This document shows positions 1 through 64,000 of a stretch of 64,000 nt of DNA, piece after piece. Position numbers and translations under genes: made by a program. Position 1 is the first letter of the stretch. Each line of letters begins with the position of its first letter. The notes beneath the pieces were generated by a model. It was given only the letters and a program-made list of their open reading frames with translations. It did not search any database and had not been told where the DNA came from. The stretch is from Chloroflexota bacterium (GTDB lineage Bacteria > Chloroflexota > Anaerolineae > Anaerolineales > VGOW01): contig JACPWC010000065.1 of assembly GCA_016197225.1 (NCBI GenBank), positions 1 through 64,000 on the forward strand. The letters are read 5' to 3'.

Positions 1-135
1 AAGGACGTGTTTCGCAATACCGCGAAAGGATTCTCCGATTTGGTGATGCAAGTCGCTTGCGCTTTGCACAACCTTCGTACTGACTTTCGCTATCTGCGAT
101 CCTTCTCCTATCAACTTAAAAATTATTTCCAATAA
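1..135 (+). CDS. C-terminal fragment of an IS5-type DDE transposase (5' part outside window)
   Basis: Frame 1 is open from the first base to a TAA at 133-135 and gives about 44 residues. The stretch GFSDLVMQVACALHNLRTDFR resembles the end of DDE transposases of the IS5/DDE_Tnp_4 type, where a (D/E)LVM-x3-C-x-LHN-x-R motif closes the protein. The start and catalytic core lie upstream of the window, so completeness cannot be judged. No convincing terminal inverted repeat was found in the 146 bp between this stop and msrA. Family assignment is by motif memory only. Confidence 0.55.
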   Translation, partial: KDVFRNTAKGFSDLVMQVACALHNLRTDFRYLRSFSYQLKNYFQ

Positions 136-281
136 TGTCTATTGCTGAAAATGGTCACATAGAGAAATTCCAAAGACGATATTCGCTGGTTAGGTAGAGT
201 CTTCAATGATCCAACTTAGAGCTACCTGTGGCCGTCTTCAACCAAGTTGGACACAGTTTGAATACATAGACTTTAACCAAG

Positions 282-743
282 ATGAACTCTGCTATCAACA
301 AACTTGCCACTTTCGCCGCCGGGTGCTTCTGGGGCGCAGAAGAGTCGTATCGCACGCTCAAGGGCGTATTTTCGACTCGCGTCGGTTACATGGGCGGGCG
401 CATTAACAATCCGACCGACCACGACCTGCATCACGGCGGCTTCGCCGAAGTGGTGGAAGTGACCTACGACCCGGCCCAGATTTCATACGAGCAACTGCTC
501 GACGTGTTCTGGCACAGCCACAACCCAACTATCTCGAACCCCGGCGGCCTCGAACGCTCGGCCATCTTCTTTCACGATGCCGAACAGAAAGCGGCGATTG
601 AAAAAAGCAAGGGAATAGTGCAGGCCAATTTCCAAAAGGCCATCGCCACCGAGATCGAACCGGCCACCCAATTTCATCTGGCCGACGAGCATCATCAACA
701 GTATTTATACAAGCATGGACTGGCAACCTGTGAAGTAAAGTGA
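282..743 (+). CDS. msrA: peptide-methionine (S)-S-oxide reductase MsrA
   Basis: This cytoplasmic repair enzyme reduces the S epimer of methionine sulfoxide in proteins and free methionine. The 153-residue product carries the GCFWG active-site motif near residue 14, whose Cys is the nucleophile, followed by the family-typical ESYRTLKGV, GGxxxNPT and EVVEVTYDP segments. The length suits a short MsrA without C-terminal recycling cysteines; one Cys lies near the end (LATCEVK) and could resolve. The ATG at 282 is the obvious start. The gene stands alone, followed at once by a hairpin repeat and then the HMG-CoA synthase gene. An MsrQ-like gene lies 6 kb away on the other strand; no MsrB is present. 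Confidence 0.95.
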   Translation: MNSAINKLATFAAGCFWGAEESYRTLKGVFSTRVGYMGGRINNPTDHDLHHGGFAEVVEVTYDPAQISYEQLLDVFWHSHNPTISNPGGLERSAIFFHDAEQKAAIEKSKGIVQANFQKAIATEIEPATQFHLADEHHQQYLYKHGLATCEVK

Positions 744-805
744 ACAGTAAACAGTAATCAGTGAACAGTAACCACCGTTCACTGTTCACTAATTACTGTT
801 CACTC
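739..805. repeat. imperfect inverted repeat of GTGAACAGT units
   Basis: Two arms of about 30 bp built from AGTGAACAGTAA-like units face each other between msrA and the HMG-CoA synthase gene and could form a long hairpin. It overlaps the msrA stop codon. It lacks a T tract, so it is better read as one of the dispersed palindromic repeats of this genome than as a standard terminator. Confidence 0.75.
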
Positions 806-818
806 GTTGCTTATCAGT

Positions 819-1904
819 ATGACTCAACCCAACGAACACCACCACAATCACCAACCCCTCCGCCCCGATCGGCCCGTCGGCATCGTCGGCTACGGCGCTT
901 ACGTTCCCCGCTACCGCTTGCCCGCCAGCGAAGTCTCGCGAGTGTGGACGGAAGGCACCAGCGGCCTGCCTATCAAAGAGAAAGCCGTCCCCGGCCTCGA
1001 CGAGGACGTGGTGACGATGAGCATCGAAGCCGCCCGCAACGCGCTGGCCCGCGCTGGCATTGATCCGCAAGACATTCGCGCCGTCTGGGTCGGCTCCGAG
1101 TCGCACCCTTACGCCGTCAAGCCAACCTCAACGGTGGTTGCCGAAGCTATCGGCGCTGTTCCAAACACGCAAGCCGCCGACTGGCAGTTTGCCTGCAAAG
1201 CCGGAACCGAAGCCATGCAGGCCGCGATGGGCTTCGTCGGCTCTGGCATGGCCAAGTACGCGCTCTCGATTGGCATGGACACGGCACAGGGGCGGCCTGG
1301 CGATGCACTCGAATACACGGCTGGCGCGGGCGGCGCGGCCTACCTCATCGGCCCGGCTGACGAGGCCCTGGCCGTCATCGAAGGCTCGTACTCCTTTGTC
1401 ACCGACACGCCCGACTTCTGGCGGCGGCAATACGAGAAGTATCCCGAACACGGCCAACGCTTCACCGGCGAACCGGCCTACTTCAAGCACGTCACAACTG
1501 CCGGTCAAACGTTGATGGAGATGATGGGCACAACACCCAAAGACTACAAGTACGTCGTGCCCCACCAGCCCAACGTCAAGTTCCCGCAACGAGCGGCCAA
1601 GATGATGGGCTTCGCCGACGAACAAGTGAAGACCGGCCTGCTGGTCGGCGTGATTGGCAACACCTACGCCGGGGCGGCCCTCATCGGCCTCACCGCCGTG
1701 CTGGACGAAGCCCAACCGGGCGACAACATCCTCGTCGTCTCCTTCGGCTCCGGCGCCGGCTCCGACGCCTTCCACATTCGCGTCACCGACCGCATTGCTG
1801 GCAAGCCGTCGCTGGCCCCCACCACCCAACAATACATCGCCCGCCGCGCGCAGATTGATTATGCAACGTATGCGCGCTATCGCGGGAAACTTACGATGAA
1901 ATAG
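819..1904 (+). CDS. hydroxymethylglutaryl-CoA synthase, archaeal type
   Basis: It condenses acetyl-CoA with acetoacetyl-CoA to HMG-CoA for the mevalonate route to isoprenoids. The 361-residue thiolase-fold protein has the [15 protein letters not shown] start, a nucleophilic Cys near residue 126 (FACKAGTEA) and the catalytic His near residue 249 (VVPHQPN). An upstream in-frame TTG at 807 exists, but the ATG at 819 fits the family N-terminus. It is followed by the thiolase gene and, after one further gene, a DUF35 protein. This trio is the arrangement known from archaea, where the three proteins form one complex that channels acetoacetyl-CoA. The enzyme itself looks intact. Confidence 0.93.
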
Positions 1905-1949
1905 AGATTAGAGGATTGGAGATTATCCAATCTTCAATCCTCTAATCTC
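1904..1949. repeat. inverted repeat (GAGATTAGAGGATTG arms)
   Basis: Arms starting GAGATTAGAGGATTG and ending with its complement CAATCCTCTAATCTC surround a short imperfect centre, immediately after the HMG-CoA synthase stop. Similar AATCTCCAATCTCTAATCTC text occurs at 50437-50520 and inside the gene at 33805-33830, so this is a dispersed repeat family. Confidence 0.75.
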
Positions 1950-1969
1950 CAATTTCTAACATCCAAACC

Positions 1970-3196
1970 ATGAGAGATGTCTTTATCCTCGGCCTCGGCC
2001 AGACCGAAGTCGGCGAACACTGGGAAACCTCACTGCGGCATCTGGCGCTGGTCGCCGTGGAAGCCGCCTTGAAAGATGGCGGTGTAATGGCAAATCATGA
2101 TTTGCCCCTACGGCCCGACGCGTTGTTTGTAGGCAACATGCTTGCCGGTCAACTGTCGGGGCAGGAACACCTCGGCGCGTTGATTGCGGATTTTTGCGGA
2201 CTGCGCGGGATCGAAGCCGCCACCGTGGAAGCCGCCGGGGCAAGTGGCGGCCTGGCCTTTCGTCAGGCCTACCTTGCCGTTGCCAGCGGCCTGATGGACT
2301 CGGCCCTGGCTGTCGGCGTGGAAAAGATCACCGACAAAGTGGGGAGTGGAGTCAACGCGGCGGCCTCATCGGCAACAGACGGCGACTGGGAAGCGGCGCA
2401 GGGCGTCACGCCCAACGCCTCCGCCGCCCTGCTCATGCGCCGTTACATGCACGAGCAAAACATCACCGTGCCGCACTTCGCCGGGTTCTCGATCAACGCT
2501 CACGCCAACGCCAAATCGAATCCGTATGCCATGTATCGCAACACTCTCACGGCTGAGGCGTTTGCCAAAGCGCCGATGGTGGCCGACCCGGTGAACATGT
2601 TCGACACCGCGCCCGACGCCGACGGAGCCGCCGCCGTCTTGTTGGCCTCCGCCGATTTCGCAGGGGCGATTCATGAATCGCCCTTAAGAAGGGCGATACG
2701 TGTATCGCCCCTACACCCGTTGGTGCGCATCGCCGGTTCCGCCGTTGCCACCGACGCCCTGGCCATTCACGACCGGCTCGACCCGTTGCTCTTCCGCGCC
2801 GCGCAACTTTCGGCGGGCAAGGCGCTGGCTCAGGCTGGAATTAATGTTGACGAGGTGAATGTGTTTGAACTGCACGACGCCTTCACCGTCTTCACCGCCC
2901 TCTCGCTGGAAGCGATCGGCGTGGCCGGGCGCGGGCTAGGTTGGAAGCTGGCCGCCAACGGCGGCATCTCTCTCAAAGGCCGCTCTCCGATTTCGACCTT
3001 TGGCGGACTCAAAGCCCGGGGCAACCCCGGCGGCGCAACCGGCCTCTATCAAATTGTGGAAGTGGCGATGCAACTTCGCCATGAGGCGGGCGCAAATCAA
3101 ATTGACAACGCAACCTGGGGGCTGGCCCAGTGTTTGGGCAGCGCCGGGGCCACCGCCGTCACGCACATTCTGCAAAAGGTAGAGCGTGAGTCATGA
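1970..3196 (+). CDS. thiolase-family protein of the HMG-CoA pathway, nucleophile Cys missing
   Basis: It belongs to the SCP-x/archaeal acetyl-CoA acetyltransferase group of thiolases, which supply acetoacetyl-CoA to HMG-CoA synthase. The 408 residues show the expected HDAF motif (VFELHDAFTVF), the C-terminal GGLKARGNPGGATG loop and QCLGSAG. Two usual catalytic positions differ: the nucleophilic Cys is Gly90 (EAAGASGG instead of EACASGG), and the GHP histidine is Asn (GNPGG). Two segments, around residues 38-48 and 232-249, are encoded by palindromic repeats inserted in frame. The stop overlaps the next start (ATGA), so translation is probably coupled. It may be a structural or altered partner rather than a normal thiolase. 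Confidence 0.85.
   Translation: MRDVFILGLGQTEVGEHWETSLRHLALVAVEAALKDGGVMANHDLPLRPDALFVGNMLAGQLSGQEHLGALIADFCGLRGIEAATVEAAGASGGLAFRQAYLAVASGLMDSALAVGVEKITDKVGSGVNAAASSATDGDWEAAQGVTPNASAALLMRRYMHEQNITVPHFAGFSINAHANAKSNPYAMYRNTLTAEAFAKAPMVADPVNMFDTAPDADGAAAVLLASADFAGAIHESPLRRAIRVSPLHPLVRIAGSAVATDALAIHDRLDPLLFRAAQLSAGKALAQAGINVDEVNVFELHDAFTVFTALSLEAIGVAGRGLGWKLAANGGISLKGRSPISTFGGLKARGNPGGATGLYQIVEVAMQLRHEAGANQIDNATWGLAQCLGSAGATAVTHILQKVERES
2084..2111. repeat. palindromic repeat inside the thiolase gene
   Basis: A perfect 18-bp palindrome, GGCAAATCATGATTTGCC (2089-2106), is flanked by GTA and CCCTAC. It matches the same plan as the elements at 2662, 25362 and 59371 (TAGGG-arm-arm-CCCTA). It is translated as part of the thiolase (VMANHDLPL). 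Confidence 0.8.
2662..2714. repeat. double palindromic repeat inserted in frame in the thiolase gene
   Basis: Two adjacent palindromes, GGGCGATTCATGAATCGCCC and GGGCGATACGTGTATCGCCC, are separated by TTAAGAA and end in CTAC. The element is about 53 bp and is read through in the thiolase as AIHESPLRRAIRVSPL, which has no counterpart in the family. It is the clearest case in the window of a repeat colonising a coding region. Confidence 0.85.
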
Positions 3197-4389
3197 TGAA
3201 ACGCCCCATCGTTTGGATCCTCATCGCCGCGTTTGGCATCGTGGGCGCGGTCGTGGCCGCCCTGCTCCTGGCCCAACCGCAACCCACCGAGTTGACGGGT
3301 GACCCGTGGGATTACAACCTGTCTCCCGCCGATCTGCCTGAGGGCTGGAGTCTGAAAAGTTCGCGTATCCAAACTGCGTTCGAGTTGGACTTTCTGGCTT
3401 CGTCGCCGGATTCTATTCCCTCTCAAACCGGTTTGCGAAGCACCCATTACGCCGATTTTGAGTCGCTGTTGGCGACTGATGTTTTCTACGTCTCGTCGCA
3501 AATTCTTCTTTACGACACAACCCAAAACGCCCACGCCGCACTCACGGCTGAAGCGCTCGGAGAAGAATGGGAGCCGGTGGCGACAGGCAAAACGGTCGGC
3601 GACGAAACAATGATCTGGCATCTCAAATCCATTCCTGAAGCGCCCAACCAGGCCAGCTACCGGATTGATTTTCGCTACCTCAACGGTGTCGGCTCCATCG
3701 GGCTGACGGGCCTGACCGACTCGGTGAAGGACAGTTCGGCGGCGCTGGACTATGCGGCCAAAATATTCGCCAGGATGCAGAAGGCGGCGCGGCCCGAAGC
3801 CCTCAAAACGTTGAGCTATGCCTCACAGCCCGATCTGCGAAAACTATTGTTGACTCAGGCTGAACTTTCGGAACTCGATGCCCGGCTGGGCGAGCGTTGG
3901 GTTTTCGACGACCGCGACCCGCCAGCCTGGACTCCCAACGCCTCTTTCACCGACCCGGACGGCCTCGCCCGGTTTGGCCGGATCATGGGCTACCAGACTT
4001 TCATGATCAAACTGCTCAACCCGGATGAGGTCAAGCCGGATTTATCGGCGGGCTTTTTCCAGCAGGTGACAGCCTACAAAGAAGCCGACAAGGCCCAGCA
4101 GATTTTGGAAAACATGGCGGGGCTGGGCGACGGCCCCTGGCCGACTCAGCCGCAAATCGGCGATTCGGCCCGGGCCTGGTCGAGCGTCTACAAATCCGAG
4201 GGGAATCAATCACAGATCGTCGCCGTCACCGAAATCAATTTCCGGGCCGGGACTTACATCGGCTCGGTGCGGTTACAAACTGCGCCGATTCTGGCGGCGC
4301 AAATCAAGGATGCCCAGGAAGCCAATCAACAGCTTGCCCAACAGTTAGCGGCGGCCCTGGCCGCAAAGCTGGGCCAGGCGCAACCCTAA
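3193..4389 (+). CDS. membrane-anchored protein of unknown function
   Basis: I do not recognise a family. The 398-residue product has a single N-terminal hydrophobic segment (about residues 5-27, IVWILIAAFGIVGAVVAALL), then a soluble extracytoplasmic part. A hydrophilic, Gln/Ala-rich helix closes the protein (EANQQLAQQLAAALAAK). There is no lipobox Cys. The ATG overlaps the thiolase stop, so it is in the HMG-CoA synthase operon by position, but nothing in the sequence links it to isoprenoid synthesis. The body has two stretches of similar character (about residues 50-190 and 210-350), perhaps a duplicated domain; an alignment would be needed to say. Confidence 0.8.
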   Translation: MMKRPIVWILIAAFGIVGAVVAALLLAQPQPTELTGDPWDYNLSPADLPEGWSLKSSRIQTAFELDFLASSPDSIPSQTGLRSTHYADFESLLATDVFYVSSQILLYDTTQNAHAALTAEALGEEWEPVATGKTVGDETMIWHLKSIPEAPNQASYRIDFRYLNGVGSIGLTGLTDSVKDSSAALDYAAKIFARMQKAARPEALKTLSYASQPDLRKLLLTQAELSELDARLGERWVFDDRDPPAWTPNASFTDPDGLARFGRIMGYQTFMIKLLNPDEVKPDLSAGFFQQVTAYKEADKAQQILENMAGLGDGPWPTQPQIGDSARAWSSVYKSEGNQSQIVAVTEINFRAGTYIGSVRLQTAPILAAQIKDAQEANQQLAQQLAAALAAKLGQAQP

Positions 4390-4469
4390 AGTCTTTGACA
4401 CTATCCTGATAGTTCCTGACAGCGCCGAAGGTATATTTTTACACTAACAAATCAAGGAGACTAATTTCT

Positions 4470-4868
4470 ATGGAAATCTCACGCAATTGGCGATTACAAA
4501 AACAACGGTATGGGCTGGTGGGCGAAGTGTGCGACCACTGCGGCAACAAAATCTTTCCGCCCCGCGACGTTTGCCCGCACTGCGCCGAAGAAGCCAGGAC
4601 CCTTTACCAGTTTTCGGGCAAGGGTGAAATCTACTCGTTTACCACCGTCTACGATGCGCCGCAGGGCTACGAAGAACAAGCGCCTTACACCGTGGCCCTT
4701 GTCAAGCTTGAAGAAGGCCCGCTCGTCACCGCCCAGCTCACCGATGTGGACAACGGCAAGGTGAACATCGGCCAGAAGGTCGAGATGGTGACGCGCAAAC
4801 TGAAGGAGGACGGCGAACGCGGCGTGCTGGTTTACGGCTACAAGTTCAGGCCGGAAATGGCGGCCTAA
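4470..4868 (+). CDS. DUF35 Zn-ribbon/OB-fold protein, acyl-CoA bridging subunit
   Basis: The 132-residue protein has an N-terminal rubredoxin-like zinc ribbon with two CxxC pairs (VCDHCGNK and VCPHC, about residues 19-35). An OB-fold follows (GEIYSFTTVYDAP, PYTVALVKLEEGP). In archaea the homologous protein holds HMG-CoA synthase and acetoacetyl-CoA thiolase together and binds CoA, and the same role is inferred here from its place behind those genes. AAGGAGA lies 9 bp before the ATG. The gene ends at a strong hairpin terminator. A decayed fragment of a second DUF35 gene lies at 6417-6499. Confidence 0.92.
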   Translation: MEISRNWRLQKQRYGLVGEVCDHCGNKIFPPRDVCPHCAEEARTLYQFSGKGEIYSFTTVYDAPQGYEEQAPYTVALVKLEEGPLVTAQLTDVDNGKVNIGQKVEMVTRKLKEDGERGVLVYGYKFRPEMAA

Positions 4869-4885
4869 AAACCTTTCCTCAAAAA

Positions 4886-4925
4886 AGCCCGCCGGGTTTC
4901 CGCGAAGCGACCCGGCGGGCTTTCT
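4886..4925. terminator. bidirectional intrinsic terminator
   Basis: A perfect 12-bp stem (AGCCCGCCGGGT / ACCCGGCGGGCT) with a 12-nt loop is preceded by six A and followed by TTTCT. It therefore works as a terminator in both directions. It lies between the convergent DUF35 gene and the decarboxylase gene. Confidence 0.9.
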
Positions 4926-4933
4926 GATCCGCC

Positions 4934-6349
4934 TCAAATGTGTTCAGCCTCGCGCCGCATCAACGCCCACAGCGATTCGACGTGCGCGCGTTCAGTGGCG
5001 AGCGCGCCGATAGAGACGCGCACCATCCAGCGCCCGTCGAGGAGCGCGGGCGTGAGGTAAGCGCCGCCGGAGCGGTTCACCCGCTCGGCCCAGTTGCGCG
5101 TGTGATGATCGAGGGCCTCACCCTCCAGGCCGGGCGGCTCGTGGCGCGCGCAGATCGTTTGCAGTGGAACAGGGGCCAACACACGCCAGCCCGGCGTGGA
5201 TTGCACTTGTGAGGCAAGCCACTGCGCGTTGGCAAGGTCGCGGCGCAGGCGGGCCTGCAACCCCTCCACACCCTGCTCGCGAATCAGGCACCACAATTTC
5301 AAGGCGCGAAAACGCCGCCCCAGCGGGATGCCCCAATCGCGCAAGTTCTTCACCCGATTATCCACCGCGCTTTGCAAATAACTTGGGTTGGTGCTCATCA
5401 CCCGCACCAAATGCTCCGGGTCGCGCACGTAATAGAGTGAACAGTCGAACGCCGCGCCGAGCCACTTGTGCGCGTTGAGCACCAGCGAATCCGCGCCCTC
5501 AACGCCTTGCCACATCCAGCGGCACTCCGGCAGGATCATGGCCGAACCGGCCATCGCCGCGTCCACGTGCAACCACAAGCCGTGCCGATTGGCTACTCGT
5601 GCAATCGCCTCGACCGGGTCGAGCGCGGTAGTCGTAGTCGTGCCGGTCGTAGCGGCGACAGCGCACGGCGTGAAGCCGCGTTCGAGATCGGATCGGATCG
5701 CTTCGGCCAGCGCCTCAGGCCGCATCGCGTAGTGTTCGTCGGTGGCGATGGTGCGGATGTTGGCGCGCCCAAATCCAGCCAGCAGTGCGGCTTTATCCAC
5801 CGAACTGTGGCTGTGGCCTGAAACATAGACGACGAGTGGCCGCGATTCGCCTTGCAGGCCGCCGCGCGCCAGCGAATAATTCGAGGCGCGCTCCCGGGCG
5901 CACAACAGCGCAACCAGGGTGCTGGTGGAAGCCGTATCCTGAATAACCCCGCTCCACGACTCGGAGAGACCGACCATCTGCCGCACCCACTCGGTGACTA
6001 CTTCCTCCAGTTCGGTGAGCGCCGGGCTGGATTGCCACGAGAGGCCCAGCACCCCGAGGCCGGTGCTGAGGTAGTCGCCCAGCACCGAGGCCAGTTCGCC
6101 GTTGGCGGGGAAATAGCCGTAGAAGTTCGGATGCTGCCAGTGCGAGAGGCCGGGCAAAATGATTTGATCGAGATCGTGGAAGATGAGATCGAACGCTTCG
6201 GATTGAGCCGGCGGCGCGGGGGGGAGTTGGGCGCGCACCGAGCCGGGTTCAACCAGCGACATCACCGGCAGTTCCGCGGCGCAGGCGCGGTAATCGGCAA
6301 TCCAGTCAATGAGTTGGTGCCCGAGGCGGCGAAATTCTTCAGGGGTCAT
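4934..6349 (-). CDS. PLP-dependent group II amino-acid decarboxylase (aromatic-L-amino-acid type)
   Basis: The 471-residue protein follows the aromatic amino-acid decarboxylase layout. It starts with TPEEFRRLGHQLIDWIADY, then HPNFYGYFPANGELASVLGD, then a GTTTTTALDP loop and HVDAAMAGSA, which carries the Asp that contacts the pyridoxal nitrogen. The PLP lysine is in SLVLNAHKWLG. It would decarboxylate an aromatic or related amino acid (Tyr, Trp, Phe or Dopa are the usual substrates); the exact one cannot be read from the sequence. It stands alone on the minus strand with a shared terminator downstream. Confidence 0.9.
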   Translation of the reverse strand: MTPEEFRRLGHQLIDWIADYRACAAELPVMSLVEPGSVRAQLPPAPPAQSEAFDLIFHDLDQIILPGLSHWQHPNFYGYFPANGELASVLGDYLSTGLGVLGLSWQSSPALTELEEVVTEWVRQMVGLSESWSGVIQDTASTSTLVALLCARERASNYSLARGGLQGESRPLVVYVSGHSHSSVDKAALLAGFGRANIRTIATDEHYAMRPEALAEAIRSDLERGFTPCAVAATTGTTTTTALDPVEAIARVANRHGLWLHVDAAMAGSAMILPECRWMWQGVEGADSLVLNAHKWLGAAFDCSLYYVRDPEHLVRVMSTNPSYLQSAVDNRVKNLRDWGIPLGRRFRALKLWCLIREQGVEGLQARLRRDLANAQWLASQVQSTPGWRVLAPVPLQTICARHEPPGLEGEALDHHTRNWAERVNRSGGAYLTPALLDGRWMVRVSIGALATERAHVESLWALMRREAEHI

Positions 6350-6416
6350 CTGCCATTCTCCGGTTTAGGATAAGCCTTCAACTTGCCTAATATACTGCAA
6401 CTGTTGACTTTTTCCC

Positions 6417-6499
6417 TACGTCTACGACGCGCCGCAGGGCTACGAAGAGCAAGCGCCTTACACCGTCGCCATCGTCAATCTGGAAGAAGGCCCGCTTTC
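6417..6499 (+). pseudogene. decayed fragment of a second DUF35 gene
   Basis: This stretch translates to VYDAPQGYEEQAPYTVAI and then VNLEEGPLS. It matches the middle of the DUF35 protein at 4470-4868 almost residue for residue, while most of the differences at DNA level are silent. No zinc ribbon or C-terminus flanks it. It is therefore a remnant of a diverged paralogue rather than a fresh copy of the neighbour. The rest of the 240-bp gap between the decarboxylase and msrQ shows nothing else. Confidence 0.8.
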
Positions 6500-6588
6500 G
6501 CTTGAGGAGAAAGCATCCCCAGATGCGGATCTTGCAATCATTCATCGCCATCTGGAGATGCCTGCCTCCTCATTGTCAGGAATGAGAG

Positions 6589-7230
6589 TCACGCCTTGCC
6601 CATGAAGAGCCGGCGAAGGGCGCGGCGAACGATCCCCAGCCGCAAAGCCAGCAGGCCGCCGACGACAATAGCGTAGATCAGGGGCAAGGTAATGATGTCG
6701 CGATCCAGCCACAGATAATGCCACACGCTGAGCGGCACGGCCACATAAACCAGCCGGTGCAGCGTGCTCCAGTGTTTGCCCAGCCGTTGTTGCCAGCCGC
6801 GTGTGGAGGTGAGCGCCAACGGGATCAGCAGGGCCAGAGCGATCAAGCCGATCAACATCGCCCGCCGCTCCTCCAAATCGCGCAGGATCAACTCCAGTGT
6901 TAGCCCGGCCTCAAACACGGCGTAATTCCACACGTGCCCCAGCGCATAAAAGAATCCGTACAACCCCAAAGCTCGCCGCACTTGCACCAGCCGGGGCCAG
7001 CCAAGCAAGCGGCTGAGCGGCGTGCAGGCAAACGAGGCCACCAGCAACGCCAGCGACGCCGACCCGGTTCGCAACATCAAGGTGCGGTTGAAGGTGAAGC
7101 TGTCGCCCTGAAGCGCATACTCCAGCACGAGCCAGGCCAGCGTGAACAGCCCGGCAGTGTGCGCGAGAACGCGATGCCAGTGTTGGCGCAACCATGAGTT
7201 TGGATTGGTCGAAGATTCTTTCGCTTGCAT
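6589..7230 (-). CDS. msrQ: MsrQ-like heme-binding membrane subunit
   Basis: This integral membrane cytochrome b-type protein of the ferric-reductase-like fold passes quinone electrons to the periplasmic methionine sulfoxide reductase MsrP. About six hydrophobic helices are visible. They include RVLAHTAGLFTLAWLVLEYAL and LGLYGFFYALGHVWNYAVFEA, which carries a heme-ligand His, and the family signature LGKHWSTLHRLVYVAVPLSVWHYLW with two more histidines. Its ATG shares one base with the DUF3500 stop (TGATG), so the two genes are coupled. The usual partner gene msrP is not in the window; the partner here may be another exported protein. Confidence 0.88.
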   Translation of the reverse strand: MQAKESSTNPNSWLRQHWHRVLAHTAGLFTLAWLVLEYALQGDSFTFNRTLMLRTGSASLALLVASFACTPLSRLLGWPRLVQVRRALGLYGFFYALGHVWNYAVFEAGLTLELILRDLEERRAMLIGLIALALLIPLALTSTRGWQQRLGKHWSTLHRLVYVAVPLSVWHYLWLDRDIITLPLIYAIVVGGLLALRLGIVRRALRRLFMGKA

Positions 7231-8378
7231 CACCCCAGCAAATGCTGGCCGAAGTCTTCAGTAAAATCGCGCCAGACGCTATGAATATGCGTGCCGCCAC
7301 TGCGCGAGTTATCGTGTTCCAACAGGAACGTCGGGCCTTGCAGCCGGTAATAGTAAGGCCGGCGCGGCTCCAGCGAACCGGCCCAGCCAAATTGAATGCT
7401 CTCGAAACCGGCGCTGTTGATCTTCTCCCACTGGGCAGTCGCCAGTGGTTCGGGCAATGTGTTCAGGTAGTTCTGCATGATCTCAAGAACCAGAGCTTGC
7501 CCGTCCGGCGAAAGGTCGCCAACAAGGACGCCCACCGGGTCGAGCGGCGAGACGTACGGTTGGTTTTGGGTGACGTGTCGGGTGAGTGAGTTCGCCTGAA
7601 AAATTGCCGTCGCTTGTTGAGTCCCTTGAAGCGACGTGATCAACTCCCGCGCCGCCCACTCTTCGCGCTCCATCGCCTTCAGTCCGGCGTCGTTCACTGT
7701 GGGCCACGCGCCCAAAAAGAACGGCATGAGCGCCACTTGCTCACCGGCGACTGTGAAGTGAAGCGACAGATGATGGCCTTCGAAGCGCCAGCCCCAGGGT
7801 TCCGTCCCATCAGGCGCGCCGAAGACGCTGACAAAGTACAACGCCGGATCGTTGCCCAGATCGTTCTGGAGCGAGATGATGTCGAGCGATTTTTGCAAGC
7901 CGCCCGCCGACACGCTGGCTTGCAACAGGGCCAGCGCCCGGTCGCGCTGGTCGGTAGCCATGTCTCTCAAAGGCAAGCCGTTGCGCGGAAAGTTGGAGGG
8001 CGTCGTCCAGTGCCAGCGGGTGCGTTCGGAGTCGGCAAAGGAATAGGCGGCGCGAGTGTCCTGGCCCCCGTCGAGCGTTTCGAGAAACTGTGCGGCGGCC
8101 AGCGCCATCTCGCCCGTCAACGCTGAAGTCGAAACGCCGGGCGTGGCGACTGCGGCGGGCGAGGCGCTGGCTGAAGCCACGGTTGAGGCCGGGGTAGCCG
8201 CCACTGTGGCATTGCCGTTGATCAAGCCCGCCGCCGAGGTCGGGGTGAAAGGGACACGCGTGGCCACTTGAATCGGGGCAGGGGTAACCGTCGAAGGTGC
8301 GCAGGCGGCAACCAACCCGCCGAGTCCGCCCAAGGCCATCAACTTCAACGCCTCACGTCGGGTAAGTCTCCTTGTCAT
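7230..8378 (-). CDS. DUF3500 protein with Tat/lipoprotein signal
   Basis: The 382-residue protein starts with a twin-arginine-type leader ending in a lipobox (TRREALKLMALGGLGG, LVAAC), so it should be exported folded and lipidated. A Ser/Ala/Thr-rich linker runs to about residue 85. The rest fits DUF3500: RTRWHWTTPSNFPRNGLPL, GWRFEGHHLSLHFT, and NSRSGGTHIHSVWRDFTEDFG at the end, with several conserved His that could bind metal. The family's reaction is unknown. It is translationally coupled to msrQ and follows other Tat lipoproteins, suggesting a redox-linked envelope function. Confidence 0.85.
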   Translation of the reverse strand: MTRRLTRREALKLMALGGLGGLVAACAPSTVTPAPIQVATRVPFTPTSAAGLINGNATVAATPASTVASASASPAAVATPGVSTSALTGEMALAAAQFLETLDGGQDTRAAYSFADSERTRWHWTTPSNFPRNGLPLRDMATDQRDRALALLQASVSAGGLQKSLDIISLQNDLGNDPALYFVSVFGAPDGTEPWGWRFEGHHLSLHFTVAGEQVALMPFFLGAWPTVNDAGLKAMEREEWAARELITSLQGTQQATAIFQANSLTRHVTQNQPYVSPLDPVGVLVGDLSPDGQALVLEIMQNYLNTLPEPLATAQWEKINSAGFESIQFGWAGSLEPRRPYYYRLQGPTFLLEHDNSRSGGTHIHSVWRDFTEDFGQHLLG

Positions 8379-8408
8379 GTTAGCCTCCTTGTTTGCTCAA
8401 ATTGAGCG

Positions 8409-9112
8409 TTACAGATATTTCCCAAACCAGGCCAGGGTTCGCGCCCAGGCATCCTGAGCCGCTTCGGATTGGTAGCGTGAGCCGGTGTCATTGTGAAACG
8501 CATGATCGGCGTTCGCATAGATCACCTTCTCGTACACTTTGTTGTTCTGTTGCATTGCCGCTTCAATTGCCGGGATGCCCTGATTGATCCGCCCGTCCAA
8601 TTCGCCGTAAATTGCCAGCACGGCGGCGTTGATGTTGGCCGCCTCCGCGGTCGAGGGATGCGGGCCGTAGAAGGGAACCGCCGCTTTGAGTTCAGGCATC
8701 TGGGTGGCCACCCGCCAGGTGACGCCGCCGCCAAAACAAAAGCCAACCATGCCCACCCGCTCGGCCTGCGCGAACGACTGGGTTTGCAAATAATGCCAGC
8801 CGCTCAAAAAATCCTGAACGAACTGGTCGGGTGGGGTGTTGCCCAGCACGCCCGGCACCTGCGACGAGCCAACAACATCCGTGCCGCCCTGTCGCGAGAG
8901 CAGATCAACGGCCAGACCCACGTAGCCCGCTTTCGCCACCCGGCGAGTCACGTCTGCGCCGGAGGCGGCGCGCACGAGGCCAGAAAGGTCTGGGCCAGAA
9001 CCAGGTTGCCCAGCACAGAGGCGATCAGTTTCAGCGCCTCGCGCCGCGTCATCCGGCCTTCCTGATAGTCCTCGACAAATTCTTCGGCCAGGTAGCGTTG
9101 GAAGTCGTTCAT
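8409..9112 (-). pseudogene. dienelactone hydrolase-family lipoprotein, internal deletion with frameshift
   Basis: A Tat-type leader starts at ATG 9112 behind AAGGAG (MNDFQRYLAEEF, RMTRREALKLIAS, lipobox LASC) and stops at 8948. From about 8975 another frame carries the bulk of a dienelactone hydrolase: DVTRRVAKAGYVGLAVDLL, nucleophile elbow GFCFGGG, acid YGELDG and His in ADHAFHND. The two parts meet inside GCGCAGACGTGACTC. Roughly 70-80 residues expected in between (linker, first strands and oxyanion region) are missing. The triad survives but the fold would be incomplete, so I call it broken. A product started internally near 8975 remains possible. Confidence 0.8.
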
Positions 9113-9147
9113 ATCATTGATCTCCTTCGCCGAACTGTTTGCCAGCG

Positions 9148-9870
9148 TCAACCGATTTCAAGAATGAAGTTGAAGGTTGCCGCTTTTCCACCGGCAGCAT
9201 CTTGAACGGCCATCAACAGTTCGGAGCGAAAGATGCCGTCGGTGCTGTTGCCCGGCTCATCAGGGAAGTAGAGTTGCGTGGTGAGCACCGGTTGGTTCGG
9301 CGCTTGCACTTTGACATGAATGTGGCGCGTGCGGCCCGGGTAGACGCCCGGCACGATCGTCTCCAACGTGAACTGCCCGGCGTCATTGGTGAACTGGTGG
9401 CCGCGCAGTTTGTAGCCCACGTTGTCGTACACACCGGCGTCATCACAGTGCCAAAAGTCCAACAGCGCCTGAGGGACGGGCTGGCAAGCGGTGTCGAGAA
9501 CGTAGCCGGTGACGACAAGCTCCGTGCCAGTGACGCCAGTTTCAAGGAAGGACGCGCGCTCCGGCGTGTCTGGCGTGTAGTACGGCCCCTCTGTTTGAGC
9601 CGGCGTCACGTCGTCGTCGTCGCCGCAAGCAGGCGTGGGAGGCAGAACCTGGGCCACCGACGTGGCCGCCGCCTCTGTCGGGGAAACCCCTGTGGAAGCA
9701 GGCCCGGCCAATGCCTCTGTCGGCGGCGCGGCGGGCGCTTGAGTGGCGGCTGGCGGCTGAGTAGTAGTTGGCCGGAGGCCACAGGCGGCGAGCAAATAGG
9801 AGATCGGCATGGCGAGCATGGCCCGAATAAACTCGCGCCGAGAAACAGATGTGGTATTTGAGTTGTTCAT
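9148..9870 (-). CDS. intradiol ring-cleavage dioxygenase-like Tat lipoprotein
   Basis: The 240-residue product begins with a Tat leader and lipobox (SRREFIRAMLAMPISYLLAAC) and a Pro/Ala-rich linker to about residue 75. The catalytic domain of the catechol/protocatechuate dioxygenase fold follows: QTEGPYYTPDTPERAS, DFWHCDDAGVYDN, and RTRHIHVKVQAP. These carry the Tyr and two His that normally bind non-heme iron. The family cleaves catechol rings between the hydroxyls; exported members have uncertain substrates. Its stop overlaps the region just before the dienelactone hydrolase remnant, the next enzyme type in intradiol pathways. Confidence 0.88.
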   Translation of the reverse strand: MNNSNTTSVSRREFIRAMLAMPISYLLAACGLRPTTTQPPAATQAPAAPPTEALAGPASTGVSPTEAAATSVAQVLPPTPACGDDDDVTPAQTEGPYYTPDTPERASFLETGVTGTELVVTGYVLDTACQPVPQALLDFWHCDDAGVYDNVGYKLRGHQFTNDAGQFTLETIVPGVYPGRTRHIHVKVQAPNQPVLTTQLYFPDEPGNSTDGIFRSELLMAVQDAAGGKAATFNFILEIG

Positions 9871-9884
9871 GATTCAGGTTCCAA

Positions 9885-11030
9885 TCATTTCTTGAGATTT
9901 AGATCGAAGAATTCGATGGTTCGATTCATGGCTGTCGTAAAGAAGCCGGACAAGTTGTGGTCGTCGTCCTGGTAGGTGTAAAACTCTACCGGCATCCCGG
10001 CGGCCACCATCTGATCGTATAAAGTTTGCGAGGCGGCCAACGGCACCGATTCGTCGGCAGTGCCGTGATGCAGTTGAATCGGGCCGGAGAGATCGGTCAG
10101 GAAAAAGTTAGCCGAGATGCCATTCCAGAACTCAGGATTCTCTTCCGGCGAGCCATATTGTTCGAGCCAGGCTGTGCGCCAGCGCCCGCGAGTGAAGGGT
10201 GTGCCGGTCACGGTTACCACAGGCGTGGGGCGAGGCGTGCCGCGCGCAAACAAATCCGGGTAGGGCGCAACCACGCCGGCCCAGATCACCCCGGCCTTGA
10301 TGTCCGGCGAGATGACCATGGAGCGCAAGGTGATGTAACCGCCCATCGAGTGGCCCCACATCCCGATTCGATCCGGGTCGGCCTCCGGGAAACGCTTGAG
10401 GGATGCCACGGCGTTGAGAACATCGGTGACGTAGCCGGGGCCGCCATACGCGCCGACGGCTTCCCCTTCCGATTGATCATGCCCGCGATAATCGGATCGG
10501 AACACAATGTAGCCGCTCAGGGCCAGCCGATCCACGTAAGCAATGTAACGTTCAGTGGTGCGGTACACGTCCGGCGGGATGAAGCCGTGATTGAAGACGA
10601 TGACGGGCCAGCCGGTCGGCGGGCGCTCGCCATCGGGCACGGTCAGGAGGGCGTAGATTTTCAATCCATCGGAAAGATACGAGGCGTAATAGCGCCGATA
10701 ATTCACGCCCCGCTTAAGTTCCTTCTCAATGACAATGTCGCTGCCCGGATAGTCCACCAGCCGCGCCGCTTCGATCATCATCGGGTGGAGGGTGGGGGTT
10801 GGCGTGGGTGTGATGGTGGCTGTGGCCGTCGCCGTTGGGGTGAAAGTGGGCGTTGAGGTGTGGCTCGGCAGGGGCGTGAATGATGAAACCGCTGTGTTTG
10901 CCACTTGCGCCACCGAGGTGGGCTGGGAGGCGGTGGCGCTGGTGCAGGCGACCAACCACCACACGGCCAGCGCCCCGATGACAAGCAAGGGTCGAAGGTT
11001 AGATGGCGTTCGGGAGGATGAGTAGCGCAT
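9885..11030 (-). CDS. alpha/beta-hydrolase (S9-like) lipoprotein
   Basis: The 381-residue protein has a lipoprotein leader (LLVIGALAVWWLVAC) and a Thr/Pro repeat linker to about residue 85. A prolyl-oligopeptidase/dienelactone-type hydrolase domain follows. The nucleophile elbow is GHSMGGYIT (around residue 228). The expected Asp is near LHHGTADESVP and the His near YQDDDHNLSG, completing the Ser-Asp-His triad. It probably acts outside the membrane on small esters or peptides; substrate unknown. It is one of a run of minus-strand lipoprotein genes. Confidence 0.87.
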   Translation of the reverse strand: MRYSSSRTPSNLRPLLVIGALAVWWLVACTSATASQPTSVAQVANTAVSSFTPLPSHTSTPTFTPTATATATITPTPTPTLHPMMIEAARLVDYPGSDIVIEKELKRGVNYRRYYASYLSDGLKIYALLTVPDGERPPTGWPVIVFNHGFIPPDVYRTTERYIAYVDRLALSGYIVFRSDYRGHDQSEGEAVGAYGGPGYVTDVLNAVASLKRFPEADPDRIGMWGHSMGGYITLRSMVISPDIKAGVIWAGVVAPYPDLFARGTPRPTPVVTVTGTPFTRGRWRTAWLEQYGSPEENPEFWNGISANFFLTDLSGPIQLHHGTADESVPLAASQTLYDQMVAAGMPVEFYTYQDDDHNLSGFFTTAMNRTIEFFDLNLKK

Positions 11031-11043
11031 CGTTCACTCGCTT

Positions 11044-11487
11044 TTAGATGTCCTGGCGATTTCCCAAAACCGGATGATAGTATGTGGCCGCCATCGCAAT
11101 TAAAGCCATGAGCGCCAGAATGCCGGGGGCCAGCAGTGGCGCCGCGCCGCGCAAAGCTTCCCAGAGAGTCGCGCTCACCGCCGCGTTCGGCTTGATTTCC
11201 AGCGCGAAGTTGAAGTTTCCTTCAAGGTGTTCGTACATCCCAAAGAGACTGCCTAAAGTTACCAGCCCCATCACAATTCGTAAAGCCCAGATCGTGCTAC
11301 GGCCCGGGCGGAGAAAGACGGCAACTACAACCATCAACCCCAACCCGGACAGAATGAACGGCACAAGTTGGATCGGTTCTTTGATATGTTCCGTGAGCCA
11401 CAGTTCGATGACGGTGCCCAGGCACATAAACCCGGCCAGGCCCAGCAGGAACAGGCGCAGGCGTTGTTCGACAACTCTTGCGGTCAT
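11044..11487 (-). CDS. small integral membrane protein of unknown function
   Basis: The 147 residues contain four predicted transmembrane helices (about 9-30, 40-58, 66-86 and 113-135) with short charged loops. The start overlaps the stop of the upstream HhH lipoprotein gene by four bases, so they are probably co-translated. No catalytic motif is visible and I do not recognise a family. Confidence 0.8.
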   Translation of the reverse strand: MTARVVEQRLRLFLLGLAGFMCLGTVIELWLTEHIKEPIQLVPFILSGLGLMVVVAVFLRPGRSTIWALRIVMGLVTLGSLFGMYEHLEGNFNFALEIKPNAAVSATLWEALRGAAPLLAPGILALMALIAMAATYYHPVLGNRQDI

Positions 11488-12026
11488 GGCGTTGCCAGAT
11501 AGGTTTTGGCGATGACCAGTTCCGTGTCAGATACTTGCCCGGTTAGTTTGGCCAAAAAGCCGTCGTTGGAAGCGTAAGGACGACTGGCGATCAGATCAAC
11601 AGCCAGGGCGTCACCTACGCCGGGCAATTGCTTCAAGGTTTCGGCGTCTGCTTCATTCACGCTCACCGGCACAAAGACGTACTTTTCGTACTCGGCCACT
11701 TGCGCCGCATCCACATATTTGCCGATCTCCCGGCGAAACTGCTGGATGCTCACGTAAGGCCGGTATTCCATGAACTCGCGAACCATGCGGTTACCCAGGC
11801 CCGGCACGGCGGCCAAAAAATCGTCGCCGGAAGCCGTATTCAAGTTAACCTTAACCAGAGTGGTCTGCCCGGCTGTGTTGCCGGATAAAACCGGCGTTAC
11901 CACCAGGCCAGCCTGAGAAGCGCCGGTCTGCGAAGTCGCAACTCCAGAGCCGCAAGCCGCCGTCAACAACACCAGTAACAAACCAGCCGCCAAAACTTTG
12001 TGGCGGACAATCGAAAATCGAAACAT
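11484..12026 (-). CDS. ComEA-like helix-hairpin-helix lipoprotein
   Basis: It has a lipoprotein leader (LLLVLLTAACGSG) and then two ComEA-type HhH units: VKVNLNTASGDDFLAAVPGLG and VNEADAETLKQLPGVGDALA. These are DNA-binding hairpins of the kind used to receive DNA at the cell surface in competence. Intact ComEA has one such unit after a TM anchor; two in a lipoprotein is less usual. No comEC or other competence gene is in the window, so a DNA role is only an inference from the fold. Confidence 0.85.
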   Translation of the reverse strand: MFRFSIVRHKVLAAGLLLVLLTAACGSGVATSQTGASQAGLVVTPVLSGNTAGQTTLVKVNLNTASGDDFLAAVPGLGNRMVREFMEYRPYVSIQQFRREIGKYVDAAQVAEYEKYVFVPVSVNEADAETLKQLPGVGDALAVDLIASRPYASNDGFLAKLTGQVSDTELVIAKTYLATP

Positions 12027-12076
12027 TTTTTACATTCCTTGTCTATGAAAATTTGAATAACAACAGTGAAGGCCGA

Positions 12077-12898
12077 TTAGCTGGAAGCCGCCTCGGCCAC
12101 AATATCAATTTCAATGGTGACTTCTTCGCCTACGTTCGCCACGTTCGGCACGCTGGGGATCGTCAGCTTGTAATCGCTCCGTCTGACAACCGTCGTCGCC
12201 GTGCCTGTCAACCGCGTGGCCGACTCGCCCTGCACCGTCACCTCGAACACCGCCGGTTGAGTCACATTGCGGATGGTCAGGTCGCCGGCGATTTGAAAGG
12301 TGAATGGCTGGCCGGGTTGGGCCGGGCCGTTCAGGCCGGTAATGGCTGTGGGCGTGAAGGTGATGAACTCATATTGATCCGTTTGAAGAATGAAATTGCG
12401 GATCGCCCGGTTGCGGCGATCGTTGTCGGTGACCAGGGCGCGAGCATTGACTTGAATGACGCCCACCTGAGTCTTGGTCAGGTCGTTCATGTCCAACGCC
12501 ACCTGCCCGGCCACCTGATCGGTGGCCCCAACCACCGTTTTCGGCTGGCCGTTCAACTCCTCGAAGATTGAAAAACTTGCCTCGGACTCGGCCTGTGAAA
12601 TCTGGAAGATGACCAGGCCCGATTCTGAAATCGCCGCCACAGCCGTGGTTGCTATTGGCTCAACCGGGGCGCTGGTTGGAATGGCCGTCGCCTGCGCTTC
12701 GCTGGGTGCGGGCTGATTAACCTGGATCGGCGCTTCCGTTGGAGCCGGGACCGTGTTGACGGCAATCGGGATGGCCGTGATCGGGCCGCTGGGCGCGGCT
12801 GTGTCGCCCTGAACAAAATCGTACGCCCACCAGCCGCCGCCCACCACCACGACGGCCAGCAGGGCGACTCCCAAAAACAGAGTTGTTTTGTTTTGCAT
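12077..12898 (-). CDS. YceI-family protein with N-terminal anchor
   Basis: An N-terminal hydrophobic segment (LFLGVALLAVVVVGGGWWAYDF) and a Pro/Thr/Ala linker to about residue 100 lead to a YceI beta-barrel. It runs from IFQISQAESEASFSIFEELNG through FITFTPTAITGL, GDLTIRNVTQPAVFEV and SDYKLTIPSVPNVANVGEEVTIEIDI. YceI proteins bind isoprenoid or other amphiphilic molecules in the periplasm. Here the barrel is tethered outside the membrane. It is the first gene of the minus-strand run and lies divergent from the two-component system. Confidence 0.9.
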   Translation of the reverse strand: MQNKTTLFLGVALLAVVVVGGGWWAYDFVQGDTAAPSGPITAIPIAVNTVPAPTEAPIQVNQPAPSEAQATAIPTSAPVEPIATTAVAAISESGLVIFQISQAESEASFSIFEELNGQPKTVVGATDQVAGQVALDMNDLTKTQVGVIQVNARALVTDNDRRNRAIRNFILQTDQYEFITFTPTAITGLNGPAQPGQPFTFQIAGDLTIRNVTQPAVFEVTVQGESATRLTGTATTVVRRSDYKLTIPSVPNVANVGEEVTIEIDIVAEAASS

Positions 12899-13365
12899 GA
12901 TTCAATTAACTCCGGCTCTTCTGGCTTTGGCGGGAAAACCCTGCCACGAATCGCTTCGCGCGAATTCGTAAAATTCGCGCGAAGCGATTCGTGGCAAAGA
13001 ATCCCGTTCAATCTGGTAGAGCCATTTTTTAGTTTTCATGGAAACTCCGACTTTTTTAGTCTAATTGGAAGATATTCAGAAACGGTTTAGAAGCGTTGAG
13101 CGTCTGCTGAGAGGCCAAACCCTGTTATGAACCGCACTGGTAAAGTGTGGACTGGCCGCCTCGCCCGCCGGCGAACCCGCCCTGGCTATCGGCGCTGGCC
13201 GATGCGCCAAGACCGGCCTCGATGACGAGGGCGGCTGAGCAACATTGCCCGAAACGCCGCCCGGAGTCGTGCCGGTTAGCCATTCAATAACCAAATCTGT
13301 GTCCGGCCTATATTGAATCTAAATAACTGGCTGGTATTGTTCAGCCTGTGGAACGGACTACAATT
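12899..13365. other. 467-bp divergent intergenic region
   Basis: It separates the YceI gene from the response-regulator gene and should hold both promoters. It contains the long perfect inverted repeat at 12943-12995. The G+C-rich part at 13120-13280 has short open frames on both strands, including one reading CGLAASPAGEPALAIGAG, but nothing with a recognisable fold or a good ribosome site. TACAAT at 13356-13361 just before the ATG could be a -10 box giving a nearly leaderless message; evidence is weak. Confidence 0.5.
12943..12995. repeat. perfect 24-bp inverted repeat
   Basis: Two perfect 24-bp arms (left arm begins GCCACGAATCGCTTCGCGCG) surround a 5-nt loop, CGTAA. The structure would be a very stable hairpin or cruciform. 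The arm includes the CTTCGCG motif seen in other repeats of the window (4900, 38570, 44064, 56948). No T tract follows on either side. Confidence 0.9.
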
Positions 13366-14060
<695 letters not shown>

Positions 14061-14061
<1 letters not shown>

Positions 14062-15494
14062 TGCCTAAGACACGCTCTCTGGCCTGGAAACTTACCCTGG
14101 CCTTTCTCTCCGTCGCCGTCACCGTTGCCCTACTGGTGGCCGTTTTCATCCGGCTGTCGAACACCGAGCAACTCAATCGCCTCATTGTCGAGCAACAACG
14201 TGGCGAACTTGAAGATCGCCTCGTCACTTACTATCAGGCTAATGGCTCGTGGGACGGCGTCCGGAATTACCTCGAGGCGGCGCGCGGCGAGGCGGCCCCC
14301 CTGTCCACGCCTCAGCCAGGATATGACTCAGGCCCGGAACCCGGCCCTCACCCCGGTTCCTGGCGCGACCGCCGCGAACTTTTCGGGCTGGTAGACGCGC
14401 AACGCACGGTCATCGTCCCTCTTTACCCCGAATTCCCGACCGGGAAACAAGTTTCCGATGGATCACTGGCCAAAGGCGAACCGGTGGAGGTGGACGGCAA
14501 CGTAGTCGGCACGATCCTCACCGCTTCCTTTCCGCCCGGTTTGAATCCGGAAGAGGCCGCCTACCTGCAACGCACCAACATGGCCTTGCTGTTGGCTTCG
14601 GGAGGTGCGGTGCTGGTGGCCCTCATTGTTGGCCTGCTGTTGGCCCGGACGCTCACCCGGCCCCTGCGCGCCCTCACCCAGGCCGCGCATCGCATGGCCG
14701 GCGGCGAATTGGAACAGGAAGTGCCGGTGAAATCTTCGGATGAACTGGGAGAGCTTGCCGCCGCCTTCAACAAGATGAGCCGCGAGGTGGCCCGCGCCAA
14801 CAGATCGCGCCGCCAGATGACGGCGGACGTGGCCCACGAACTTCGCACCCCGCTCACCGTCATTGCCGGCTACGTCGAGTCGATGCGCGACGGGGCGCTG
14901 GCTCCCACCCCGGAGCGGCTATCCGTCATCTACGCCGAGATTGAACACCTTCAACTTTTGGTAGGTGATCTGCGCACCCTCAGCCAGGCCGACGCCGGCG
15001 AACTCAAGCTCAACAAGCAAACGCTGGCCGTGCCCGAAGTTCTCCAGCAGGCTCAGGCCGCCTTTGAGCATCAGGCCAGGCAAAAGGGCATCAGGCTGGA
15101 ATTGCAAATGAGCGGCGGCCTGCCGACGATCCAGGCCGATGAGGCCCGGATGGTGCAAGTGCTGGGGAACTTGATCAGCAACGCCTTGCGCTACACGCCC
15201 GGTGAAGGCCGGATCGTGTTGGGCGCCGCCCTTCGCGGGGGCGGCGTGGCCCTCACCGTGCAAGACACCGGGCCGGGCATTGCCCCCGAAGACTTGCCTT
15301 TCGTCTTCAACCGCTTCTACCGCGCCGACAAGTCGCGGGCCGAAGAAAACGGCGAGTCGGGGCTGGGGCTGGCGATTGCCAAAGCCATCGTCGAAGCGCA
15401 CGCCGGAACGATTGAGGCCCGGTCGGTCGTCGGCCAGGGCACGACGATGGCCATCTTCATCCCGGCTAATGAAGCCGTCACAACACAAGCCTGA
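14061..15494 (+). CDS. membrane sensor histidine kinase
   Basis: Two transmembrane helices (about residues 9-31 and 173-197) bracket an extracytoplasmic sensor of about 140 residues with no recognised fold. A HAMP linker follows (ARTLTRPLRALTQAAHRMAGG). The HisKA phospho-acceptor is in DVAHELRTPLTVIAGY, and the ATP-binding domain has N-box NLISNALRYTP, G1 DTGPGIAPED and G2 GLGLAIAKAI. It is the partner of the preceding OmpR regulator. The signal is unknown; the convergent neighbour is an envelope glycosyltransferase, which may or may not be a target. Confidence 0.95.
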
Positions 15495-15509
15495 AATCTG
15501 CGGCGCTGT

Positions 15510-17573
15510 TTATTCCTCACAATCGAACAACTGCAATGGCCCTCCACCCGGCCCGGCGTTCAGGGGCGGGTTATCCCCCGAGGAAGTTGATTGCCACAGC
15601 GACGACGGCACGGTGGCGCAGTTTTGCGCCACCCACTGCATCGCCGCCCCGCCCCGGTTGCCGACGGGCGGCGGCGCATTAAGCTGTTTGCCGGGCGTTG
15701 GCTGTTGCGCGGGCAGAAGAAAGAAGCGCACTTCACCCGACTCCACTTTGGCGGCGAGTGCATCGGCAGAAAGAATATTGTCTCCGCCGGAGAAGCCGCC
15801 CAACGCCATCACCGGCTCGCCCGTCGTCAGAATGATGGGCGCGGCAGTGTTGGCATTAAGCGTGGCAATCAGGAATGTCCTGTCACTCCGGTTGGCCGAA
15901 AGATACTCCACAAGCCGGCTTTCTTCCGGCACGTTGCCTGTGCGGCGCCGGCCCTGCAACAAGTCTGGCCCGGCGTAGGGCAGGCCTGCGTCGCCGCCCC
16001 ACAGCAGCGTGGCCGACCAGATGACAGGCGCGATGAGCAACGCCAACAGGCCAACTGCGGTCACGAGCCGGGTTATGAGTGATTGGTAATTGGAAGAAAG
16101 TCGCAAGACGGCCAGAACCATTGCTGCGAGCAGGCACAAGCCAACGATCAGCGGCGTCAGCCAGAAATTCCAATCAGGGAAGGCAGTGAGGATATAGGCT
16201 TCCGTGCCGGCGCCAGTCAGCAACGCCACCGGCAGAAGCCAGCCGCGCCAGTTGCCGTTGGCAAAATCTTTCCCCATTGCCGCCAGCCCCGCGCCGACCA
16301 ATGCCGCAATCGCGGGCGAGAGCATCTCAAGATAGTAGCGATGAAACAGTCCGGCAAAGCTGAAGAACATGACTTGCGGCGCAAGCCACGCGCTCCACAA
16401 CAGCAAACCTTGATGCTCCCGCGCCAGCGGCCAACTCAACTTCACCTGCAAGGCGGCGGCCAGCAAACATAGCGCCGAGAGCGGCAGAAGCCAACTGGCC
16501 TGCCCGCCCAACTGCTCATTGAACAGGCGTAACACGCCGGCCTGGCCGGTTTCGCTGTCCAGGCCGCGCCCGCCCGGTCCCTGCGGCGGCTGTTGCTCCG
16601 GCCCGAATTGACCGTTGGGTGGAGGCTGATTCGGCGCGCCCTGCGGCGGCTGACCATTTGGAGGCGGCCCGAACTGTTGATTAGGCGACGGCGGTTGACC
16701 CTGAACGTTCGGCGGTTGATTCCGGTTTGGGCCGCCAGCCGAGTCCAGGCCGATCAACTGCCCCAACACCCCCAACCGCTCCGCGCCGTTGTGGCCGACG
16801 ATGAGTTCCATCACGGTGTTGTCCTGGCTACTCCCGACGAACGGGCGATCTTCGGGTGGGGTCATGTCCACGATCACGGCCCAACTGAGCGAGATGACGG
16901 CCAATAGGATCGTCGCCAGAGTCAGGTGAATCAGCCGTTTCCAGATCGCGATCGGCGAAGCAATCAAATACAGCAAGTAGAAGGCGGGCAAGACCATCAC
17001 CGCTTGCAACATTTTGATATTGAAGCCCACGCCAACCCAAAAGGCGCACAGTAACAACCAGCGCAACTTCCCTCGCTCGGCGGCCAGGCAAACGGCCCAG
17101 GCCGCAAGCAGTGAGGTGAAGACAAGCTGGCTATCCATGGTGTTGTTGCGGTTGGCGGCAATGCTGATGGGCGTGACGGCCAGAACAAGCGCGGCGACCA
17201 CGCCCGCCGTTGGCCCAAAGTTTCGGCGCGCGAGATGAAAGAGCAAAGCCACCGAAAGCACGCCCGCCAACGCCTGCGGCAACATCAGGCTCCAGCCGTT
17301 GAAGCCGAACAGCATGGCGCTAAAGGCTTGCGTCCACAGGCCCAGCGGCGGCTTGTCCACCGACACAAAGCCGCCGGGATCGAACGAGACGAAGAAAAAA
17401 TTGTGTGGGCTGGCCAGCATGGACTTGACGGCGGCGGCGTAATACAGGTTGCCGTAACCCTCCTGCTCAAGCTGGAAGAAGTGCAAAAAGAGAGTGAGAC
17501 CCAGCACACCGGCCAGAGTCAGCCAGTGCCAGCGGCGCATTTGGGGTTGAGAAGTTTGAATGTCAGCAGTCAT
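15510..17573 (-). CDS. GT39/ArnT-like membrane glycosyltransferase with a Pro/Gln-rich insert
   Basis: The 687-residue polytopic protein belongs to the dolichyl-phosphate-mannose/ArnT-type GT-C family, which moves a sugar from a polyprenyl carrier to proteins or lipids outside the membrane. The first loop has the family acidic and aromatic pattern (LEQEGYGNLYYAAAVKSM, SFDPGGFVSVDKPPLG). Around ten or more hydrophobic helices follow. Residues about 278-340 form a Pro/Gln/Asn/Gly-rich stretch (PNQQFGPPPNGQPPQGAPN), probably a disordered outer loop. The C-terminal soluble part starts near SATLLWGGDAG. It is convergent with the histidine-kinase gene, 15 bp apart. Confidence 0.88.
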   Translation of the reverse strand: MTADIQTSQPQMRRWHWLTLAGVLGLTLFLHFFQLEQEGYGNLYYAAAVKSMLASPHNFFFVSFDPGGFVSVDKPPLGLWTQAFSAMLFGFNGWSLMLPQALAGVLSVALLFHLARRNFGPTAGVVAALVLAVTPISIAANRNNTMDSQLVFTSLLAAWAVCLAAERGKLRWLLLCAFWVGVGFNIKMLQAVMVLPAFYLLYLIASPIAIWKRLIHLTLATILLAVISLSWAVIVDMTPPEDRPFVGSSQDNTVMELIVGHNGAERLGVLGQLIGLDSAGGPNRNQPPNVQGQPPSPNQQFGPPPNGQPPQGAPNQPPPNGQFGPEQQPPQGPGGRGLDSETGQAGVLRLFNEQLGGQASWLLPLSALCLLAAALQVKLSWPLAREHQGLLLWSAWLAPQVMFFSFAGLFHRYYLEMLSPAIAALVGAGLAAMGKDFANGNWRGWLLPVALLTGAGTEAYILTAFPDWNFWLTPLIVGLCLLAAMVLAVLRLSSNYQSLITRLVTAVGLLALLIAPVIWSATLLWGGDAGLPYAGPDLLQGRRRTGNVPEESRLVEYLSANRSDRTFLIATLNANTAAPIILTTGEPVMALGGFSGGDNILSADALAAKVESGEVRFFLLPAQQPTPGKQLNAPPPVGNRGGAAMQWVAQNCATVPSSLWQSTSSGDNPPLNAGPGGGPLQLFDCEE

Positions 17574-17649
17574 AAGCCTAGTTTACGCAGAAACCGTAAT
17601 CAGTCTGTAACGGCCATGTAAATTCTTTGCCTATCCGAAAGACCCGTAG

Positions 17650-17733
17650 AAGTCGCTCAAAGCCCGTGTCCTCGCAGGCCCTTCGGGCAACCGCGAGGAC
17701 GCGGTTGGAGAGTAGTTTTAAGACGGTCTCTAA
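17650..17733 (+). repeat. direct repeat copy A flanking a SnoaL-like gene
   Basis: About 84 bp starting AAGTCGCTCAAAGCCCG, nearly identical to 18381-18465. Inside, GTCCTCGC and GCGAGGAC pair as a hairpin around CCCTTCGGGC. The two copies lie 731 bp apart and bracket the gene at 17807 and a small frame. The rest of the 17574-17806 gap shows no gene. Confidence 0.85.
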
Positions 17734-17806
17734 GAAAAAGTGAGCAGTTTTTGGACTGTAAAGTGAACAACCCCCAGCCGTACACTGCTAACATCAAAGG
17801 CCAATC

Positions 17807-18223
17807 ATGACCCAAACTACCGAACAACTAATAAACAACCTGATGACAGCCTGGAACGCCCACGACGCCGACGGGGTAGCCGCCTTTTACGCCCCCGACT
17901 ACGAGGAAGTGGACGTGGCTCAGGCCGCCCCTCAGCACGGCCCCGACGCCGTCCGCCGCATCATGCTCTACTACCTGCGCGCCTTCCCCGACCTGCAAAT
18001 AACGCTGGATGACTTGATTGTCAATGGCAACCGCGCCGTCATGGTTTGGACGTGGCACGGCACGCAACAGGGCCGGGTGATGAACATTCCGCCCACCGGG
18101 CGCCGGGTGTGTGTTCGTGGCACTTCGGTGCTGACGATTGAAGGCGGCCAGATCAGGCGCGGCATCCGCATTTGGGACGTGGCCGGATTACTGCGGTCGG
18201 TTGGGCTGTTGACCGAGTTGTAA
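17807..18223 (+). CDS. SnoaL-like (NTF2-fold) protein
   Basis: The 138-residue product has the cone-shaped NTF2/SnoaL layout: LINNLMTAWNAHDADGVAAFYAPDYEE, then FPDLQITLDDLIVNGNRAVMVWTWHGTQQG, PPTGRRVCVRGTSVLTIEGGQIRRGIRIWD. Members act as polyketide cyclases, isomerases or binding proteins; the pocket residues do not fix a reaction here. Three more proteins of this fold follow in the next 8 kb. Flanking 85-bp direct repeats mark it as a mobile or recombined unit. Confidence 0.88.
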   Translation: MTQTTEQLINNLMTAWNAHDADGVAAFYAPDYEEVDVAQAAPQHGPDAVRRIMLYYLRAFPDLQITLDDLIVNGNRAVMVWTWHGTQQGRVMNIPPTGRRVCVRGTSVLTIEGGQIRRGIRIWDVAGLLRSVGLLTEL

Positions 18224-18242
18224 CCGGCCCGAGGAGTGAGAC

Positions 18243-18359
18243 ATGCTTCTAAAGAATCAACCAGCTTTGCGCGGAGCCAGACTCTGGCTGGCGTACCTGC
18301 AGAACATGGCTCTATTCGTATCCAGCCTGATCACCACCCTGCTCCGGCGCGGACGCTAA
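18243..18359 (+). CDS. possible 38-residue membrane peptide
   Basis: An ATG at 18243 lies 6 bases after GAGGAG and 20 bp after the SnoaL stop. The frame gives 38 residues: a basic N-terminus (MLLKNQPALRGARLW), a hydrophobic helix (YLQNMALFVSSLITTLL) and a basic end (RRGR). The ribosome site, position and amphipathic/TM character favour a real small protein, but there is no homology evidence and codon bias cannot be judged at this length. Confidence 0.4.
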   Translation: MLLKNQPALRGARLWLAYLQNMALFVSSLITTLLRRGR

Positions 18360-18380
18360 ACATCTAAGAGAGTGTCTTAA

Positions 18381-18465
18381 AAGTCGCTCAAAGCCCGCGT
18401 CCTCGCAGGCCCCTTCGGGCAACCGCGAGAGCGCGGTTGGAGAGCAGTTTTAAGACAGCCTCTAA
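18381..18465 (+). repeat. direct repeat copy B flanking a SnoaL-like gene
   Basis: Second copy of the unit at 17650-17733, differing at only a few positions and with one extra C in the loop. It ends just before the next SnoaL-like gene. A shorter relative with the same GCGTCCTCGC/GCGAGGACGC core lies at 25437-25480. Confidence 0.85.
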
Positions 18466-18493
18466 CAGACCGAGTCATAAGGAGTCGCCCGCC

Positions 18494-18934
18494 ATGTTCT
18501 CAAAATCCCCCTGCCCGGTTGCCGCCGTCACCCGCCTCCAACAAGCCTGGAACATGCACGACCCGGACGGCCTGGAGGCTTGCCTTCATCCATGCTATCA
18601 AAGCCTCCACCCCAATCACCCGGAGCGAAACTTTAGCGGGCGGCTGGCGGCCCGGCTGAGTTGGGCCGCCGTGTTCGAGGCCGTGCCCGACCTGCGGGCC
18701 GAGTTACTCCACTACGCCGTCATTAACGACACGGTCTGGACGGAGTGGCGCTGGCACGGCGAAGAGCACGTCAGCGGCGTTCCGTTTGAAGCTCAGGGTG
18801 TCATGATCTTCACCATCGCCGACGATCTCATCACCCAGGCGCAGGTGTACACCGAAATACTCGAAACCACCGGGCCGGACTGGGATCAGGTGTTGGACAA
18901 CCTGTTGCAGAACGACTCAGAGCAATCATTCTAA
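18494..18934 (+). CDS. SnoaL-like (NTF2-fold) protein
   Basis: The 146-residue product opens with AAVTRLQQAWNMHDPDGLEACLHPCYQSLHP and continues with VPDLRAELLHYAVINDTVWTEWRWHGEEHVSG and a C-terminal helix. This is the same fold as the gene at 17807 but clearly diverged in sequence. The ATG at 18494 is chosen because AAGGAG precedes it; the frame is open further upstream, but only through the direct repeat. Reaction unknown. It probably shares a transcript with the membrane protein 27 bp downstream. Confidence 0.82.
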   Translation: MFSKSPCPVAAVTRLQQAWNMHDPDGLEACLHPCYQSLHPNHPERNFSGRLAARLSWAAVFEAVPDLRAELLHYAVINDTVWTEWRWHGEEHVSGVPFEAQGVMIFTIADDLITQAQVYTEILETTGPDWDQVLDNLLQNDSEQSF

Positions 18935-18961
18935 TTCCCAATACTAAGGAGAACTCACATC

Positions 18962-19453
18962 ATGTCTGCCAACAGCAAATCCCTCAATCCTTCCGACACT
19001 CGCCTGAAAAGTTGGATCGCCCCGGCGATCCTGACGCTGGTACTGGCGGCGGTTGCCTTCATCGCCAGCCCCAACGCGCCGCTGGGCACGTTCTGGGCTC
19101 CGGCACCTGGCATCCCTCAACCCTCCAGCGCCCAACTGCCGCTGTTCATCCTCCTCAACCTCGCCGAAGCGCTCACCTTTGGCATGGGCGTGTCATTTCT
19201 GATCTTCGGCTACCCGCTGGTTCGGGCCATCTCGCCGGCGTCGGTCAACCTCACCCGCGCCACGCACATCTCAATTGCCTGGTTGCTCTTCAACTGGTGG
19301 CCGCACGACAGCCTGCACCTTCACGTGGGCCTGGAGTTGAACGGCCTGCTGGCAATCGAGTATGGCTTCCACGTCACGTTGATGCTCGCGGGCGCGATTG
19401 TGGCGGCATTCTTCCTGACGATCTTGCGCCAGCGCGCAACGGTCGAGCGATAA
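18962..19453 (+). CDS. integral membrane protein of unknown function
   Basis: The 163 residues have about four hydrophobic helices (residues about 18-36, 56-84, 97-118 and 130-155) and a His-containing loop (NWWPHDSLHLHVGLELNG). Similar His-rich loops occur in membrane enzymes and heme proteins, but I do not recognise the family. AAGGAG stands 10 bases before the ATG. Neighbours are a SnoaL-like gene and the following cytosolic protein. Confidence 0.8.
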   Translation: MSANSKSLNPSDTRLKSWIAPAILTLVLAAVAFIASPNAPLGTFWAPAPGIPQPSSAQLPLFILLNLAEALTFGMGVSFLIFGYPLVRAISPASVNLTRATHISIAWLLFNWWPHDSLHLHVGLELNGLLAIEYGFHVTLMLAGAIVAAFFLTILRQRATVER

Positions 19454-19523
19454 GCTTGCCGCCGGTTCGAGTTTGAACGGCCTGGCATCAATCATCGCCG
19501 GGCCGGTAAAGAGGCGTTTCAAG

Positions 19524-20135
19524 ATGAATACAAAGAACTTGATGCGATCATTCAATCCGGCCCGGGTTGCGTTTTACGAAAAAGAGAATTACGTGGCCTA
19601 CTACCAAAAGCGCTGGTTGCGGTTGTTGCGCGTCTCGGTGGGCATGGTCAAAGAATCCTTCAGCCTCTCGTGGCCGCAGGCGGTTTACGCCGCCTACCTT
19701 GTGGCCCGGGCCGAGATCGCCTTCGCTCCGTTTCCAACCAACAACGTGCCGCTGGCCGAAGCCTACATGCGCCGCTTCTACACCTTCATCAAGAAAGTTC
19801 ATCATTTGGAGTTTGACGTTGAACAAGTGGCGCGGCTCGACGTGAAGTGGTGGGAGATTCACCGCCGGTTGTTCGGGGACCCGCAGAATCAGGAGTTGGT
19901 GGAGGCGGTGGCGGCGCTGTACGCGGCCACTTACGGCGTCGAGTTGGAAAGCGTGCGCGAGGCGGCTTACCATCGTGTTCAGGGCATGTTGTATTCCGAT
20001 TACTGGGTCAACGCCGGCAAGCCGGAGAACAGCCCCCTGCTGGCGCAGGAGGAAGAAGCGTTACTCAAGTCGTACACGATTCTACGCGAAGCTCTGGCTG
20101 GGAAGCCGACCGAGGCGATGGCCGTCGCCGCTTAG
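19524..20135 (+). CDS. conserved-looking protein of unknown function
   Basis: The 203-residue product is soluble, mostly helical and rich in Tyr and Trp (ENYVAYYQKRWLRLLRVSVG, VKWWEIHRRLFG). There is no leader or TM segment. An N-terminal extension from TTG 19473 is possible, but ATG 19524 has GAGG upstream and is preferred. No domain is recognised. It follows a membrane protein and ends at a palindromic repeat before the DedA gene. Confidence 0.75.
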   Translation: MNTKNLMRSFNPARVAFYEKENYVAYYQKRWLRLLRVSVGMVKESFSLSWPQAVYAAYLVARAEIAFAPFPTNNVPLAEAYMRRFYTFIKKVHHLEFDVEQVARLDVKWWEIHRRLFGDPQNQELVEAVAALYAATYGVELESVREAAYHRVQGMLYSDYWVNAGKPENSPLLAQEEEALLKSYTILREALAGKPTEAMAVAA

Positions 20136-20145
20136 AAACCTGGTG

Positions 20146-20178
20146 AAACCTCACAGGTCTTTGAGACCTGTGAGGTTT
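20146..20178. repeat. perfect 15-bp inverted repeat (AAACCTCACAGGTCT)
   Basis: Arms AAACCTCACAGGTCT and AGACCTGTGAGGTTT surround TTG. It belongs to the AGACCT...AGGTCT repeat class also seen at 26601-26663, 56936-56965 and 62791-62823. It sits between two co-directional genes without a T tract. Confidence 0.85.
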
Positions 20179-20207
20179 ATAGATGAATTCTTGGGAGAAC
20201 CCATCAC

Positions 20208-20930
20208 ATGGAAAATATTACAACCGCGCTCGGCAGTTTCCTGGCAACCTACGGCCTGCTCGCTATTCTGGTGGTGATGTTGCTCAAAGAGGCGGGCGTG
20301 CCTGTGCCTGTCCCGTCCGACTTGATCATGATCACCGCCGGGGTGCAGGCCGCCACTGGCAGTTACGGGCTTCTGGAATTATTTCTGGCAATCGAGTTCG
20401 CCATGCTCGTCGGCGGCTCGGCGCAATTTTTCATGGCTCGCGGCGCAGGCCGCCAGTTCATCTATCGCATTGGCCGCTTCATCGGCCTCACTCAGGAACG
20501 GCTAGATCGGGCGATGGCGGCCTTGCAAAAGCGCGGCCCGCTCGCCGTCTTTTTAGGGTTGAACGTGCCGGGTGCTCGCGCCGGAATCATTCCGGCCTCC
20601 GGCCTGGCCGGGCTGGCCTATTCGGCCTTTGCTCCGGCGATGATTGGCGGCAGCACGGTGTTCTACGGCTGGCACATCGCTTTGGGCTACATCGTCGGGC
20701 CGTCGGCCACAGCCCTGCTCGAAAACCTGCACCTGCCGATCCTGCCCGTCCTCGTCGGTTTGGCCGTCGTGGGTCTGGTCGTCTGGCTCTTGATGCGCCG
20801 GCGGCGCAAAGAGTCGGTGCTGGATCGAGTCCATTCCTGGACAGAGGCGGCCTGCCCGGCGTGTCTGGCCATCACCGCCATTCAACAGGTGCGCGAGGCG
20901 CAAGCCGCTTCGCAACACGCCCACGCCTGA
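20208..20930 (+). CDS. DedA-family (SNARE-associated) membrane protein
   Basis: The 240-residue polytopic protein has the DedA core. The first helix pair carries the Glu and Pro-rich re-entrant loop (VVMLLKEAGVPVPVPSDLIMI). A second half follows (FLGLNVPGARAGIIPASGLAGL) with the Arg and Gly pattern of the family. DedA proteins flip undecaprenyl phosphate or phospholipids and use proton force. A basic cytoplasmic tail (MRRRRKE) ends the protein with a CPAC pair. The start at ATG 20208 follows GGGAG by 14 bases, looser than usual. Confidence 0.88.
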   Translation: MENITTALGSFLATYGLLAILVVMLLKEAGVPVPVPSDLIMITAGVQAATGSYGLLELFLAIEFAMLVGGSAQFFMARGAGRQFIYRIGRFIGLTQERLDRAMAALQKRGPLAVFLGLNVPGARAGIIPASGLAGLAYSAFAPAMIGGSTVFYGWHIALGYIVGPSATALLENLHLPILPVLVGLAVVGLVVWLLMRRRRKESVLDRVHSWTEAACPACLAITAIQQVREAQAASQHAHA

Positions 20931-20956
20931 CAAAACACGACGCATAGGAGGTCATC

Positions 20957-21829
20957 ATGAAAGACACACCCCTCATCAACGCTACCCCTGAGCAACTCGC
21001 TGATGCAGTGGAAGAAAACCTCTTCGCCCTGTTTCGCGCGATGGCGACTCTGCCCGGCAGTGAAATCGTCGAAACCGAAACTATCAGCCGCCATCTCGCC
21101 TCTCCTTCCAACCCAATGTTCAAAGGCGCCTGGCAAACACGGCTGACACCCGGCGGCCTGGATGCCGCCATTGACGAAACCATCGCCTGGTTTAATGCCC
21201 GCAACGCTCCATTCTTCTTTTGGTGGACGGGACCGGGTACTGAGCCAAAAAATATTGGCGAGCAACTGATGGCTCATGGACTGATCTCAATGGAAGAACA
21301 GCAACAACAACTCGCCCCCGGCCTCAAGTCCACGGAGTCCGGCGCACCTGGTATGGTTGCCGATTTACGCCAAATGAACGAAGCTGTGCTAACCCAGGCG
21401 CCGTCAGGCTTCACAATTGACGAAGTGGGTGATGAGACCGCCCTACACGAGTTCAAGCGGGTATTGATCGAAGGCTACGAGTTACCCGATCGGATGGCGC
21501 ATGGCTGGGTAGAGGCCGCTTTGCGCGCCGGTATCGCCAACATGCCGTGGAAGATGTATGTGGGCCGGTTAAACGGCGAGCCGGTAGCGACGAACATGCT
21601 CTTCAACGGCGGCGGTGTTGCCAGCGTATACGCCGTGGCGACCGTACCGGCAGCGCGCGGCAAAGGTATCGGCGGCGCGATCACCCTCAAGCCCCTGCTC
21701 GAGGCCCGCGATTTGGGTTATCGTTACGCCGTCCTGTTCTCATCCGATATGGGCGTTCATGCCTACGAACGCATCGGCTTTCGGTTGTGCGATGTCCGTA
21801 TCAATCGCTTCTTGTGGCGCAACACCTAA
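20957..21829 (+). CDS. GNAT-family N-acetyltransferase (first of a tandem pair)
   Basis: The 290-residue protein has a helical N-terminal domain (TPEQLADAVEENLFALFRAMATLPG, FFFWWTGPGTEP). A GNAT acetyltransferase domain follows (about 150-290): ATNMLFNGGGVASVYAVATVPAARGKGIGGAITLKPL, with the R/K-GxGIGG pyrophosphate loop, and a C-terminal YERIGFRL. It acetylates an amine from acetyl-CoA; substrate unknown. AGGAGG precedes the ATG. The next gene is a paralogue 15 bp away, so the pair arose by tandem duplication. Confidence 0.9.
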   Translation: MKDTPLINATPEQLADAVEENLFALFRAMATLPGSEIVETETISRHLASPSNPMFKGAWQTRLTPGGLDAAIDETIAWFNARNAPFFFWWTGPGTEPKNIGEQLMAHGLISMEEQQQQLAPGLKSTESGAPGMVADLRQMNEAVLTQAPSGFTIDEVGDETALHEFKRVLIEGYELPDRMAHGWVEAALRAGIANMPWKMYVGRLNGEPVATNMLFNGGGVASVYAVATVPAARGKGIGGAITLKPLLEARDLGYRYAVLFSSDMGVHAYERIGFRLCDVRINRFLWRNT

Positions 21830-21844
21830 AGAAAGGATTTTACC

Positions 21845-22669
21845 ATGCCCGATACACCACTGACCCAGGCCACCCCCGAGCGACTCGCCGATGCGGTGGA
21901 AGAAAACCTCTTTTCCATGTTTCGCGCCTCGACGCAGGCACTGGGCGGCGAAATAGAGGAGACTACTAAACTCAGCCGCTTCCATTGCCCGCCCATGAGT
22001 CCGATCTTCAAAGCGGCCTGGGCCGCGCACCTCGCGCCCGACGAAGCAGACGCAGTCATTGACGACACTGTTGCCTGGTTCAAAACTCGCAACGCGCCGT
22101 TCTTCTTCTGGTGGACGGGAAGCGGCACTCAGCCCGCTGACCTCGGCGAACGGCTGGTAGCGCGCGGCTTCAGCGTCTTTGAAAAAGACGCCCCGGCGAT
22201 GGTGGCCGACATTGAGCAGTTGAACTGGGACAACCCGCGCCCCTCGGAACTGCGGGTTGAACCGGTGGCAAACGAAGAGCAACTGATGCAGTGGAAGCGC
22301 GTCTTCATCGAGTCGTTCGACATTCCAGAGTTCGCCGGGCAGGCCTGGGTGGATGCCACTCACACGGTAGGGTTTGGAAAGACTCCGTGGCACATGCTTT
22401 TGGGCACGCTTGACGGCGAACCGGCCTGCTGTGGCTTCCTCTTTTGCGGCGCGGGCGTGGCCGGACTCATCGGCCTGGGCACCTTGCCCGCCTTCCGGGG
22501 CAAAGGCATTGGCAGTGCCATGCAGTTGGAACGCCTGCGAATTGCGCGTGAGTTAGGCTACCGCTACGCCGTCCTCTTCGCCAGCGAGATGGGGCGCTCA
22601 CCGTATCTCAAACTGGGCTTTCAAGACACGGGCCGCCGGGTAAGTCGTTACCTGTGGCGGAACTCATAA
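21845..22669 (+). CDS. GNAT-family N-acetyltransferase (second of a tandem pair)
   Basis: The 274 residues repeat the plan of the preceding gene: ATPERLADAVEENLFSMFRAS, NAPFFFWWTGSGTQP, then the acetyl-CoA loop TLPAFRGKGIGSAMQLERL and YLKLGFQDTG. The two proteins are highly alike in the N-terminal domain and more divergent in the acceptor part, suggesting the duplicates may differ in substrate. AAAGGA lies just upstream of the ATG. Co-transcription with its neighbour is likely from the 15-bp gap. Confidence 0.9.
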   Translation: MPDTPLTQATPERLADAVEENLFSMFRASTQALGGEIEETTKLSRFHCPPMSPIFKAAWAAHLAPDEADAVIDDTVAWFKTRNAPFFFWWTGSGTQPADLGERLVARGFSVFEKDAPAMVADIEQLNWDNPRPSELRVEPVANEEQLMQWKRVFIESFDIPEFAGQAWVDATHTVGFGKTPWHMLLGTLDGEPACCGFLFCGAGVAGLIGLGTLPAFRGKGIGSAMQLERLRIARELGYRYAVLFASEMGRSPYLKLGFQDTGRRVSRYLWRNS

Positions 22670-22688
22670 CTTCAGGAGTATAAAGAAA

Positions 22689-23081
22689 ATGGACAAACCT
22701 CTCTCCACCCTCACCAAAATTTTGTTGATCGTCTGGGCAGTCGTCACCATTCCGGGCGGCCTGGCGCTGGTCTTCTACCCGCCGTTCGCCACCCTCGTCG
22801 TCTGGCCGCCGCCACTGGCCGCCATCCCCGCCTTTCACGCGCAACTCAACGGCGCAATCGGAATCGCAACCGGCGTGGCCTCGATCATAGCCCTGCGGCA
22901 AAACCGCCGGGGCGGCGCGCAGCCAATGATTGGCATGTATGTGGCTTACGCCCTCGCCGCCGAGTTTGTGGCCATCACCAACGTCCTGGCCGGGCCGGTG
23001 GCCTGGACGGTCTGGCTCTATATCGGCCTCGGCATCTTCTACCTCGTCTCGTCATTCATCGTCTGGCGGCAGGGCCAATGA
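22689..23081 (+). CDS. small membrane protein of unknown function
   Basis: The 130 residues form about four transmembrane helices (ILLIVWAVVTIPGGLALVF, AQLNGAIGIATGVASIIAL, GMYVAYALAAEFVAITNVL, VWLYIGLGIFYLVSSFIV). It overlaps the next gene by ATGA. No motif suggests a function; four-helix proteins of this size near ECF sigma factors sometimes act as partners, but that is only a positional hint. Confidence 0.78.
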   Translation: MDKPLSTLTKILLIVWAVVTIPGGLALVFYPPFATLVVWPPPLAAIPAFHAQLNGAIGIATGVASIIALRQNRRGGAQPMIGMYVAYALAAEFVAITNVLAGPVAWTVWLYIGLGIFYLVSSFIVWRQGQ

Positions 23082-23827
23082 GCGCCAAAGCTAACATCAT
23101 CCCAACCAGCGCGGCGGCCACGGCCAGCGAGGGGCTGAACAAGATTCACGCCCTGCTGGCCGTGCAGACCATCGTCATCATTCTCGGCTCGATCAACCGT
23201 CTCGGCACGCTCACGCTGGGCTACGTTGCGCCCAACGAGTTTCTGCGCTGGGTGGACTTTCACAACATGCTCACCCTGCCGCTGATCAGCCTGACCGCGT
23301 TTTACTTGTTGAAGAAGCAAATCGAGGGCGGCGCTCAACGGGGAAGCCGCCACCTGTTCCTCAGCCTTGTTTTCATCGTCGGCATTTATCTGCTGGGGGC
23401 CAGCTACGGTGATCACGAAGTGACCAATTATCTGCACGCCCGCTTCTGCCCGAATGACGAGTCGAATGCGCTCTGCAACATTGTCATCTTCAACGACGAC
23501 GAGTTTTCGCACTGGGTGTTCTTCACCGGCTTTGTGTTTGTCAACGCCGCCCTCATGCTTTTGCAGGCGCTCTTTCCGCGTCAAATTCCACTCTCCAATC
23601 TCGACAAATCTCTACTGGCTTTCAACGGCCTCTTCATCGGCGCTGGAATTTTTGCCAACCTGGCCTTTGAGGTGATCGGGCTGGATTTGTACATCGTCGC
23701 CCTGTTAGCGGCGCTCGCCCTGTGGCTGTTGTGGCGGCGCGGCCCTCAGCCGCTGGTCGTCTATTACAGCGTTGCTTACAGCCTGGGGCTGATCGCCACC
23801 GCCGTCTACAAAATCGCCAGCGGCTAA
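23078..23827 (+). CDS. membrane protein of unknown function
   Basis: The 249-residue product has about seven hydrophobic helices and an outer loop with His, Cys and acidic residues (GDHEVTNYLHARFCPNDESNALCN, FNDDEFSHWVFF). Those could bind a metal or form a disulfide. It is translationally coupled to the preceding gene and ends 6 bp before the ECF sigma-factor gene, so the three probably share a transcript. A sensing or anti-sigma role is conceivable but no anti-sigma fold is seen. Confidence 0.78.
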   Translation: MSAKANIIPTSAAATASEGLNKIHALLAVQTIVIILGSINRLGTLTLGYVAPNEFLRWVDFHNMLTLPLISLTAFYLLKKQIEGGAQRGSRHLFLSLVFIVGIYLLGASYGDHEVTNYLHARFCPNDESNALCNIVIFNDDEFSHWVFFTGFVFVNAALMLLQALFPRQIPLSNLDKSLLAFNGLFIGAGIFANLAFEVIGLDLYIVALLAALALWLLWRRGPQPLVVYYSVAYSLGLIATAVYKIASG

Positions 23828-23833
23828 ATCATC

Positions 23834-24406
23834 ATGTCCGAGTTAACCGATGTTGAACTGATCGCCCGCGTCCAGCGGGGCGAACCGGCGGCGCTGGAGG
23901 CGCTTTACGACCGTTACGCGCCCTGGATGCTGGGCCTGGCGGCGCGGCTGGTGGGCCAGCGCGAGGCGGCGGAAGACATTCTGCAAGAGGCGTTCTTTCA
24001 GGTTTGGCAACGCGCCGAGACGTTCAACCCGGCGCGCGGGGCCTTCCCGGCCTGGCTGATTACCATCGTTCGCAGTCGGAGCATTGACCACCTGCGGCGG
24101 CGCAGCACCCGGCCTGCCGACGACGCTTTCACGCACGAGGCCTGGGCCGACCTGCCCGACCCCAATTTCGACGTGTTGACCATCGTCTCACAACAAGAAC
24201 GGCGGCTCTGGATTCAGGGGGCGCTGGCCTGCTTGCCGGAGGATCAACGGCAGGTGGTCGAGCTGTCCTTTTTCGGCGGCCTCACCCGGCGCGAGATCGC
24301 CGCCCGGCTCTGCCTGCCAGAGGGCACCATCCACACCCGGGCCCGGCTGGCTTTGCAAAAGCTTCGTAGTTTGCTGGAGCCGGGCTTTCTGATAGAAGTA
24401 AATTGA
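23834..24406 (+). CDS. ECF-type RNA polymerase sigma factor
   Basis: The 190-residue protein has sigma region 2 (ALEALYDRYAPWMLGLAARLVG, AEDILQEAFFQVWQRAETF, FPAWLITIVRSRSIDHLRRR) and region 4 (ACLPEDQRQVVELSFFGGLTRREIAARLCLPEGTIHTRARLALQKLR). It would direct polymerase to a small regulon. No gene for a zinc-containing anti-sigma factor follows; the two upstream membrane genes are the only nearby candidates for control. The protein lacks the SnoaL-type C-terminal extension of ECF41, although SnoaL-like genes lie just downstream. Confidence 0.93.
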   Translation: MSELTDVELIARVQRGEPAALEALYDRYAPWMLGLAARLVGQREAAEDILQEAFFQVWQRAETFNPARGAFPAWLITIVRSRSIDHLRRRSTRPADDAFTHEAWADLPDPNFDVLTIVSQQERRLWIQGALACLPEDQRQVVELSFFGGLTRREIAARLCLPEGTIHTRARLALQKLRSLLEPGFLIEVN

Positions 24407-24468
24407 GCACCGATTGATCTGGAAATTGAGCAGTGATGAGGCCTATACTCAAAGTCAATCTGAACGGG

Positions 24469-24479
24469 AGGAGGTGATC
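24469..24479 (+). promoter_or_regulatory. exact anti-Shine-Dalgarno complement without a start codon behind it
   Basis: AGGAGGTGATC matches the 3' end of 16S rRNA over its whole length, but no ATG, GTG or TTG stands 5-12 bases downstream. The monooxygenase start at 24553 has its own AAAGGAG. The site lies in the 146-bp gap behind the sigma-factor gene and may be a leader that holds ribosomes, or chance. Confidence 0.35.
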
Positions 24480-24552
24480 TATCGGCAAACAATTCGTTCT
24501 CATCTTGCCCATCCGTTCCAAGCTACACCCATTCATAAAAGGAGATCAGCCT

Positions 24553-24846
24553 ATGTACGCAAGAGTAGTCACTGTCCAAATTCAGCCCAATAAGCTGGAC
24601 GAAGCCACCCGCCTCTTTCGGGAGTCGGTGGTGCCAGCGGCCAAGCAACAGAAAGGCTTCAAAAGCATTATGCTGTTGACCGACCGTAACACGGGCAAGG
24701 GCGTGTCCGTCGGCCTCTGGGAGACAGAAGCCGATTTGATGGCGAATGAGGAGTCCGGCTATTTCCGGGAACAACTTGCCAAATTTGGCGGGCTTCTCGC
24801 CGCGCCGCCTGTCCGGGAAGCCTATGAGGTCAGCGTCCAGGCATAG
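24553..24846 (+). CDS. antibiotic biosynthesis monooxygenase (ABM) domain protein
   Basis: The 97-residue ferredoxin-like protein has the ABM layout (YARVVTVQIQPNKLDEATRLFRE, KGFKSIMLLTDRNTGKGVSVGLWETEADL). Such dimeric proteins oxidise quinols or degrade heme, or simply bind small molecules. The ATG at 24553 behind AAAGGAG is chosen over a TTG at 24505. It lies between a sigma-factor gene and two SnoaL-like genes, in a cluster of small alpha/beta-barrel proteins. Confidence 0.85.
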   Translation: MYARVVTVQIQPNKLDEATRLFRESVVPAAKQQKGFKSIMLLTDRNTGKGVSVGLWETEADLMANEESGYFREQLAKFGGLLAAPPVREAYEVSVQA

Positions 24847-24918
24847 ATACTCGTGTCAATTGCTCCGGCGCAATTGCCGCGCTGGAGCAAACAATTTTCC
24901 AGGAAAGGAAACCATCCC

Positions 24919-25341
24919 ATGTCTACCGAACAAAACAAAGCCGTCGCCAGCCGCACTGTCGAGGCCATCAACGCCGGCGATATGTCCCAGTTTGAGAGTC
25001 TGATCGCACCGAACGCGGTCGAGCACGCCGCCCCGCCTGGCATGCCGCCCACCCGTGAGACGGCGGTACAGTTCTTCACCATGTTACGCGCCGCCTTCCC
25101 CGACCTTCATTACCACATTGAGGACGTGGTGGCCGAAGGCGATATGGTCGTGCAACGGGCAACCGCTCATGGCACGATGAAAGGCGATTTTCTGGGCATG
25201 CCGGCCACCGGCAAGAGCGCAGCCTGGGGTGAAATGCACATCGTTCGCGTGAAAGACGGCAAGATCGTCGAGCACTGGGCCAACATTGACCAGCTTGGCA
25301 TGTTGCAACAACTTGGCCTGGCCCCAGCGCCGGGCGGCTAG
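24919..25341 (+). CDS. SnoaL-like ester-cyclase-type protein
   Basis: The 140-residue NTF2-fold protein has the ester-cyclase (COG5485/SnoaL) pattern: VEAINAGDMSQFESLIAPNAVEH, FPDLHYHIEDVVAEGDMVVQRATAHGTMKGDF, PATGKSAAWGEMHIVRVKDGKIVEHWANID. The His and Asp of the polyketide-cyclase pocket are present in those motifs. AGGAAAGG lies before the ATG at 24919. It closely resembles the next gene (MSxEQNKA start, GMLQQLG end), so they are recent paralogues. Confidence 0.88.
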   Translation: MSTEQNKAVASRTVEAINAGDMSQFESLIAPNAVEHAAPPGMPPTRETAVQFFTMLRAAFPDLHYHIEDVVAEGDMVVQRATAHGTMKGDFLGMPATGKSAAWGEMHIVRVKDGKIVEHWANIDQLGMLQQLGLAPAPGG

Positions 25342-25361
25342 TGATCTGGCAAACAGGCAGT

Positions 25362-25388
25362 GTAGGGCGAGTTGGCAACTCGCCCTAC
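25362..25388. repeat. palindromic repeat (GTAGGGCGAGTT arms)
   Basis: Arms GTAGGGCGAGTT and AACTCGCCCTAC surround GGC. It belongs to the TAGGG...CCCTA class found at 2084, 2662 and 59371. It lies just behind a SnoaL-like gene. Confidence 0.8.
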
Positions 25389-25394
25389 GGTTGC

Positions 25395-25506
25395 TTGCAC
25401 TTCTGAACCGACAAGAACTGAAAATTGCTCTTAGCCTGCGTCCTCGCGGGTGTTCCCAACCGCGAGGACGCGGTTGGGGAGCATTTGCACTTCTGAACCG
25501 ACAAGA
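25395..25506 (+). repeat. 22-bp direct repeats bracketing a hairpin
   Basis: TTGCACTTCTGAACCGACAA begins both copies (25395-25416 and 25485-25506), exactly 90 bp apart. Between them lies a hairpin with stems GCGTCCTCGCGG and CCGCGAGGACGC, a relative of the repeats at 17650 and 18381. The arrangement looks like a tandem-duplicated or inserted repeat unit. Confidence 0.75.
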
Positions 25507-25529
25507 GCGTAAGCACAAAGGAGGCTCTC

Positions 25530-25952
25530 ATGTCAGCCGAACAAAACAAGGCCCTCGTCCGCCGCCTCTTCGACGAGTTCTATCCTGGCAACGTGGACGT
25601 GGCCGACGAAATCTTTGCCGCCCAGGTTGAATTGAACGACTCTGGCAAGGCAATGACAGTCACGCCTGAAGACCTGAAACAGCGTCACCGGGCGCAGTTG
25701 GCCGCCATGCCCGATTGCACCATCACGCTTGAAGATATGGTGGGCGAAGGCGACAAAGTAGCCTATCGCTGGACATTGCGCGGCACGCAAACCGGCCCAT
25801 CGCGCGGCATTCCGCCCACCGGCAAGCACGCCGTCATGTCGGGCACAACCATCATGCGCATTGCCAACGGCAAGATCGTCGCCGGCTGGCACAACTACGA
25901 CATGCTTGGCCTCTTGCAACAACTCGGCGTGATTCCAACACCCGGCCAGTAA
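25530..25952 (+). CDS. SnoaL-like ester-cyclase-type protein
   Basis: The 140 residues repeat the fold and motifs of the gene at 24919: EQNKALVRRLFDEFYPGNVDVADEIFA, PDCTITLEDMVGEGDKVAYRWTLRGTQTG, PPTGKHAVMSGTTIMRIANGKIVAGWHNYDMLGLLQQLG. AAAGGAGG precedes the ATG. It is separated from its paralogue by two repeats, which may have been involved in the duplication. Substrate unknown. Confidence 0.88.
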   Translation: MSAEQNKALVRRLFDEFYPGNVDVADEIFAAQVELNDSGKAMTVTPEDLKQRHRAQLAAMPDCTITLEDMVGEGDKVAYRWTLRGTQTGPSRGIPPTGKHAVMSGTTIMRIANGKIVAGWHNYDMLGLLQQLGVIPTPGQ

Positions 25953-25998
25953 ATTTCCACTTCCATAAGCTATCTGACGAAAGCACAGGAGACACAAG

Positions 25999-26571
25999 AT
26001 GACGACAGCTACCCACATCTGGCAAGACGTGGATTATGTGCAACGCCAAGTCGTTCGCGACCGGGCGAGCGCCATTGCCACATTGAACGACCTCTTTCGC
26101 AGTGGCGTCGTCCCCAACCCGCGCCTGAGTGGCCGTTACCGGGGCGCGCTGATCACGCCCAGCCTCAACCCGGTGCTCGACAGTTTGGGCCGGGCCTTCA
26201 CCGCCTGGTGGCTGCCGTGGAAGGGCAAGACCTTCGACCCGCTCACCAGCAGTGGCGACAACATTTTTACGAACGACGGCCAATGGCTCAGCCGCCTGAT
26301 CTGGCCCTCGTATGACGGCTACGTCGCCGACGGGCCGGGCCAGTCGCGGGCCTGCACCTTCCGCACTTACGTGAGCGCCGGGAAACTTGACCCCGACATG
26401 AATGTGCTGAAGATTGACTACGATCTGGACGTGAACCCGAAGTTCATCATCCGCGATGTGCTCGATGAGCTGGCGCAGATTGACGACGGTTTTTATTTGG
26501 GCAAGGCATTATTGCGCCGCCCCGGCAACCGCTGGGTTTGCGCGGCGTACTTCACACTCAGTTCGTTGTAG
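25999..26571 (+). CDS. protein of unknown function, possibly lipocalin-like
   Basis: The 190-residue soluble product has no leader. Conserved-looking stretches include GRYRGALITPSLNPVLDSLGRAF, FDPLTSSGDNIFTNDGQW and IRDVLDELAQIDDGFYLGKALLRR. The GRYRG start, aromatic beta-type strands and final GRWVCAAYFTL-type strand suggest a ligand-binding barrel, but I do not recognise the family. CAGGAGA lies upstream of the ATG. It lies between SnoaL-like and SRPBCC genes, all of ligand-pocket type. Confidence 0.75.
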   Translation: MTTATHIWQDVDYVQRQVVRDRASAIATLNDLFRSGVVPNPRLSGRYRGALITPSLNPVLDSLGRAFTAWWLPWKGKTFDPLTSSGDNIFTNDGQWLSRLIWPSYDGYVADGPGQSRACTFRTYVSAGKLDPDMNVLKIDYDLDVNPKFIIRDVLDELAQIDDGFYLGKALLRRPGNRWVCAAYFTLSSL

Positions 26572-26600
26572 GCAAATGACTTTCACCGCAATTGACCCAA

Positions 26601-26663
26601 AGACCTGTCAGGTCTCAGCAACCCTCTGCGGTTTTCAGGTTTCGCGAAAGACCTGGCAGGTCT
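26601..26663. repeat. paired AGACCT...AGGTCT palindromes
   Basis: AGACCTGTCAGGTCT (26601-26615) and AGACCTGGCAGGTCT (26649-26663) are each near-palindromic and are complementary to one another. Same class as 20146 and 62791. It lies in the 195-bp gap before the SRPBCC gene. Confidence 0.75.
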
Positions 26664-26688
26664 TACAAAATCTGGCGGAAGGATTCAA

Positions 26689-26755
26689 CACGAAGCCACA
26701 AAGGCGCCAAGACACAAAGTTTTCTTAGTGTCTTCGAGTCTTTGTGACTTCGTGG
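26689..26755. repeat. long CACGAAG hairpin repeat, copy 1
   Basis: The left arm (CACGAAGCCACAAAGGCGCC and on to ACAAAG) and the right arm (ending TTTGTGACTTCGTGG) form an imperfect hairpin of about 30 bp per arm. Copies 2 and 3 are at 37453-37535 and 44051-44131. All three are just upstream of a start codon on one side. Confidence 0.85.
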
Positions 26756-26766
26756 CAATTAACGAC

Positions 26767-27339
26767 ATGGCAACAAATGACTACCACTTCATCACTCGCT
26801 GGCGCATGCAAAGCACCGCCGAAGAAATTTTCGATATTCTGGCCAACGGCCCCGAACTGACCCGCTGGTGGCCGTCGGTGTATTTGGATGTGAAGCAGTT
26901 GGAGCCGGGCAGTGAGAACGGCCTGGGCAAGGTCATCAGCCTGTATACAAAAGGCTGGTTGCCCTACGACCTGCGCTGGCAGTTCCGCATTGTTGAAGTG
27001 GACTACCCGCGAAGCTTCAGCCTGCAGGCCTGGGGCGACTTTAACGGACGCGGCGTTTGGACGATTGAACCGGGCGGCGAGTGGGTGAACATCAGCTACG
27101 ACTGGAAGATTCGAGCCGACAAGCCTCTCTTCCGCTACTTCTCATTCATTATGAAGCCGCTGTTCTCGGCCAACCACAGGTGGGCGATGGAAAAAGGCGA
27201 AGAGAGTTTGAGCCTGGAGTTGGCCCGCCGTCATGCTCGCACGCCCGAAGAGCGCGCCCGCATCCCTGCCCCGCCCGGCCCCACATTTGCTTTTCTCAGC
27301 AAGGGTGGGCAGGCAAAGCAAGTACTGCTCACAGAGTGA
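26767..27339 (+). CDS. SRPBCC (START-fold) protein
   Basis: The 190 residues fit the helix-grip polyketide cyclase/START fold: FITRWRMQSTAEEIFDILAN, ELTRWWPSVYLDVKQLEPGS, then beta strands (RWQFRIVEVDYPRSFSLQAWGDF) and a long C-terminal helix (HRWAMEKGEESLSLELARRHA). It would bind a hydrophobic ligand; no catalysis can be claimed. ATG 26767 is chosen because the upstream extension is only the hairpin repeat read through. No clear Shine-Dalgarno is present, as the repeat ends right at the start. Confidence 0.85.
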   Translation: MATNDYHFITRWRMQSTAEEIFDILANGPELTRWWPSVYLDVKQLEPGSENGLGKVISLYTKGWLPYDLRWQFRIVEVDYPRSFSLQAWGDFNGRGVWTIEPGGEWVNISYDWKIRADKPLFRYFSFIMKPLFSANHRWAMEKGEESLSLELARRHARTPEERARIPAPPGPTFAFLSKGGQAKQVLLTE

Positions 27340-27360
27340 AGGACTTCAGCTCTCAAATAA

Positions 27361-27442
27361 TGTCACCCCGAGTGTAGTTACGAGGGGTCTCTGGCTTTGC
27401 TCTCAACACAGGCAGAGAGGCCTCGTTTCACTCGGCATGACA
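27361..27442. repeat. hairpin repeat with TGTCACCCCGAGTG / CACTCGGCATGACA ends
   Basis: Outer ends TGTCACCCCGAGTG and CACTCGGCATGACA and inner GAGGGGTCTCTG / CAGAGAGGCCTC pair over an 82-bp element. It separates the convergent SRPBCC and CBM9-like genes and could impede transcription from either side, but lacks a T tract. Confidence 0.8.
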
Positions 27443-27443
27443 A

Positions 27444-28367
27444 TCATTCGCCCAGCACCAACGTTCCCCAAGTCGTCGGATCAGTCAGCTTGCGCGTGTT
27501 CACCGTTGAGACCATGCTCTGCTGTTCGGCGGCGGCGGTGTTGTCGTTGTCGGAGAGGGAGAGGGCGAAGCCGAAGCGGCTGTTCACGGCTGGCGTGACT
27601 CCAAACACGGCCCAGGGGATGGCGGCCTCGACGGTGTAACCGTCACCAGTCGGTTTGGCCGACACGGCCACCCCGGCCGGAACTCCGGCCCGGTCTTTTG
27701 GAAACCAAAGGTAGGTTCCAGGCGGCGGGTTCCCCGTCTCCAAGTCGCCCGGCGAGAGTCCCAGTTGATAATCGTCGCCGCTCAATTTTGCATCGGCAAA
27801 GTCTCCCCCCAAATCTACGTCCAACAACAACTCTAAACTATCCCCTTTGAAGATCGCCACATTCGTTTGAGTCTGGGCGCGCACTTCATCTTTTACCAGC
27901 ACAGCCAAATAAAAATTCGCCTCGTCCCAGGCCAAAGCAAACGTGGCGCTGTTGTCGCCCGCGCCCGACCAGTTGCCCGGCTGGTAGACGACCTGATCGA
28001 TCACGTCGGCCAGGCCGCCCCACTCGCTCACATCGCCGTCAACGGTTGGCGGCGCAGAAAAATGGGGAGCGTGAAAGACCAGGCCATTCGGTCGAGCAAG
28101 GTCGTTCGGAAGGGGGCTGGGTTCGGCGGCAGGCGGCTCGGCGGTTGGCGGCGGCAGGGTCAGGCCGATGGGCGGCGCTTCGGTAGAAGTTGCAATTGGA
28201 ATTGGCGCGGAGGTGAGCGGCGGGGCGAAGGTGGCGGCTTCCACCGTGAGCCGCACCGCTTCGTCGAGCGTGGCCGCCGCGTCGGGCGAGTTCTCGCCGG
28301 GCAAGGCGCAGGCTAATGCAGCGACCAACCACGCACTGATAGCAATCATTAGTCGGAGTTGCTTCAT
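27444..28367 (-). CDS. lipoprotein with CBM9-like (DOMON-type) domain
   Basis: The 307-residue product has a lipoprotein leader (MIAISAWLVAALACALPG) and a Pro-rich linker to about residue 100. A carbohydrate-binding family 9-like beta-sandwich follows: APPTVDGDVSEWGGL, FALAWDEANFYLAVLVKDE, GDSLELLLDVDLGGDFADAKLSGDDYQLGLSP, YTVEAAIPWAVFG, GFALSLSDNDN. That family binds sugars or heme outside the cell. The start overlaps the stop of the upstream membrane-protein gene, now split by the ISL3 element, so its original promoter may be disrupted. Confidence 0.87.
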   Translation of the reverse strand: MKQLRLMIAISAWLVAALACALPGENSPDAAATLDEAVRLTVEAATFAPPLTSAPIPIATSTEAPPIGLTLPPPTAEPPAAEPSPLPNDLARPNGLVFHAPHFSAPPTVDGDVSEWGGLADVIDQVVYQPGNWSGAGDNSATFALAWDEANFYLAVLVKDEVRAQTQTNVAIFKGDSLELLLDVDLGGDFADAKLSGDDYQLGLSPGDLETGNPPPGTYLWFPKDRAGVPAGVAVSAKPTGDGYTVEAAIPWAVFGVTPAVNSRFGFALSLSDNDNTAAAEQQSMVSTVNTRKLTDPTTWGTLVLGE

Positions 28368-28817
28368 GAATTACCTCGCGGTTGATAGTCAAAGAGAAAT
28401 AGAGCTACCGCAACTCCTGTAATAAAAGCCATGATAAATGCAGAGGCTGGTATCCCTAAAGCGCCGATAACAATATTCTTCACATTGTAATAAACAAATT
28501 CGGGCAACTGATTCTTTAACACGACCGCTCGTTCGGCAATAACAGCAGAAAACGAAAGCACGTATTCAAACATCGTCAAGTTTAATAGTAGGCTAATAAC
28601 ACTAGCCGCTATCCAAGAAAGAATCCATCGAAGTTTTCTGCTGATTGATAAAGCTTGTAGGCTGGCGAAGAAGCCTGCAAACAAGGCACTCACCCACAGT
28701 GCAGGAGTCGTTGCCCGGAAGGTTGCGCTTATCGAACCGGAGATGACACCCAACGCCGTAGTCGCCACTATCCAACTATATGCATTGCTGACCCGCGATT
28801 TTATGATAACAAATTGC

Positions 28818-30112
28818 GGCTCTCCCGTTTTTACCGGGACATAGGGTCGAAGGCGACTAAAACGTGCAAGCGAAAGGAGCCGAAATTGCGGTAACCAAAG
28901 CCGCGGCGATTGAGCATTTTGATTTTCAAATTGACGCCTTCGGCAAAACCATTGTTGTAGCGCCCCTCAAAGTAGTTCAAGATTTGCTCCCACCAATTGC
29001 GAAGGGTGTTGACAAACGACTGCAAAGCTTTGAAGGGGGTCGCTTCTACTTTGGCAATCCAACTTAGTAGACGCTCTTCAGCGGCTTGGTGAGTTAGGCT
29101 TTCATTGAACAAATCGCGAAAGGATTCTTTGAGTTCGTAGCAACTTTTCAATTCAGACGACGCGGCCAACATGCCAGACAATTTTTGCCGTTGTGCTTCG
29201 GTTAGGTTCTCTTGGTTCTTGACCAACAACCACCGGCAACCTTTGAGAAGCTCTTTCGTTTCTTCAGCCGCACCTTTTTGAATAACCCGTCTGGCTTTGG
29301 TCAACGCTTCGTTCAGGTTCTTCATGACATGAAAACGATCCACCACCCGCCGCGCATTCGGCAGTTTCTGCGCTGCCGCTTCTTGATAGGCATCCCACAT
29401 GTCCGAGCAAGCGACTTTGACCGCGGCACACCATTCCGACCCGCGTTTTTCCAGCCAATTCAGCAGGGTTTCCTGGCTGCGATCTGCCAAAATGTCCAGA
29501 ACCAGCCCCAACTCCGGGGCCGAGATGACCAAAACAAATTGGCCATGCCCTTTGTGCAAAGAAATCTCGTCAAAGCAGATCGCGCTTACCGTCGGGTAGC
29601 CGCGACCCTCGATCTTTTTTTTGCCCAGTATTCAAAGATGGTCTGGGTGGCTTCTTCACTCAGACCTTCTTCGTGGGCGACTTGACTGACGGTCTCGCGG
29701 CGGACGCGTTGGTAGACCTGCCGCTCATAACGCTCGGTATAACTGAAGCCCGTCCTTTTCCAATCCACCCGTTCGACAAAGGTCTTTTGGCAAGGCTCAC
29801 ATTGGAAACGTCGAGCACGATAACTCAAATAACAACGCCTGTCGGCTAGCGGCAAATCTCGAACCATTTGCACTTCGCTCAGATCGTGCACCTGAGTGCT
29901 GAGGTGTCCACAGTTTGGGCAACCGGCGACGGGCAACGTCGACTCAACAATCAGATTGATTTGGTCTTCGCCGACCCAGTCAGCTCGCCGCACCTGGAGA
30001 TTTTGAATGCCAAGCAGTTTGTTTAGAATATCGTTGTTGTTCATCGGACACAGCCTTTCAACTCCGATGTTATCGCATTTATTCAGTTTTTCCCGTTAAA
30101 AACGGGAGAGCC
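28818..30112 (-). mobile_element. ISL3-family insertion sequence, 1295 bp, with 8-bp target duplication
   Basis: The ends are inverted repeats starting GGCTCTCCCGTTTTTA and continuing with CGGGA after one mismatch (22 of 23 bp). The flanks carry an exact 8-bp direct duplication, CAAATTGC, at 28810-28817 and 30113-30120. Eight-base duplications are characteristic of the ISL3 family, in agreement with the transposase. The element lies on the minus strand inside a membrane-protein gene. Intact ends and duplication suggest a recent insertion. Confidence 0.95.
28831..30044 (-). CDS. ISL3-family transposase in two frames joined at an A8 run
   Basis: The first frame (30044-29586) encodes the N-terminal zinc-finger and HTH part (CPNCGHLSTQVHD, FQCEPCQKTFVERVDW). 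The second (to 28831) carries the DDE core: Asp in ICFDEISLHKGHGQF, Asp in VACSDMWDAYQEAAAQ, Glu in YNNGFAEGVNLKIKMLNRRG. They meet at eight consecutive A (29615-29622). A -1 shift, or one extra A in the transcript, yields WAKKKIEGRGYPTVSAICFD and a protein of about 400 residues, the usual ISL3 length. Either programmed slippage or a loss-of-function indel would explain it. Confidence 0.9.
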
Positions 30113-30436
30113 CAAATTGCGCTGTACTTTGTACTACCCCTACGACGAAAGACACTACTATGCTTGAAAGCAGATTCATTGCAAAAACAGTAATGTCGGT
30201 TTCTGACTCCAGCCCCAAAGTATTGGAAAGTGTCTCTAAGCCAATATTGACCCCAATGCCGATCAAAATGGCAGGAATCAAAGCAATCGTATTACCAACA
30301 ACATCCGCAAGAAATGTTGCCATACTCCATTGCAACCACAGCTTCAATTGTTCCGATCTGCTATTTGGCGGATTCAGCATCCTATCTCTCTAAGCTCTTC
30401 GGGCGGGAACAAACACGGCACGTTTCATGCATTCCC

Positions 30437-31498
30437 TCATGAGGACTTGAACCGGTAGCCGCGTCCGGGCACGGTGAAGATGTGGCGCGGGGTGGCCGGG
30501 TCTGGCTCGATCTTTTCGCGCAGGCGGCGGATGAGTTGGGACAGGCTGTCGTCGCGCACGCCGCGCTCGAACACTTTGTCTTCGGGCCAGGCGGCGTGGA
30601 TCAGATCGTCTTTTTCGCAGACTGTCTCCGGGTGAGCGAGGAAGTAGTTGAGCAGGAGATGCTCTTTGGCCGTCAGTTGAGTCGTATCGAAGGCAAAACC
30701 GGACGGGCGAGCCGCCGTGAGAAAAGGATGGCCGCTGAGGCCGGAGAGGCGAAGCTCATCGTCGGTGGGCTTGTCGCTCCAAAATTCTTCCACCCGCGCC
30801 CGCACCGCCGGGTGGCTGGCAATGTTCCCGACGTTCGCGCCAGCGGCGTAAGACTCGCAGGCGGCGCGCAGAAATGAGGCGTAGCCGCGCGAGACGTTGA
30901 ACAAAGCCTCGACCACCGTTTCGTCCCAATGCAGGCTTTTGCGTTCGGCGTAGCGGGCCACGTTCCAACGCGAGTCGTTTTGGTTGAGCGGGCCGAGCCA
31001 GAGGGTGTTGGCGTGAAAGAGTTCGGCAAATTCGTTGTCGGGCGGCAGGGGGCGACGGGTGCTGGCGAGGAAGGTCAGCTCGAACTTGTGGCGGTCGCGC
31101 AGGGCGCGCAGGTTGTTGAAGAGGGCCGGGTCGGGATCGTGAGTGAACACGTCGAAGCGGTCGAGCAACAGAGTCGGCCCGCCCGAAGCCGAGATAAAAC
31201 GGTCAAGGGCCGAGTCCAGGGCCTCCAACTCGTCGGCGGCTTCACCGGAGTCGCCAAGCGCGCGCCTGACGAGTCGAAACATTGTCGAAGGCGTAGGTTG
31301 TGAGAGGCGATTGCAATCAATCAGAACGAATCGGCGGCCCGGAAGCGAAACCCGGTTGGCAATGAAGCCCAGCAGGTTGCTCTTGCCGGCGCCGCTCAAG
31401 CCAACAACCGAGACGCACTCGCCGGCGCGGGCGGCGGTGGTGATGAAGGCGACTTCGGTGGCGCGATAGTCGTTGGGATAAGTGTCCCAGGTGGTCAT
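30437..31498 (-). CDS. AAA ATPase with C-terminal winged-helix DNA-binding domain
   Basis: The protein (353 residues from ATG 31498) has a STAND-type/AAA ATPase first: Walker A VGLSGAGKSNLLGFIANR, Walker B-like PTLLLDRFDVFTHDPD, sensor LTFLASTRR. An OmpR/PhoB-type winged helix closes it (about 270-350: TTQLTAKEHLLLNYFLAHPE, DDSLSQLIRRLREKIEPDPA, HIFTVPGRGYRF). The order ATPase-then-DNA-binding is the reverse of most SARP/LuxR regulators. It is probably an NTP-gated transcription factor. It lies divergent from the sortase-fold gene, a candidate target. Confidence 0.88.
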   Translation of the reverse strand: MTTWDTYPNDYRATEVAFITTAARAGECVSVVGLSGAGKSNLLGFIANRVSLPGRRFVLIDCNRLSQPTPSTMFRLVRRALGDSGEAADELEALDSALDRFISASGGPTLLLDRFDVFTHDPDPALFNNLRALRDRHKFELTFLASTRRPLPPDNEFAELFHANTLWLGPLNQNDSRWNVARYAERKSLHWDETVVEALFNVSRGYASFLRAACESYAAGANVGNIASHPAVRARVEEFWSDKPTDDELRLSGLSGHPFLTAARPSGFAFDTTQLTAKEHLLLNYFLAHPETVCEKDDLIHAAWPEDKVFERGVRDDSLSQLIRRLREKIEPDPATPRHIFTVPGRGYRFKSS

Positions 31499-31609
31499 GA
31501 CATTGATGATGGACAAACAGATCGCGTTTATTCGTAAGTGATCGGTAAGTCTCCGACCAACATTACAGGCCTATTATACGAGACGTATTTGGCTTATGGG
31601 AGTGAACTT

Positions 31610-32293
31610 ATGAAATCAATTTGGCGCCGAACATTCACGCTCTTGCTGGCCGGCCTGCTTCTGCTGGCACTCTCGCCTGCACCACAGGTTGAGGCTATTC
31701 CCGTCACTGGCGGCCCGGTGGTGTTTGCGGAGGAAGGTGTCGAAAGCGTTGCCAGTCCGTTGGACGAATTTGCGCTGGGCGTGAAGGACGGAGCGGCGGG
31801 CGTGGTGCGGGGTGTGTACGCGCCGGGGGCGCTGGCCTTGCGGGTGGAGCAACAACCCGAAACCAGGCCGATGTATATTTCGGCGGCCCCGGACACGGCC
31901 ACTCAGTTTCGCTATGCCACTTTCACCAACGTCATCGGCCTGCTGGCGCACAACCATGTTTCGGGCGCGCAGTTTTTCAATTTGAACTTCGGCCAGGAAG
32001 TGTGGATCGTTTACGGCGACGGCGCGAAGCAAGGGTATCTGGTGGCGAACATTCTGCGCTATCAGGCGCTCCAGCCGGCCAGCACCCGCAGTCAATTCCT
32101 GGACCTGGACACGGGCGAGGTGGTTTCTTCGGCCCAGCTTTACGACCGGGTGTATCGCGGCGAGCATCACCTGACCTTTCAGACGTGCATCGAGCAGGGC
32201 GGCGTTGCCACCTGGGGGCGGTTGTTCGTCATTGCCACGCCGCTCGGCGAATTGATTCCGGCGCTTGACCCGGGGCTGGATGTGTTGAACTGA
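31610..32293 (+). CDS. secreted sortase-fold protein
   Basis: The 227-residue protein has a signal peptide (MKSIWRRTFTLLLAGLLLLALSPAP). A sortase-like barrel follows with the three catalytic residues in the right order: His in VIGLLAHNHVSGAQFF, Cys in HLTFQTCIEQ, and Arg in WGRLFVIA. The TLxTC signature is altered to TFQTC. Sortases join proteins to the cell wall or pili; these stand-alone secreted forms have unclear substrates. The ATG at 31610 gives a proper signal peptide and is preferred over the longer frame from 31538. A terminator follows. Confidence 0.75.
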   Translation: MKSIWRRTFTLLLAGLLLLALSPAPQVEAIPVTGGPVVFAEEGVESVASPLDEFALGVKDGAAGVVRGVYAPGALALRVEQQPETRPMYISAAPDTATQFRYATFTNVIGLLAHNHVSGAQFFNLNFGQEVWIVYGDGAKQGYLVANILRYQALQPASTRSQFLDLDTGEVVSSAQLYDRVYRGEHHLTFQTCIEQGGVATWGRLFVIATPLGELIPALDPGLDVLN

Positions 32294-32315
32294 TTTTGGC
32301 AATCGAGGCAACCTG

Positions 32316-32350
32316 TAGAGACGTTCCGGTGGAACGTCTCTATTTTTTTT
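32316..32350 (+). terminator. intrinsic terminator
   Basis: The stem TAGAGACGTTCC / GGAACGTCTCTA with a 3-nt loop (GGT) is followed by A and eight T. It ends the sortase-fold transcription unit. The stem is also of the repeat type common in this genome. Confidence 0.9.
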
Positions 32351-32389
32351 ATGCAACCGCCTCTCGCCAATTGGGATTATACTAAATAC

Positions 32390-32566
32390 ATGTCCCCTCG
32401 CGCGCGTTTGGCGCTGGCAATCGTCGGCCTGCTCATTGTTTGCCTGTCGTGTGTGGCGCTGGTTTACGCCGTGCGGCCTCTGGAGCATATCAGCGAGCAA
32501 GCGCCGGTGGCCCCCACCCTGTTCGCCCCACCGCAGTCTTTTGTTGAGTTGTCGAGGCTGGAATGA
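32390..32566 (+). CDS. small single-pass membrane protein
   Basis: The 58 residues consist of a basic start (MSPRARLAL), one hydrophobic helix (AIVGLLIVCLSCVALVYAV) and a short outer tail. It overlaps the next gene by ATGA, so it should be co-translated with the lipoprotein-kinase. ATG 32390 is preferred to an in-frame ATG at 32351, which touches the T tract. TATACT at 32378-32383 just upstream might be a -10 box of a leaderless message, but no good -35 is seen. Confidence 0.6.
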   Translation: MSPRARLALAIVGLLIVCLSCVALVYAVRPLEHISEQAPVAPTLFAPPQSFVELSRLE

Positions 32567-34683
32567 AGGCGCAGAAGTTTTGGCTGATCGTTGCGGCGAT
32601 CCTTGTCGTCCTCATTCTGGCGGCCTGCGGCGGCGCGGCCACTACCCAAGCGCCTGCCGCCACCGAGGCGCCTGCCGCGACAATTTCGCCCACCGAAGTG
32701 CCAGCCGCGGCTACCGCCGAAGTCCAAACGCAAACGGTCGAGGCAACCGGCGCCCCAACCTCAACCGGCGTCATCGTCACCTCACCGCCCGTCGTCACAA
32801 CAGTTCCCGCCATCAGCCCCACAGCCACGCCCGTCGTCGAAGCGCGCGTGATCGAATTGGAGTGGCCGCCGGAAATGCGGCTGGGCGAATCGGACCTCAT
32901 TCGCCTCGCCCTCATCCCGTCGAAAGACGGCTACACCGTCACCACAGAATTTCCCGAACACCAAACCATTACCGACACCGTGCCGGTCGAGCGGCCCGGC
33001 GGCTTCAGCCTCTCGGCCTCGGCCCGGCTCGACGGCGTGGGCTTTGACATCGAGCCGGGCAACGAGCAAACTTACGGTTTGCCGCTCGATCAGCCGGTGA
33101 CGTGGCGCTGGACGATCACCCCACTCGCGCCAAATCAACAACGGCTCTCGATCCTCCTCCGGCTGGTGTGGACGCCTCAGCCGGGTAACCCGTCGCCCCT
33201 TCGTGAAACCGTGATCTACTCCAAAGGCCTCAACGTTCAAGTGGCCTCGTTCTTCGGCCTCACCCAGCGCGAGGCCCTGGCCGCCGGGTTCGTGGGTCTG
33301 GCGTTCGGCAGCACCCTCAGCCTGCCGCTGGCCGCTTACGTTTTGCGCCCGCGCCGCGCCCGGCCCTCATTGCAAACCGCCAACCCCAACGCCGGGCTGA
33401 TCATCGAACATCCACCCGGCCTGCAACTTTCAGCCGAAGAGACGCGACTGCTCAAGACGCTCTTCCGCCGTTACGCCCGTGTCACGCTGGAGGCCGAGTT
33501 CCGCTCCGGCTACTCCGGCGCGCGCACCTTCCTGGCCTTGCCCGTCCGCGCCGATGGCCGGGCCGACGCTTACACCATCGCCAAACTCGGCGAACGCGAC
33601 TCCATTCAGCGCGAGTTCGAAAACTACGAAGCCTTCGTCAAAGACACCCTGCCGCCCATGACAGCGCGGATTCAAGAAGCGCCCGTTTCTCCCCCCTCTC
33701 CTGTCCCGCGTGCTGTTCGCGGGACGGGAGAGGGGCCGGGGGTGAGGGCCGTTCTCCGTTACACCTTCATCGCCGAGCCGACTCGCTTGCCTATCAGCCT
33801 CCGCGAATCTCTAATCTCTAATCTCGATCCTTCTTTGTTAGAGAAACTCTTTCAGACTTTCGGCCCCAACTGGTGGCTTCAGCGCAAGCCTTACACGTTC
33901 CGTCTGGCCGAGGAGTACGATCGCATGTTGCCCGCGCACTTTGTCGTCGAACCGTGTGGCGATGAGCCGATCAACAACACCTTCGATGGTTTATATGCGC
34001 CGGCTTCAACCACTGCCATGCAGCCCGGCCATGTCGTCGCCCTCAAAAATCTCAACATTGTCGAGCGCCGCGCCGACGGCAAATCACTTTCTCTTTCAGG
34101 CTTAACCCAGCCCGGTTATCCGCCGTTGCGCGTGCGTTGGAACAGTCTCACTCTGCCAGTCAACGCCCGGGGGCGCATCGTCGCCACCCGCAAAACATTG
34201 CTTGGCGAACTTACGGCGGGATTCGAACTATTCGGCCTTCCCGATCCGTTCCTCAAGCTGGATGCTCTTCTCAACGAGCGCCTCATCGCCACCCAGTCCA
34301 CCATTCACGGCGACCTCAATCTCGAAAACATCCTCGTCGGCCCCGGCGGCTTTGTGTGGCTGATTGACTTTGCCCAAACCAGAGACGGCCACCCCTTGTA
34401 CGACTTCGCCCACCTCGAAGCCGAAATCATCGCCCACGTCCTCGCGCCCCAATTTGCTTCTGTGTCAGATTATGCCGCTCAATTACGAACCGGCTCTCTC
34501 CACCCTCTTCTCTCTTCTCTTCATTCAATTGCCGCCCGTTGCCTCTTCAACCCCTCTCAGCCGCGAGAATATCAACTGGCGCTCTACCTGGCCTGCCTCG
34601 GCGCGCTCAAGTTCGTCAACCTCAACTCACATCAAAAACAGGTGTTGTATCTCACTGCCGCCCACCTCGCCCAGATTTTGTAA
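32563..34683 (+). CDS. lipoprotein-transmembrane-kinase fusion (APH/TCAD9-like kinase domain)
   Basis: The 706-residue protein starts with a lipobox leader (VAAILVVLILAAC, Cys at about 22). It continues with a Thr/Pro-rich linker to about 90, an outer beta-type domain (about 90-220) and a TM helix (about 232-258, AAGFVGLAFGSTLSLPLAAYV). A large cytoplasmic part follows. That part resembles aminoglycoside-phosphotransferase-type kinases: nucleotide-binding region near FRSGYSGARTFLALPV with YTIAKLGE, the catalytic loop IHGDLNLENILV (Asp near residue 584) and the metal site LIDFAQ. An inserted beta domain lies at about 460-540. Both catalytic Asp are kept, so activity is plausible. A lipid anchor plus TM plus kinase is unusual. 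Confidence 0.8.
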   Translation: MKAQKFWLIVAAILVVLILAACGGAATTQAPAATEAPAATISPTEVPAAATAEVQTQTVEATGAPTSTGVIVTSPPVVTTVPAISPTATPVVEARVIELEWPPEMRLGESDLIRLALIPSKDGYTVTTEFPEHQTITDTVPVERPGGFSLSASARLDGVGFDIEPGNEQTYGLPLDQPVTWRWTITPLAPNQQRLSILLRLVWTPQPGNPSPLRETVIYSKGLNVQVASFFGLTQREALAAGFVGLAFGSTLSLPLAAYVLRPRRARPSLQTANPNAGLIIEHPPGLQLSAEETRLLKTLFRRYARVTLEAEFRSGYSGARTFLALPVRADGRADAYTIAKLGERDSIQREFENYEAFVKDTLPPMTARIQEAPVSPPSPVPRAVRGTGEGPGVRAVLRYTFIAEPTRLPISLRESLISNLDPSLLEKLFQTFGPNWWLQRKPYTFRLAEEYDRMLPAHFVVEPCGDEPINNTFDGLYAPASTTAMQPGHVVALKNLNIVERRADGKSLSLSGLTQPGYPPLRVRWNSLTLPVNARGRIVATRKTLLGELTAGFELFGLPDPFLKLDALLNERLIATQSTIHGDLNLENILVGPGGFVWLIDFAQTRDGHPLYDFAHLEAEIIAHVLAPQFASVSDYAAQLRTGSLHPLLSSLHSIAARCLFNPSQPREYQLALYLACLGALKFVNLNSHQKQVLYLTAAHLAQIL
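33693..33735. repeat. palindromic repeat inside the kinase-fusion gene
   Basis: Arms CCCCTCTCCTGTCCCGCG and CGCGGGACGGGAGAGGGG (17 of 18 paired) surround TGCTGTT. It is read through in frame as PPSPVPRAVRGTGEGPGVR, a segment that looks foreign to the kinase fold and probably loops out. Confidence 0.85.
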
Positions 34684-34773
34684 TTTGTCAATCTTTTGTC
34701 AACCGAATATCAAGCCTGCCGCCTCATCCGGGCTAGAGTATGAGCAACGCTCACACTCTCAAAGGAGGCGGCC

Positions 34774-35418
34774 ATGTTCCGCTCACTCTCACTCCATTCA
34801 CTCATCCTGATCCTCGCGTTGGCCCTGGCGGCCTGTGGCGGCAGTGCCACGCCCCAGCTCATCGGCTCGTACCCACGCGGCTCGGAAAGCGGTGTCGTCA
34901 CCTCGTCGGGCAACGCGCCGGCCAACACCCTCGTCGTCTACAATGCCTATCTTGAATTGGAAGTGTACAACACCGACTCGGCGGCAGACCGGGCCGAGCA
35001 AGTGGCCTATGAGCACGGCGGCTACCTGGTCAGTTCACAGTCGTGGTATCAGGGCAACGAAAAATACGCCACGCTCACCCTGGCCGTGCCGGTCGCTTAC
35101 TTCGACTTAGCCCGCGAAGACCTGCTCCGGCTGGGCAAGGCTACGCACGAGAGCACCTCCGGCGAGTTGGTGGGAACCGGCGACGGCTCGAACGGCTGGA
35201 ACACGTACTCGAACATCACCGTGCAGTTGCGGCCCACACCTGTCCTGGGGCGCGCTGGTGAGGCCGCCTCACAGTGGATAAACAACGCTGTGTCGTTCAT
35301 CTTCGGCCTCACTACTGCCCTTTTCTGGATCGCCGTGTTTCTCACGCCGCCATTCCTGATGATTGTCGGCTTCTTCGCAACCCTCCGCTGGCTTGTCGCC
35401 CGTTTCCGTCGGCCCTAA
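34774..35418 (+). CDS. DUF4349 lipoprotein
   Basis: The 214-residue product has a lipobox leader (LILALALAACGGS). DUF4349 follows: NAYLELEVYNTDSAADRAEQVAYEHGGYLVSSQSW, ATLTLAVPVAYFDLAREDLLRLGK and NITVQLRP. It ends in a C-terminal TM hairpin (about 165-205, FGLTTALFWIAVFLTPPFLMIVGFF) with a basic end. The domain's function is unknown; proteins of this type are exported and C-terminally anchored. AAAGGAGG lies 6 bases before the ATG. A strong terminator follows. Confidence 0.9.
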   Translation: MFRSLSLHSLILILALALAACGGSATPQLIGSYPRGSESGVVTSSGNAPANTLVVYNAYLELEVYNTDSAADRAEQVAYEHGGYLVSSQSWYQGNEKYATLTLAVPVAYFDLAREDLLRLGKATHESTSGELVGTGDGSNGWNTYSNITVQLRPTPVLGRAGEAASQWINNAVSFIFGLTTALFWIAVFLTPPFLMIVGFFATLRWLVARFRRP

Positions 35419-35436
35419 AAGCACGCTAACCATCTC

Positions 35437-35478
35437 GACGCCGGGTGTCCTTCGCTCTGACACCCGGCGTCTTTTTTT
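35437..35478 (+). terminator. intrinsic terminator
   Basis: A perfect 12-bp stem (GACGCCGGGTGT / ACACCCGGCGTC) is followed by seven T. It ends the DUF4349 transcript. Confidence 0.95.
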
Positions 35479-35545
35479 GTCATCCCCCTGTCAACCCTTT
35501 ATCAAGCCTGTCAACCCGTTTGGCGTTACCCTGTTTGCAGAGTAA

Positions 35546-35609
35546 GGGCGAAGCATTCGCCAATGAACTCAAATGGAAAAACAACAATCTGCGGGCGAAT
35601 GTTTCGCCC
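35546..35609. repeat. inverted repeat (GGGCGAAGCATTCGCC / GGGCGAATGTTTCGCCC)
   Basis: Two near-palindromes facing each other across about 31 bp, immediately before the ribosome site of the von Willebrand gene. They resemble the other GGGCGA...TCGCCC elements. The message could fold here and affect translation of the next gene. Confidence 0.75.
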
Positions 35610-35629
35610 CGACCAAAAGGAGAACAACC

Positions 35630-37222
35630 ATGAACGCCAAACATCTCATCATCGTCTCAATCGTTTTCACTTTGCTGTTGGCCGCCTGCGGCGGCGCAGC
35701 CACGCCTGTCCAAATCTCGGCCCCGCAGGCCACGCAAGCGCCCTACGTCATCACGACGCAAGCGGTCGAAGCGCCGGCGGCCACCTCTGGGCCAATCTAT
35801 CTACCGCCTGCGGCCACTCAAGCCCCGGCCTATCTTGCGCCTACCGCCACACCTCCATTCGACAACACCTTCCAGAACTACGGCGTCAACCCCTTCATTG
35901 ACACCTACGCCGACCACCTTTCCACCTTTGCCCTGGACGTGGACACGGCCTCGTACACCGTCGCCCGCAGCTACGTCAACAACGGCAACATCCCGCCCGC
36001 CGACGCCATTCGCGTGGAAGAGTTCGTCAACTACTTCCAGCAGGATTACGCCGCCCCGCCCGATGTGGCCTTCGCCCTCTACGCCGACGGCGCGCCCTCG
36101 CCCTTCCAGAAGGACGGCACGCAAATCATCCGCGTGGGCGTGCAAGGCTATGAAGTTTCTGAAGCCGAGCGCAAACCGGCCTCGCTCACCTTCGTGATTG
36201 ACATCTCCGGCTCGATGGCTCAGGGTGGCCGCCTCGAACTGGTCAAGCAATCTCTGCAAATGCTCGTGGATCGCCTGCGCCCCTCGGACACGGTTGCCAT
36301 CGTGGTCTACGGCTCGGATGCGCGAGTGATGTTGAACCCGACCAGCGGCGAAGACCGGGCGACGATCCTCAGCGCCATCTACGGCCTGCAACCTGAAGGC
36401 GCGACCAACGTGGAAGCCGGCCTCCGCCTGGGCTACGACATCGCCAATCTCGCCTACCGCCCCGACGGCATCAACCGCGTCATCCTGTGCAGTGACGGGG
36501 TGGCCAACGTCGGCGCGACCGGCCCCGATCAAATTCTGCAAAGCGTTCGCGGCTACGCCGACGCCGGCATCACCCTGACCACCGTCGGTTTTGGCATGGG
36601 CAACTTCAACGACGTGCTCATGGAGCAGTTGGCCGACAACGGCGACGGCAACTATGCTTACGTGGACGATCTGGACGAAGCCAACAAGCTGTTCGTCGAA
36701 GACATGACCTCGACCCTGCAAGTCATCGCCCTCAACGCCAAAGTGCAGGTGGACTTCAACAACGAAGTGGTGGCCCGCTACCGGCTGATCGGTTACGAGA
36801 ACCGGGCCGTGGCCGACCAGGACTTCCGCAACAACGCCGTGGACGCGGGCGAGATCGGCGCCGGGCACACCGTCACCGCTCTCTACGCCGTGCAATTCCA
36901 CAACCTCGGCGCCGAAGGCCGCATCGCCACCGTCAGCCTGCGCTGGGAAGACCCGACGACGCACGAGGTCAAAGAGATCAACGGCAACTTCAACAGTTGG
37001 GACATGGCGAAGTCGTTCGACGAAGCCTCGCTCCGCTACCAGCTTGATGTAGTTGTCTCGCAATACGCCGAACTTCTGCGCCGCAGTCCTTACGCCGCCG
37101 AGACTACCTTCGACGACCTGCGCATTCGCTCCCAACGGCTCGCCGCCCAACTCCCCGGCGACGCCGACGTGGCCGAACTGGCCCAACTGGTGGAGCGGGC
37201 CAGCCAGTTGAGTGGGTGGTAA
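35630..37222 (+). CDS. YfbK-like von Willebrand factor A lipoprotein
   Basis: The 530-residue protein has a lipobox leader (IVFTLLLAACGG) and a Pro/Ala-rich linker. The YfbK N-terminal domain follows (NPFIDTYADHLSTFALDVDTASY, IRVEEFVNYFQQDY), then a vWA domain (about 185-360) with the MIDAS motif VIDISGSM, the Thr in GATNVEAG and Asp in LCSDGVANVG. A C-terminal DUF3520-type domain ends it (AVQFHNLGAEGRIATVSLRW). The vWA fold binds protein partners through a metal. AAAAGGAG stands before ATG 35630. It probably acts on the outer face together with the other cluster lipoproteins. Confidence 0.93.
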   Translation: MNAKHLIIVSIVFTLLLAACGGAATPVQISAPQATQAPYVITTQAVEAPAATSGPIYLPPAATQAPAYLAPTATPPFDNTFQNYGVNPFIDTYADHLSTFALDVDTASYTVARSYVNNGNIPPADAIRVEEFVNYFQQDYAAPPDVAFALYADGAPSPFQKDGTQIIRVGVQGYEVSEAERKPASLTFVIDISGSMAQGGRLELVKQSLQMLVDRLRPSDTVAIVVYGSDARVMLNPTSGEDRATILSAIYGLQPEGATNVEAGLRLGYDIANLAYRPDGINRVILCSDGVANVGATGPDQILQSVRGYADAGITLTTVGFGMGNFNDVLMEQLADNGDGNYAYVDDLDEANKLFVEDMTSTLQVIALNAKVQVDFNNEVVARYRLIGYENRAVADQDFRNNAVDAGEIGAGHTVTALYAVQFHNLGAEGRIATVSLRWEDPTTHEVKEINGNFNSWDMAKSFDEASLRYQLDVVVSQYAELLRRSPYAAETTFDDLRIRSQRLAAQLPGDADVAELAQLVERASQLSGW

Positions 37223-37298
37223 TCCGGTAGTCAAGTAGTCGGTTGGTCAAGCAGTCACGGGGCGGGCGAAGAATTGCTCGCCCCGTTTGCATTTATAG

Positions 37299-37445
37299 AG
37301 CAAGAAGGCCTGCCGCATCGCCATCGCCGAAGTCAAAGCCTTCCTCGAACAGAACCCGGCTCTCGAAAAAGTCACCTTCGTCTGCTTCAGCAAATCGGAC
37401 TACAATAGCTACAAATTGGCGCTCAACGAAATTGTCGGCGAGTGA
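37299..37445 (+). pseudogene. C-terminal remnant of a macro-domain (ADP-ribose-binding) protein
   Basis: After a TAG at 37296 the frame reads CRIAIAEVKAFLEQNPALE, KVTFVCFSKSDYNSYKLAL, NEIVGE and stops. This is the last helix-strand-helix of macro domains. No start codon or N-terminal two thirds precede it, so it is a leftover of a lost gene. The 336-bp gap between the vWA and ROK genes holds only this and the hairpin repeat. Confidence 0.7.
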
Positions 37446-37452
37446 AACAGAT

Positions 37453-37535
37453 CCACCACGAAGACTCGAAGACACGAAGTTACACAAAGAAAGAAAAGTC
37501 TTTGTGAACCTTTGGGTCTTTGTGCCTTGGTGGTG
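37453..37535. repeat. long CACGAAG hairpin repeat, copy 2
   Basis: The left arm begins CCACCACGAAGACTCGAAGA and the right arm ends TTTGTGCCTTGGTGGTG, with about 35 bp per arm. It ends 24 bp before the ROK kinase start and just ahead of its AAGGAG, so it lies in the 5' leader. Confidence 0.85.
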
Positions 37536-37558
37536 AATTGCTATCAAGGAGAAGTGTT

Positions 37559-38539
37559 ATGGCGAAAAAACTTTTCATTGGCGTAGACCTGGGCGGGACG
37601 AGTATGCGGGCGGGCGTGGTGGCCAAAGATGGAACCGTGCTCGGTATGGCCAAGCGCAAGACTCACCCGGAGCTTGGCGGCGAAGGCGTGTTTGATCGCC
37701 TGGTCAAAACCATCAAAGACGCGGCCAAAGAAGCGGATGTGAAGATGAAGGACATCGGCGGCATTGGCGTGGGCGTGCCGGGGCCGGTGGACACCGAGCG
37801 CGGCGTGGTGCGCCTGGCCGTGAACCTGGGCAAGGATTGGACGAACATGCCGCTGGCCGACAAACTGGAAGAGGCGCTTGGCGTTCCGGCTTACATTGAC
37901 AACGACGTGCGCGTGGGCGCGATTGGCGAGTTCACGCACGGCGCGGGGCGCGAAGTGAACGATATGGCCGCCGTGTTTGTGGGAACCGGGATCGGCGGCG
38001 GCATCATTTTGAACGGCGAACTGCGCGGCGGTTTTCGCGGCGGCGCGGGCGAAGTGGGCCACACCATTGTGGCCGCCGACAACGGCATCATCGGCAAGAC
38101 CGGCCAGCCCGGCACGGTGGAGCCGCTGGCCAGCCGAACCGGCATGGAGCGGATGGTGAAAGAAATGGTCGCCGCTGGCCGCAAGAGCGTTGTGCCTGAA
38201 CTCATCGAAAGCGTGGGGCAAGGACGGATGACGAGCAGTGTGATCGTCGAAGCCTTGAAGCAGAACGACAAGGTGATGGCCGACGCCCTGGCGAAAGCGC
38301 AACACACGCTGGGCTTGCTGGCCGCCAACCTGGTGAACGTGCTTGACCCGGAGATGATCGTCATCGGCGGCGGCGTGACCGAGCGGCTGGGCGAAAAGTT
38401 CATCGCTCCGATTCGCAAAGTGGCTTACGCCAACTTTATCAACAAGCAAAACGCGAAGCTGGTGAAGATCGTCCCGGCGGCTCTCAAGGACGCTTCGGGC
38501 GTGGTGGGCGCGGCAGTGCTGGCCCGGCAAAAGCTGTAG
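37559..38539 (+). CDS. ROK-family sugar kinase (glucokinase-like)
   Basis: The 326-residue cytoplasmic kinase phosphorylates a hexose, most likely glucose. It shows the phosphate-1 loop IGVDLGGTSMRAGVV, the catalytic Asp in VPAYIDNDVRVGAIGE, the phosphate-2 loop FVGTGIGGGIILNGE, and the ROK signature GEVGHTIV. The CxCGxxGCxE zinc cluster of typical ROK proteins is absent (NGIIGKTGQPGTVE instead), a variant form. AAGGAG precedes ATG 37559. It appears to be a single-gene unit followed by a G+C-rich hairpin. Confidence 0.92.
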   Translation: MAKKLFIGVDLGGTSMRAGVVAKDGTVLGMAKRKTHPELGGEGVFDRLVKTIKDAAKEADVKMKDIGGIGVGVPGPVDTERGVVRLAVNLGKDWTNMPLADKLEEALGVPAYIDNDVRVGAIGEFTHGAGREVNDMAAVFVGTGIGGGIILNGELRGGFRGGAGEVGHTIVAADNGIIGKTGQPGTVEPLASRTGMERMVKEMVAAGRKSVVPELIESVGQGRMTSSVIVEALKQNDKVMADALAKAQHTLGLLAANLVNVLDPEMIVIGGGVTERLGEKFIAPIRKVAYANFINKQNAKLVKIVPAALKDASGVVGAAVLARQKL

Positions 38540-38555
38540 ATGGAAATTAAAGGGG

Positions 38556-38589
38556 TGCGGGCGGCAGTTCGCGAAGCGTGCCGCCCGCA
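38556..38589. repeat. hairpin repeat (TGCGGGCGGCA arms)
   Basis: TGCGGGCGGCA / TGCCGCCCGCA with loop GTTCGCGAAGCG, lacking a T tract. Part of the arm is repeated again just after (CTGCGGGCA). It may weaken transcription between the ROK kinase and the peptidase gene. Confidence 0.75.
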
Positions 38590-38615
38590 GTACCACTGCG
38601 GGCAAACTGCGCTAG

Positions 38616-39674
38616 ATGAAACACTCCATCACCGGCATCGAACTGGCGGCGGCACTGATCATTGCCGCCGTTCTTGTTGTTCTCGGCTGGCTGATGCTGG
38701 CCGTGCTAAGCCTGCCAACCGTGTTCGCCCTCAACGCCTTGCCGGTCTCGACGGTGGTGGTGCAGATTCCAGAGTCGGACGCCACCGTGACGGCGCCATT
38801 TACGGCAACCGCTTCCCCGGTTGTGGCCGCCACACCAGCCCAATCCATTCTTCCAACAGAGACGGCCCAACCTTCTCCCACAGCCACGCTCACCGCTACC
38901 GCCACTCCCCTCTCGTTCGACTTCGCCGCCCATCATTTCGTCATCGGCCAATCTGTGGAGGGGCGTGATATTGCCGGAGTTGCCTTCCCGGCCTCGGAAG
39001 CGCCGGAGCAGGCGCTGGTGCTGGTCAACGGCATTCACGGCGACGAGATGAACTCTGCGCCGGTCGTCGAGCAGTTGTTAGCCGATGTGGAAAGTGGGGC
39101 GATGGGTTTGCCGCCGGGGCTGGGGTTGTTTGTGATCGACTCGCTCAACCCGGACGGAGCTTCGCGGGGCAAGCGCCTCAACGCCAACGGCATTGACCTG
39201 AACCGAAACTGGGAGACTTACGACTGGAAGCCGGGCGTTGAAATTGCGACGGACTTTTTTCTGCCAGTCGGCGGCGGCCCCGAACCTTTCTCGGAGCCGG
39301 AGACGCGGGCGTTGCGCGACTGGTTGCTGGCGCTACAAGCCGAGTACGGCAACGTGACCCTCATTTACTTTCACTCTGCCTTTCCGCCGAACGGGCTGGT
39401 GATGCCCGGCACGCATTTAACCAACAGCGTCGAGCTTGGCGACGCGGCTTCGCGTGAAGTAGGGCAGGTTCTGGCCGAAGCGGCCGGCTACAATTACAGC
39501 AACCGCTGGCTGGGCGGCTACAAGGTGACGGGCGACGCTTCCACCTGGGCGGTGGATCACCTGATGCGCTCACTGACGGTTGAACTGCCAGTGCGAGAGG
39601 CGTTGGATGAGGCGCAGGCGGGGAAGTTGCGGGAAGGGATTTTGGCGGTGATCAACTTTCTGAGTGGGAGATGA
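38616..39674 (+). CDS. membrane-anchored M14-family zinc carboxypeptidase
   Basis: The 352-residue protein has an N-terminal TM helix (about 7-32), a Thr/Pro linker to about 100 and an M14 peptidase domain outside the membrane. The zinc ligands are His and Glu in VNGIHGDEMNSAP and His in LIYFHSAFPP. The substrate Arg/Asn pair is in NANGIDLNRNW, and the catalytic Glu fits SLTVELPV near the end. It resembles the murein-peptide amidase/DUF2817 subgroup, so peptidoglycan peptides are a reasonable substrate guess. It is followed by a tandem repeat. Confidence 0.87.
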   Translation: MKHSITGIELAAALIIAAVLVVLGWLMLAVLSLPTVFALNALPVSTVVVQIPESDATVTAPFTATASPVVAATPAQSILPTETAQPSPTATLTATATPLSFDFAAHHFVIGQSVEGRDIAGVAFPASEAPEQALVLVNGIHGDEMNSAPVVEQLLADVESGAMGLPPGLGLFVIDSLNPDGASRGKRLNANGIDLNRNWETYDWKPGVEIATDFFLPVGGGPEPFSEPETRALRDWLLALQAEYGNVTLIYFHSAFPPNGLVMPGTHLTNSVELGDAASREVGQVLAEAAGYNYSNRWLGGYKVTGDASTWAVDHLMRSLTVELPVREALDEAQAGKLREGILAVINFLSGR

Positions 39675-39681
39675 TGACAGT

Positions 39682-39983
39682 GGGTTGGGCCTTCTAATCT
39701 GCCCCCTGCCCGTCTATCTAAAATTAACTTTGGTTCTGCCGGGAAGCATCCCGGCAGAGCCAGGCCCCTCTTTGAATCAAAGGTTGTGGGCGGATTAGAG
39801 AGACACCCCCGCCATAAACTTCGCCCCAGAGCGGGTTGGGCCTTCTAATCCGCCCCCTGCCCGCCTGTTTAAAATTAGCTTTGGTTCTGCCGGGAAGCAC
39901 CCAGCAGAACCAGGCCCATCTTTGGATCAAAGGTTGTGGGCGGATTAGAGAGACACCCCCGCCATAAACTTCACCCCCAGCTC
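39682..39983 (+). repeat. two tandem copies of a 151-bp unit
   Basis: Copies 39682-39832 and 39833-39983 start GGGTTGGGCCTTCTAATC and differ at about a dozen positions. Each contains a GGTTCTGCCGGGAAGCA / GCAGA-type hairpin and an inverted relation between TCTAATC-GCCCCC and GGCGGATTAGA at its ends. No open frame of note runs through the 407-bp gap (39675-40082). The rest of the gap is low-information text (AGAGTCCAGAGTTACAGAG). Confidence 0.85.
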
Positions 39984-40082
39984 GAAACGCCTAAAATTTC
40001 AAACCGCTGGGGAAGGGGTTTCCCCTTCCCCAGACCCCATCCCCTCAGAGTCCAGAGTTACAGAGATCAGAGTATCCAGAGT

Positions 40083-41555
40083 TCAGAGTCGGAACGGGAC
40101 AGCCACTACCCGAAAACCGTGGAGGCCGCTCCAGTAATTCCAGGTGCGGGACGCACAGCGGGCGAACCAACGATCGACAATGAAGGAACCACCACGCACC
40201 ACGCGGCGAACTTTATCAGCCGCATTCAAGTTTTCACGCTGTTTGTCTTGAGGGTCGTATGGATACTTGAACTCCGACTTATCCCCTTCCAACAAACTAC
40301 GTGTCCATTCCGCAACATTGCCAGCCATGTCGGCGCAACCATAAGGCGAGTCGCCGCCAAGCGATGAATACTTGCCAACCGGCGTGGTGTCATTGATTTT
40401 GCTTTCGCTGGTGTTGCACAAATCCGCCTGCCAGTCGTCCCCCCATGGATACTTCAGCCCGTCCTTGCCCCGCGCCGCCTTCTCCCATTCCGCCTCGCTG
40501 GGCAAAGTATAGGATCCGCCGCTGAGGCGGGAGAGCCACTGGCAATAAGCCAGAGCATCTTTCCACGAGACATATTGCACAGGATGATTCGCCTTCCCCA
40601 TCGGAAAATCACGCCCTTGCCAAGCCGAAGACGCTTTGCGGCTCCGGTCATCCAGCAAAAACAGCCGGTATTCTTCGTTGGTCACCAAGTAGCGCCCAAT
40701 CCAAAACTCGGGCAGGTAAACACGGTGGCGGGGTTTTTCGTCGTCGCTATAAGCTTCTTTATCGCCCTCATCGCTTCCCATCCAGAACTCGCCCGCTGGC
40801 ACACGCACCATCTCCGGCTCGATGAAGCGGGCGGTGGGCTTGGCTGGGCGGCGGTCGGGTTGCGAGGGTTCGGGCGGCTTGCGCCGCACTCTGAATTTGC
40901 GAAAACCTGCCCATTCGACTTTGTAATCCGGTGGCAAGTTGAAGCCTTCACCCTGAAAATTATTCCAAATGAGGTAGCTGTCTTCCTCAACGTCAAGTAA
41001 TTCAAACCCTTCGGGCACTTTGATCCAGTCTTTTCCCTTGAGTTTGGCGGCCAACAAATCGGCTAACGGCAAGACGAGCGGGAATGGCTGGCCCAACTGC
41101 TCTTTTGTTTCGTCATAGGTTTTGGCCGCCGCAGGGTATGCCTGGCGCCGGTAAATCTTCCAGGCGATCTCCTGCTGGGCCGTGGTTCCGAATTCTTTCA
41201 AGCGCGGTTCAACGGACTTGTAAAAATCATAGTGGAGAAAAGCCGCGATCCGCAGCTCCCGCCGCCAAATCTCTTTTTCTGCCAGGTTGGTCAGCTTGTC
41301 CAGCGTTTCTAAATCGTCCAGTAAGGCATCAACGTTCTTTGCTTTGAACTCGTGGTGCTCGCCTTTTAGAATCTTATTCAAGATTGAGTCGTCTATCTCT
41401 GCTGAAACAGCGGTTTGTTTGACGGAGGACAGGTCAAATTGCTTCATCAATTTCTTGAGAAGCGGAGCAAACTCCAGGCCTTCAAGCTCTGCCTGAAGTT
41501 CAACAAGCCGTTCATGCTCTTCCGGCGATGTGTTGTCAAGGATAGAGTTGTCCAT
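40083..41555 (-). CDS. SUMF1/formylglycine-enzyme-like protein with N-terminal HTH-like domain
   Basis: The protein (490 residues from ATG 41555, behind GAGAAGG) has an N-terminal helical region that looks like a Cro/C1-type HTH (LMKQFDLSSVKQTAVSAEID, DSILNKILKGEH). A middle part of unknown fold follows, then a full SUMF1 domain from about 255: MVRVPAGEFWMGSDEGD, LPSEAEWEKAARG, YGCADMAGNVAEWT, RVVRGGSF. The two active-site Cys of true formylglycine-generating enzyme are absent (GGSFIVDRWFARC), so it is more likely a binding or iron-dependent relative. Such domains occur in conflict and signalling proteins of complex bacteria. Confidence 0.87.
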   Translation of the reverse strand: MDNSILDNTSPEEHERLVELQAELEGLEFAPLLKKLMKQFDLSSVKQTAVSAEIDDSILNKILKGEHHEFKAKNVDALLDDLETLDKLTNLAEKEIWRRELRIAAFLHYDFYKSVEPRLKEFGTTAQQEIAWKIYRRQAYPAAAKTYDETKEQLGQPFPLVLPLADLLAAKLKGKDWIKVPEGFELLDVEEDSYLIWNNFQGEGFNLPPDYKVEWAGFRKFRVRRKPPEPSQPDRRPAKPTARFIEPEMVRVPAGEFWMGSDEGDKEAYSDDEKPRHRVYLPEFWIGRYLVTNEEYRLFLLDDRSRKASSAWQGRDFPMGKANHPVQYVSWKDALAYCQWLSRLSGGSYTLPSEAEWEKAARGKDGLKYPWGDDWQADLCNTSESKINDTTPVGKYSSLGGDSPYGCADMAGNVAEWTRSLLEGDKSEFKYPYDPQDKQRENLNAADKVRRVVRGGSFIVDRWFARCASRTWNYWSGLHGFRVVAVPFRL

Positions 41556-41631
41556 GACCAACCTTCTCAAAAGTGCTACTGTGTTCGCAGATGAGCGCTC
41601 ATCGGACATCACCTCAAAGGAGATTGCACCG

Positions 41632-41829
41632 ATGAAAAAGAAACTTCAAACCAAACGAACCCTGCCCGCGCTGTCCCTGCGATTGCAACTCAAGCGCGGT
41701 TGCCTGACCCTTCAACTCAACGTGCGCGCCCGCTGGCTGGCGGCTACCCTGATCCTTGTGACCGCCCTGCTCATGAACTCGAGCGCCCTGCCCCGCCTGC
41801 TGGAACTTCTGCCGAAGTTGCTGGGCTGA
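41632..41829 (+). CDS. possible 65-residue single-pass membrane protein
   Basis: ATG 41632 lies 9 bases after AAAGGAG. The product has a strongly basic N-terminus (MKKKLQTKRTLPALSLRLQL) and one hydrophobic helix (WLAATLILVTALLMNSSALP). It diverges from the SUMF1-protein gene, with only 76 bp between starts. The ribosome site and charge pattern support a real gene, but the repetitive Leu/Arg content and lack of any known family leave doubt. Confidence 0.5.
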   Translation: MKKKLQTKRTLPALSLRLQLKRGCLTLQLNVRARWLAATLILVTALLMNSSALPRLLELLPKLLG

Positions 41830-41882
41830 GGTGAGTATAGACTGAAGAAAGAGGCCGGGCAAGACAACTTTGGTAAGTTCTT

Positions 41883-42536
41883 CTACGGCGTTCCGCCGGC
41901 GGCCACAATCGCCTGCCTGAGCAAATCCACTGCTTCATTCACACTCTGCCGGGCCGCGCCCCACTGCTGAAACGGAATCGAGCCGCCCCCCGGATTCGCC
42001 AGGAAATCAGCACAGTTCTGATAGATGTCGTGCGACTTGTTGGTGAACAGGTCAACGGCGGCGCGATAGGTTTGATACGGCCCGCCGAAGTTGCCGGGTT
42101 CAAACTGGGGCGCGCCGGCAATCGTCAAATATTGGTTGACCACGTCCTGGCAATTGATGAAGCCGTTCCGCAACGCGCCGTCAATCATCCCGCCAAAACC
42201 CTCTACCTGGAGTTTGACTGTGCTGACGGTGGTGAGAAAGTCTGGCGCGGCTGAGGTGAAAGTGGCCGTCGGGGCCAGCGTCACCGGCACGAAGGTGTTG
42301 GTGTGAGTGGCTGTCGGGGCCAGGGTGTCGGTGGGTTTGGGCGTGTCGGTTGAAACTGGGGTGTGGGTGGGTTCGGGCGTCGGGGTGTCGCTCGGAACGG
42401 GAGTCGGGGTATCTGTGGGCGAGAGGGTTGGGGCCGGAGTTTGAGTTGGGGGTGGGGTGGCCGTTGGCTGTGGGGTGGCCGTTGCACAGGCCGAGACGAT
42501 GAGAGTGATGATGATCAGGCGGGCAAGTTTTGTCAT
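41883..42536 (-). CDS. lipoprotein with Thr/Pro repeat stalk, unknown domain
   Basis: The 217-residue product has a short lipobox leader (LIIITLIVSACAT). A long Thr/Pro-rich stalk follows (TPTPVPSDTPTPEPTHTPV, to about residue 95). A small helical domain of about 115 residues closes it, with two Cys that could pair (NGFINCQDVVNQY, IYQNCADFLANPG). Domain not recognised. The stalk lifts the domain from the membrane. It stands alone between the 65-residue frame and purB. Confidence 0.8.
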   Translation of the reverse strand: MTKLARLIIITLIVSACATATPQPTATPPPTQTPAPTLSPTDTPTPVPSDTPTPEPTHTPVSTDTPKPTDTLAPTATHTNTFVPVTLAPTATFTSAAPDFLTTVSTVKLQVEGFGGMIDGALRNGFINCQDVVNQYLTIAGAPQFEPGNFGGPYQTYRAAVDLFTNKSHDIYQNCADFLANPGGGSIPFQQWGAARQSVNEAVDLLRQAIVAAGGTP

Positions 42537-42636
42537 GATGGGTTTCCTCCGTTGACCACCATAGCAAACTTTGCCGCCTTAACGCAAGCGTTTTAAGGCA
42601 ATTCAGTACATTCGCCTATGACTTGGCGACAAGTGT

Positions 42637-44040
42637 CTATTTCGAATTGACGCTGTACTGTTCGCGGAGGGTCTTCGCCAGCGCCGCCGCCCGCTCCGGG
42701 GCCGTGCCCACGTAGCCGCGGGCGTCCATCAACGCCTTGAGTTTGTTGGGCTGAAGGTAGAAGAGGAGTTGCTGATCGGTGGCGATAAGGTTGGCCAGCG
42801 GGTTGGGCTTGCCGGCTTTGATCGCTTCCCACGCCTTCAGGCTGTGCTCACGCAAACGTTCGTGCATGCGCTGGCGGTCGGCCCCGGCTTTCACTATCGC
42901 CATAAGCACGCGCTCGGTGGCGGCGAAGGGGCCGTACATCTCAAGGTTGCGGGCGCAGGCGGCTTCGTCAATCGTCATCCCTTCCACAATTCGGGTCGCG
43001 GTGATCAGCATCTCATCAATCGCAATGAAGGCTTCGGGCAAAATCGCGCGGCGGTTGGCCGAGTCGTCGAGGGTGCGTTCGAGAAGCGACCCGGCGGCAT
43101 TGCTCCAGGCGACTTGCGGCAGGGCGGCGACGTAGCGAGCGAGGGAGCAAATCTTTTCGGCGTTGACCGGATTGCGTTTGAAGGGCATGGCGCTCGACCC
43201 GACCTGCTTTTCGCCAAACGGTTCAGCCGCCTCGCCAAAACCGGCAGACTGCATCACCCGCAGATCAAAGGCGAACTTGTGCAGGGCGGCGGCCAACCCG
43301 GCCAGGGCGGCCAGCATCGTGTAGTCCTGTCCGCGTGGATAGGTTTGGGTGGCGATAGAAAATGCTTCTAACCCAAGCGACCGCATCACCTGAGACTCGA
43401 GTTCGGCAGGCGTGAAGGGTGTGCCATCCAGAATTTCATCATACGAGGCCTGAGTCCCGACCGCGCCCTTGAGGCCTTTGCCCAGCAATTTCTTTCGCAG
43501 GTTGGTGAGCGCGTGGTGGTGCGTGAGCAGGTCTTGCGCGTAAACGGCCAGGCGATAGCCAAACGTCGTCGGCTCGGCGGGCTGAAGGTGAGTGTAGGCC
43601 ATGCACGCCAGATCGCGAGTCTGCTCAATGCGAGCCGCGAAGGCCAGCAAAAGTTGAGCGAGGCGATCCTGCACGAGCGCCAGGGCTTCGCGCTGGCCGA
43701 GCACGTCGGCGTTGTCGGTGATGTCGGCGCTGGTCGCGCCCCAGTGAATGATGCCGCCGCCGGTTTGGCACTGCTCGGCATAAGCGCGCACTTCGGCCAT
43801 CACGTCGTGGCCGATCTCTTTTTCGATTTCGAGCGAGCGAGCAATGTTGATCTCGCCGGCGTGGGCGCGCAAGTCGGCAACCTGCTCCGCCGTCACCAGT
43901 CCGGCTTGCTGTTGGGCCTCGGCCAGCGCGGCCCAGATCAGCCGCCAGCGTTTGCGCCGCCGTTCGTCCGACCACAGGGCGCGCATTTCGGGCGAGCCGT
44001 AGCGAGAGGAATAGGGCGAGTTATAGAAAGGTGTCGTCAT
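42637..44040 (-). CDS. purB: adenylosuccinate lyase
   Basis: It releases fumarate from SAICAR and from adenylosuccinate in purine synthesis. The 467-residue homotetrameric enzyme of the aspartase/fumarase superfamily has all three signature regions: HWGATSADITDNADV, TYLHQ-type region DLACMAYTHLQPAEPTTFGYR, and the superfamily signature GSSAMPFKRNPVNAEKI with the catalytic Ser loop. ATG 44040 gives the normal N-terminus; upstream frame extension runs into a hairpin repeat. It lies downstream of the Era fusion gene. Confidence 0.93.
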   Translation of the reverse strand: MTTPFYNSPYSSRYGSPEMRALWSDERRRKRWRLIWAALAEAQQQAGLVTAEQVADLRAHAGEINIARSLEIEKEIGHDVMAEVRAYAEQCQTGGGIIHWGATSADITDNADVLGQREALALVQDRLAQLLLAFAARIEQTRDLACMAYTHLQPAEPTTFGYRLAVYAQDLLTHHHALTNLRKKLLGKGLKGAVGTQASYDEILDGTPFTPAELESQVMRSLGLEAFSIATQTYPRGQDYTMLAALAGLAAALHKFAFDLRVMQSAGFGEAAEPFGEKQVGSSAMPFKRNPVNAEKICSLARYVAALPQVAWSNAAGSLLERTLDDSANRRAILPEAFIAIDEMLITATRIVEGMTIDEAACARNLEMYGPFAATERVLMAIVKAGADRQRMHERLREHSLKAWEAIKAGKPNPLANLIATDQQLLFYLQPNKLKALMDARGYVGTAPERAAALAKTLREQYSVNSK

Positions 44041-44050
44041 GGTAAAACGT

Positions 44051-44131
44051 CCACCACGAAGACCGCTTCGCGAGACACAAAGGGCCACTAAGAAATCTTT
44101 GTGAAACTTCGTGCCTTTGAGGCTTCGTGGT
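44051..44131. repeat. long CACGAAG hairpin repeat, copy 3
   Basis: The left arm begins CCACCACGAAGACCG and the right arm ends GAGGCTTCGTGGTT, with a CTTCGCGAG motif near the left. It sits 10 bp upstream of the purB start and between purB and the Era gene, in the 5' leader if purB has its own promoter. Confidence 0.85.
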
Positions 44132-44148
44132 TAAGTCATCATCAACCA

Positions 44149-45243
44149 TCACTCCTCACGATCATCATAGCCAAACCGCTTCACCGCGCGATCGTCCTGC
44201 CGCCAGCCTTCGCGGACTTTGACGTGCAGAGCCAGAAACACTTTGCCGTCAAGCTGGGCCTCGATTTCTTTGCGGGCCTGCTCGCCAATGGTTTTGAGCA
44301 TCGCGCCCTTCTTGCCGATGAGGATGCCCTTGTGGCTCTCGCGCTCCACGTAAATCACCGCGCTCACGTGGGCGGCCTTGCCTTCCGGCTCCTTGAACTC
44401 TTCGATCTCGACGGCGATTCCGTGCGGCACTTCATCTCGCAACTCAGCCAGCGCCGCTTCGCGGATCAACTCGGCGGCCAGGTCGCGCAGTTGAGCGTCG
44501 GTGACTTCGTCTTCGCCGTAATACTGCGGGCCTTCGGGCAGGCGGGCGACGAGCATAGGCGCGATCTTCTCCAGGTTGTCGCCGCGCGTCGCCGAGACCA
44601 GCATCCACTCGGCGTTTGGGGCCAGGGCGCGGAAAGCGTCGGAGTTTGACAGGACGTGCGCCGGTTTGAGGCGGTCGCTTTTGTTGAGCGCCAGGACGAC
44701 GGGAGTCTTGGGCGCGTGTCTGGCAATGAGTTCGGCAAGGCGTTTGTCTTCAGTCGTCGGCGGCTCGGAAACGTCGGCCAGCCACAGGATGACATCAGCG
44801 TCGGCGATGGCGCCTGTGGCAACCGACTGCATGTATTTGTCCAACGCTTGTTTGGGGCGATGAATGCCGGGGGTGTCTACAAAAATGATTTGCGCCTCAG
44901 CGGTTGTTAGTATGCCAAGTTGTTTGCGACGGGTGGTTTGCGGGCGCGGGGAGACGATGGCGACCTTTTGGCCGAGGAGGGCATTGAGCAAAGTGGACTT
45001 GCCCACGTTGGGGCGGCCCACCACCGCCACAAAGCCGGAGTGAAAGGTTGACCCGCCAGAGATGATGGCGACCAGCTTGAGTTTGTCGTTTTCCCGCAGG
45101 CGTCGCTCATCGGTGACAAGCTTGCCATTACGGACGGCAATATACAACTGCGGCTCGAGGCCGATTTTGATCAGCGCCTCTTTGACGGTGAGGCCGGGTT
45201 CAACTTCGTAGGTTTTATCGCGATAGATGATGATGGCAGGCAC
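44149..45243 (-). CDS. era: GTPase Era fused to an N-terminal ThiS/MoaD-like domain
   Basis: Era binds GTP and the 3' end of 16S rRNA in 30S assembly. Residues about 68-364 are a full Era: G1 GRPNVGKST, G2 region RPQTTRRKQLG, G3 DTPGIH, G4 NKSD, G5 VSATRG and a C-terminal KH domain (GILIGKKGAMLKTIGEQ). Residues 1-64 are instead a ThiS/MoaD-type beta-grasp (YRDKTYEVEPGLTVKEAL, ENDKLKLVAIISGG) ending in the Gly-Gly normally used as the free, activated C-terminus for sulfur transfer. The frame runs straight on (ISGGSTFHSGFVAVVG), with no Met where Era should start. One TGA-to-TCA change could have fused two genes. Confidence 0.92.
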   Translation of the reverse strand: MPAIIIYRDKTYEVEPGLTVKEALIKIGLEPQLYIAVRNGKLVTDERRLRENDKLKLVAIISGGSTFHSGFVAVVGRPNVGKSTLLNALLGQKVAIVSPRPQTTRRKQLGILTTAEAQIIFVDTPGIHRPKQALDKYMQSVATGAIADADVILWLADVSEPPTTEDKRLAELIARHAPKTPVVLALNKSDRLKPAHVLSNSDAFRALAPNAEWMLVSATRGDNLEKIAPMLVARLPEGPQYYGEDEVTDAQLRDLAAELIREAALAELRDEVPHGIAVEIEEFKEPEGKAAHVSAVIYVERESHKGILIGKKGAMLKTIGEQARKEIEAQLDGKVFLALHVKVREGWRQDDRAVKRFGYDDREE

Positions 45244-45255
45244 GAGGTGATTGTA

Positions 45256-47442
45256 CTACGGCAAGCCAGTGTCAGGAATGGTTGGCGTATTCGACGGTTT
45301 AGCTTTGGATGCCCTGACGCGGCGAACATCGGCCCAGATTAGCAGAGCCGAAATGAGGAGCGTCGCCGCGCTGAGGGCGAGGCCAACCTTGAACGCCGGC
45401 GACTCGAACTGAAAGACGACCTTGTGGCGGCCCGGCGAAACTTGCACAGCCATCAGGCTGGCCGGGAAAGTCAAGTAGAGGGGTGGATCCTCAAAACCAA
45501 AGTACACATTCAAAGCCGTACTAACCGTTGTCAGGTCTGCCCGCCGATCATCCACCCACACTTGCCACCCCGAAAACCACGCTTCTGACACGACCAACAG
45601 GCTGGCTTCCTCGCCCTCCATTTCCACCAGGAGACGGTTAGGCCCGTCGCGCCGGGCGACGGGGGCGGCGGTCACGTCCGCCAATGCTATTGGAGTCTGC
45701 GCCCTGGCCCGGTCAACCGGCAAATAAAATGCGTAAGGGAAACTGTCTCGATTGCGCCAGACGTTCACTGAGTCGAACGTCTGCAACAGATCGGCGTTTG
45801 GCAAACCCGGCAGATCGGTGTTCAAAATGACCCAATAGGTGGGCGGCAAAGAAATGGCATCTTCCTGGCCGATCTGCTGAGTGGCGCGCGCCGAACGCCA
45901 GCCGTCAACAATGCTGAAAAGGCGCAAGCCGAGTTCGTAACCGGTAATCGAGCCGTTCTCCGTGACCGCCAGCGCCGTGCTAATTCCGTACGGGCCTGGA
46001 TCATTTTCTCTCAGCCACCTCAAGGCATCTTCTCCGTCAGGCGACGACTCTGCACTCAGGGACACCATCTCTTTGTGAGCCTGATACACATCGTTGACGG
46101 CCAGGCCGGCCCCGACCACGACCAGGCTACTCAACAGCGGCCCCAGGCGAATAACAAACTGTTGCTGGCCCGGCGCGGTGAAGATTGACAGCAGTGTTTG
46201 AGATGAGCGCAGTGAAGCTAAAAGCTCATCCAAGCCAAATGCGCCCAGGAAGATCAAGAAGAGGCCGCCGACGCTGAGCGCCCGGCCCGGCCAGCGGAAT
46301 TGAAACAGCAACGGCAGGGCGCGGTAAATCTCTTTGACAAACGAATGGTTCAGGTCGGCCCAGGCCAGCATTAGCAAGAAGCACAGCCCAAAGGCGACGA
46401 TCTGCTTGCGGCGGCCACGTCGAAAGGCCGGCGCCAGAAACAGCGCGAAAAGGAACGGGCTGACGCCAACGTAGCGATAGCTCTCTTGAATGTACGGCGC
46501 TTTGCCTAACAGTGACGTGACGTAGAAGTCGTGATCGGACACGATGTAGTTGAGGAGCGCATCAGCCGGTTTCTGCGAGCCTTCAACTTCAACATCGGAC
46601 CCAAATCCGCCGTCGTTGCGAATCGCGCCTCGTGAGGCCAACTGGGGGAAAAGCTGGAGGGCAATCAACCCTAATGCCAACAGACCAGCCGCCAGGTATC
46701 TCAAGCCCGCCCTCACGTTGAGGCTGGGCGTTGCCGACCACTCAACTGCGTTGATCGCCACAATGATCAGAATAGACGCCAGGCCGTACAGTTGGTAATA
46801 CAAATTCCCGGCGAAGAAAAACATGGCTTGAGCCAAAGCGGCTAAAACGAGGGCGGTGTAACTCCGGCTTTGGCCGACCCACAGAATCGAAGCAACCGAC
46901 CAGGGCAACCAGCCTAACGCAAACGACAACTGAAGTTGGCCGACCGGGAGATGCGAGACAATTGCTCCCGACAGCATGTACAGCAGGCCGCACCACAAGC
47001 GCGTGACCGCCTGAAAGCCGAGTTGCCGCGCCATGACCCACGCCCCCAGGCCGGCCACGCCAAAGTTGAGGGCCACCGCAACTTTGCTCCCGTTAATCAC
47101 GCCCCAGATCAACATGGGCAATGACAGAAAGGGATTGAACACAAAGAGAAAAGGGTCGGCGATGAGGGAACGCCCGGTGCCCGCCGTTGCATTCCAGAGT
47201 GGAAAGTCTGTCCCGTTTTTCAACGCCTGAATAAACGGCGCGATCACGCCTACGTGAGTCTGGTACTCATTCCCCGGCAGGCGGCGGGCGGGGTCAAAGT
47301 TCAACAGGGGCCGGGCGATGAGCCAGGCGACAAAAGCGATCAAGGCTAATTCCACCAGCGTTCCCCAGTGGCGAAAGCGAACAGCCCTGATTCGCACAAG
47401 CACGGTTTTGATTGGGGATTCGCGCATCACTGGATTCTTCAC
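45256..47442 (-). CDS. YfhO-family membrane protein
   Basis: The 728-residue protein has about 12 or more hydrophobic helices and a periplasmic C-terminal domain. YfhO features include RRLPGNEYQTHVGVIAPFIQALKNGTDFPLWNATAGTG, GAIVSHLPVGQLQLSFALGWLPW, and the C-terminal strand SLLVVSEAWFSGWQVWVDDRRADL followed by a final TM. YfhO-type GT-C proteins attach sugars to lipid-linked polymers such as lipoteichoic acid. The start may be GTG 47442 or ATG 47427; neither has a good ribosome site. It lies 12 bp upstream of the Era gene. Confidence 0.85.
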   Translation of the reverse strand: MKNPVMRESPIKTVLVRIRAVRFRHWGTLVELALIAFVAWLIARPLLNFDPARRLPGNEYQTHVGVIAPFIQALKNGTDFPLWNATAGTGRSLIADPFLFVFNPFLSLPMLIWGVINGSKVAVALNFGVAGLGAWVMARQLGFQAVTRLWCGLLYMLSGAIVSHLPVGQLQLSFALGWLPWSVASILWVGQSRSYTALVLAALAQAMFFFAGNLYYQLYGLASILIIVAINAVEWSATPSLNVRAGLRYLAAGLLALGLIALQLFPQLASRGAIRNDGGFGSDVEVEGSQKPADALLNYIVSDHDFYVTSLLGKAPYIQESYRYVGVSPFLFALFLAPAFRRGRRKQIVAFGLCFLLMLAWADLNHSFVKEIYRALPLLFQFRWPGRALSVGGLFLIFLGAFGLDELLASLRSSQTLLSIFTAPGQQQFVIRLGPLLSSLVVVGAGLAVNDVYQAHKEMVSLSAESSPDGEDALRWLRENDPGPYGISTALAVTENGSITGYELGLRLFSIVDGWRSARATQQIGQEDAISLPPTYWVILNTDLPGLPNADLLQTFDSVNVWRNRDSFPYAFYLPVDRARAQTPIALADVTAAPVARRDGPNRLLVEMEGEEASLLVVSEAWFSGWQVWVDDRRADLTTVSTALNVYFGFEDPPLYLTFPASLMAVQVSPGRHKVVFQFESPAFKVGLALSAATLLISALLIWADVRRVRASKAKPSNTPTIPDTGLP

Positions 47443-47456
47443 TTTCGTCTTTGAAT

Positions 47457-48062
47457 TCAGCCCGCCATACCAGAGAGAAAATCATCCAGGTCTTCAAAAG
47501 AGATCGGGCGTGGGTGTGTCAAAACGTGTGGGATGAGATCGAAGGCCATGAGGCCAATCAGATCGGCGTGGAGTTGAAAAGTTGGGAGGCAGGCCGAGAG
47601 CCGGGACGGGAAGTCGCCGCCCGGAGTGATGGCGTGGTCGGACTGAGAAACGATTTGGATGGCGGCTGAGAGGAGTGAACCGGGGAAGTCGGCTTCCCCG
47701 GCAGAGGCGGCGGCAAAGGCTAGAGGCGGCACGGCCAGATCAAGTTCCTTCAAAAACAGTTGGTCTTCCGATCCATCTACCCAGACTCCCATCGCGTCGG
47801 ATCGAGGATAGAGCAGGCCGCTCCCGGCCATCCAGTCGAGGGCGTCGAGACCCTGATAGAGTTTGCCAAGATCGTCGGCGGCCATGACGGGGAAGAACGG
47901 CGCGCGCGTCTCGAAGCGCGGGTAAGCGTAACGGGCGACGACGGGCGAGAACGAGCGCGCGGCCAACCCGGCCAGATGCTCTGCGCCCTCACCGCTGACA
48001 ACAAACGTGAGCGTGCCGAGCGAGAGGCAGTGATAGGGAAAGGTTTCGTGAGGAGGAAGCAC
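47457..48062 (-). CDS. protein of unknown function downstream of a methyltransferase
   Basis: The start is taken as GTG 48062, six bases after the preceding gene's stop with AAGG between. The frame is open further upstream only as a shadow of that gene. The 201 residues read VLPPHETFPYHCLSLGTLTFV, GLDALDWMAGSGLLYPRSDAM, DLAVPPLAFAAASAGEADFPG and DLIGLMAFDLIPHVLTHPRP. It is soluble and not recognised. Coupling to the methyltransferase gene is likely. Confidence 0.65.
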   Translation of the reverse strand: MLPPHETFPYHCLSLGTLTFVVSGEGAEHLAGLAARSFSPVVARYAYPRFETRAPFFPVMAADDLGKLYQGLDALDWMAGSGLLYPRSDAMGVWVDGSEDQLFLKELDLAVPPLAFAAASAGEADFPGSLLSAAIQIVSQSDHAITPGGDFPSRLSACLPTFQLHADLIGLMAFDLIPHVLTHPRPISFEDLDDFLSGMAG

Positions 48063-48067
48063 AGGCC

Positions 48068-48577
48068 TTACCTGCCCGACCACGCCCTCAGCCGGGGAAT
48101 CCAGCGCGGGACGTTTGCCTTGTAAAGGCGATAATGATCGCCAAACCGTCTTTCCAACCCCGGCTCTTCCGATAGCACAAAGTAGACGTGATTGATACAG
48201 ACAAAAACGCAGGCCCAGAACCCTATCGCCCCGGAACCCCAGAGTAGTGCCTGGCCGGTCAGCATCAGGGCGACGCCGCTGATCATCGGGTTGCGGACAA
48301 AACGATACGGGCCTGCCGCCACCAGGTTGCGGGTCGGGTCCCAGGGCGCAAGCGTCCCCTGGCCGACTCTGGCGAATAGACTGACGCACCAGCCGAAGAG
48401 CACTAAGCCGACGATGATCAACACGACGCCGGCCGAGCGAGGCAACCACACGATGAGCGAACCATCGCCCCAACCAATGCCGCCGGCGGCAAAAGTGGTG
48501 AGCAACCAATAAGGCACGACGACCACAACCAGAAAAGGCAGGAGCAGGATAGCCAGCAAATGGCGTAGCGTCGTCAA
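48068..48577 (-). CDS. isoprenylcysteine carboxyl methyltransferase-like membrane protein
   Basis: The 169-residue product has about four helices and the ICMT/PEMT C-terminal signature: PTRNLVAAGPYRFVRNPMISG for SAM binding, and the EEPGLERRFGDHYRLYKANVPRWIP tail with its conserved Glu and Tyr. Bacterial relatives methylate lipids or unknown substrates. The start is TTG 48577, with no better codon nearby. It appears to share a transcript with the following gene. Confidence 0.88.
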   Translation of the reverse strand: MTTLRHLLAILLLPFLVVVVVPYWLLTTFAAGGIGWGDGSLIVWLPRSAGVVLIIVGLVLFGWCVSLFARVGQGTLAPWDPTRNLVAAGPYRFVRNPMISGVALMLTGQALLWGSGAIGFWACVFVCINHVYFVLSEEPGLERRFGDHYRLYKANVPRWIPRLRAWSGR

Positions 48578-48619
48578 CTTAGGCGCGTCTCTCTCTGATC
48601 AAGAACTTCATCTGGCTCT

Positions 48620-49159
48620 CTAGAGACTTGCATACTTCTTGCGGTACTTGAGATCCTCTTCAGTCTCAATCAATTCCAACGCTTTCTCCTTTATTTTCTC
48701 ATCCTTTACTGCGCTATAAACATTCCTGAGGCTTTGAATGATATCGTAGCGGATCAAGGTGCAGTTCTTTTCCGTGATGCACTCTTTGAAACGACCGGCC
48801 AGACCATCCACCAACTTCTGCTGCTGTTTCTTTCCTGCGACGCCAACTTTCCATAGCGATTGCAGGCAATGCCGGGCGGTGACAAACCTCTCGTCTTTCG
48901 TAACTGCCAGCAGAGCATCAAAATCCTTGAGCATCCTATTCTTTGGATCGCTCTTGGCCAGGTTGCAAAGAACCTGGGCCGCAATCGCTCTGTGATGATT
49001 GTCTTTGTGGCTTAAGTTTTCCATCATCTCGTCCCACACGTCGTAGGCCCAGTCAACGGGTTTGTCCGTCACCTCGAGAATATGGAGAAAGGCTCTGTTT
49101 TGTAATTCCCTATCATCAGACCATAGGTTGTCCAGGTTTGTTCGTGTGAGTTTGTTCAT
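48620..49159 (-). CDS. HEAT-like helical repeat protein
   Basis: The 179-residue protein is nearly all helical, with pairs such as NRAFLHILEVTDKPVDWAYD, NHHRAIAAQVLCNLAKSDPK, FVTARHCLQSLWKVG, and IRYDIIQSLRNVYSAVKDEK. These resemble HEAT repeats used for protein binding. The ATG at 49159 follows GGGAGAGA. Codon choice is less G+C-biased than that of its neighbours, which may mean transfer. Partner unknown. Confidence 0.78.
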   Translation of the reverse strand: MNKLTRTNLDNLWSDDRELQNRAFLHILEVTDKPVDWAYDVWDEMMENLSHKDNHHRAIAAQVLCNLAKSDPKNRMLKDFDALLAVTKDERFVTARHCLQSLWKVGVAGKKQQQKLVDGLAGRFKECITEKNCTLIRYDIIQSLRNVYSAVKDEKIKEKALELIETEEDLKYRKKYASL

Positions 49160-49348
49160 CAATCTCTCCCTTCACGGGCTTCTATTAGAACGCTGATCGT
49201 CGCGACCCTAGTTTTATATCACGTTTGGAAGAAGGTTTCAATCACGCGGCCCGGAGGCCGCAACCCGGGCCTCAATCTTATCCACAAACTGGGCGGTGAA
49301 AAGCTCTTTTATGGCGCATCCTATCACCAGCACAGATCGGACGTATAC

Positions 49349-50437
49349 TTGGGGCGCTTGAGCCGCTTGCCCTTGTCACCCATTCACCCTATCACCGACT
49401 CTCAAACCTGGGACTCTACCCTCGCCAGCCTGCCCAATGCCCACCTGCTCCAGGCGTGGCAATGGGGCGAGTTCAAATCGCGTTACGGCTGGAGCGCCCG
49501 CCGCCTGCTTTGGGAAAATGCCGATCAACCAGTGGCCGCCGCCCAAATCCTCAAGAGAACCGTCGGCCCCTTTTCGATCCTCTACATTCCCAAAGGCCCC
49601 TGCCTCGACTGGTCGAACACTGAATTGGCAACAGCCGTCCTCGCCGACCTGGAATCCCTCGCCCGGCGCGAGCGGGCCATCTTCATCAAGATTGACCCGG
49701 AAATCAAACTGAATACTCAAGACCCAAGACTCAAGACTCAAGACCCGCCACGTTTCTTTCCATCTGCCAGCCAGGTGCAATTCAAAAACACCGTCTGGCT
49801 TGACCTCACCCGCCCCGAAGACGACATCCTCGCCTCGTTCAAGCAGAAGACGCGCTACAACATCCGCCTGGCCGAGCGCAAGGGCGTCGCCGTCAAAACG
49901 CCGCCGCCAGACGATGCGCCGCTTGACCTGCTCTATCGCCTCTACGCTGAAACCTCGGTGCGCGACGGCTTCGTCATTCGCCACAAAAATTATTATCGCG
50001 ACGCCTGGGGCGGCTTCATTCAGTCCGGCCATGCCCAGCCCTTCATCGCCGAAGTGGACGGGCAGGCCGTCGCCGCCATCATCGCCTTCCACTTCGCCCG
50101 GCGCGCGCTTTACATGTACGGCATGTCCAGCGGCCAGCACCGCGAGAAGATGCCCAACCATCTTTTGCAGTGGGCGGCCATTCAATGGGCCAAAGCGCAA
50201 GGTTGCGCGATCTACGACTTCTGGGGCGCGCCTGATGTCTTCGACGAGTCGGACTCGATGTTCGGCGTGTGGAAGTTCAAGGAAGGATTTAGCGGCGACG
50301 TGATTCGCACCCCCGGCGCGCTCGACTACGCTCCCTCGCCTTTGTTATATCGGCTGTATACTATCGCCCTGCTCCGCCTGTTGAATGCAATGCGGCGCAG
50401 AGGCAAACAGCAAACGAAAGCGTTCATCGGGGATTGA
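49349..50437 (+). CDS. FemAB-type peptidyltransferase (peptidoglycan bridge)
   Basis: The 362-residue protein has the double-GNAT FemX fold. It adds an amino acid from aminoacyl-tRNA to the lipid II stem peptide. Motifs include AHLLQAWQWGEFKSRYGW, SILYIPKGPCLDW, KQKTRYNIRLAERKGV, YAETSVRDGF, ALYMYGMSSGQHREKMPNHLLQWAAIQWAK and GVWKFKEGFSGD. The start is uncertain: TTG 49349 is the furthest, with other TTG codons nearby, and no ATG is present. The stretch LNTQDPRLKTQDPP comes from a CTCAAGACCC DNA repeat read in frame. Confidence 0.88.
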   Translation: MGRLSRLPLSPIHPITDSQTWDSTLASLPNAHLLQAWQWGEFKSRYGWSARRLLWENADQPVAAAQILKRTVGPFSILYIPKGPCLDWSNTELATAVLADLESLARRERAIFIKIDPEIKLNTQDPRLKTQDPPRFFPSASQVQFKNTVWLDLTRPEDDILASFKQKTRYNIRLAERKGVAVKTPPPDDAPLDLLYRLYAETSVRDGFVIRHKNYYRDAWGGFIQSGHAQPFIAEVDGQAVAAIIAFHFARRALYMYGMSSGQHREKMPNHLLQWAAIQWAKAQGCAIYDFWGAPDVFDESDSMFGVWKFKEGFSGDVIRTPGALDYAPSPLLYRLYTIALLRLLNAMRRRGKQQTKAFIGD

Positions 50438-50520
50438 AGTTGGATGTTGGAAGTTAGATGTTGGAAGTTGGAATCTTCAGCCACCTCTAACCTCCAATCT
50501 CCAATTCTCTAATCTCCCTC
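50437..50520. repeat. TTGGAAGTTGGA / CTAACCTCCAATC repeat tract
   Basis: It contains repeated GGAAGTTGGATGTTGGAAGTT text, then CTCTAACCTCCAATCTCC, which pairs with it imperfectly. Similar to the element at 1904-1949. It fills the gap between the FemAB and desulfhydrase genes. Confidence 0.65.
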
Positions 50521-50528
50521 TCCCTCTC

Positions 50529-51497
50529 ATGAAACTTCCACATCATCTCTCCTTCGCCCACCTCCCCACCCCGCTCGAACCCCTGCCCCGCCTCTCGGCC
50601 CGCCTCGGCGGCGCGGAAATCTGGATCAAGCGCGACGACCAGACCGGCTTGGCCGGGGGCGGCAATAAGACCCGCAAGCTGGAATACCTGCTGGCCGAAG
50701 CGCAACAACTCAAGGCTCGAACGATCATCACCGGCGGCGCGCCACAATCCAACCACTGCCGCCAGACGGCGGCGGCGGCGGCCCGTTGTGGCTTCCGGTG
50801 CATTTTGGTCTTGCGCGGCGACCCGCCGGCCCAAGCCACCGGCAACATCCTGCTCGATCAACTGCTCGGCGCGGAGATCGTCTGGTCACACAACGAGAGT
50901 CGCGAAGCGGTGATGCAAGCCACCTGCGAAAAAGAAAAGGCCACTGGCAACGATCCGTATCTCATTCCCATCGGCGGCTCCAACCAGATCGGCGCGGCCA
51001 GCTACGCGGCGGCGGTGCAGGAGTTGGCGGATCAACTTCGGGGCGAGAGCGGCTTCTCCCGTTTCTGCTTCGCCTCCTCCTCCGGCGGCACGCACGCCGG
51101 GCTAACGGTTGGCGCAAAAGCAGTGATGCCTCAGACCGAAGTGCTGGGCTTCAGCGTGGACGAGCCGCTGGACGTGTTGAAGACGAACGTGGCGAAGCTG
51201 GCGACTGAGACAGCGTCTCTGTTAGAGTTGCCGTTTTCTTTCACTCCTGCCGACATCAGCGCCAACGCCGATTACATCGGCGCCGGTTATGCCATGATGG
51301 GCCAGCGCGAGCGAGAGACGATTCGGTTGTTAGCGAAGCTGGAGGGGATTCTGGTAGACCCGGTTTACACTGGCAAGGCCTTTGGCGGGATGCTGGATTT
51401 GATTCGCAAGAGCGTGATCGGCAAAGACGAACGAGTGCTGTTCTGGCACACCGGCGGGGGGCCGGCGCTGTTTGCTTACGCTGATCAACTTGTATAA
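50529..51497 (+). CDS. D-cysteine desulfhydrase / ACC-deaminase-family PLP enzyme
   Basis: The 322-residue fold-type II PLP enzyme has the PLP lysine in GGGNKTRKLEYLL and the SNH motif in GAPQSNHCRQTAAAAARCG. The phosphate-binding loop is ASSSGGTHAGLTVG, and DPVYTGKAFGG and WHTGGGPALFA follow. Members cleave D-cysteine to pyruvate, sulfide and ammonia, or open ACC; residues alone do not separate the two, though D-cysteine desulfhydrase is the more common. ATG 50529 gives the family N-terminus (MKLPHHLSFAHLPTPLEPLPRL). Confidence 0.9.
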   Translation: MKLPHHLSFAHLPTPLEPLPRLSARLGGAEIWIKRDDQTGLAGGGNKTRKLEYLLAEAQQLKARTIITGGAPQSNHCRQTAAAAARCGFRCILVLRGDPPAQATGNILLDQLLGAEIVWSHNESREAVMQATCEKEKATGNDPYLIPIGGSNQIGAASYAAAVQELADQLRGESGFSRFCFASSSGGTHAGLTVGAKAVMPQTEVLGFSVDEPLDVLKTNVAKLATETASLLELPFSFTPADISANADYIGAGYAMMGQRERETIRLLAKLEGILVDPVYTGKAFGGMLDLIRKSVIGKDERVLFWHTGGGPALFAYADQLV

Positions 51498-51522
51498 AAA
51501 AAGACGACCCGGCGGGTCGTCT
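51494..51522 (-). terminator. intrinsic terminator (minus strand)
   Basis: The stem AGACGACCC / GGGTCGTCT with loop GGC is followed on the minus strand by seven T. It ends the holin-like gene and overlaps the stop of the desulfhydrase gene from the other side. Confidence 0.8.
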
Positions 51523-51541
51523 CTACGTTTAATTCTTCGCC

Positions 51542-52156
51542 CTACTTCTTCGTGGCCTCAATCTTGAACCGCATGATCTGAGCTTCGATCAGGCCGTCCA
51601 CCACGCTCAAATCCACCCGCAGGCCGTGATCGTCCAGATACTTCTTGGCCAGCCCAAGCGCGTACTGCTTCTTTTGTTCGGCGATGGAAGCGCCCACGTT
51701 CGCGGCGGCGACTTTGAGGCCACTTTGCTCGGCGGCCAGCACCGCGCTCTCAACGGCTTTGTCAATCAGGGCGGCGCGGGCCTGGGGCGTGTCGTCCGGC
51801 GGCGCGGCGCTGTTGAACTGCTTGAGCACCTCGGCCTCGATGACGTTGGCAATGGCCGACACGTTCACTTTAAGCCCGGCTGAGTTCAGGTAGTTCTGCG
51901 CCACCTGCAGGGCATATTCCTTCTTGGCCCCGCCGCCGGCGATCTGTTTGGTGATCCCGGCCTGCTCGGCGGCCCGAACCGCAATGGAGCCAATGCTCTC
52001 CAGCGCCGCCAATTGCTCCTTCGTCAGCTTGCTCTTAATCTCATCGCCCTTCTGCTTGAGCCAGAAGGCCGCCGCCGCAATCAAAATCGGCAAGGCAACC
52101 ACCAGCAGCGCCTGGGCCAGCATCGCTAAAAAATCCGAGATGACTTTGAAATCCAT
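51542..52156 (-). CDS. holin-like (LL-H type) protein with duplicated C-terminal unit
   Basis: The 204-residue product has one TM helix (about 9-34, AMLAQALLVVALPILIAAAAF). Two similar units of about 70 residues follow. Each has the pattern VxAAEQxG, KKxYAL-x-A-x-YL, and a hydrophobic VIEAEVLKQF / LIEAQIMRF end. The first resembles the LL-H phage holin family. No phage gene is nearby, so it is probably a domesticated cell protein. It is closely followed by a terminator and lies downstream of a hybrid kinase gene. Confidence 0.75.
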   Translation of the reverse strand: MDFKVISDFLAMLAQALLVVALPILIAAAAFWLKQKGDEIKSKLTKEQLAALESIGSIAVRAAEQAGITKQIAGGGAKKEYALQVAQNYLNSAGLKVNVSAIANVIEAEVLKQFNSAAPPDDTPQARAALIDKAVESAVLAAEQSGLKVAAANVGASIAEQKKQYALGLAKKYLDDHGLRVDLSVVDGLIEAQIMRFKIEATKK

Positions 52157-52180
52157 ACCTCAGCCTCCAAAAAACCGGGC

Positions 52181-54715
52181 TTACTTGGCGACAGCCGTTT
52201 CCATTCTGGCTTTGGGCAACACAAAGATGAACCGGCTACCGACTCCCAGTTCACTCTCGGCCCAAATTTTGCCGCCGTGCGCTTCCACAATTTCACGGCA
52301 CAAGGCCAGCCCCAGGCCCACTCCGCCGTAACGGCGGGTGGTGCCGCTGTCCACCTGATAGAAGCGCTGGAAGATGCGGTCGAGTTTGTCTTCAGGGATG
52401 CCGATGCCGGAGTCTTGTATTTCCACCCGCGCCTGGCTGTCGAGATCGGTCAGCTTCAGCACAATCTTGCCGGTCGGCCGCCCGAACTTGACGGCGTTGT
52501 TGAGCAGGTTGTCTATCACCTGCACGATCCGTTCTTCGTCAATGGAGACGACGACCTCGTGCTCCGGCATCTCGACCGCAAGCATTTGGTCGCTCTGCTG
52601 GGCCAGGGTGCGCACTGCCTGAGCCGTCTGGGCAATCAGCCCGTTCAACGGCATGGGCTGGCGCTCAAGATCGGCAATCTTCAGGCGTTGCAGGGTGACA
52701 ATGTCGTTGACGACTTTGGTAAGGGCGGTGCATTTGCGCCGCACCACTTCCAGCCCTTTGATTTGCGTCTCGGTCAGCGAGCCAAGTTCCTGCGACAGCA
52801 AAAGCTCGACGTAGCCCAGAATGAAGGTGAGCGGTGTTCGCAGTTCGTGCGAAATGTTCTGGATCAACTCGTCCTTGAGTTGGTCGGCTTCCTTGAGTTC
52901 GGCGTAAGCCTGCTCCAGGTTGCCGGTGCGGGCCAGCAGATCGCGCACCAGCCGGGCATTCTCAATAGCCGCCGCCGCCCACTGGGCCAGCGTTTCGGTC
53001 ACGTTCAAATCTTCTTCGTCGAACTTGCCTTCTTCTTTGTTGACCAGTTCCAGCACGCCGATGACCTGACGCTTGATAAGCAAAGGCACGGCCACCACGT
53101 TGGTCGTCGTCAGCCCCGTCGTCTGGTCAACACCGCGATAGAAACGCGAATCCTTTTTGACATCGTCCACCAGCGCCGGTTTGGCGTTCTGCGCCACCCA
53201 GCCGATCACCCCAAAACCGACCGGCACTTTCATCCCCAGCAGTTTTTCCACTCCGGGGCCGACGACGGCTTTGAAGATCAGCCCCGGCGATTTTTCGTCC
53301 ACCAGCAAAATGGAGCCGGCCTTGGCCCCCAGCACCCGCGCCGCCTCTTCGAGAATCGTCTGCGGGATCGAATCGAAATCGAGCGAGCCGGCCATGATCC
53401 GGGCGGCGTTGTTGACGGAGGTCAACTGCCGGGTGCGCCGGATCAATTCCGTCTCGCGGCCCTTTTGCTCCGAAAGGTCGGTCACCACCAGCACGTCGCC
53501 GATGTCGGTTTTGTTGCCCGGCACGTGAACGGCCAGCACCGGCATCAGCGAGCCGTTCTTGCGAATCAGCTGCTTCTCAAACGAACTGGTGCTGGTTCCT
53601 TTGGTGAGCCAGGCGTCGGTGGCCGAGCGATCGGTTTCATAGATCAAATCGGTCACGGGGCGGCCCATCAACTCCGATTCTTCGTAGGCCAACATGCGGC
53701 ACAACCGGCGATTGACGAAGTTGATGTGCGAAGCCTTATCCAGCATCATCAAGCCGTCGCCCATGGTGTTGACCAGGGCCTGATGAAAGAGCTTGTCGCG
53801 CCGGGCTTCCAGCTCCCGCTTTTCAAGTTGCTGAAGGAGATGCTGGTTTTCAATAGCCATCGCCGCCTGGCTGCCCAGCAGGGTCAGCAGGCGCAAGTCG
53901 GAGGCGCTCAACCGGTTTTCGCCCCGGCGGGCGACCAGCATCACGCCAATGGTTTTGCCGCGCAAGGTCAGCGGCAAAAGGCTGGCTACTTGCGCGCCGG
54001 CCACTTCCAGGCCTTTGGCCAGAAGGTCGCCGCCGGCCATGCGCGAGATGGCTTTGGCGGTTTGTTCGATGAGCGATTGATCGGTCAGGGCAACTTCGCT
54101 GAGAGGGTTGAGTTGTTTTGCCAGGGGGAAGGCAATGTCGTTGGCATTGCCCCGGATGGTGCGTAGAAACAAACGCGACACGTCCTCGCCGGCCATCCCG
54201 GCAATAGCCGCCGATTTCAGCATCCGGCTGTCGTCGTCCACCGCCAGAATCCACACCAGCGACGCGGCCAGCATCATCACCGTGCCGTGCGCAATCTCAG
54301 ACAATTGATCGGCAGACTGTTGATCGCCCGCCAGCCGGTCGGTGCGTGGCCGGTGGAAGACGGCCTTGATGCGCACCGCCAGGTCAACCGGATCAATAGG
54401 CTTGGTGATGTAGTCGTCGGCCCCGGCCAGCAGGCCCTCGGCCCGGTCGGCGGCTTGTGATTTTGCCGTGAGTAGAACGATGGGGAGTTGGGCGGTCTTG
54501 GGATCGGCCCGCACGCGACGGCTCACTTCGTAGCCGTCCATGTCGGCCATCATCACGTCCAGCACCAACAGGTCGGGCTTGCTGGTGGCAATAGCGCGCA
54601 AAGCATCGTTGCCAGAGAGTGCTTCCAGCACTTCGTAGCCCTGCCCGCGTAAAATGTAGCCAATTAATCGTAGTGTTTGAACATCGTCGTCTACGACCAG
54701 GATTCTTTTCGCCAC
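52181..54715 (-). CDS. cytoplasmic hybrid histidine kinase (REC-GAF-PAS-GAF-HisKA-HATPase)
   Basis: The 844 residues run as a REC receiver with Asp in LLVLDVMMADMDG (about 53), a GAF domain (about 150-300), and a PAS domain (about 310-430, MGDGLMMLDKASHINFVNRRLCRML). A second GAF follows (about 455-600, MKVPVGFGVIGWVAQNAKP). The HisKA domain has the phospho-His in NISHELRTPLTFILGY, and the ATP domain has NNAVKFGRPTGK, DSGIGIPEDK and GVGLGLALCREIVEAHGG. There are no TM segments. The receiver at the N-terminus suggests input from another kinase. It is adjacent to ygfZ. Confidence 0.93.
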   Translation of the reverse strand: MAKRILVVDDDVQTLRLIGYILRGQGYEVLEALSGNDALRAIATSKPDLLVLDVMMADMDGYEVSRRVRADPKTAQLPIVLLTAKSQAADRAEGLLAGADDYITKPIDPVDLAVRIKAVFHRPRTDRLAGDQQSADQLSEIAHGTVMMLAASLVWILAVDDDSRMLKSAAIAGMAGEDVSRLFLRTIRGNANDIAFPLAKQLNPLSEVALTDQSLIEQTAKAISRMAGGDLLAKGLEVAGAQVASLLPLTLRGKTIGVMLVARRGENRLSASDLRLLTLLGSQAAMAIENQHLLQQLEKRELEARRDKLFHQALVNTMGDGLMMLDKASHINFVNRRLCRMLAYEESELMGRPVTDLIYETDRSATDAWLTKGTSTSSFEKQLIRKNGSLMPVLAVHVPGNKTDIGDVLVVTDLSEQKGRETELIRRTRQLTSVNNAARIMAGSLDFDSIPQTILEEAARVLGAKAGSILLVDEKSPGLIFKAVVGPGVEKLLGMKVPVGFGVIGWVAQNAKPALVDDVKKDSRFYRGVDQTTGLTTTNVVAVPLLIKRQVIGVLELVNKEEGKFDEEDLNVTETLAQWAAAAIENARLVRDLLARTGNLEQAYAELKEADQLKDELIQNISHELRTPLTFILGYVELLLSQELGSLTETQIKGLEVVRRKCTALTKVVNDIVTLQRLKIADLERQPMPLNGLIAQTAQAVRTLAQQSDQMLAVEMPEHEVVVSIDEERIVQVIDNLLNNAVKFGRPTGKIVLKLTDLDSQARVEIQDSGIGIPEDKLDRIFQRFYQVDSGTTRRYGGVGLGLALCREIVEAHGGKIWAESELGVGSRFIFVLPKARMETAVAK

Positions 54716-54724
54716 TCTTGTATC

Positions 54725-55645
54725 TTATCCTTGAAACGGTAAAGCCGCAATAGTCGCCCGCGCCCCGTTAATTACAATTTCCGATCCAATTTCGTCTGAG
54801 GGCTTCGCAAACCCCAACCCTATCCAGCCGAAACGCGGCGACTCGACGGCGCTGGTAACGAGTCCACCCGGAGTCAACGGGGAAGCCGCCTTGAGGCCGA
54901 TGAGCCGCTTCGCCAGTTTTCCCCGGCTCTCCATGCGGGCAATGATTTCCTGCCCAATGTAACAGCCTTTGGTAAAACTAACGTCATTCCAAAGCCCAGA
55001 TTCGAGCGGGATAAAATCTTCGCCCATTTCGTGGCCCATCTCAGGCAAACCGGCCTCCACGCGCAAAATGTTGTAAACCGCCGGGTCGGCCTCAATCGCG
55101 CCTGCTTCCACGGCTTTGGCCCGCCACTGGGCCATCTCGGTTTTTTCGGCTGCCACAAAGAAACTGCTCCCGGCCACCGAGTCGGCCCGACCGATGATCG
55201 CCCCGCCCTGCCGTCGCGCGTGATGCAGTTTCAATGCGCTCGCGCCACTCATCAGCCTCTCGATGATTGAATCTGCTTTGGGGCCAAACAATCGAAACTG
55301 CGCCAACTCACTCGAAGCGTCCGCCAGTGCTACGTCATCCTGAAAGAAAATGTAGCCGCTGAGCCAGCGCCGGATCGTCGTCGCCATGTTGGCGCTCCCC
55401 AGCACCAGCGCCTTCGGCTCAAGGTTGATGACGATGATCCGGTCAACGATGCGAGCCAGAGGCGTGGTGAGCACGGTGGCCCGGCCTTCGTTCTCGGCCA
55501 TGTTCGTCAAGTCGTTAGTGGACATGCGGTGGATCAGATCGATCCGGTCGCGGCCAGCCGCCCACAACAGGGCGTGGTCGGGCAAATCCATCAGGCCACA
55601 GCCTTCGAGCACGGCGTTGTAGTTGTGGAGGGTGGCGTTGTCCAT
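54725..55645 (-). CDS. ygfZ: YgfZ/GcvT folate-binding protein
   Basis: The 306-residue protein helps maintain iron-sulfur enzymes using tetrahydrofolate. It shows the YgfZ signature KGCYIGQEIIARMESRGK with its redox Cys. The GcvT fold is visible in ALLWAAGRDRIDLIHRMSTNDLTNM and LARIVDRIIVINLE. Translation starts at ATG 55645. It ends 9 bp before the hybrid-kinase gene. A terminator separates it from the respiratory operon upstream. Confidence 0.92.
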   Translation of the reverse strand: MDNATLHNYNAVLEGCGLMDLPDHALLWAAGRDRIDLIHRMSTNDLTNMAENEGRATVLTTPLARIVDRIIVINLEPKALVLGSANMATTIRRWLSGYIFFQDDVALADASSELAQFRLFGPKADSIIERLMSGASALKLHHARRQGGAIIGRADSVAGSSFFVAAEKTEMAQWRAKAVEAGAIEADPAVYNILRVEAGLPEMGHEMGEDFIPLESGLWNDVSFTKGCYIGQEIIARMESRGKLAKRLIGLKAASPLTPGGLVTSAVESPRFGWIGLGFAKPSDEIGSEIVINGARATIAALPFQG

Positions 55646-55654
55646 AATATACCT

Positions 55655-55697
55655 TTAAGAAACGACAAGACGCGCGGCTCTTGCTTCGCGCGTCTTG
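55655..55697 (-). terminator. intrinsic terminator of the cytochrome oxidase operon
   Basis: A perfect 11-bp stem (CAAGACGCGCG / CGCGCGTCTTG, 55666-55697) lies downstream of the cytochrome c gene, with TCGTTTCTT following on the minus strand. It also lies just upstream of ygfZ. Confidence 0.8.
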
Positions 55698-55728
55698 TTG
55701 AATTCAAGGGGCTGAGAACGCAGAGACG

Positions 55729-56907
55729 TTACTTCTGCGAAGCAAGGTAAGCGACCAGGTCGCTAATTTGTTGCGGTGAGAGAACATCCTTGAAGTTCGG
55801 CGGCATCAACCCATCCTGGAAGTTCGGAACCACGAAGGCGCTGGGCTGGGTGATGGATTCGTAAATGTACTGCTCGACCGAATAGCCGGGTTTGCGCGTG
55901 CCGGCGTGCGCGCCGACGCCAAGCAGTGACGGGCCGACAAGCGTGGCGTCGGTAGTGATGTTGTGGCACGAGGCGCAGGGCGGCACGACGCCATTGAAGG
56001 CGGTCTGCCCGTCGGCGGCATTGCCGGCAGGAAGCTTGTCAATCTCGGCCTGCACCAGGTCTGCCGGGCTGGGCGCGGCCACGGTGGTGGCCGCCGGAGT
56101 CGGGAAGCGGGCGGCGTCCACGGCCTTTATTTCGGTGAAGGCCGGGGCCACCCAAACGGCGATGCCACCCAGGATCGCCAGCACCACAAAGGCGTTTCCG
56201 GCTATCAAGGCTTTGTCCACCAGCGTCATCTGCCGCACCGAGTCCAGCACAAATTCCGGTTTGAGTTTTGGCTCCAGAGCGGCAATCTCTGCCGAGGGCC
56301 AGGCCGGGCCGGCCTTGGCCGCTTTGTCTTTCTCTTCTTGAGTGCGATAGAACCACATTGCCAGCCCGGCGCCGACTGCGCCGGTTGCGCCCAGGATGAC
56401 GACGACACTGACCGCCGGAATGACCCACAACGGCACTTCGGCTTTTTCTTCGCCCGCCGGAACTTCAAACGTCAGGGCCAGAAATTCATTGGCGCTTCGG
56501 GTGAAGTTTTTGCCATTGCCAAAGGCAACATAGGCGGCCAGAAGCAGAAGGGCGATCACCGAGCCGATGATCCACTGACGGGTCTCGACGTTTTCGGGCG
56601 TGGCCTTGTAAGAGTAAGAGGGAACGTAAGGCGGCACAGCGCCTTCATCGGCTTTGGAGTCGCTGAGCGCGCCGGGCTTGTCTTTGACAAGCTGGGTGTT
56701 GAGCCAGGTGAAGACGAAGGCCAAACCGCCCCCGGTGACGACGGTGAGAACCAGAACGCCGACAATGGAACCGACCAGCACGGCAGCGGCAACCGGATCG
56801 TTCGGAACGATGTAAGCGCCTCCGCCGCCGGCGAATCCACCGGCGATGGCAAACACGCCAACGCCGAAGAGAATGAGCAAACCTAGAATAGTTAACGCAC
56901 GTTGCAC
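55729..56907 (-). CDS. membrane-bound cytochrome c protein
   Basis: The 392-residue protein has four hydrophobic segments (about 5-30, 40-70, 113-130 and 162-187), a further one near 240, and a C-terminal mono-heme cytochrome c domain. The heme site is CASCH near residue 312, with the distal Met in DGLMPPNFKDVLSPQQISDLVAYLAS. It probably donates electrons to the oxidase. GGAGG precedes GTG 56907. It is the last gene of the cox operon, followed by a terminator. The unusual helices before the heme domain have no recognised family. Confidence 0.88.
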   Translation of the reverse strand: MQRALTILGLLILFGVGVFAIAGGFAGGGGAYIVPNDPVAAAVLVGSIVGVLVLTVVTGGGLAFVFTWLNTQLVKDKPGALSDSKADEGAVPPYVPSYSYKATPENVETRQWIIGSVIALLLLAAYVAFGNGKNFTRSANEFLALTFEVPAGEEKAEVPLWVIPAVSVVVILGATGAVGAGLAMWFYRTQEEKDKAAKAGPAWPSAEIAALEPKLKPEFVLDSVRQMTLVDKALIAGNAFVVLAILGGIAVWVAPAFTEIKAVDAARFPTPAATTVAAPSPADLVQAEIDKLPAGNAADGQTAFNGVVPPCASCHNITTDATLVGPSLLGVGAHAGTRKPGYSVEQYIYESITQPSAFVVPNFQDGLMPPNFKDVLSPQQISDLVAYLASQK

Positions 56908-56935
56908 GGCACGTCCTCCAAATCTAAATCTAAAT

Positions 56936-56965
56936 CCTAAAGGTCCGCTTCGCGAGACCTTTAGG
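56936..56965. repeat. palindromic repeat (CCTAAAGGTC arms)
   Basis: CCTAAAGGTC / GACCTTTAGG with loop CGCTTCGCGA, between the CopC-CopD gene and the cytochrome c gene. Same class as 62791-62823. Could attenuate or stabilise the operon message. Confidence 0.8.
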
Positions 56966-56976
56966 GGCTTTTAATT

Positions 56977-58725
56977 CTACAACTTCAGCCAGAGCCAAAC
57001 GGCTCCGGCGATCAACAGGCCCGGGGCTAACCAGGCTACTACCAGCAATCGAACATCGGCCTGCGCCCGAAGTGAGCGCCAGGCCAGCCAGCTCCAAACG
57101 CCCGCCGTCACCAACAGCAAACCGGCGGCGGTTGCTGTGGCATAACGGTTCAGCCAGCCAACGGCCCGCACTAAAAAACCGGCCGGCATCTCCGGCGTTC
57201 GCGCAGCCCGGTCGGGGCCGACCCAATAATTAAAGTTCACAAACTCGGTCGCGTTCACCGCCAGCAGAATCTGCCAACGGCCCTCGCTCGTCAGGTTTGC
57301 GCCCGTGGCCGAGTACACGCCCTGGCCGATCTCGTCGAGGGCCAGCGTTGAAACCACCGCGCCGGGGTCGAGTGGCTCAAACTGCAAACTTGCTTCAGCG
57401 CCGATCAACGGTTGCCCGCTCTTTGTTAACCGGACTTCGACGGTGTTGGTTCCGGTTCGCGCCGGCCAGAGCGCCACCGTCGCCGTCAACTCGCCAGCCT
57501 TGCCGACCTGTTCAACGCGAGTCGGCGCGCCGTCCGTGATCTGCGAGAAGGCGGGCGGCAGATTGGTGAGCGCGGCGGCCAACAAAACGATGATCAACAT
57601 CAAGGCCGCTTCAAGGCCGGAGACGAGACGATTTGCCCGCCTCACCATGTTGAACAGTCCCAACCCCAAAGCCAGCCCGACGGCGGCCAGCTTCAGCAGG
57701 AGCGCCCGGCCATATTCGGTGAGCAACAACGCCGGCCACGTTCCCACCTGGCCGCCGCCCAGCCACAGGCCGGAGACGATCAGGCCGCCGACGGCGGCAG
57801 TGGCTAAAATTGAAAAGTTCGTCAGGAACTTCGTTTCCCCGTTAGTTAACGCCAGCGCGGCGCACAACACGCCGCCCGCCCAGACCGACGTGGCCCACAA
57901 ATGCGCCCAGTCAGCCAGCACGCCCGCCGGCCCAAACCGGGCGGCGCTGTGGCTGGTGAGCGAGGTGGTGAGCAGTAAGAAGCCGCCGGCCAGCAAAGCC
58001 GGCCCTGTCGCTTTGCCGCGCATCAACGAGTCAATGCGTAGCGCAATCACCACGATCATCGTCGTTCGCGCCAGCCAGAGCGCGCCCCACTGAGTCGTCA
58101 GCGTTTCGACGAGCGGCGCGTTCAAATTGTGCGCTTGAACATAAAGCGCGCCAAGCGCGCCCAGCCCAAGCGCGGCCCGCGCCGCCTGCATCGCCCAGAA
58201 GAGCGAGCGGCGAAACCGGGCTTCGTCGTCGAGTCGAACCGCCCACCCAAAGACGGCGACCCCGACGAACACAGCCTGCCCGCCGAGCGACAAGAATCGA
58301 CTCGCATCCGCCAGCGGCGTCCGCTCAGTCGCCACCGTTTGCGACGGGTCTGCCGGGACGCCGACTCCGAACGAATAACTGCCGCTGGTAGTGTGGCCGT
58401 CGCTCAACGTGAAGACCCGCCAGAGGACTGTGTACGAACCTTGCGGCAGGCCGGGCGGCAGTGAGACGAACAATGACCGGTCGCCTTCAAGTTGAATGTC
58501 GCCCAGATCGATCCGGCTGGAAGCGCCGGCGGCGTAGACTTCGAGCGCGCTGAAGCGCGGCTCGATTGGCTCGGTGAACCAGACCTGGACGCGGGCCGGG
58601 GAAACCGGCGCCGCCCCCCCAACCGGCGGCTCGGCCTGGTCAATCACGCCGTGAGCGAAGGTAGTTGTTGCCACGCTCAGGGTCAGCGCCAGAGCCAGGG
58701 TCAGTTTGAAAAGTGCGCGCGCCAC
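56977..58725 (-). CDS. CopC-CopD fusion (copper transport) protein
   Basis: The 582 residues start with a signal peptide and a CopC beta-sandwich (about 25-125): His in TTFAHGVIDQAEPP for copper, and YTVLWRVFTLSDGHTTSGSYSF with the second His. A CopD membrane domain of about eight helices follows (SHSAARFGPAGVLADWAHLWATSVWAGG, with conserved His). A further outer domain lies near 405-505 and a final TM near 515-582. This YcnJ-like protein imports copper, which fits loading of the CuA and CuB sites of the neighbouring oxidase. The start is GTG 58725. Confidence 0.92.
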   Translation of the reverse strand: MARALFKLTLALALTLSVATTTFAHGVIDQAEPPVGGAAPVSPARVQVWFTEPIEPRFSALEVYAAGASSRIDLGDIQLEGDRSLFVSLPPGLPQGSYTVLWRVFTLSDGHTTSGSYSFGVGVPADPSQTVATERTPLADASRFLSLGGQAVFVGVAVFGWAVRLDDEARFRRSLFWAMQAARAALGLGALGALYVQAHNLNAPLVETLTTQWGALWLARTTMIVVIALRIDSLMRGKATGPALLAGGFLLLTTSLTSHSAARFGPAGVLADWAHLWATSVWAGGVLCAALALTNGETKFLTNFSILATAAVGGLIVSGLWLGGGQVGTWPALLLTEYGRALLLKLAAVGLALGLGLFNMVRRANRLVSGLEAALMLIIVLLAAALTNLPPAFSQITDGAPTRVEQVGKAGELTATVALWPARTGTNTVEVRLTKSGQPLIGAEASLQFEPLDPGAVVSTLALDEIGQGVYSATGANLTSEGRWQILLAVNATEFVNFNYWVGPDRAARTPEMPAGFLVRAVGWLNRYATATAAGLLLVTAGVWSWLAWRSLRAQADVRLLVVAWLAPGLLIAGAVWLWLKL

Positions 58726-58726
58726 C

Positions 58727-59023
58727 TTATTTGGGCGCGGTCGAATGTCCGTTGGGACTCCGCTCCGCAGATTTGATCTGCTGGTAAACGAGCAAAGAAA
58801 CCAGGCCCGTCAATCCCAGGCCGATGAAGATGTGCGCGATCAACTCGTAAACCATTCCGAAGAAATCGCGGTCAACCGCCGAGAGGCCGGCTAGCCAGCT
58901 TGCATAAGCCGGAATGGATTGCGGCGGCAGGAAATGATAGGTGGCTTCGGCCAGCAGGCCGGCCAGCGAAACCGCCAGCGAGAGCCAGGCAACCCCCGGA
59001 AGCCTTCGGAAGCGAGCGAGCAT
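58727..59023 (-). CDS. small membrane protein of the cox operon
   Basis: The 98-residue product has two hydrophobic helices (VAWLSLAVSLAGLLAEATYHF and YELIAHIFIGLGLTGLVSLLVY) and a charged tail. It starts at ATG 59023, touching the end of the subunit IV gene, and stops just before the CopC-CopD gene, so it is tightly embedded in the operon. It may be an accessory oxidase subunit or assembly factor; not recognised. Confidence 0.75.
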   Translation of the reverse strand: MLARFRRLPGVAWLSLAVSLAGLLAEATYHFLPPQSIPAYASWLAGLSAVDRDFFGMVYELIAHIFIGLGLTGLVSLLVYQQIKSAERSPNGHSTAPK

Positions 59024-59024
59024 G

Positions 59025-59336
59025 TCAGGGAGCAATGCGGGCGAACCCTAATACCATGACCAGGATAAACAGCACCGCCAGCGGCAGTGACACGCCGACA
59101 AACAACAGGAACCAGCGGCTGTCGTGCCGCAGGTGCATATAATATAACGCCACCAGCGCCGACTTGACTACGGCCATCAGGAACAAGATGGGATAGGTGA
59201 TGACCGGCGGCAGAATATCGTGCAGGAGGGTGCCGACAGCGACTTCAGCGCCGGTGATGACGATGAGCCAAACGAAGATGATGAGATAATCTCGCGTTTT
59301 AACAGGCGGGTGTGATTGTGAATGAGTCGCTTCCAC
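59025..59336 (-). CDS. cytochrome c oxidase subunit IV (caa3-type)
   Basis: The 103 residues have three transmembrane helices (YLIIFVWLIVITGAEVAVGTL, ITYPILFLMAVVKSALVALYYMHLRH, FLLFVGVSLPLAVLFILVMVL). They match the prokaryotic COX4 family, including the LVALYYMHLRHDSRW loop. GTG 59336 follows GGGAG at good spacing and is preferred over TTG 59366. It may help CuA or proton-channel assembly. Confidence 0.88.
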   Translation of the reverse strand: MEATHSQSHPPVKTRDYLIIFVWLIVITGAEVAVGTLLHDILPPVITYPILFLMAVVKSALVALYYMHLRHDSRWFLLFVGVSLPLAVLFILVMVLGFARIAP

Positions 59337-59370
59337 AGCAGTCTCCCAGTAATACTTCAAGATCAAATGT

Positions 59371-59395
59371 GGGGCGATTTGGCAAATCGCCCTAC
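59371..59395. repeat. palindromic repeat (GGGGCGATTT arms)
   Basis: GGGGCGATTT and AAATCGCCC surround GGC, ending in TAC. Same class as 2084, 2662 and 25362. It is in the gap between coxC and the subunit IV gene. Confidence 0.8.
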
Positions 59396-59397
59396 AG

Positions 59398-60240
59398 TTA
59401 GTGCATCAAATAAATGATGGTGAACAACAAAATCCAGACGATGTCAACGAAGTGCCAGTACAAGCCAAAGATTTCCACGCCGCCGTACTCTTTCTCGGTG
59501 AAGCCGCCGCGCAGGGCGCGGGGCAGGATCGAGAGGCACCAGATGACGCCGATGATGACGTGCAAGCCGTGAAAGCCGGTAAGGGTGAAGAAGCCGGTTC
59601 CCAGGCCACTGCCCGTCCAGGTCAGGTTTTCTGCATAGAGGCGCGTATACTCAACCCCTTGCAGGCTGACGAACGTCGCGCCCAGAATCACGGTCAGGAG
59701 CAGGAAGAGGTTGAGCAGGCCTTTCTTGCCTCTGGCCGCCGAGTCGTGGGCCAGCACCACGGTGAGGCTGGAGGTCAGCAGAATAAAAGTGTTGAGCGAG
59801 ACGAGGGGAATACTGCTCACCAGCGGCTCGACGGCTTCAACTGTTGAGCGGGCGCGAAGCAACAAGAAAGTCGAAATGAGACCGGTGAAGAACAACACTT
59901 CCGAGCCGAGGAATATCCACATCCCCATCTTGGCCGCGATCTCCGGTGTGATGGACGGCCCGTGCGCCCGGTCGCGAATGTTGCTAACCAGCCAGCCGCC
60001 AAGGCCGAATACCAATACGACTCCGCCAATGCTCGTCAATATTTGCTTTACCAGAACCGGAGTCAGCCAACCAGGAAGAAGCGTCGTCGGATCAAGGTTG
60101 TATTGTTTCAGGACAACATCTAAATTGAGCGCCGCCCCAAAAGCCAAAATGATGAAACCTGCCCCGAAGGCTAACGGCCAAACGCTTGGGCCAGGCACAT
60201 GAATTTCGTCGTGGCCGTGATGCTCGGTCATTTCAGACAT
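59398..60240 (-). CDS. coxC: cytochrome c oxidase subunit III
   Basis: The 280-residue polytopic protein has the subunit III pattern: AAKMGMWIFLGSEVLFFTGLISTFLLLRAR, VVLAHDSAARGKKG and TGFFTLTGFHGLHVIIGVIWCL. The final pair of helices carries WHFVDIVWILLFTIIYLMH. The Glu and His of the family are present. An N-terminal His/Asp-rich segment precedes the first helix. It sits between ctaB and the subunit IV gene. Confidence 0.93.
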   Translation of the reverse strand: MSEMTEHHGHDEIHVPGPSVWPLAFGAGFIILAFGAALNLDVVLKQYNLDPTTLLPGWLTPVLVKQILTSIGGVVLVFGLGGWLVSNIRDRAHGPSITPEIAAKMGMWIFLGSEVLFFTGLISTFLLLRARSTVEAVEPLVSSIPLVSLNTFILLTSSLTVVLAHDSAARGKKGLLNLFLLLTVILGATFVSLQGVEYTRLYAENLTWTGSGLGTGFFTLTGFHGLHVIIGVIWCLSILPRALRGGFTEKEYGGVEIFGLYWHFVDIVWILLFTIIYLMH

Positions 60241-60266
60241 GCAACGATCTCCTTGCTATTTGTCAT

Positions 60267-61130
60267 TTACGTCGCGATTCGATCCACCACCATCGCCAGA
60301 AAGAGCAGAGCGAGATAGTAGCTTGAGTATTTGTACATGCGCCAGGCTTGCTTGTTGGTGCCGCCGCGCAGAAGCACGCCAGCGTGAATCAGCAGGATGA
60401 GGCCTAGCAAAGCCGCCGCGCCCAAATAAAACAGGCCGGTGACTCGCGCCGGGGTAAGCAGAAGCGTGAGCGCCACCACGATCAGCGAATATAGAAAAAT
60501 CTGCCGCCGGGTTTCGGCCTCGCCCCATACCACCGGCAACATCGGAATCTGGCCGCGCGCGTACTCATGGCGTTTGAGCAAAGCCAGCGCCCAGAAATGC
60601 GGCGGCGTCCAGTAAAAGATGATGGCGAACAAGAACAGGGCCGCCACATTAACACTGCCCGTAGCCGCCGCCCAGCCCACCAACGGCGGAATGGCCCCCG
60701 CCGCCCCGCCAATGACGATGTTCTGCGGCGTGGCCCGCTTGAGCCAGAGCGTGTAGAAGAGCACGTAATACAAGTTGCCGGCCAGCGAGAGCAAAGCCGC
60801 CGGCAGGTTGACGAACAGAAGAAAAACGACAAGCGACAGGGCGCTCAGCGCCAATCCAAAAGCAAGCGCCCGGCTCGGCTGAATACGGCCAGCCGGAATG
60901 GGCCGCCGCGCGGTGCGCGCCATCTTCGCGTCCAGTTCGCGATCAAAATATTGATTGAGCGCGCTGGCCCCGCCCGCCGACAGCGCCCCGCCCAGCATCG
61001 TCCAGCCCATGAGCGGCAAAGGCGGCACGGCCCCGGCGGCCACAAACATCGCCGAGAGCGTCGTCAGCAACAACAACGCCACGATCAGCGGTTTGGTCAG
61101 GCTCACGTAATCAAGCAAGTGCTGTCTCAT
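60267..61130 (-). CDS. ctaB: protoheme IX farnesyltransferase
   Basis: It converts heme B to heme O for the oxidase. The 287-residue UbiA-superfamily protein has the first Asp-rich motif NQYFDRELDAKMART, followed by RRPIPAGRI, and the second motif region WALALLKRHEYARGQIPMLPVVWG. About nine TM helices are visible. It lies between coxA and coxC with tight spacing (8 bp after coxA). Confidence 0.93.
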   Translation of the reverse strand: MRQHLLDYVSLTKPLIVALLLLTTLSAMFVAAGAVPPLPLMGWTMLGGALSAGGASALNQYFDRELDAKMARTARRPIPAGRIQPSRALAFGLALSALSLVVFLLFVNLPAALLSLAGNLYYVLFYTLWLKRATPQNIVIGGAAGAIPPLVGWAAATGSVNVAALFLFAIIFYWTPPHFWALALLKRHEYARGQIPMLPVVWGEAETRRQIFLYSLIVVALTLLLTPARVTGLFYLGAAALLGLILLIHAGVLLRGGTNKQAWRMYKYSSYYLALLFLAMVVDRIAT

Positions 61131-61138
61131 CAGACAGT

Positions 61139-62770
61139 TTAGTAGTGTGACTGTTCGCCCGGGTGCGCGTCAGCCCACAGCGGGTTAAGGCCCTTCACCG
61201 TTGGAACCTTGTCGAAGTTGTGAACCGGCGGCGGTGAGGAGGTGGCCCACTCCAGGGTGGCGCCGCCCCACGGGTCGTCACCGGCCACCTCGCCCGAGCG
61301 GAGACTGACAAACCAGTTGACAATGAACAGCAGAACCGAGAAGGCAATCGTGAACGCGCCAATCGTCGAGATCAGGTTGAGCACATCCCAGCCCTGGCCC
61401 GAGGCGTAAGTGTAGATGCGGCGCGGCATGCCCAACAATCCCAAAATATGCATGCCAAAGAAGGTCAGGTTGAAGCCGAGGGTGTGAAGCCAGAAATGCC
61501 ACTTGCCCAGCGTTTCATTCAGCTTGCGGCCCGTGATCTTCGGCCCCCAGTAATACAGCCCGGAGAAGATGCCAAACATGGAGCCGCCAAAGAGCACATA
61601 ATGCAAGTGGCCGACAACATAGTAAGTATCATGAACCTGCCAGTTGATGGGCACAATCGCCAGCGACACGCCGGTGATGCCGCCAATGACAAACATGGCG
61701 ATGAAACCGATGGCAAACAGCATGGCTGTTGTCAGCTTCAGCGCCCCGCCCCACATCGTGCCGATCCAGTTGAAAATTTTGATGCCGGTTGGCACGGCAA
61801 TGATCATGCTGGCCGTGGCGAAGAAGGTGTCCACCTGAAGCGGCGACCCCACTTGAAACATGTGGTGCGCCCAGACCGAGAAGCCGAGGATCATAATGAA
61901 CACCGACGACCAGGCGATGAACTGATAACCAAACAGAGGCTTGCGCGAGAACACCGGCAAAACTTCCGAGATGATGCCCATGGCCGGCAGAACCATGATG
62001 TACACCGCCGGGTGCGAATAGAACCAGAACAGATTTTGCCAGATGAGGGGGTCGCCGCCGCCCGGAACCGAGAAGTACACCGTGCCGAAGTTGCGGTCGA
62101 GGAATAACAGCAAGAGGGCTACGGTGATCATCGGCGTGGAGAACAGCACCATGACGGAGGTGACGACCATTGACCAGGCGAACATCGGCAGTTCGGTCAT
62201 CTTCATGCCCGGGCAACGCATGGTAATGGTTGTCACCAGAAAATTGATGGCGCCGAGGGTGGACGACGTGCCGCCCAGCAACAAGCCGATGATCCAAAAG
62301 TCAATGGACGTGCCCTGCGAATAGACGGCGGTCGAGAGCGGCGCGTAGCTCGTCCAGCCGGCATTGGGCGCGCCGCCCAACAGGAAGGAGGCGTTGAGGA
62401 CGATACCGCCCGCCAGCAGAAGCCAGTACGACAGCATGTTGAGCTTGGGGAAGGCCATGTCGCGTGCGCCGATGAGCAGGGGCACAAAGTAGTTGCCGAA
62501 CCCGGCCAGGATCGGAACCACCACCAGGAAGATCATCGTCGTGCCGTGCATGGTGAAGACCTGGTTGTACAAGTCAGCCGAGATGAACTTGAGGTTCGAC
62601 CAGGCTAGTTGGGTGCGGACGGTGAGGGCTTCGAGGCCGCCGATGATGAAGAAAAAGAAGGTGGTGTAAAGATAGAGGATGCCGATCTTCTTGTGGTCAA
62701 CGGTGGTGAGCCAACTGAGCAAGCCGGTGGGCGCGCCGGCGCCGGGCAGGGTGTGTGATGCAGTTGCCAT
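61139..62770 (-). CDS. coxA: cytochrome c oxidase subunit I, A2-type
   Basis: The 543-residue catalytic subunit carries both hemes and CuB. Ligand regions are visible: QVFTMHGTTMIF (low-spin heme), FWFYSHPAVYIMVLPAMG with the CuB His and cross-linked Tyr, and FSVWAHHMF with two more CuB His. The high-spin heme and low-spin heme His are in VHDTYYVVGHLHYVLFGG. The A1-type Glu in GHPEVY is replaced by the YSHPAVY sequence of the A2 subfamily, common in caa3 oxidases. ATG 62770 follows GGAGAAC. Confidence 0.95.
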   Translation of the reverse strand: MATASHTLPGAGAPTGLLSWLTTVDHKKIGILYLYTTFFFFIIGGLEALTVRTQLAWSNLKFISADLYNQVFTMHGTTMIFLVVVPILAGFGNYFVPLLIGARDMAFPKLNMLSYWLLLAGGIVLNASFLLGGAPNAGWTSYAPLSTAVYSQGTSIDFWIIGLLLGGTSSTLGAINFLVTTITMRCPGMKMTELPMFAWSMVVTSVMVLFSTPMITVALLLLFLDRNFGTVYFSVPGGGDPLIWQNLFWFYSHPAVYIMVLPAMGIISEVLPVFSRKPLFGYQFIAWSSVFIMILGFSVWAHHMFQVGSPLQVDTFFATASMIIAVPTGIKIFNWIGTMWGGALKLTTAMLFAIGFIAMFVIGGITGVSLAIVPINWQVHDTYYVVGHLHYVLFGGSMFGIFSGLYYWGPKITGRKLNETLGKWHFWLHTLGFNLTFFGMHILGLLGMPRRIYTYASGQGWDVLNLISTIGAFTIAFSVLLFIVNWFVSLRSGEVAGDDPWGGATLEWATSSPPPVHNFDKVPTVKGLNPLWADAHPGEQSHY

Positions 62771-62790
62771 TAGTGTGTTCTCCAGTAGTC

Positions 62791-62823
62791 AGACCCTAAG
62801 GGTCTCCAAGACCCTTAGGGTCT
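62791..62823. repeat. palindromic repeat (AGACCCTAAGGGTCT twice)
   Basis: AGACCCTAAGGGTCT and AGACCCTTAGGGTCT separated by CCA, between coxB and coxA. Each arm is itself palindromic. Same class as 20146, 26601 and 56936. It may modulate the ratio of coxB to coxA. Confidence 0.85.
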
Positions 62824-62829
62824 GGAGAG

Positions 62830-63873
62830 TCATTTGAGCGTTGACAGGTAAGCCACTATGTCAGTCATGTCCTGAGGCGAGAGAATGATCGAAAAATCGG
62901 GCATGAGGGTGCCGGGTTTGAAAGAGGGGGCATTTTGCACCCATTGCCTCAAGTTGTCGTCGGTGCGAGGCATGATGCCGCCGGCGATGAAGTCGCGCCC
63001 TGAAACGTGGGTGAGGTTGGGGCCGACCCGCCCGGCGGCAACGGTGCCGCCGACAGTATGACAGGCCGAGCAACGCAGAAGGAAAATTTCCTGGCCGCGA
63101 ACCGCCGCTTCGCCTTCGGGCGGAGGCGGAACCTGTTGTTGCCCGGCGGCCCACGTTTGAAACTCGCCGGCAGGCGTGGCGATGATCTGAAACCGCATCT
63201 GGGCGTGTTGCTCGCCGCACATTTGCGTGCATTGCGCGCCGTATTCGCCGGCCTCGGTGACGGTGAAGCTCATGCGGTTGGTGCGGCCCGGCACAGCGTC
63301 CATCTTGCCAAACAATTGCGGCGCCCAGAATCCGTGTTGAACGTCCACCGAGCGCAGTTCCATTTCAATGGGCTGGCCGACCGGCACGATCATCTGGTTG
63401 GCGGTGATGACGCCCAGGTCGGGGTATTGAAACTCCCACCACCATTGGTGGCCGACGGCCACCACCTTCAGCGGTTCGCCTTTTACCGGCGCGCGAATCA
63501 CCGCCATCGAGCGCAAGGTGAATCCCAACAGCACCACCAGGATCAGCGCCGGGATGGATGTCCACAGGATTTCAAGTTTGGTGTTGCCATGAATCTGCAC
63601 CGCCTCGCTGGCCGGCCGGTTGCGGAAGCGAAACACAGCCACGATGAGCAGTGTTTCGACCAGGACGAACACGCCGGTGGCGATCCAGAAGACGAACCAG
63701 AAGAGCTTGGCCGACTCGGCGGCGTAATCGGAAGCTGGATCAAGAACAGAGGGGGTGTCAAACGAGACGGGGCAAGTGGTGCAAGGCTCTCCTTGCTGAG
63801 CCATCACCGGAAGCGCCACAAGAAGGACGAACAGAGCGATTGCAATAATGATGAGGGGGCGGCGTATTTTCAC
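62830..63873 (-). CDS. coxB: cytochrome c oxidase subunit II fused to cytochrome c (caa3-type)
   Basis: The 347-residue protein has a leader with a possible cleavage near VMAQQGEP and two TM helices (about 65-85 and 110-130). The CuA domain has VGHQWWWEFQYPD and GEYGAQCTQMCGEQHAQM, holding two Cys, His and Met ligands. A C-terminal cytochrome c follows, with CSACH and a Met in DFSIILSPQDM or TLMPDF. GTG 63873 is preferred (GGAGGAG upstream) over TTG 63912. It is first in the operon and receives electrons directly from its own heme c. Confidence 0.94.
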   Translation of the reverse strand: MKIRRPLIIIAIALFVLLVALPVMAQQGEPCTTCPVSFDTPSVLDPASDYAAESAKLFWFVFWIATGVFVLVETLLIVAVFRFRNRPASEAVQIHGNTKLEILWTSIPALILVVLLGFTLRSMAVIRAPVKGEPLKVVAVGHQWWWEFQYPDLGVITANQMIVPVGQPIEMELRSVDVQHGFWAPQLFGKMDAVPGRTNRMSFTVTEAGEYGAQCTQMCGEQHAQMRFQIIATPAGEFQTWAAGQQQVPPPPEGEAAVRGQEIFLLRCSACHTVGGTVAAGRVGPNLTHVSGRDFIAGGIMPRTDDNLRQWVQNAPSFKPGTLMPDFSIILSPQDMTDIVAYLSTLK

Positions 63874-63944
63874 AGTCCCAACTACTCCTCCGCTGGCAAA
63901 CACAGCGAGCAAATGTGATTGGTTACAAAATATGAGACGACGAG

Positions 63945-63973
63945 ATTATATGCTATCGAACTATTTGCGTCAA
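63945..63973 (-). promoter_or_regulatory. sigma70-type promoter of the cox operon
   Basis: On the minus strand TTGACG (63973-63968) and TATAAT (63950-63945) are separated by exactly 17 bp. Transcription would start near 63938, giving a leader of about 65 nt before the coxB GTG at 63873. Beyond the promoter no gene is visible to the window end. Confidence 0.8.
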
Positions 63974-64000
63974 ATTGCACATGTTTGGGGTTGATAACCA

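Follow-up and report, generated by a model that had tools for sequence, protein, structure and literature searches.

Eukaryotes cut ubiquitin from ribosomal protein precursors. In Ubi1/eL40 and Ubi3/eS31 (UBA52 and RPS27A), such precursors being found in nearly all eukaryotes, a ubiquitin fold that ends in Gly-Gly is followed by a protein of ribosome production, and the two halves are parted by proteolysis. Ubl-MoaE fusions, including those of Chloroflexi, are cut by JAMM proteases exactly after Gly-Gly, and this cleavage is required for function (PMC4443979; PMC8832034). In the DR2607/DRJAMM and SAMP1-MoaE/HvJAMM1 pairs, an N-terminal beta-grasp carrier and its Gly-Gly precede a complete second protein, which is the carrier's own enzyme. 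As for the sulphur carrier TtuB of Thermus thermophilus, it works with the partner TtuA and the activator TtuC, and TtuA uses its free C-terminal thiocarboxylate (PMC7138817). TtuB is a protein modifier in Thermus as well, and loss of a JAMM protein there leads to aberrant TtuB conjugates and to about half the thiouridine (PMC3980101). Fusions of the GTPase Era were termed extremely rare in a 2023 review, whose list of partners comprises YbeY, RNase III and a few more domains, with no carrier among them (PMC10582724).

The window, i.e. the whole stretch of 64,000 nucleotides analysed here, contains a single open frame of 364 residues on the minus strand (44149-45243, GTG start, no internal stop codon), in which a beta-grasp carrier (residues 1-64) ending in Gly-Gly runs into a complete Era with no Met between them (Table 1). 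This arrangement, a sulphur-carrier domain with an internal Gly-Gly joined to a complete Era, was the central claim of the preliminary description, and the frame, Pfam, NCBIfam and the fold all agree with it. We have high confidence that the ttuB::era fusion is real in the assembly, the one draft from which it is known (4.8 Mb, 126 contigs, 98% complete). With its N-terminal Ubl, its Gly-Gly end and a complete second protein directly after, ttuB::era is a variant of the Ubl-GG-X linear fusions. It shares its layout and the presence of JAMM with the MoaD-MoaE systems, but its second protein is a ribosome-assembly GTPase rather than the carrier's own enzyme, and its cut is a predicted one. It also resembles YbeY-Era and RNase III-Era in bearing an extra domain on Era, at the N-terminus as for YbeY; however, those partners are RNases, whereas the domain joined to Era in the window is a carrier, a partner that offers a potential cut site and is not named by the 2023 review.

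Table 1. Features of the fusion locus in the window
Feature	Position	Strand	Remarks
TtuB-like ubiquitin-like carrier domain	45052..45243	-	residues 1-64, GTG start, I-S-G-G end; Pfam, PDB, AlphaFold, Foldseek
Complete Era (GTPase and KH domain)	44149..45051	-	residues 65-364 and stop codon; NF000908, motifs, copy count, N-termini
Junction GGC GGG then TCA ACC (Gly-Gly then Ser-Thr)	45046..45057	-	linker of zero length; cleavage by JAMM predicted after the second Gly
TACAAT, -10-like element	45250..45255	-	6 nt upstream of the carrier start; direct reading
purB (adenylosuccinate lyase-like)	42637..44088	-	syntenic marker on the other side; after era in genus-mates and some order relatives
YfhO-like membrane protein gene	45256..47442	-	between gene X and the fusion; Pfam YfhO 6.1e-9
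Gene X	47457..48062	-	start codon approximate; tblastn 52% to the G004 protein; precedes the carrier in relatives too

When the carrier part is searched alone, residues 11-64 match Pfam ThiS (5.9e-7), and the first hit of a PDB sequence search is TtuB (5ztb_E, 1.3e-6). The AlphaFold model of residues 1-64, built with 29 relatives, has the beta-grasp fold (pLDDT 93; strands 3-7, 10-14, 34-38, 41-43 and 54-59, helix 20-26); the structural match on which the preliminary description had staked its reading is therefore there. Its top solved match in Foldseek is Thermus TtuB (5gha_F, E 9.6e-6, TM 0.81), with 5ztb also among the best. The initial ThiS/MoaD-like label holds as to the beta-grasp sulphur-carrier type, but an identity as ThiS or MoaD was rejected, TtuB being closer by both sequence and fold in the PDB. 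Judged from its sequence, the fused carrier is a descendant of TtuB-like proteins, and it shares with Thermus TtuB the sequence, the fold and the SGG end. Unlike in TtuB, Gly-Gly is internal: Gly63-Gly64 run into Ser65, followed by the rest of Era, and no free C-terminus is encoded. In most relatives, TtuB orthologues of the same class adjoin TtuA, whereas the window's genus has none. As both the free Gly-Gly end and the TtuA partner are absent, we do not class the fused carrier as a working TtuB. Alignments mixing carriers with Eras smeared the former across Era and were excluded from folding; the carrier half of a model of the full-length fusion therefore has low confidence, too low to place the two domains relative to each other.

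The Era half is complete. Residues 67-359 match the NCBIfam model of GTPase Era (NF000908, 9.8e-109), KH_2 is also found, and all G-motif and KH residues that are invariant in 24 relatives are kept. It is the sole Era copy in the genome, the remaining matches being GTPases that are 27-38% identical. It has no start codon of its own at the native N-terminus, and the next in-frame start is the GTG at 45030, inside strand 1. An independent Era start within the frame was rejected: only GTGs are available, all within strand 1, and no ribosome-binding site was seen at these in-frame GTGs.

The fusion is rare. None of the 60 relatives searched has a fused carrier-Era frame. The carrier is present in 167 of the 396 genomes of the class, and no further fusion was found in these 396, the long open frames that were read ending soon after Gly-Gly. 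Carrier frames of more than 300 residues in G292, G159, G360 and G268 were rejected as fusions, since they end shortly past Gly-Gly and are open upstream. In 400 genomes of the phylum, there was no further case among the matches listed, a long frame in G546 being left out. A scan of 84,980 species with a junction pattern (degenerate DNA for Gly-Gly-x-x-Phe-His-Ser-Gly-Phe-Val, with other residues possible at Ser) gave 79 matches in unrelated frames and none in Era, the pattern catching only joins of exactly the window's length and the scanned set possibly omitting the window's own records.

How the two genes came together can be read from their neighbourhoods. In four relatives of the order (G026, G060, G038 and G013), the gene string is carrier-ttuA-(queF)-yhhQ-era-purB, as far as the stretch examined covers it, and in G026 and G060 gene X lies ahead of the carrier. 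The relatives' carrier neighbour is TtuA by its PDB match to solved TtuA (2.4e-90); the last gene is one which we take to be purB in the window from our own reading of its sequence. These neighbourhoods show X-ttuB-ttuA-(queF)-yhhQ-era-purB as the original arrangement. The window's genus has lost ttuA and, progressively, whatever else separated ttuB from era, with X-carrier-yhhQ-era-purB in G004, X-carrier-79 bp-era-purB in G002 and X-(yfhO-like gene)-carrier::era-purB in the window. The adjacent but separate carrier genes of G002 and G004 are what had been predicted for relatives. The yfhO-like gene is absent from the corresponding place in the genus-mates, and two remaining genus-mates with incomplete assemblies have neither carrier nor era. 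A search with a real TtuA protein found no TtuA in any of the genus's five genomes, of which three are 92% complete or more, and a TIGR00269 search of the window's genome found none either. We infer that the tRNA-modification genes separating carrier from era were lost one step at a time, ending in the fusion.

The residues across the junction are LVAIISGGSTFHSGF. After Gly-Gly the fused frame reads Ser-Thr-Phe-His-Ser-Gly, and Era of G004, the nearest relative, begins Met-Pro-Phe-His-Ser-Gly, the window's TCA (Ser65) occupying the position of the G004 start codon, ATG. Era of G002 could begin one codon earlier (TTG AAT ACT TTC), and the G002 carrier ends Gly-Gly-stop. Because of this match to the G004 Era start and to the G002 carrier end, a cut after Gly64 would restore both native proteins. 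We have high confidence that the fusion arose by a deletion that kept both native ends without a linker; it is preferred over a point mutation because the genus-mates show a shrinking carrier-era spacer. The suggestion that a stop codon was lost (TGA to TCA) fails on the same ground and on another: TCA sits where relatives start Era, and TGA there would leave Era without a start before the GTG at 45030, inside the first beta-strand. Upstream, each of the three genus members compared keeps the TACAAT box 6-7 nt ahead of its carrier start, a position that suggests a leaderless transcript beginning at the carrier.

The C-termini of related carriers bear on whether such a precursor might be processed. 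Gly-Gly is invariant in all 111 distinct related carriers; 59 stop directly after it, 51 carry 1-25 extra residues and one carries Era, in a sample that is non-random, its last 20 loci having been picked partly for longer open frames. The tails share no common sequence, and 40 of the 83 carriers with ttuA directly downstream are tailed. Tailed loci include L046 (G057), L085 (G026), L086 (G060) and L237 (G262). As TtuA works with a thiocarboxylate at the carrier's free C-terminus (PMC7138817), these tails must be trimmed. Among 80 genomes that are at least 90% complete, Prok-JAB proteins (cut-off E under 1e-10) are found in 34 of the 37 with tailed carriers and in 18 of the 43 with untailed ones (p 1.9e-6). 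The median p is 0.0017 when each genus gives a single genome and 0.036 when each family does, and JAMM is present in 15 of 18 families with any tail against 6 of 17 without (p 0.006), although such thinning removes relatedness only partly and shared ancestry weakens the link. From the joint occurrence of tailed TtuB and JAMM we predict that bacterial tRNA thiolation includes a step of precursor processing, of which, for TtuB, we know of no description.

The window's genome encodes two JAMM proteins with intact metal-binding HxH...SxxD motifs (HSHPDHPAQASEYD and HSHPAGPPTPSATD) and one E1-like ThiF-rhodanese protein. It also has two further carrier-GG-X fusions, MoaD-MoaE (L104:1358-2083), with the classic layout of a JAMM substrate, and MoaD-DUF4395 (L099:9957-10796 on contig C65, about 10 kb past the window), in which a MoaD-like domain, Gly-Gly and a DUF4395 membrane domain form one frame. 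The latter directly follows a JAMM gene, with cysM-like, rhodanese and ThiF-rhodanese genes nearby. The JAMM genes are likely to have substrates other than carrier-Era.

The carrier half has remained under constraint. In pairs with the window's copy within the genus, dN/dS is 0.20-0.26 for the carrier and 0.16-0.24 for era, rough values given that synonymous sites are near saturation, that the carrier is short and that time before and after the fusion is averaged; of the three carriers compared in the genus, the fused one has changed least. This constraint points to a carrier that would still be in use after the fusion. Like the window's genus, G017 and G057 (L041 and L046) lack TtuA, and they keep a separate TtuB-like carrier gene. 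Such retention makes a TtuA-independent role of the carrier likely in these two genomes, and it seems that TtuB-like proteins do more than serve TtuA.

It is tempting to propose that the locus is a natural, lineage-specific deletion fusion encoding a ubiquitin-like precursor, to be split by JAMM after Gly-Gly into carrier and Era, and on balance we lean slightly towards this reading. The carrier's promoter and start codon would drive the synthesis of one fused protein, from which a JAMM metalloprotease would release a carrier whose Gly-Gly end is free, together with a native-length Era beginning at Ser65. The ThiF-rhodanese E1 might then adenylate the carrier, making it a sulphur donor or a protein modifier for a partner that would not be TtuA, as TtuA is absent, and Era would do its normal work in 30S assembly. 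Between the two options initially put forward, release by cleavage or a structural domain, cleavage is better supported by the tails, the tail-JAMM association and the other Ubl fusions of the genome. Alternatively, a carrier that has lost its TtuA role might stay uncut, its folded domain being tolerated at the N-terminus of Era, doing no sulphur chemistry and heading to loss. The absence of TtuA from the genus and the progressive deletions at the locus would fit, and Era is known to carry N-terminal additions, YbeY for instance (PMC10582724), such that an uncut fusion could work too. Nevertheless, we consider this unlikely: with its low dN/dS, its limited divergence and its Gly-Gly kept, the carrier is not decaying, the ttuA-less G017 and G057 retain it as a separate gene, JAMM is present, and the other carrier-GG-X fusions of the genome share the layout.

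An assembly or consensus artefact, the genes being truly separate and the intergenic stretch collapsed or miscalled, is improbable in our view. The draft does consist of 126 contigs, no second genome has the fusion, and the repeat-rich 79 bp spacer of G002 at the same place is a collapsible kind of sequence. However, the site lies centrally in a contig of 92,881 bases and is flanked by X and purB as in relatives, and carrier and Era are joined in frame, each native end being exact. A single wrong base would not suffice, as a stop codon at the junction again leaves Era startless before the GTG at 45030 in its first strand. We are most sceptical of a functional coupling, in which the carrier would stay attached or be released in a regulated manner, JAMM activity or carrier charging controlling Era and 30S assembly. 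That the sole Era copy has no start of its own would suit such control; precedents may be found in eukaryotic ubiquitin, which may be a folding aid in cis on ribosomal proteins (PMC6721733), and in archaea, where JAMM release activates MoaE (PMC4443979). Yet it is without positive evidence and would concern one species only, and the genes met by deletion of the intervening stretch rather than through a conserved partnership. The preliminary description had also raised a link between sulphur transfer, for example tRNA thiolation, and 30S assembly; this stands as ancestry, TtuA adjoining the carrier elsewhere, but there is no positive evidence for a working link, TtuA being missing from the whole genus.

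If the precursor is cleaved, as we favour, a bacterial ubiquitin-like protein shares one frame with a ribosome-assembly factor, in a separately arisen parallel to ubiquitin-eL40 and ubiquitin-eS31, and the intermediate stages of the fusion are still readable in sister genomes. The parallel has its bounds: Era is an assembly factor and not a ribosomal protein, the origins are independent, cleavage is a prediction here, and ttuB::era occurs in one species. Taken to its full extent, it would make the locus a bacterial counterpart of those precursors, with the carrier held on Era until JAMM release, and carrier supply, charging or JAMM activity setting the amount of active Era and coupling the modifier system to 30S assembly; this seems rather improbable to us.

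Gene X is conserved, of about 200 residues, and lies ahead of the carrier in several genomes of the order (L036:3615-4196; L037:3100-3702); a Pfam search with its G004 homologue gave no match. In the 79 bp spacer of G002 (L036:3346-3420) there are short near-repeats as well as inverted repeats (AATTCACAATG / CATTGTGAATT), which might mark a small mobile element or one prone to slippage. In G017 (L041:2848-3507), a NUDIX-like frame runs without a stop into a TtuB-like carrier that has its own TACAAT and ATG, possibly a carrier fused at its opposite end so that Gly-Gly stays free.
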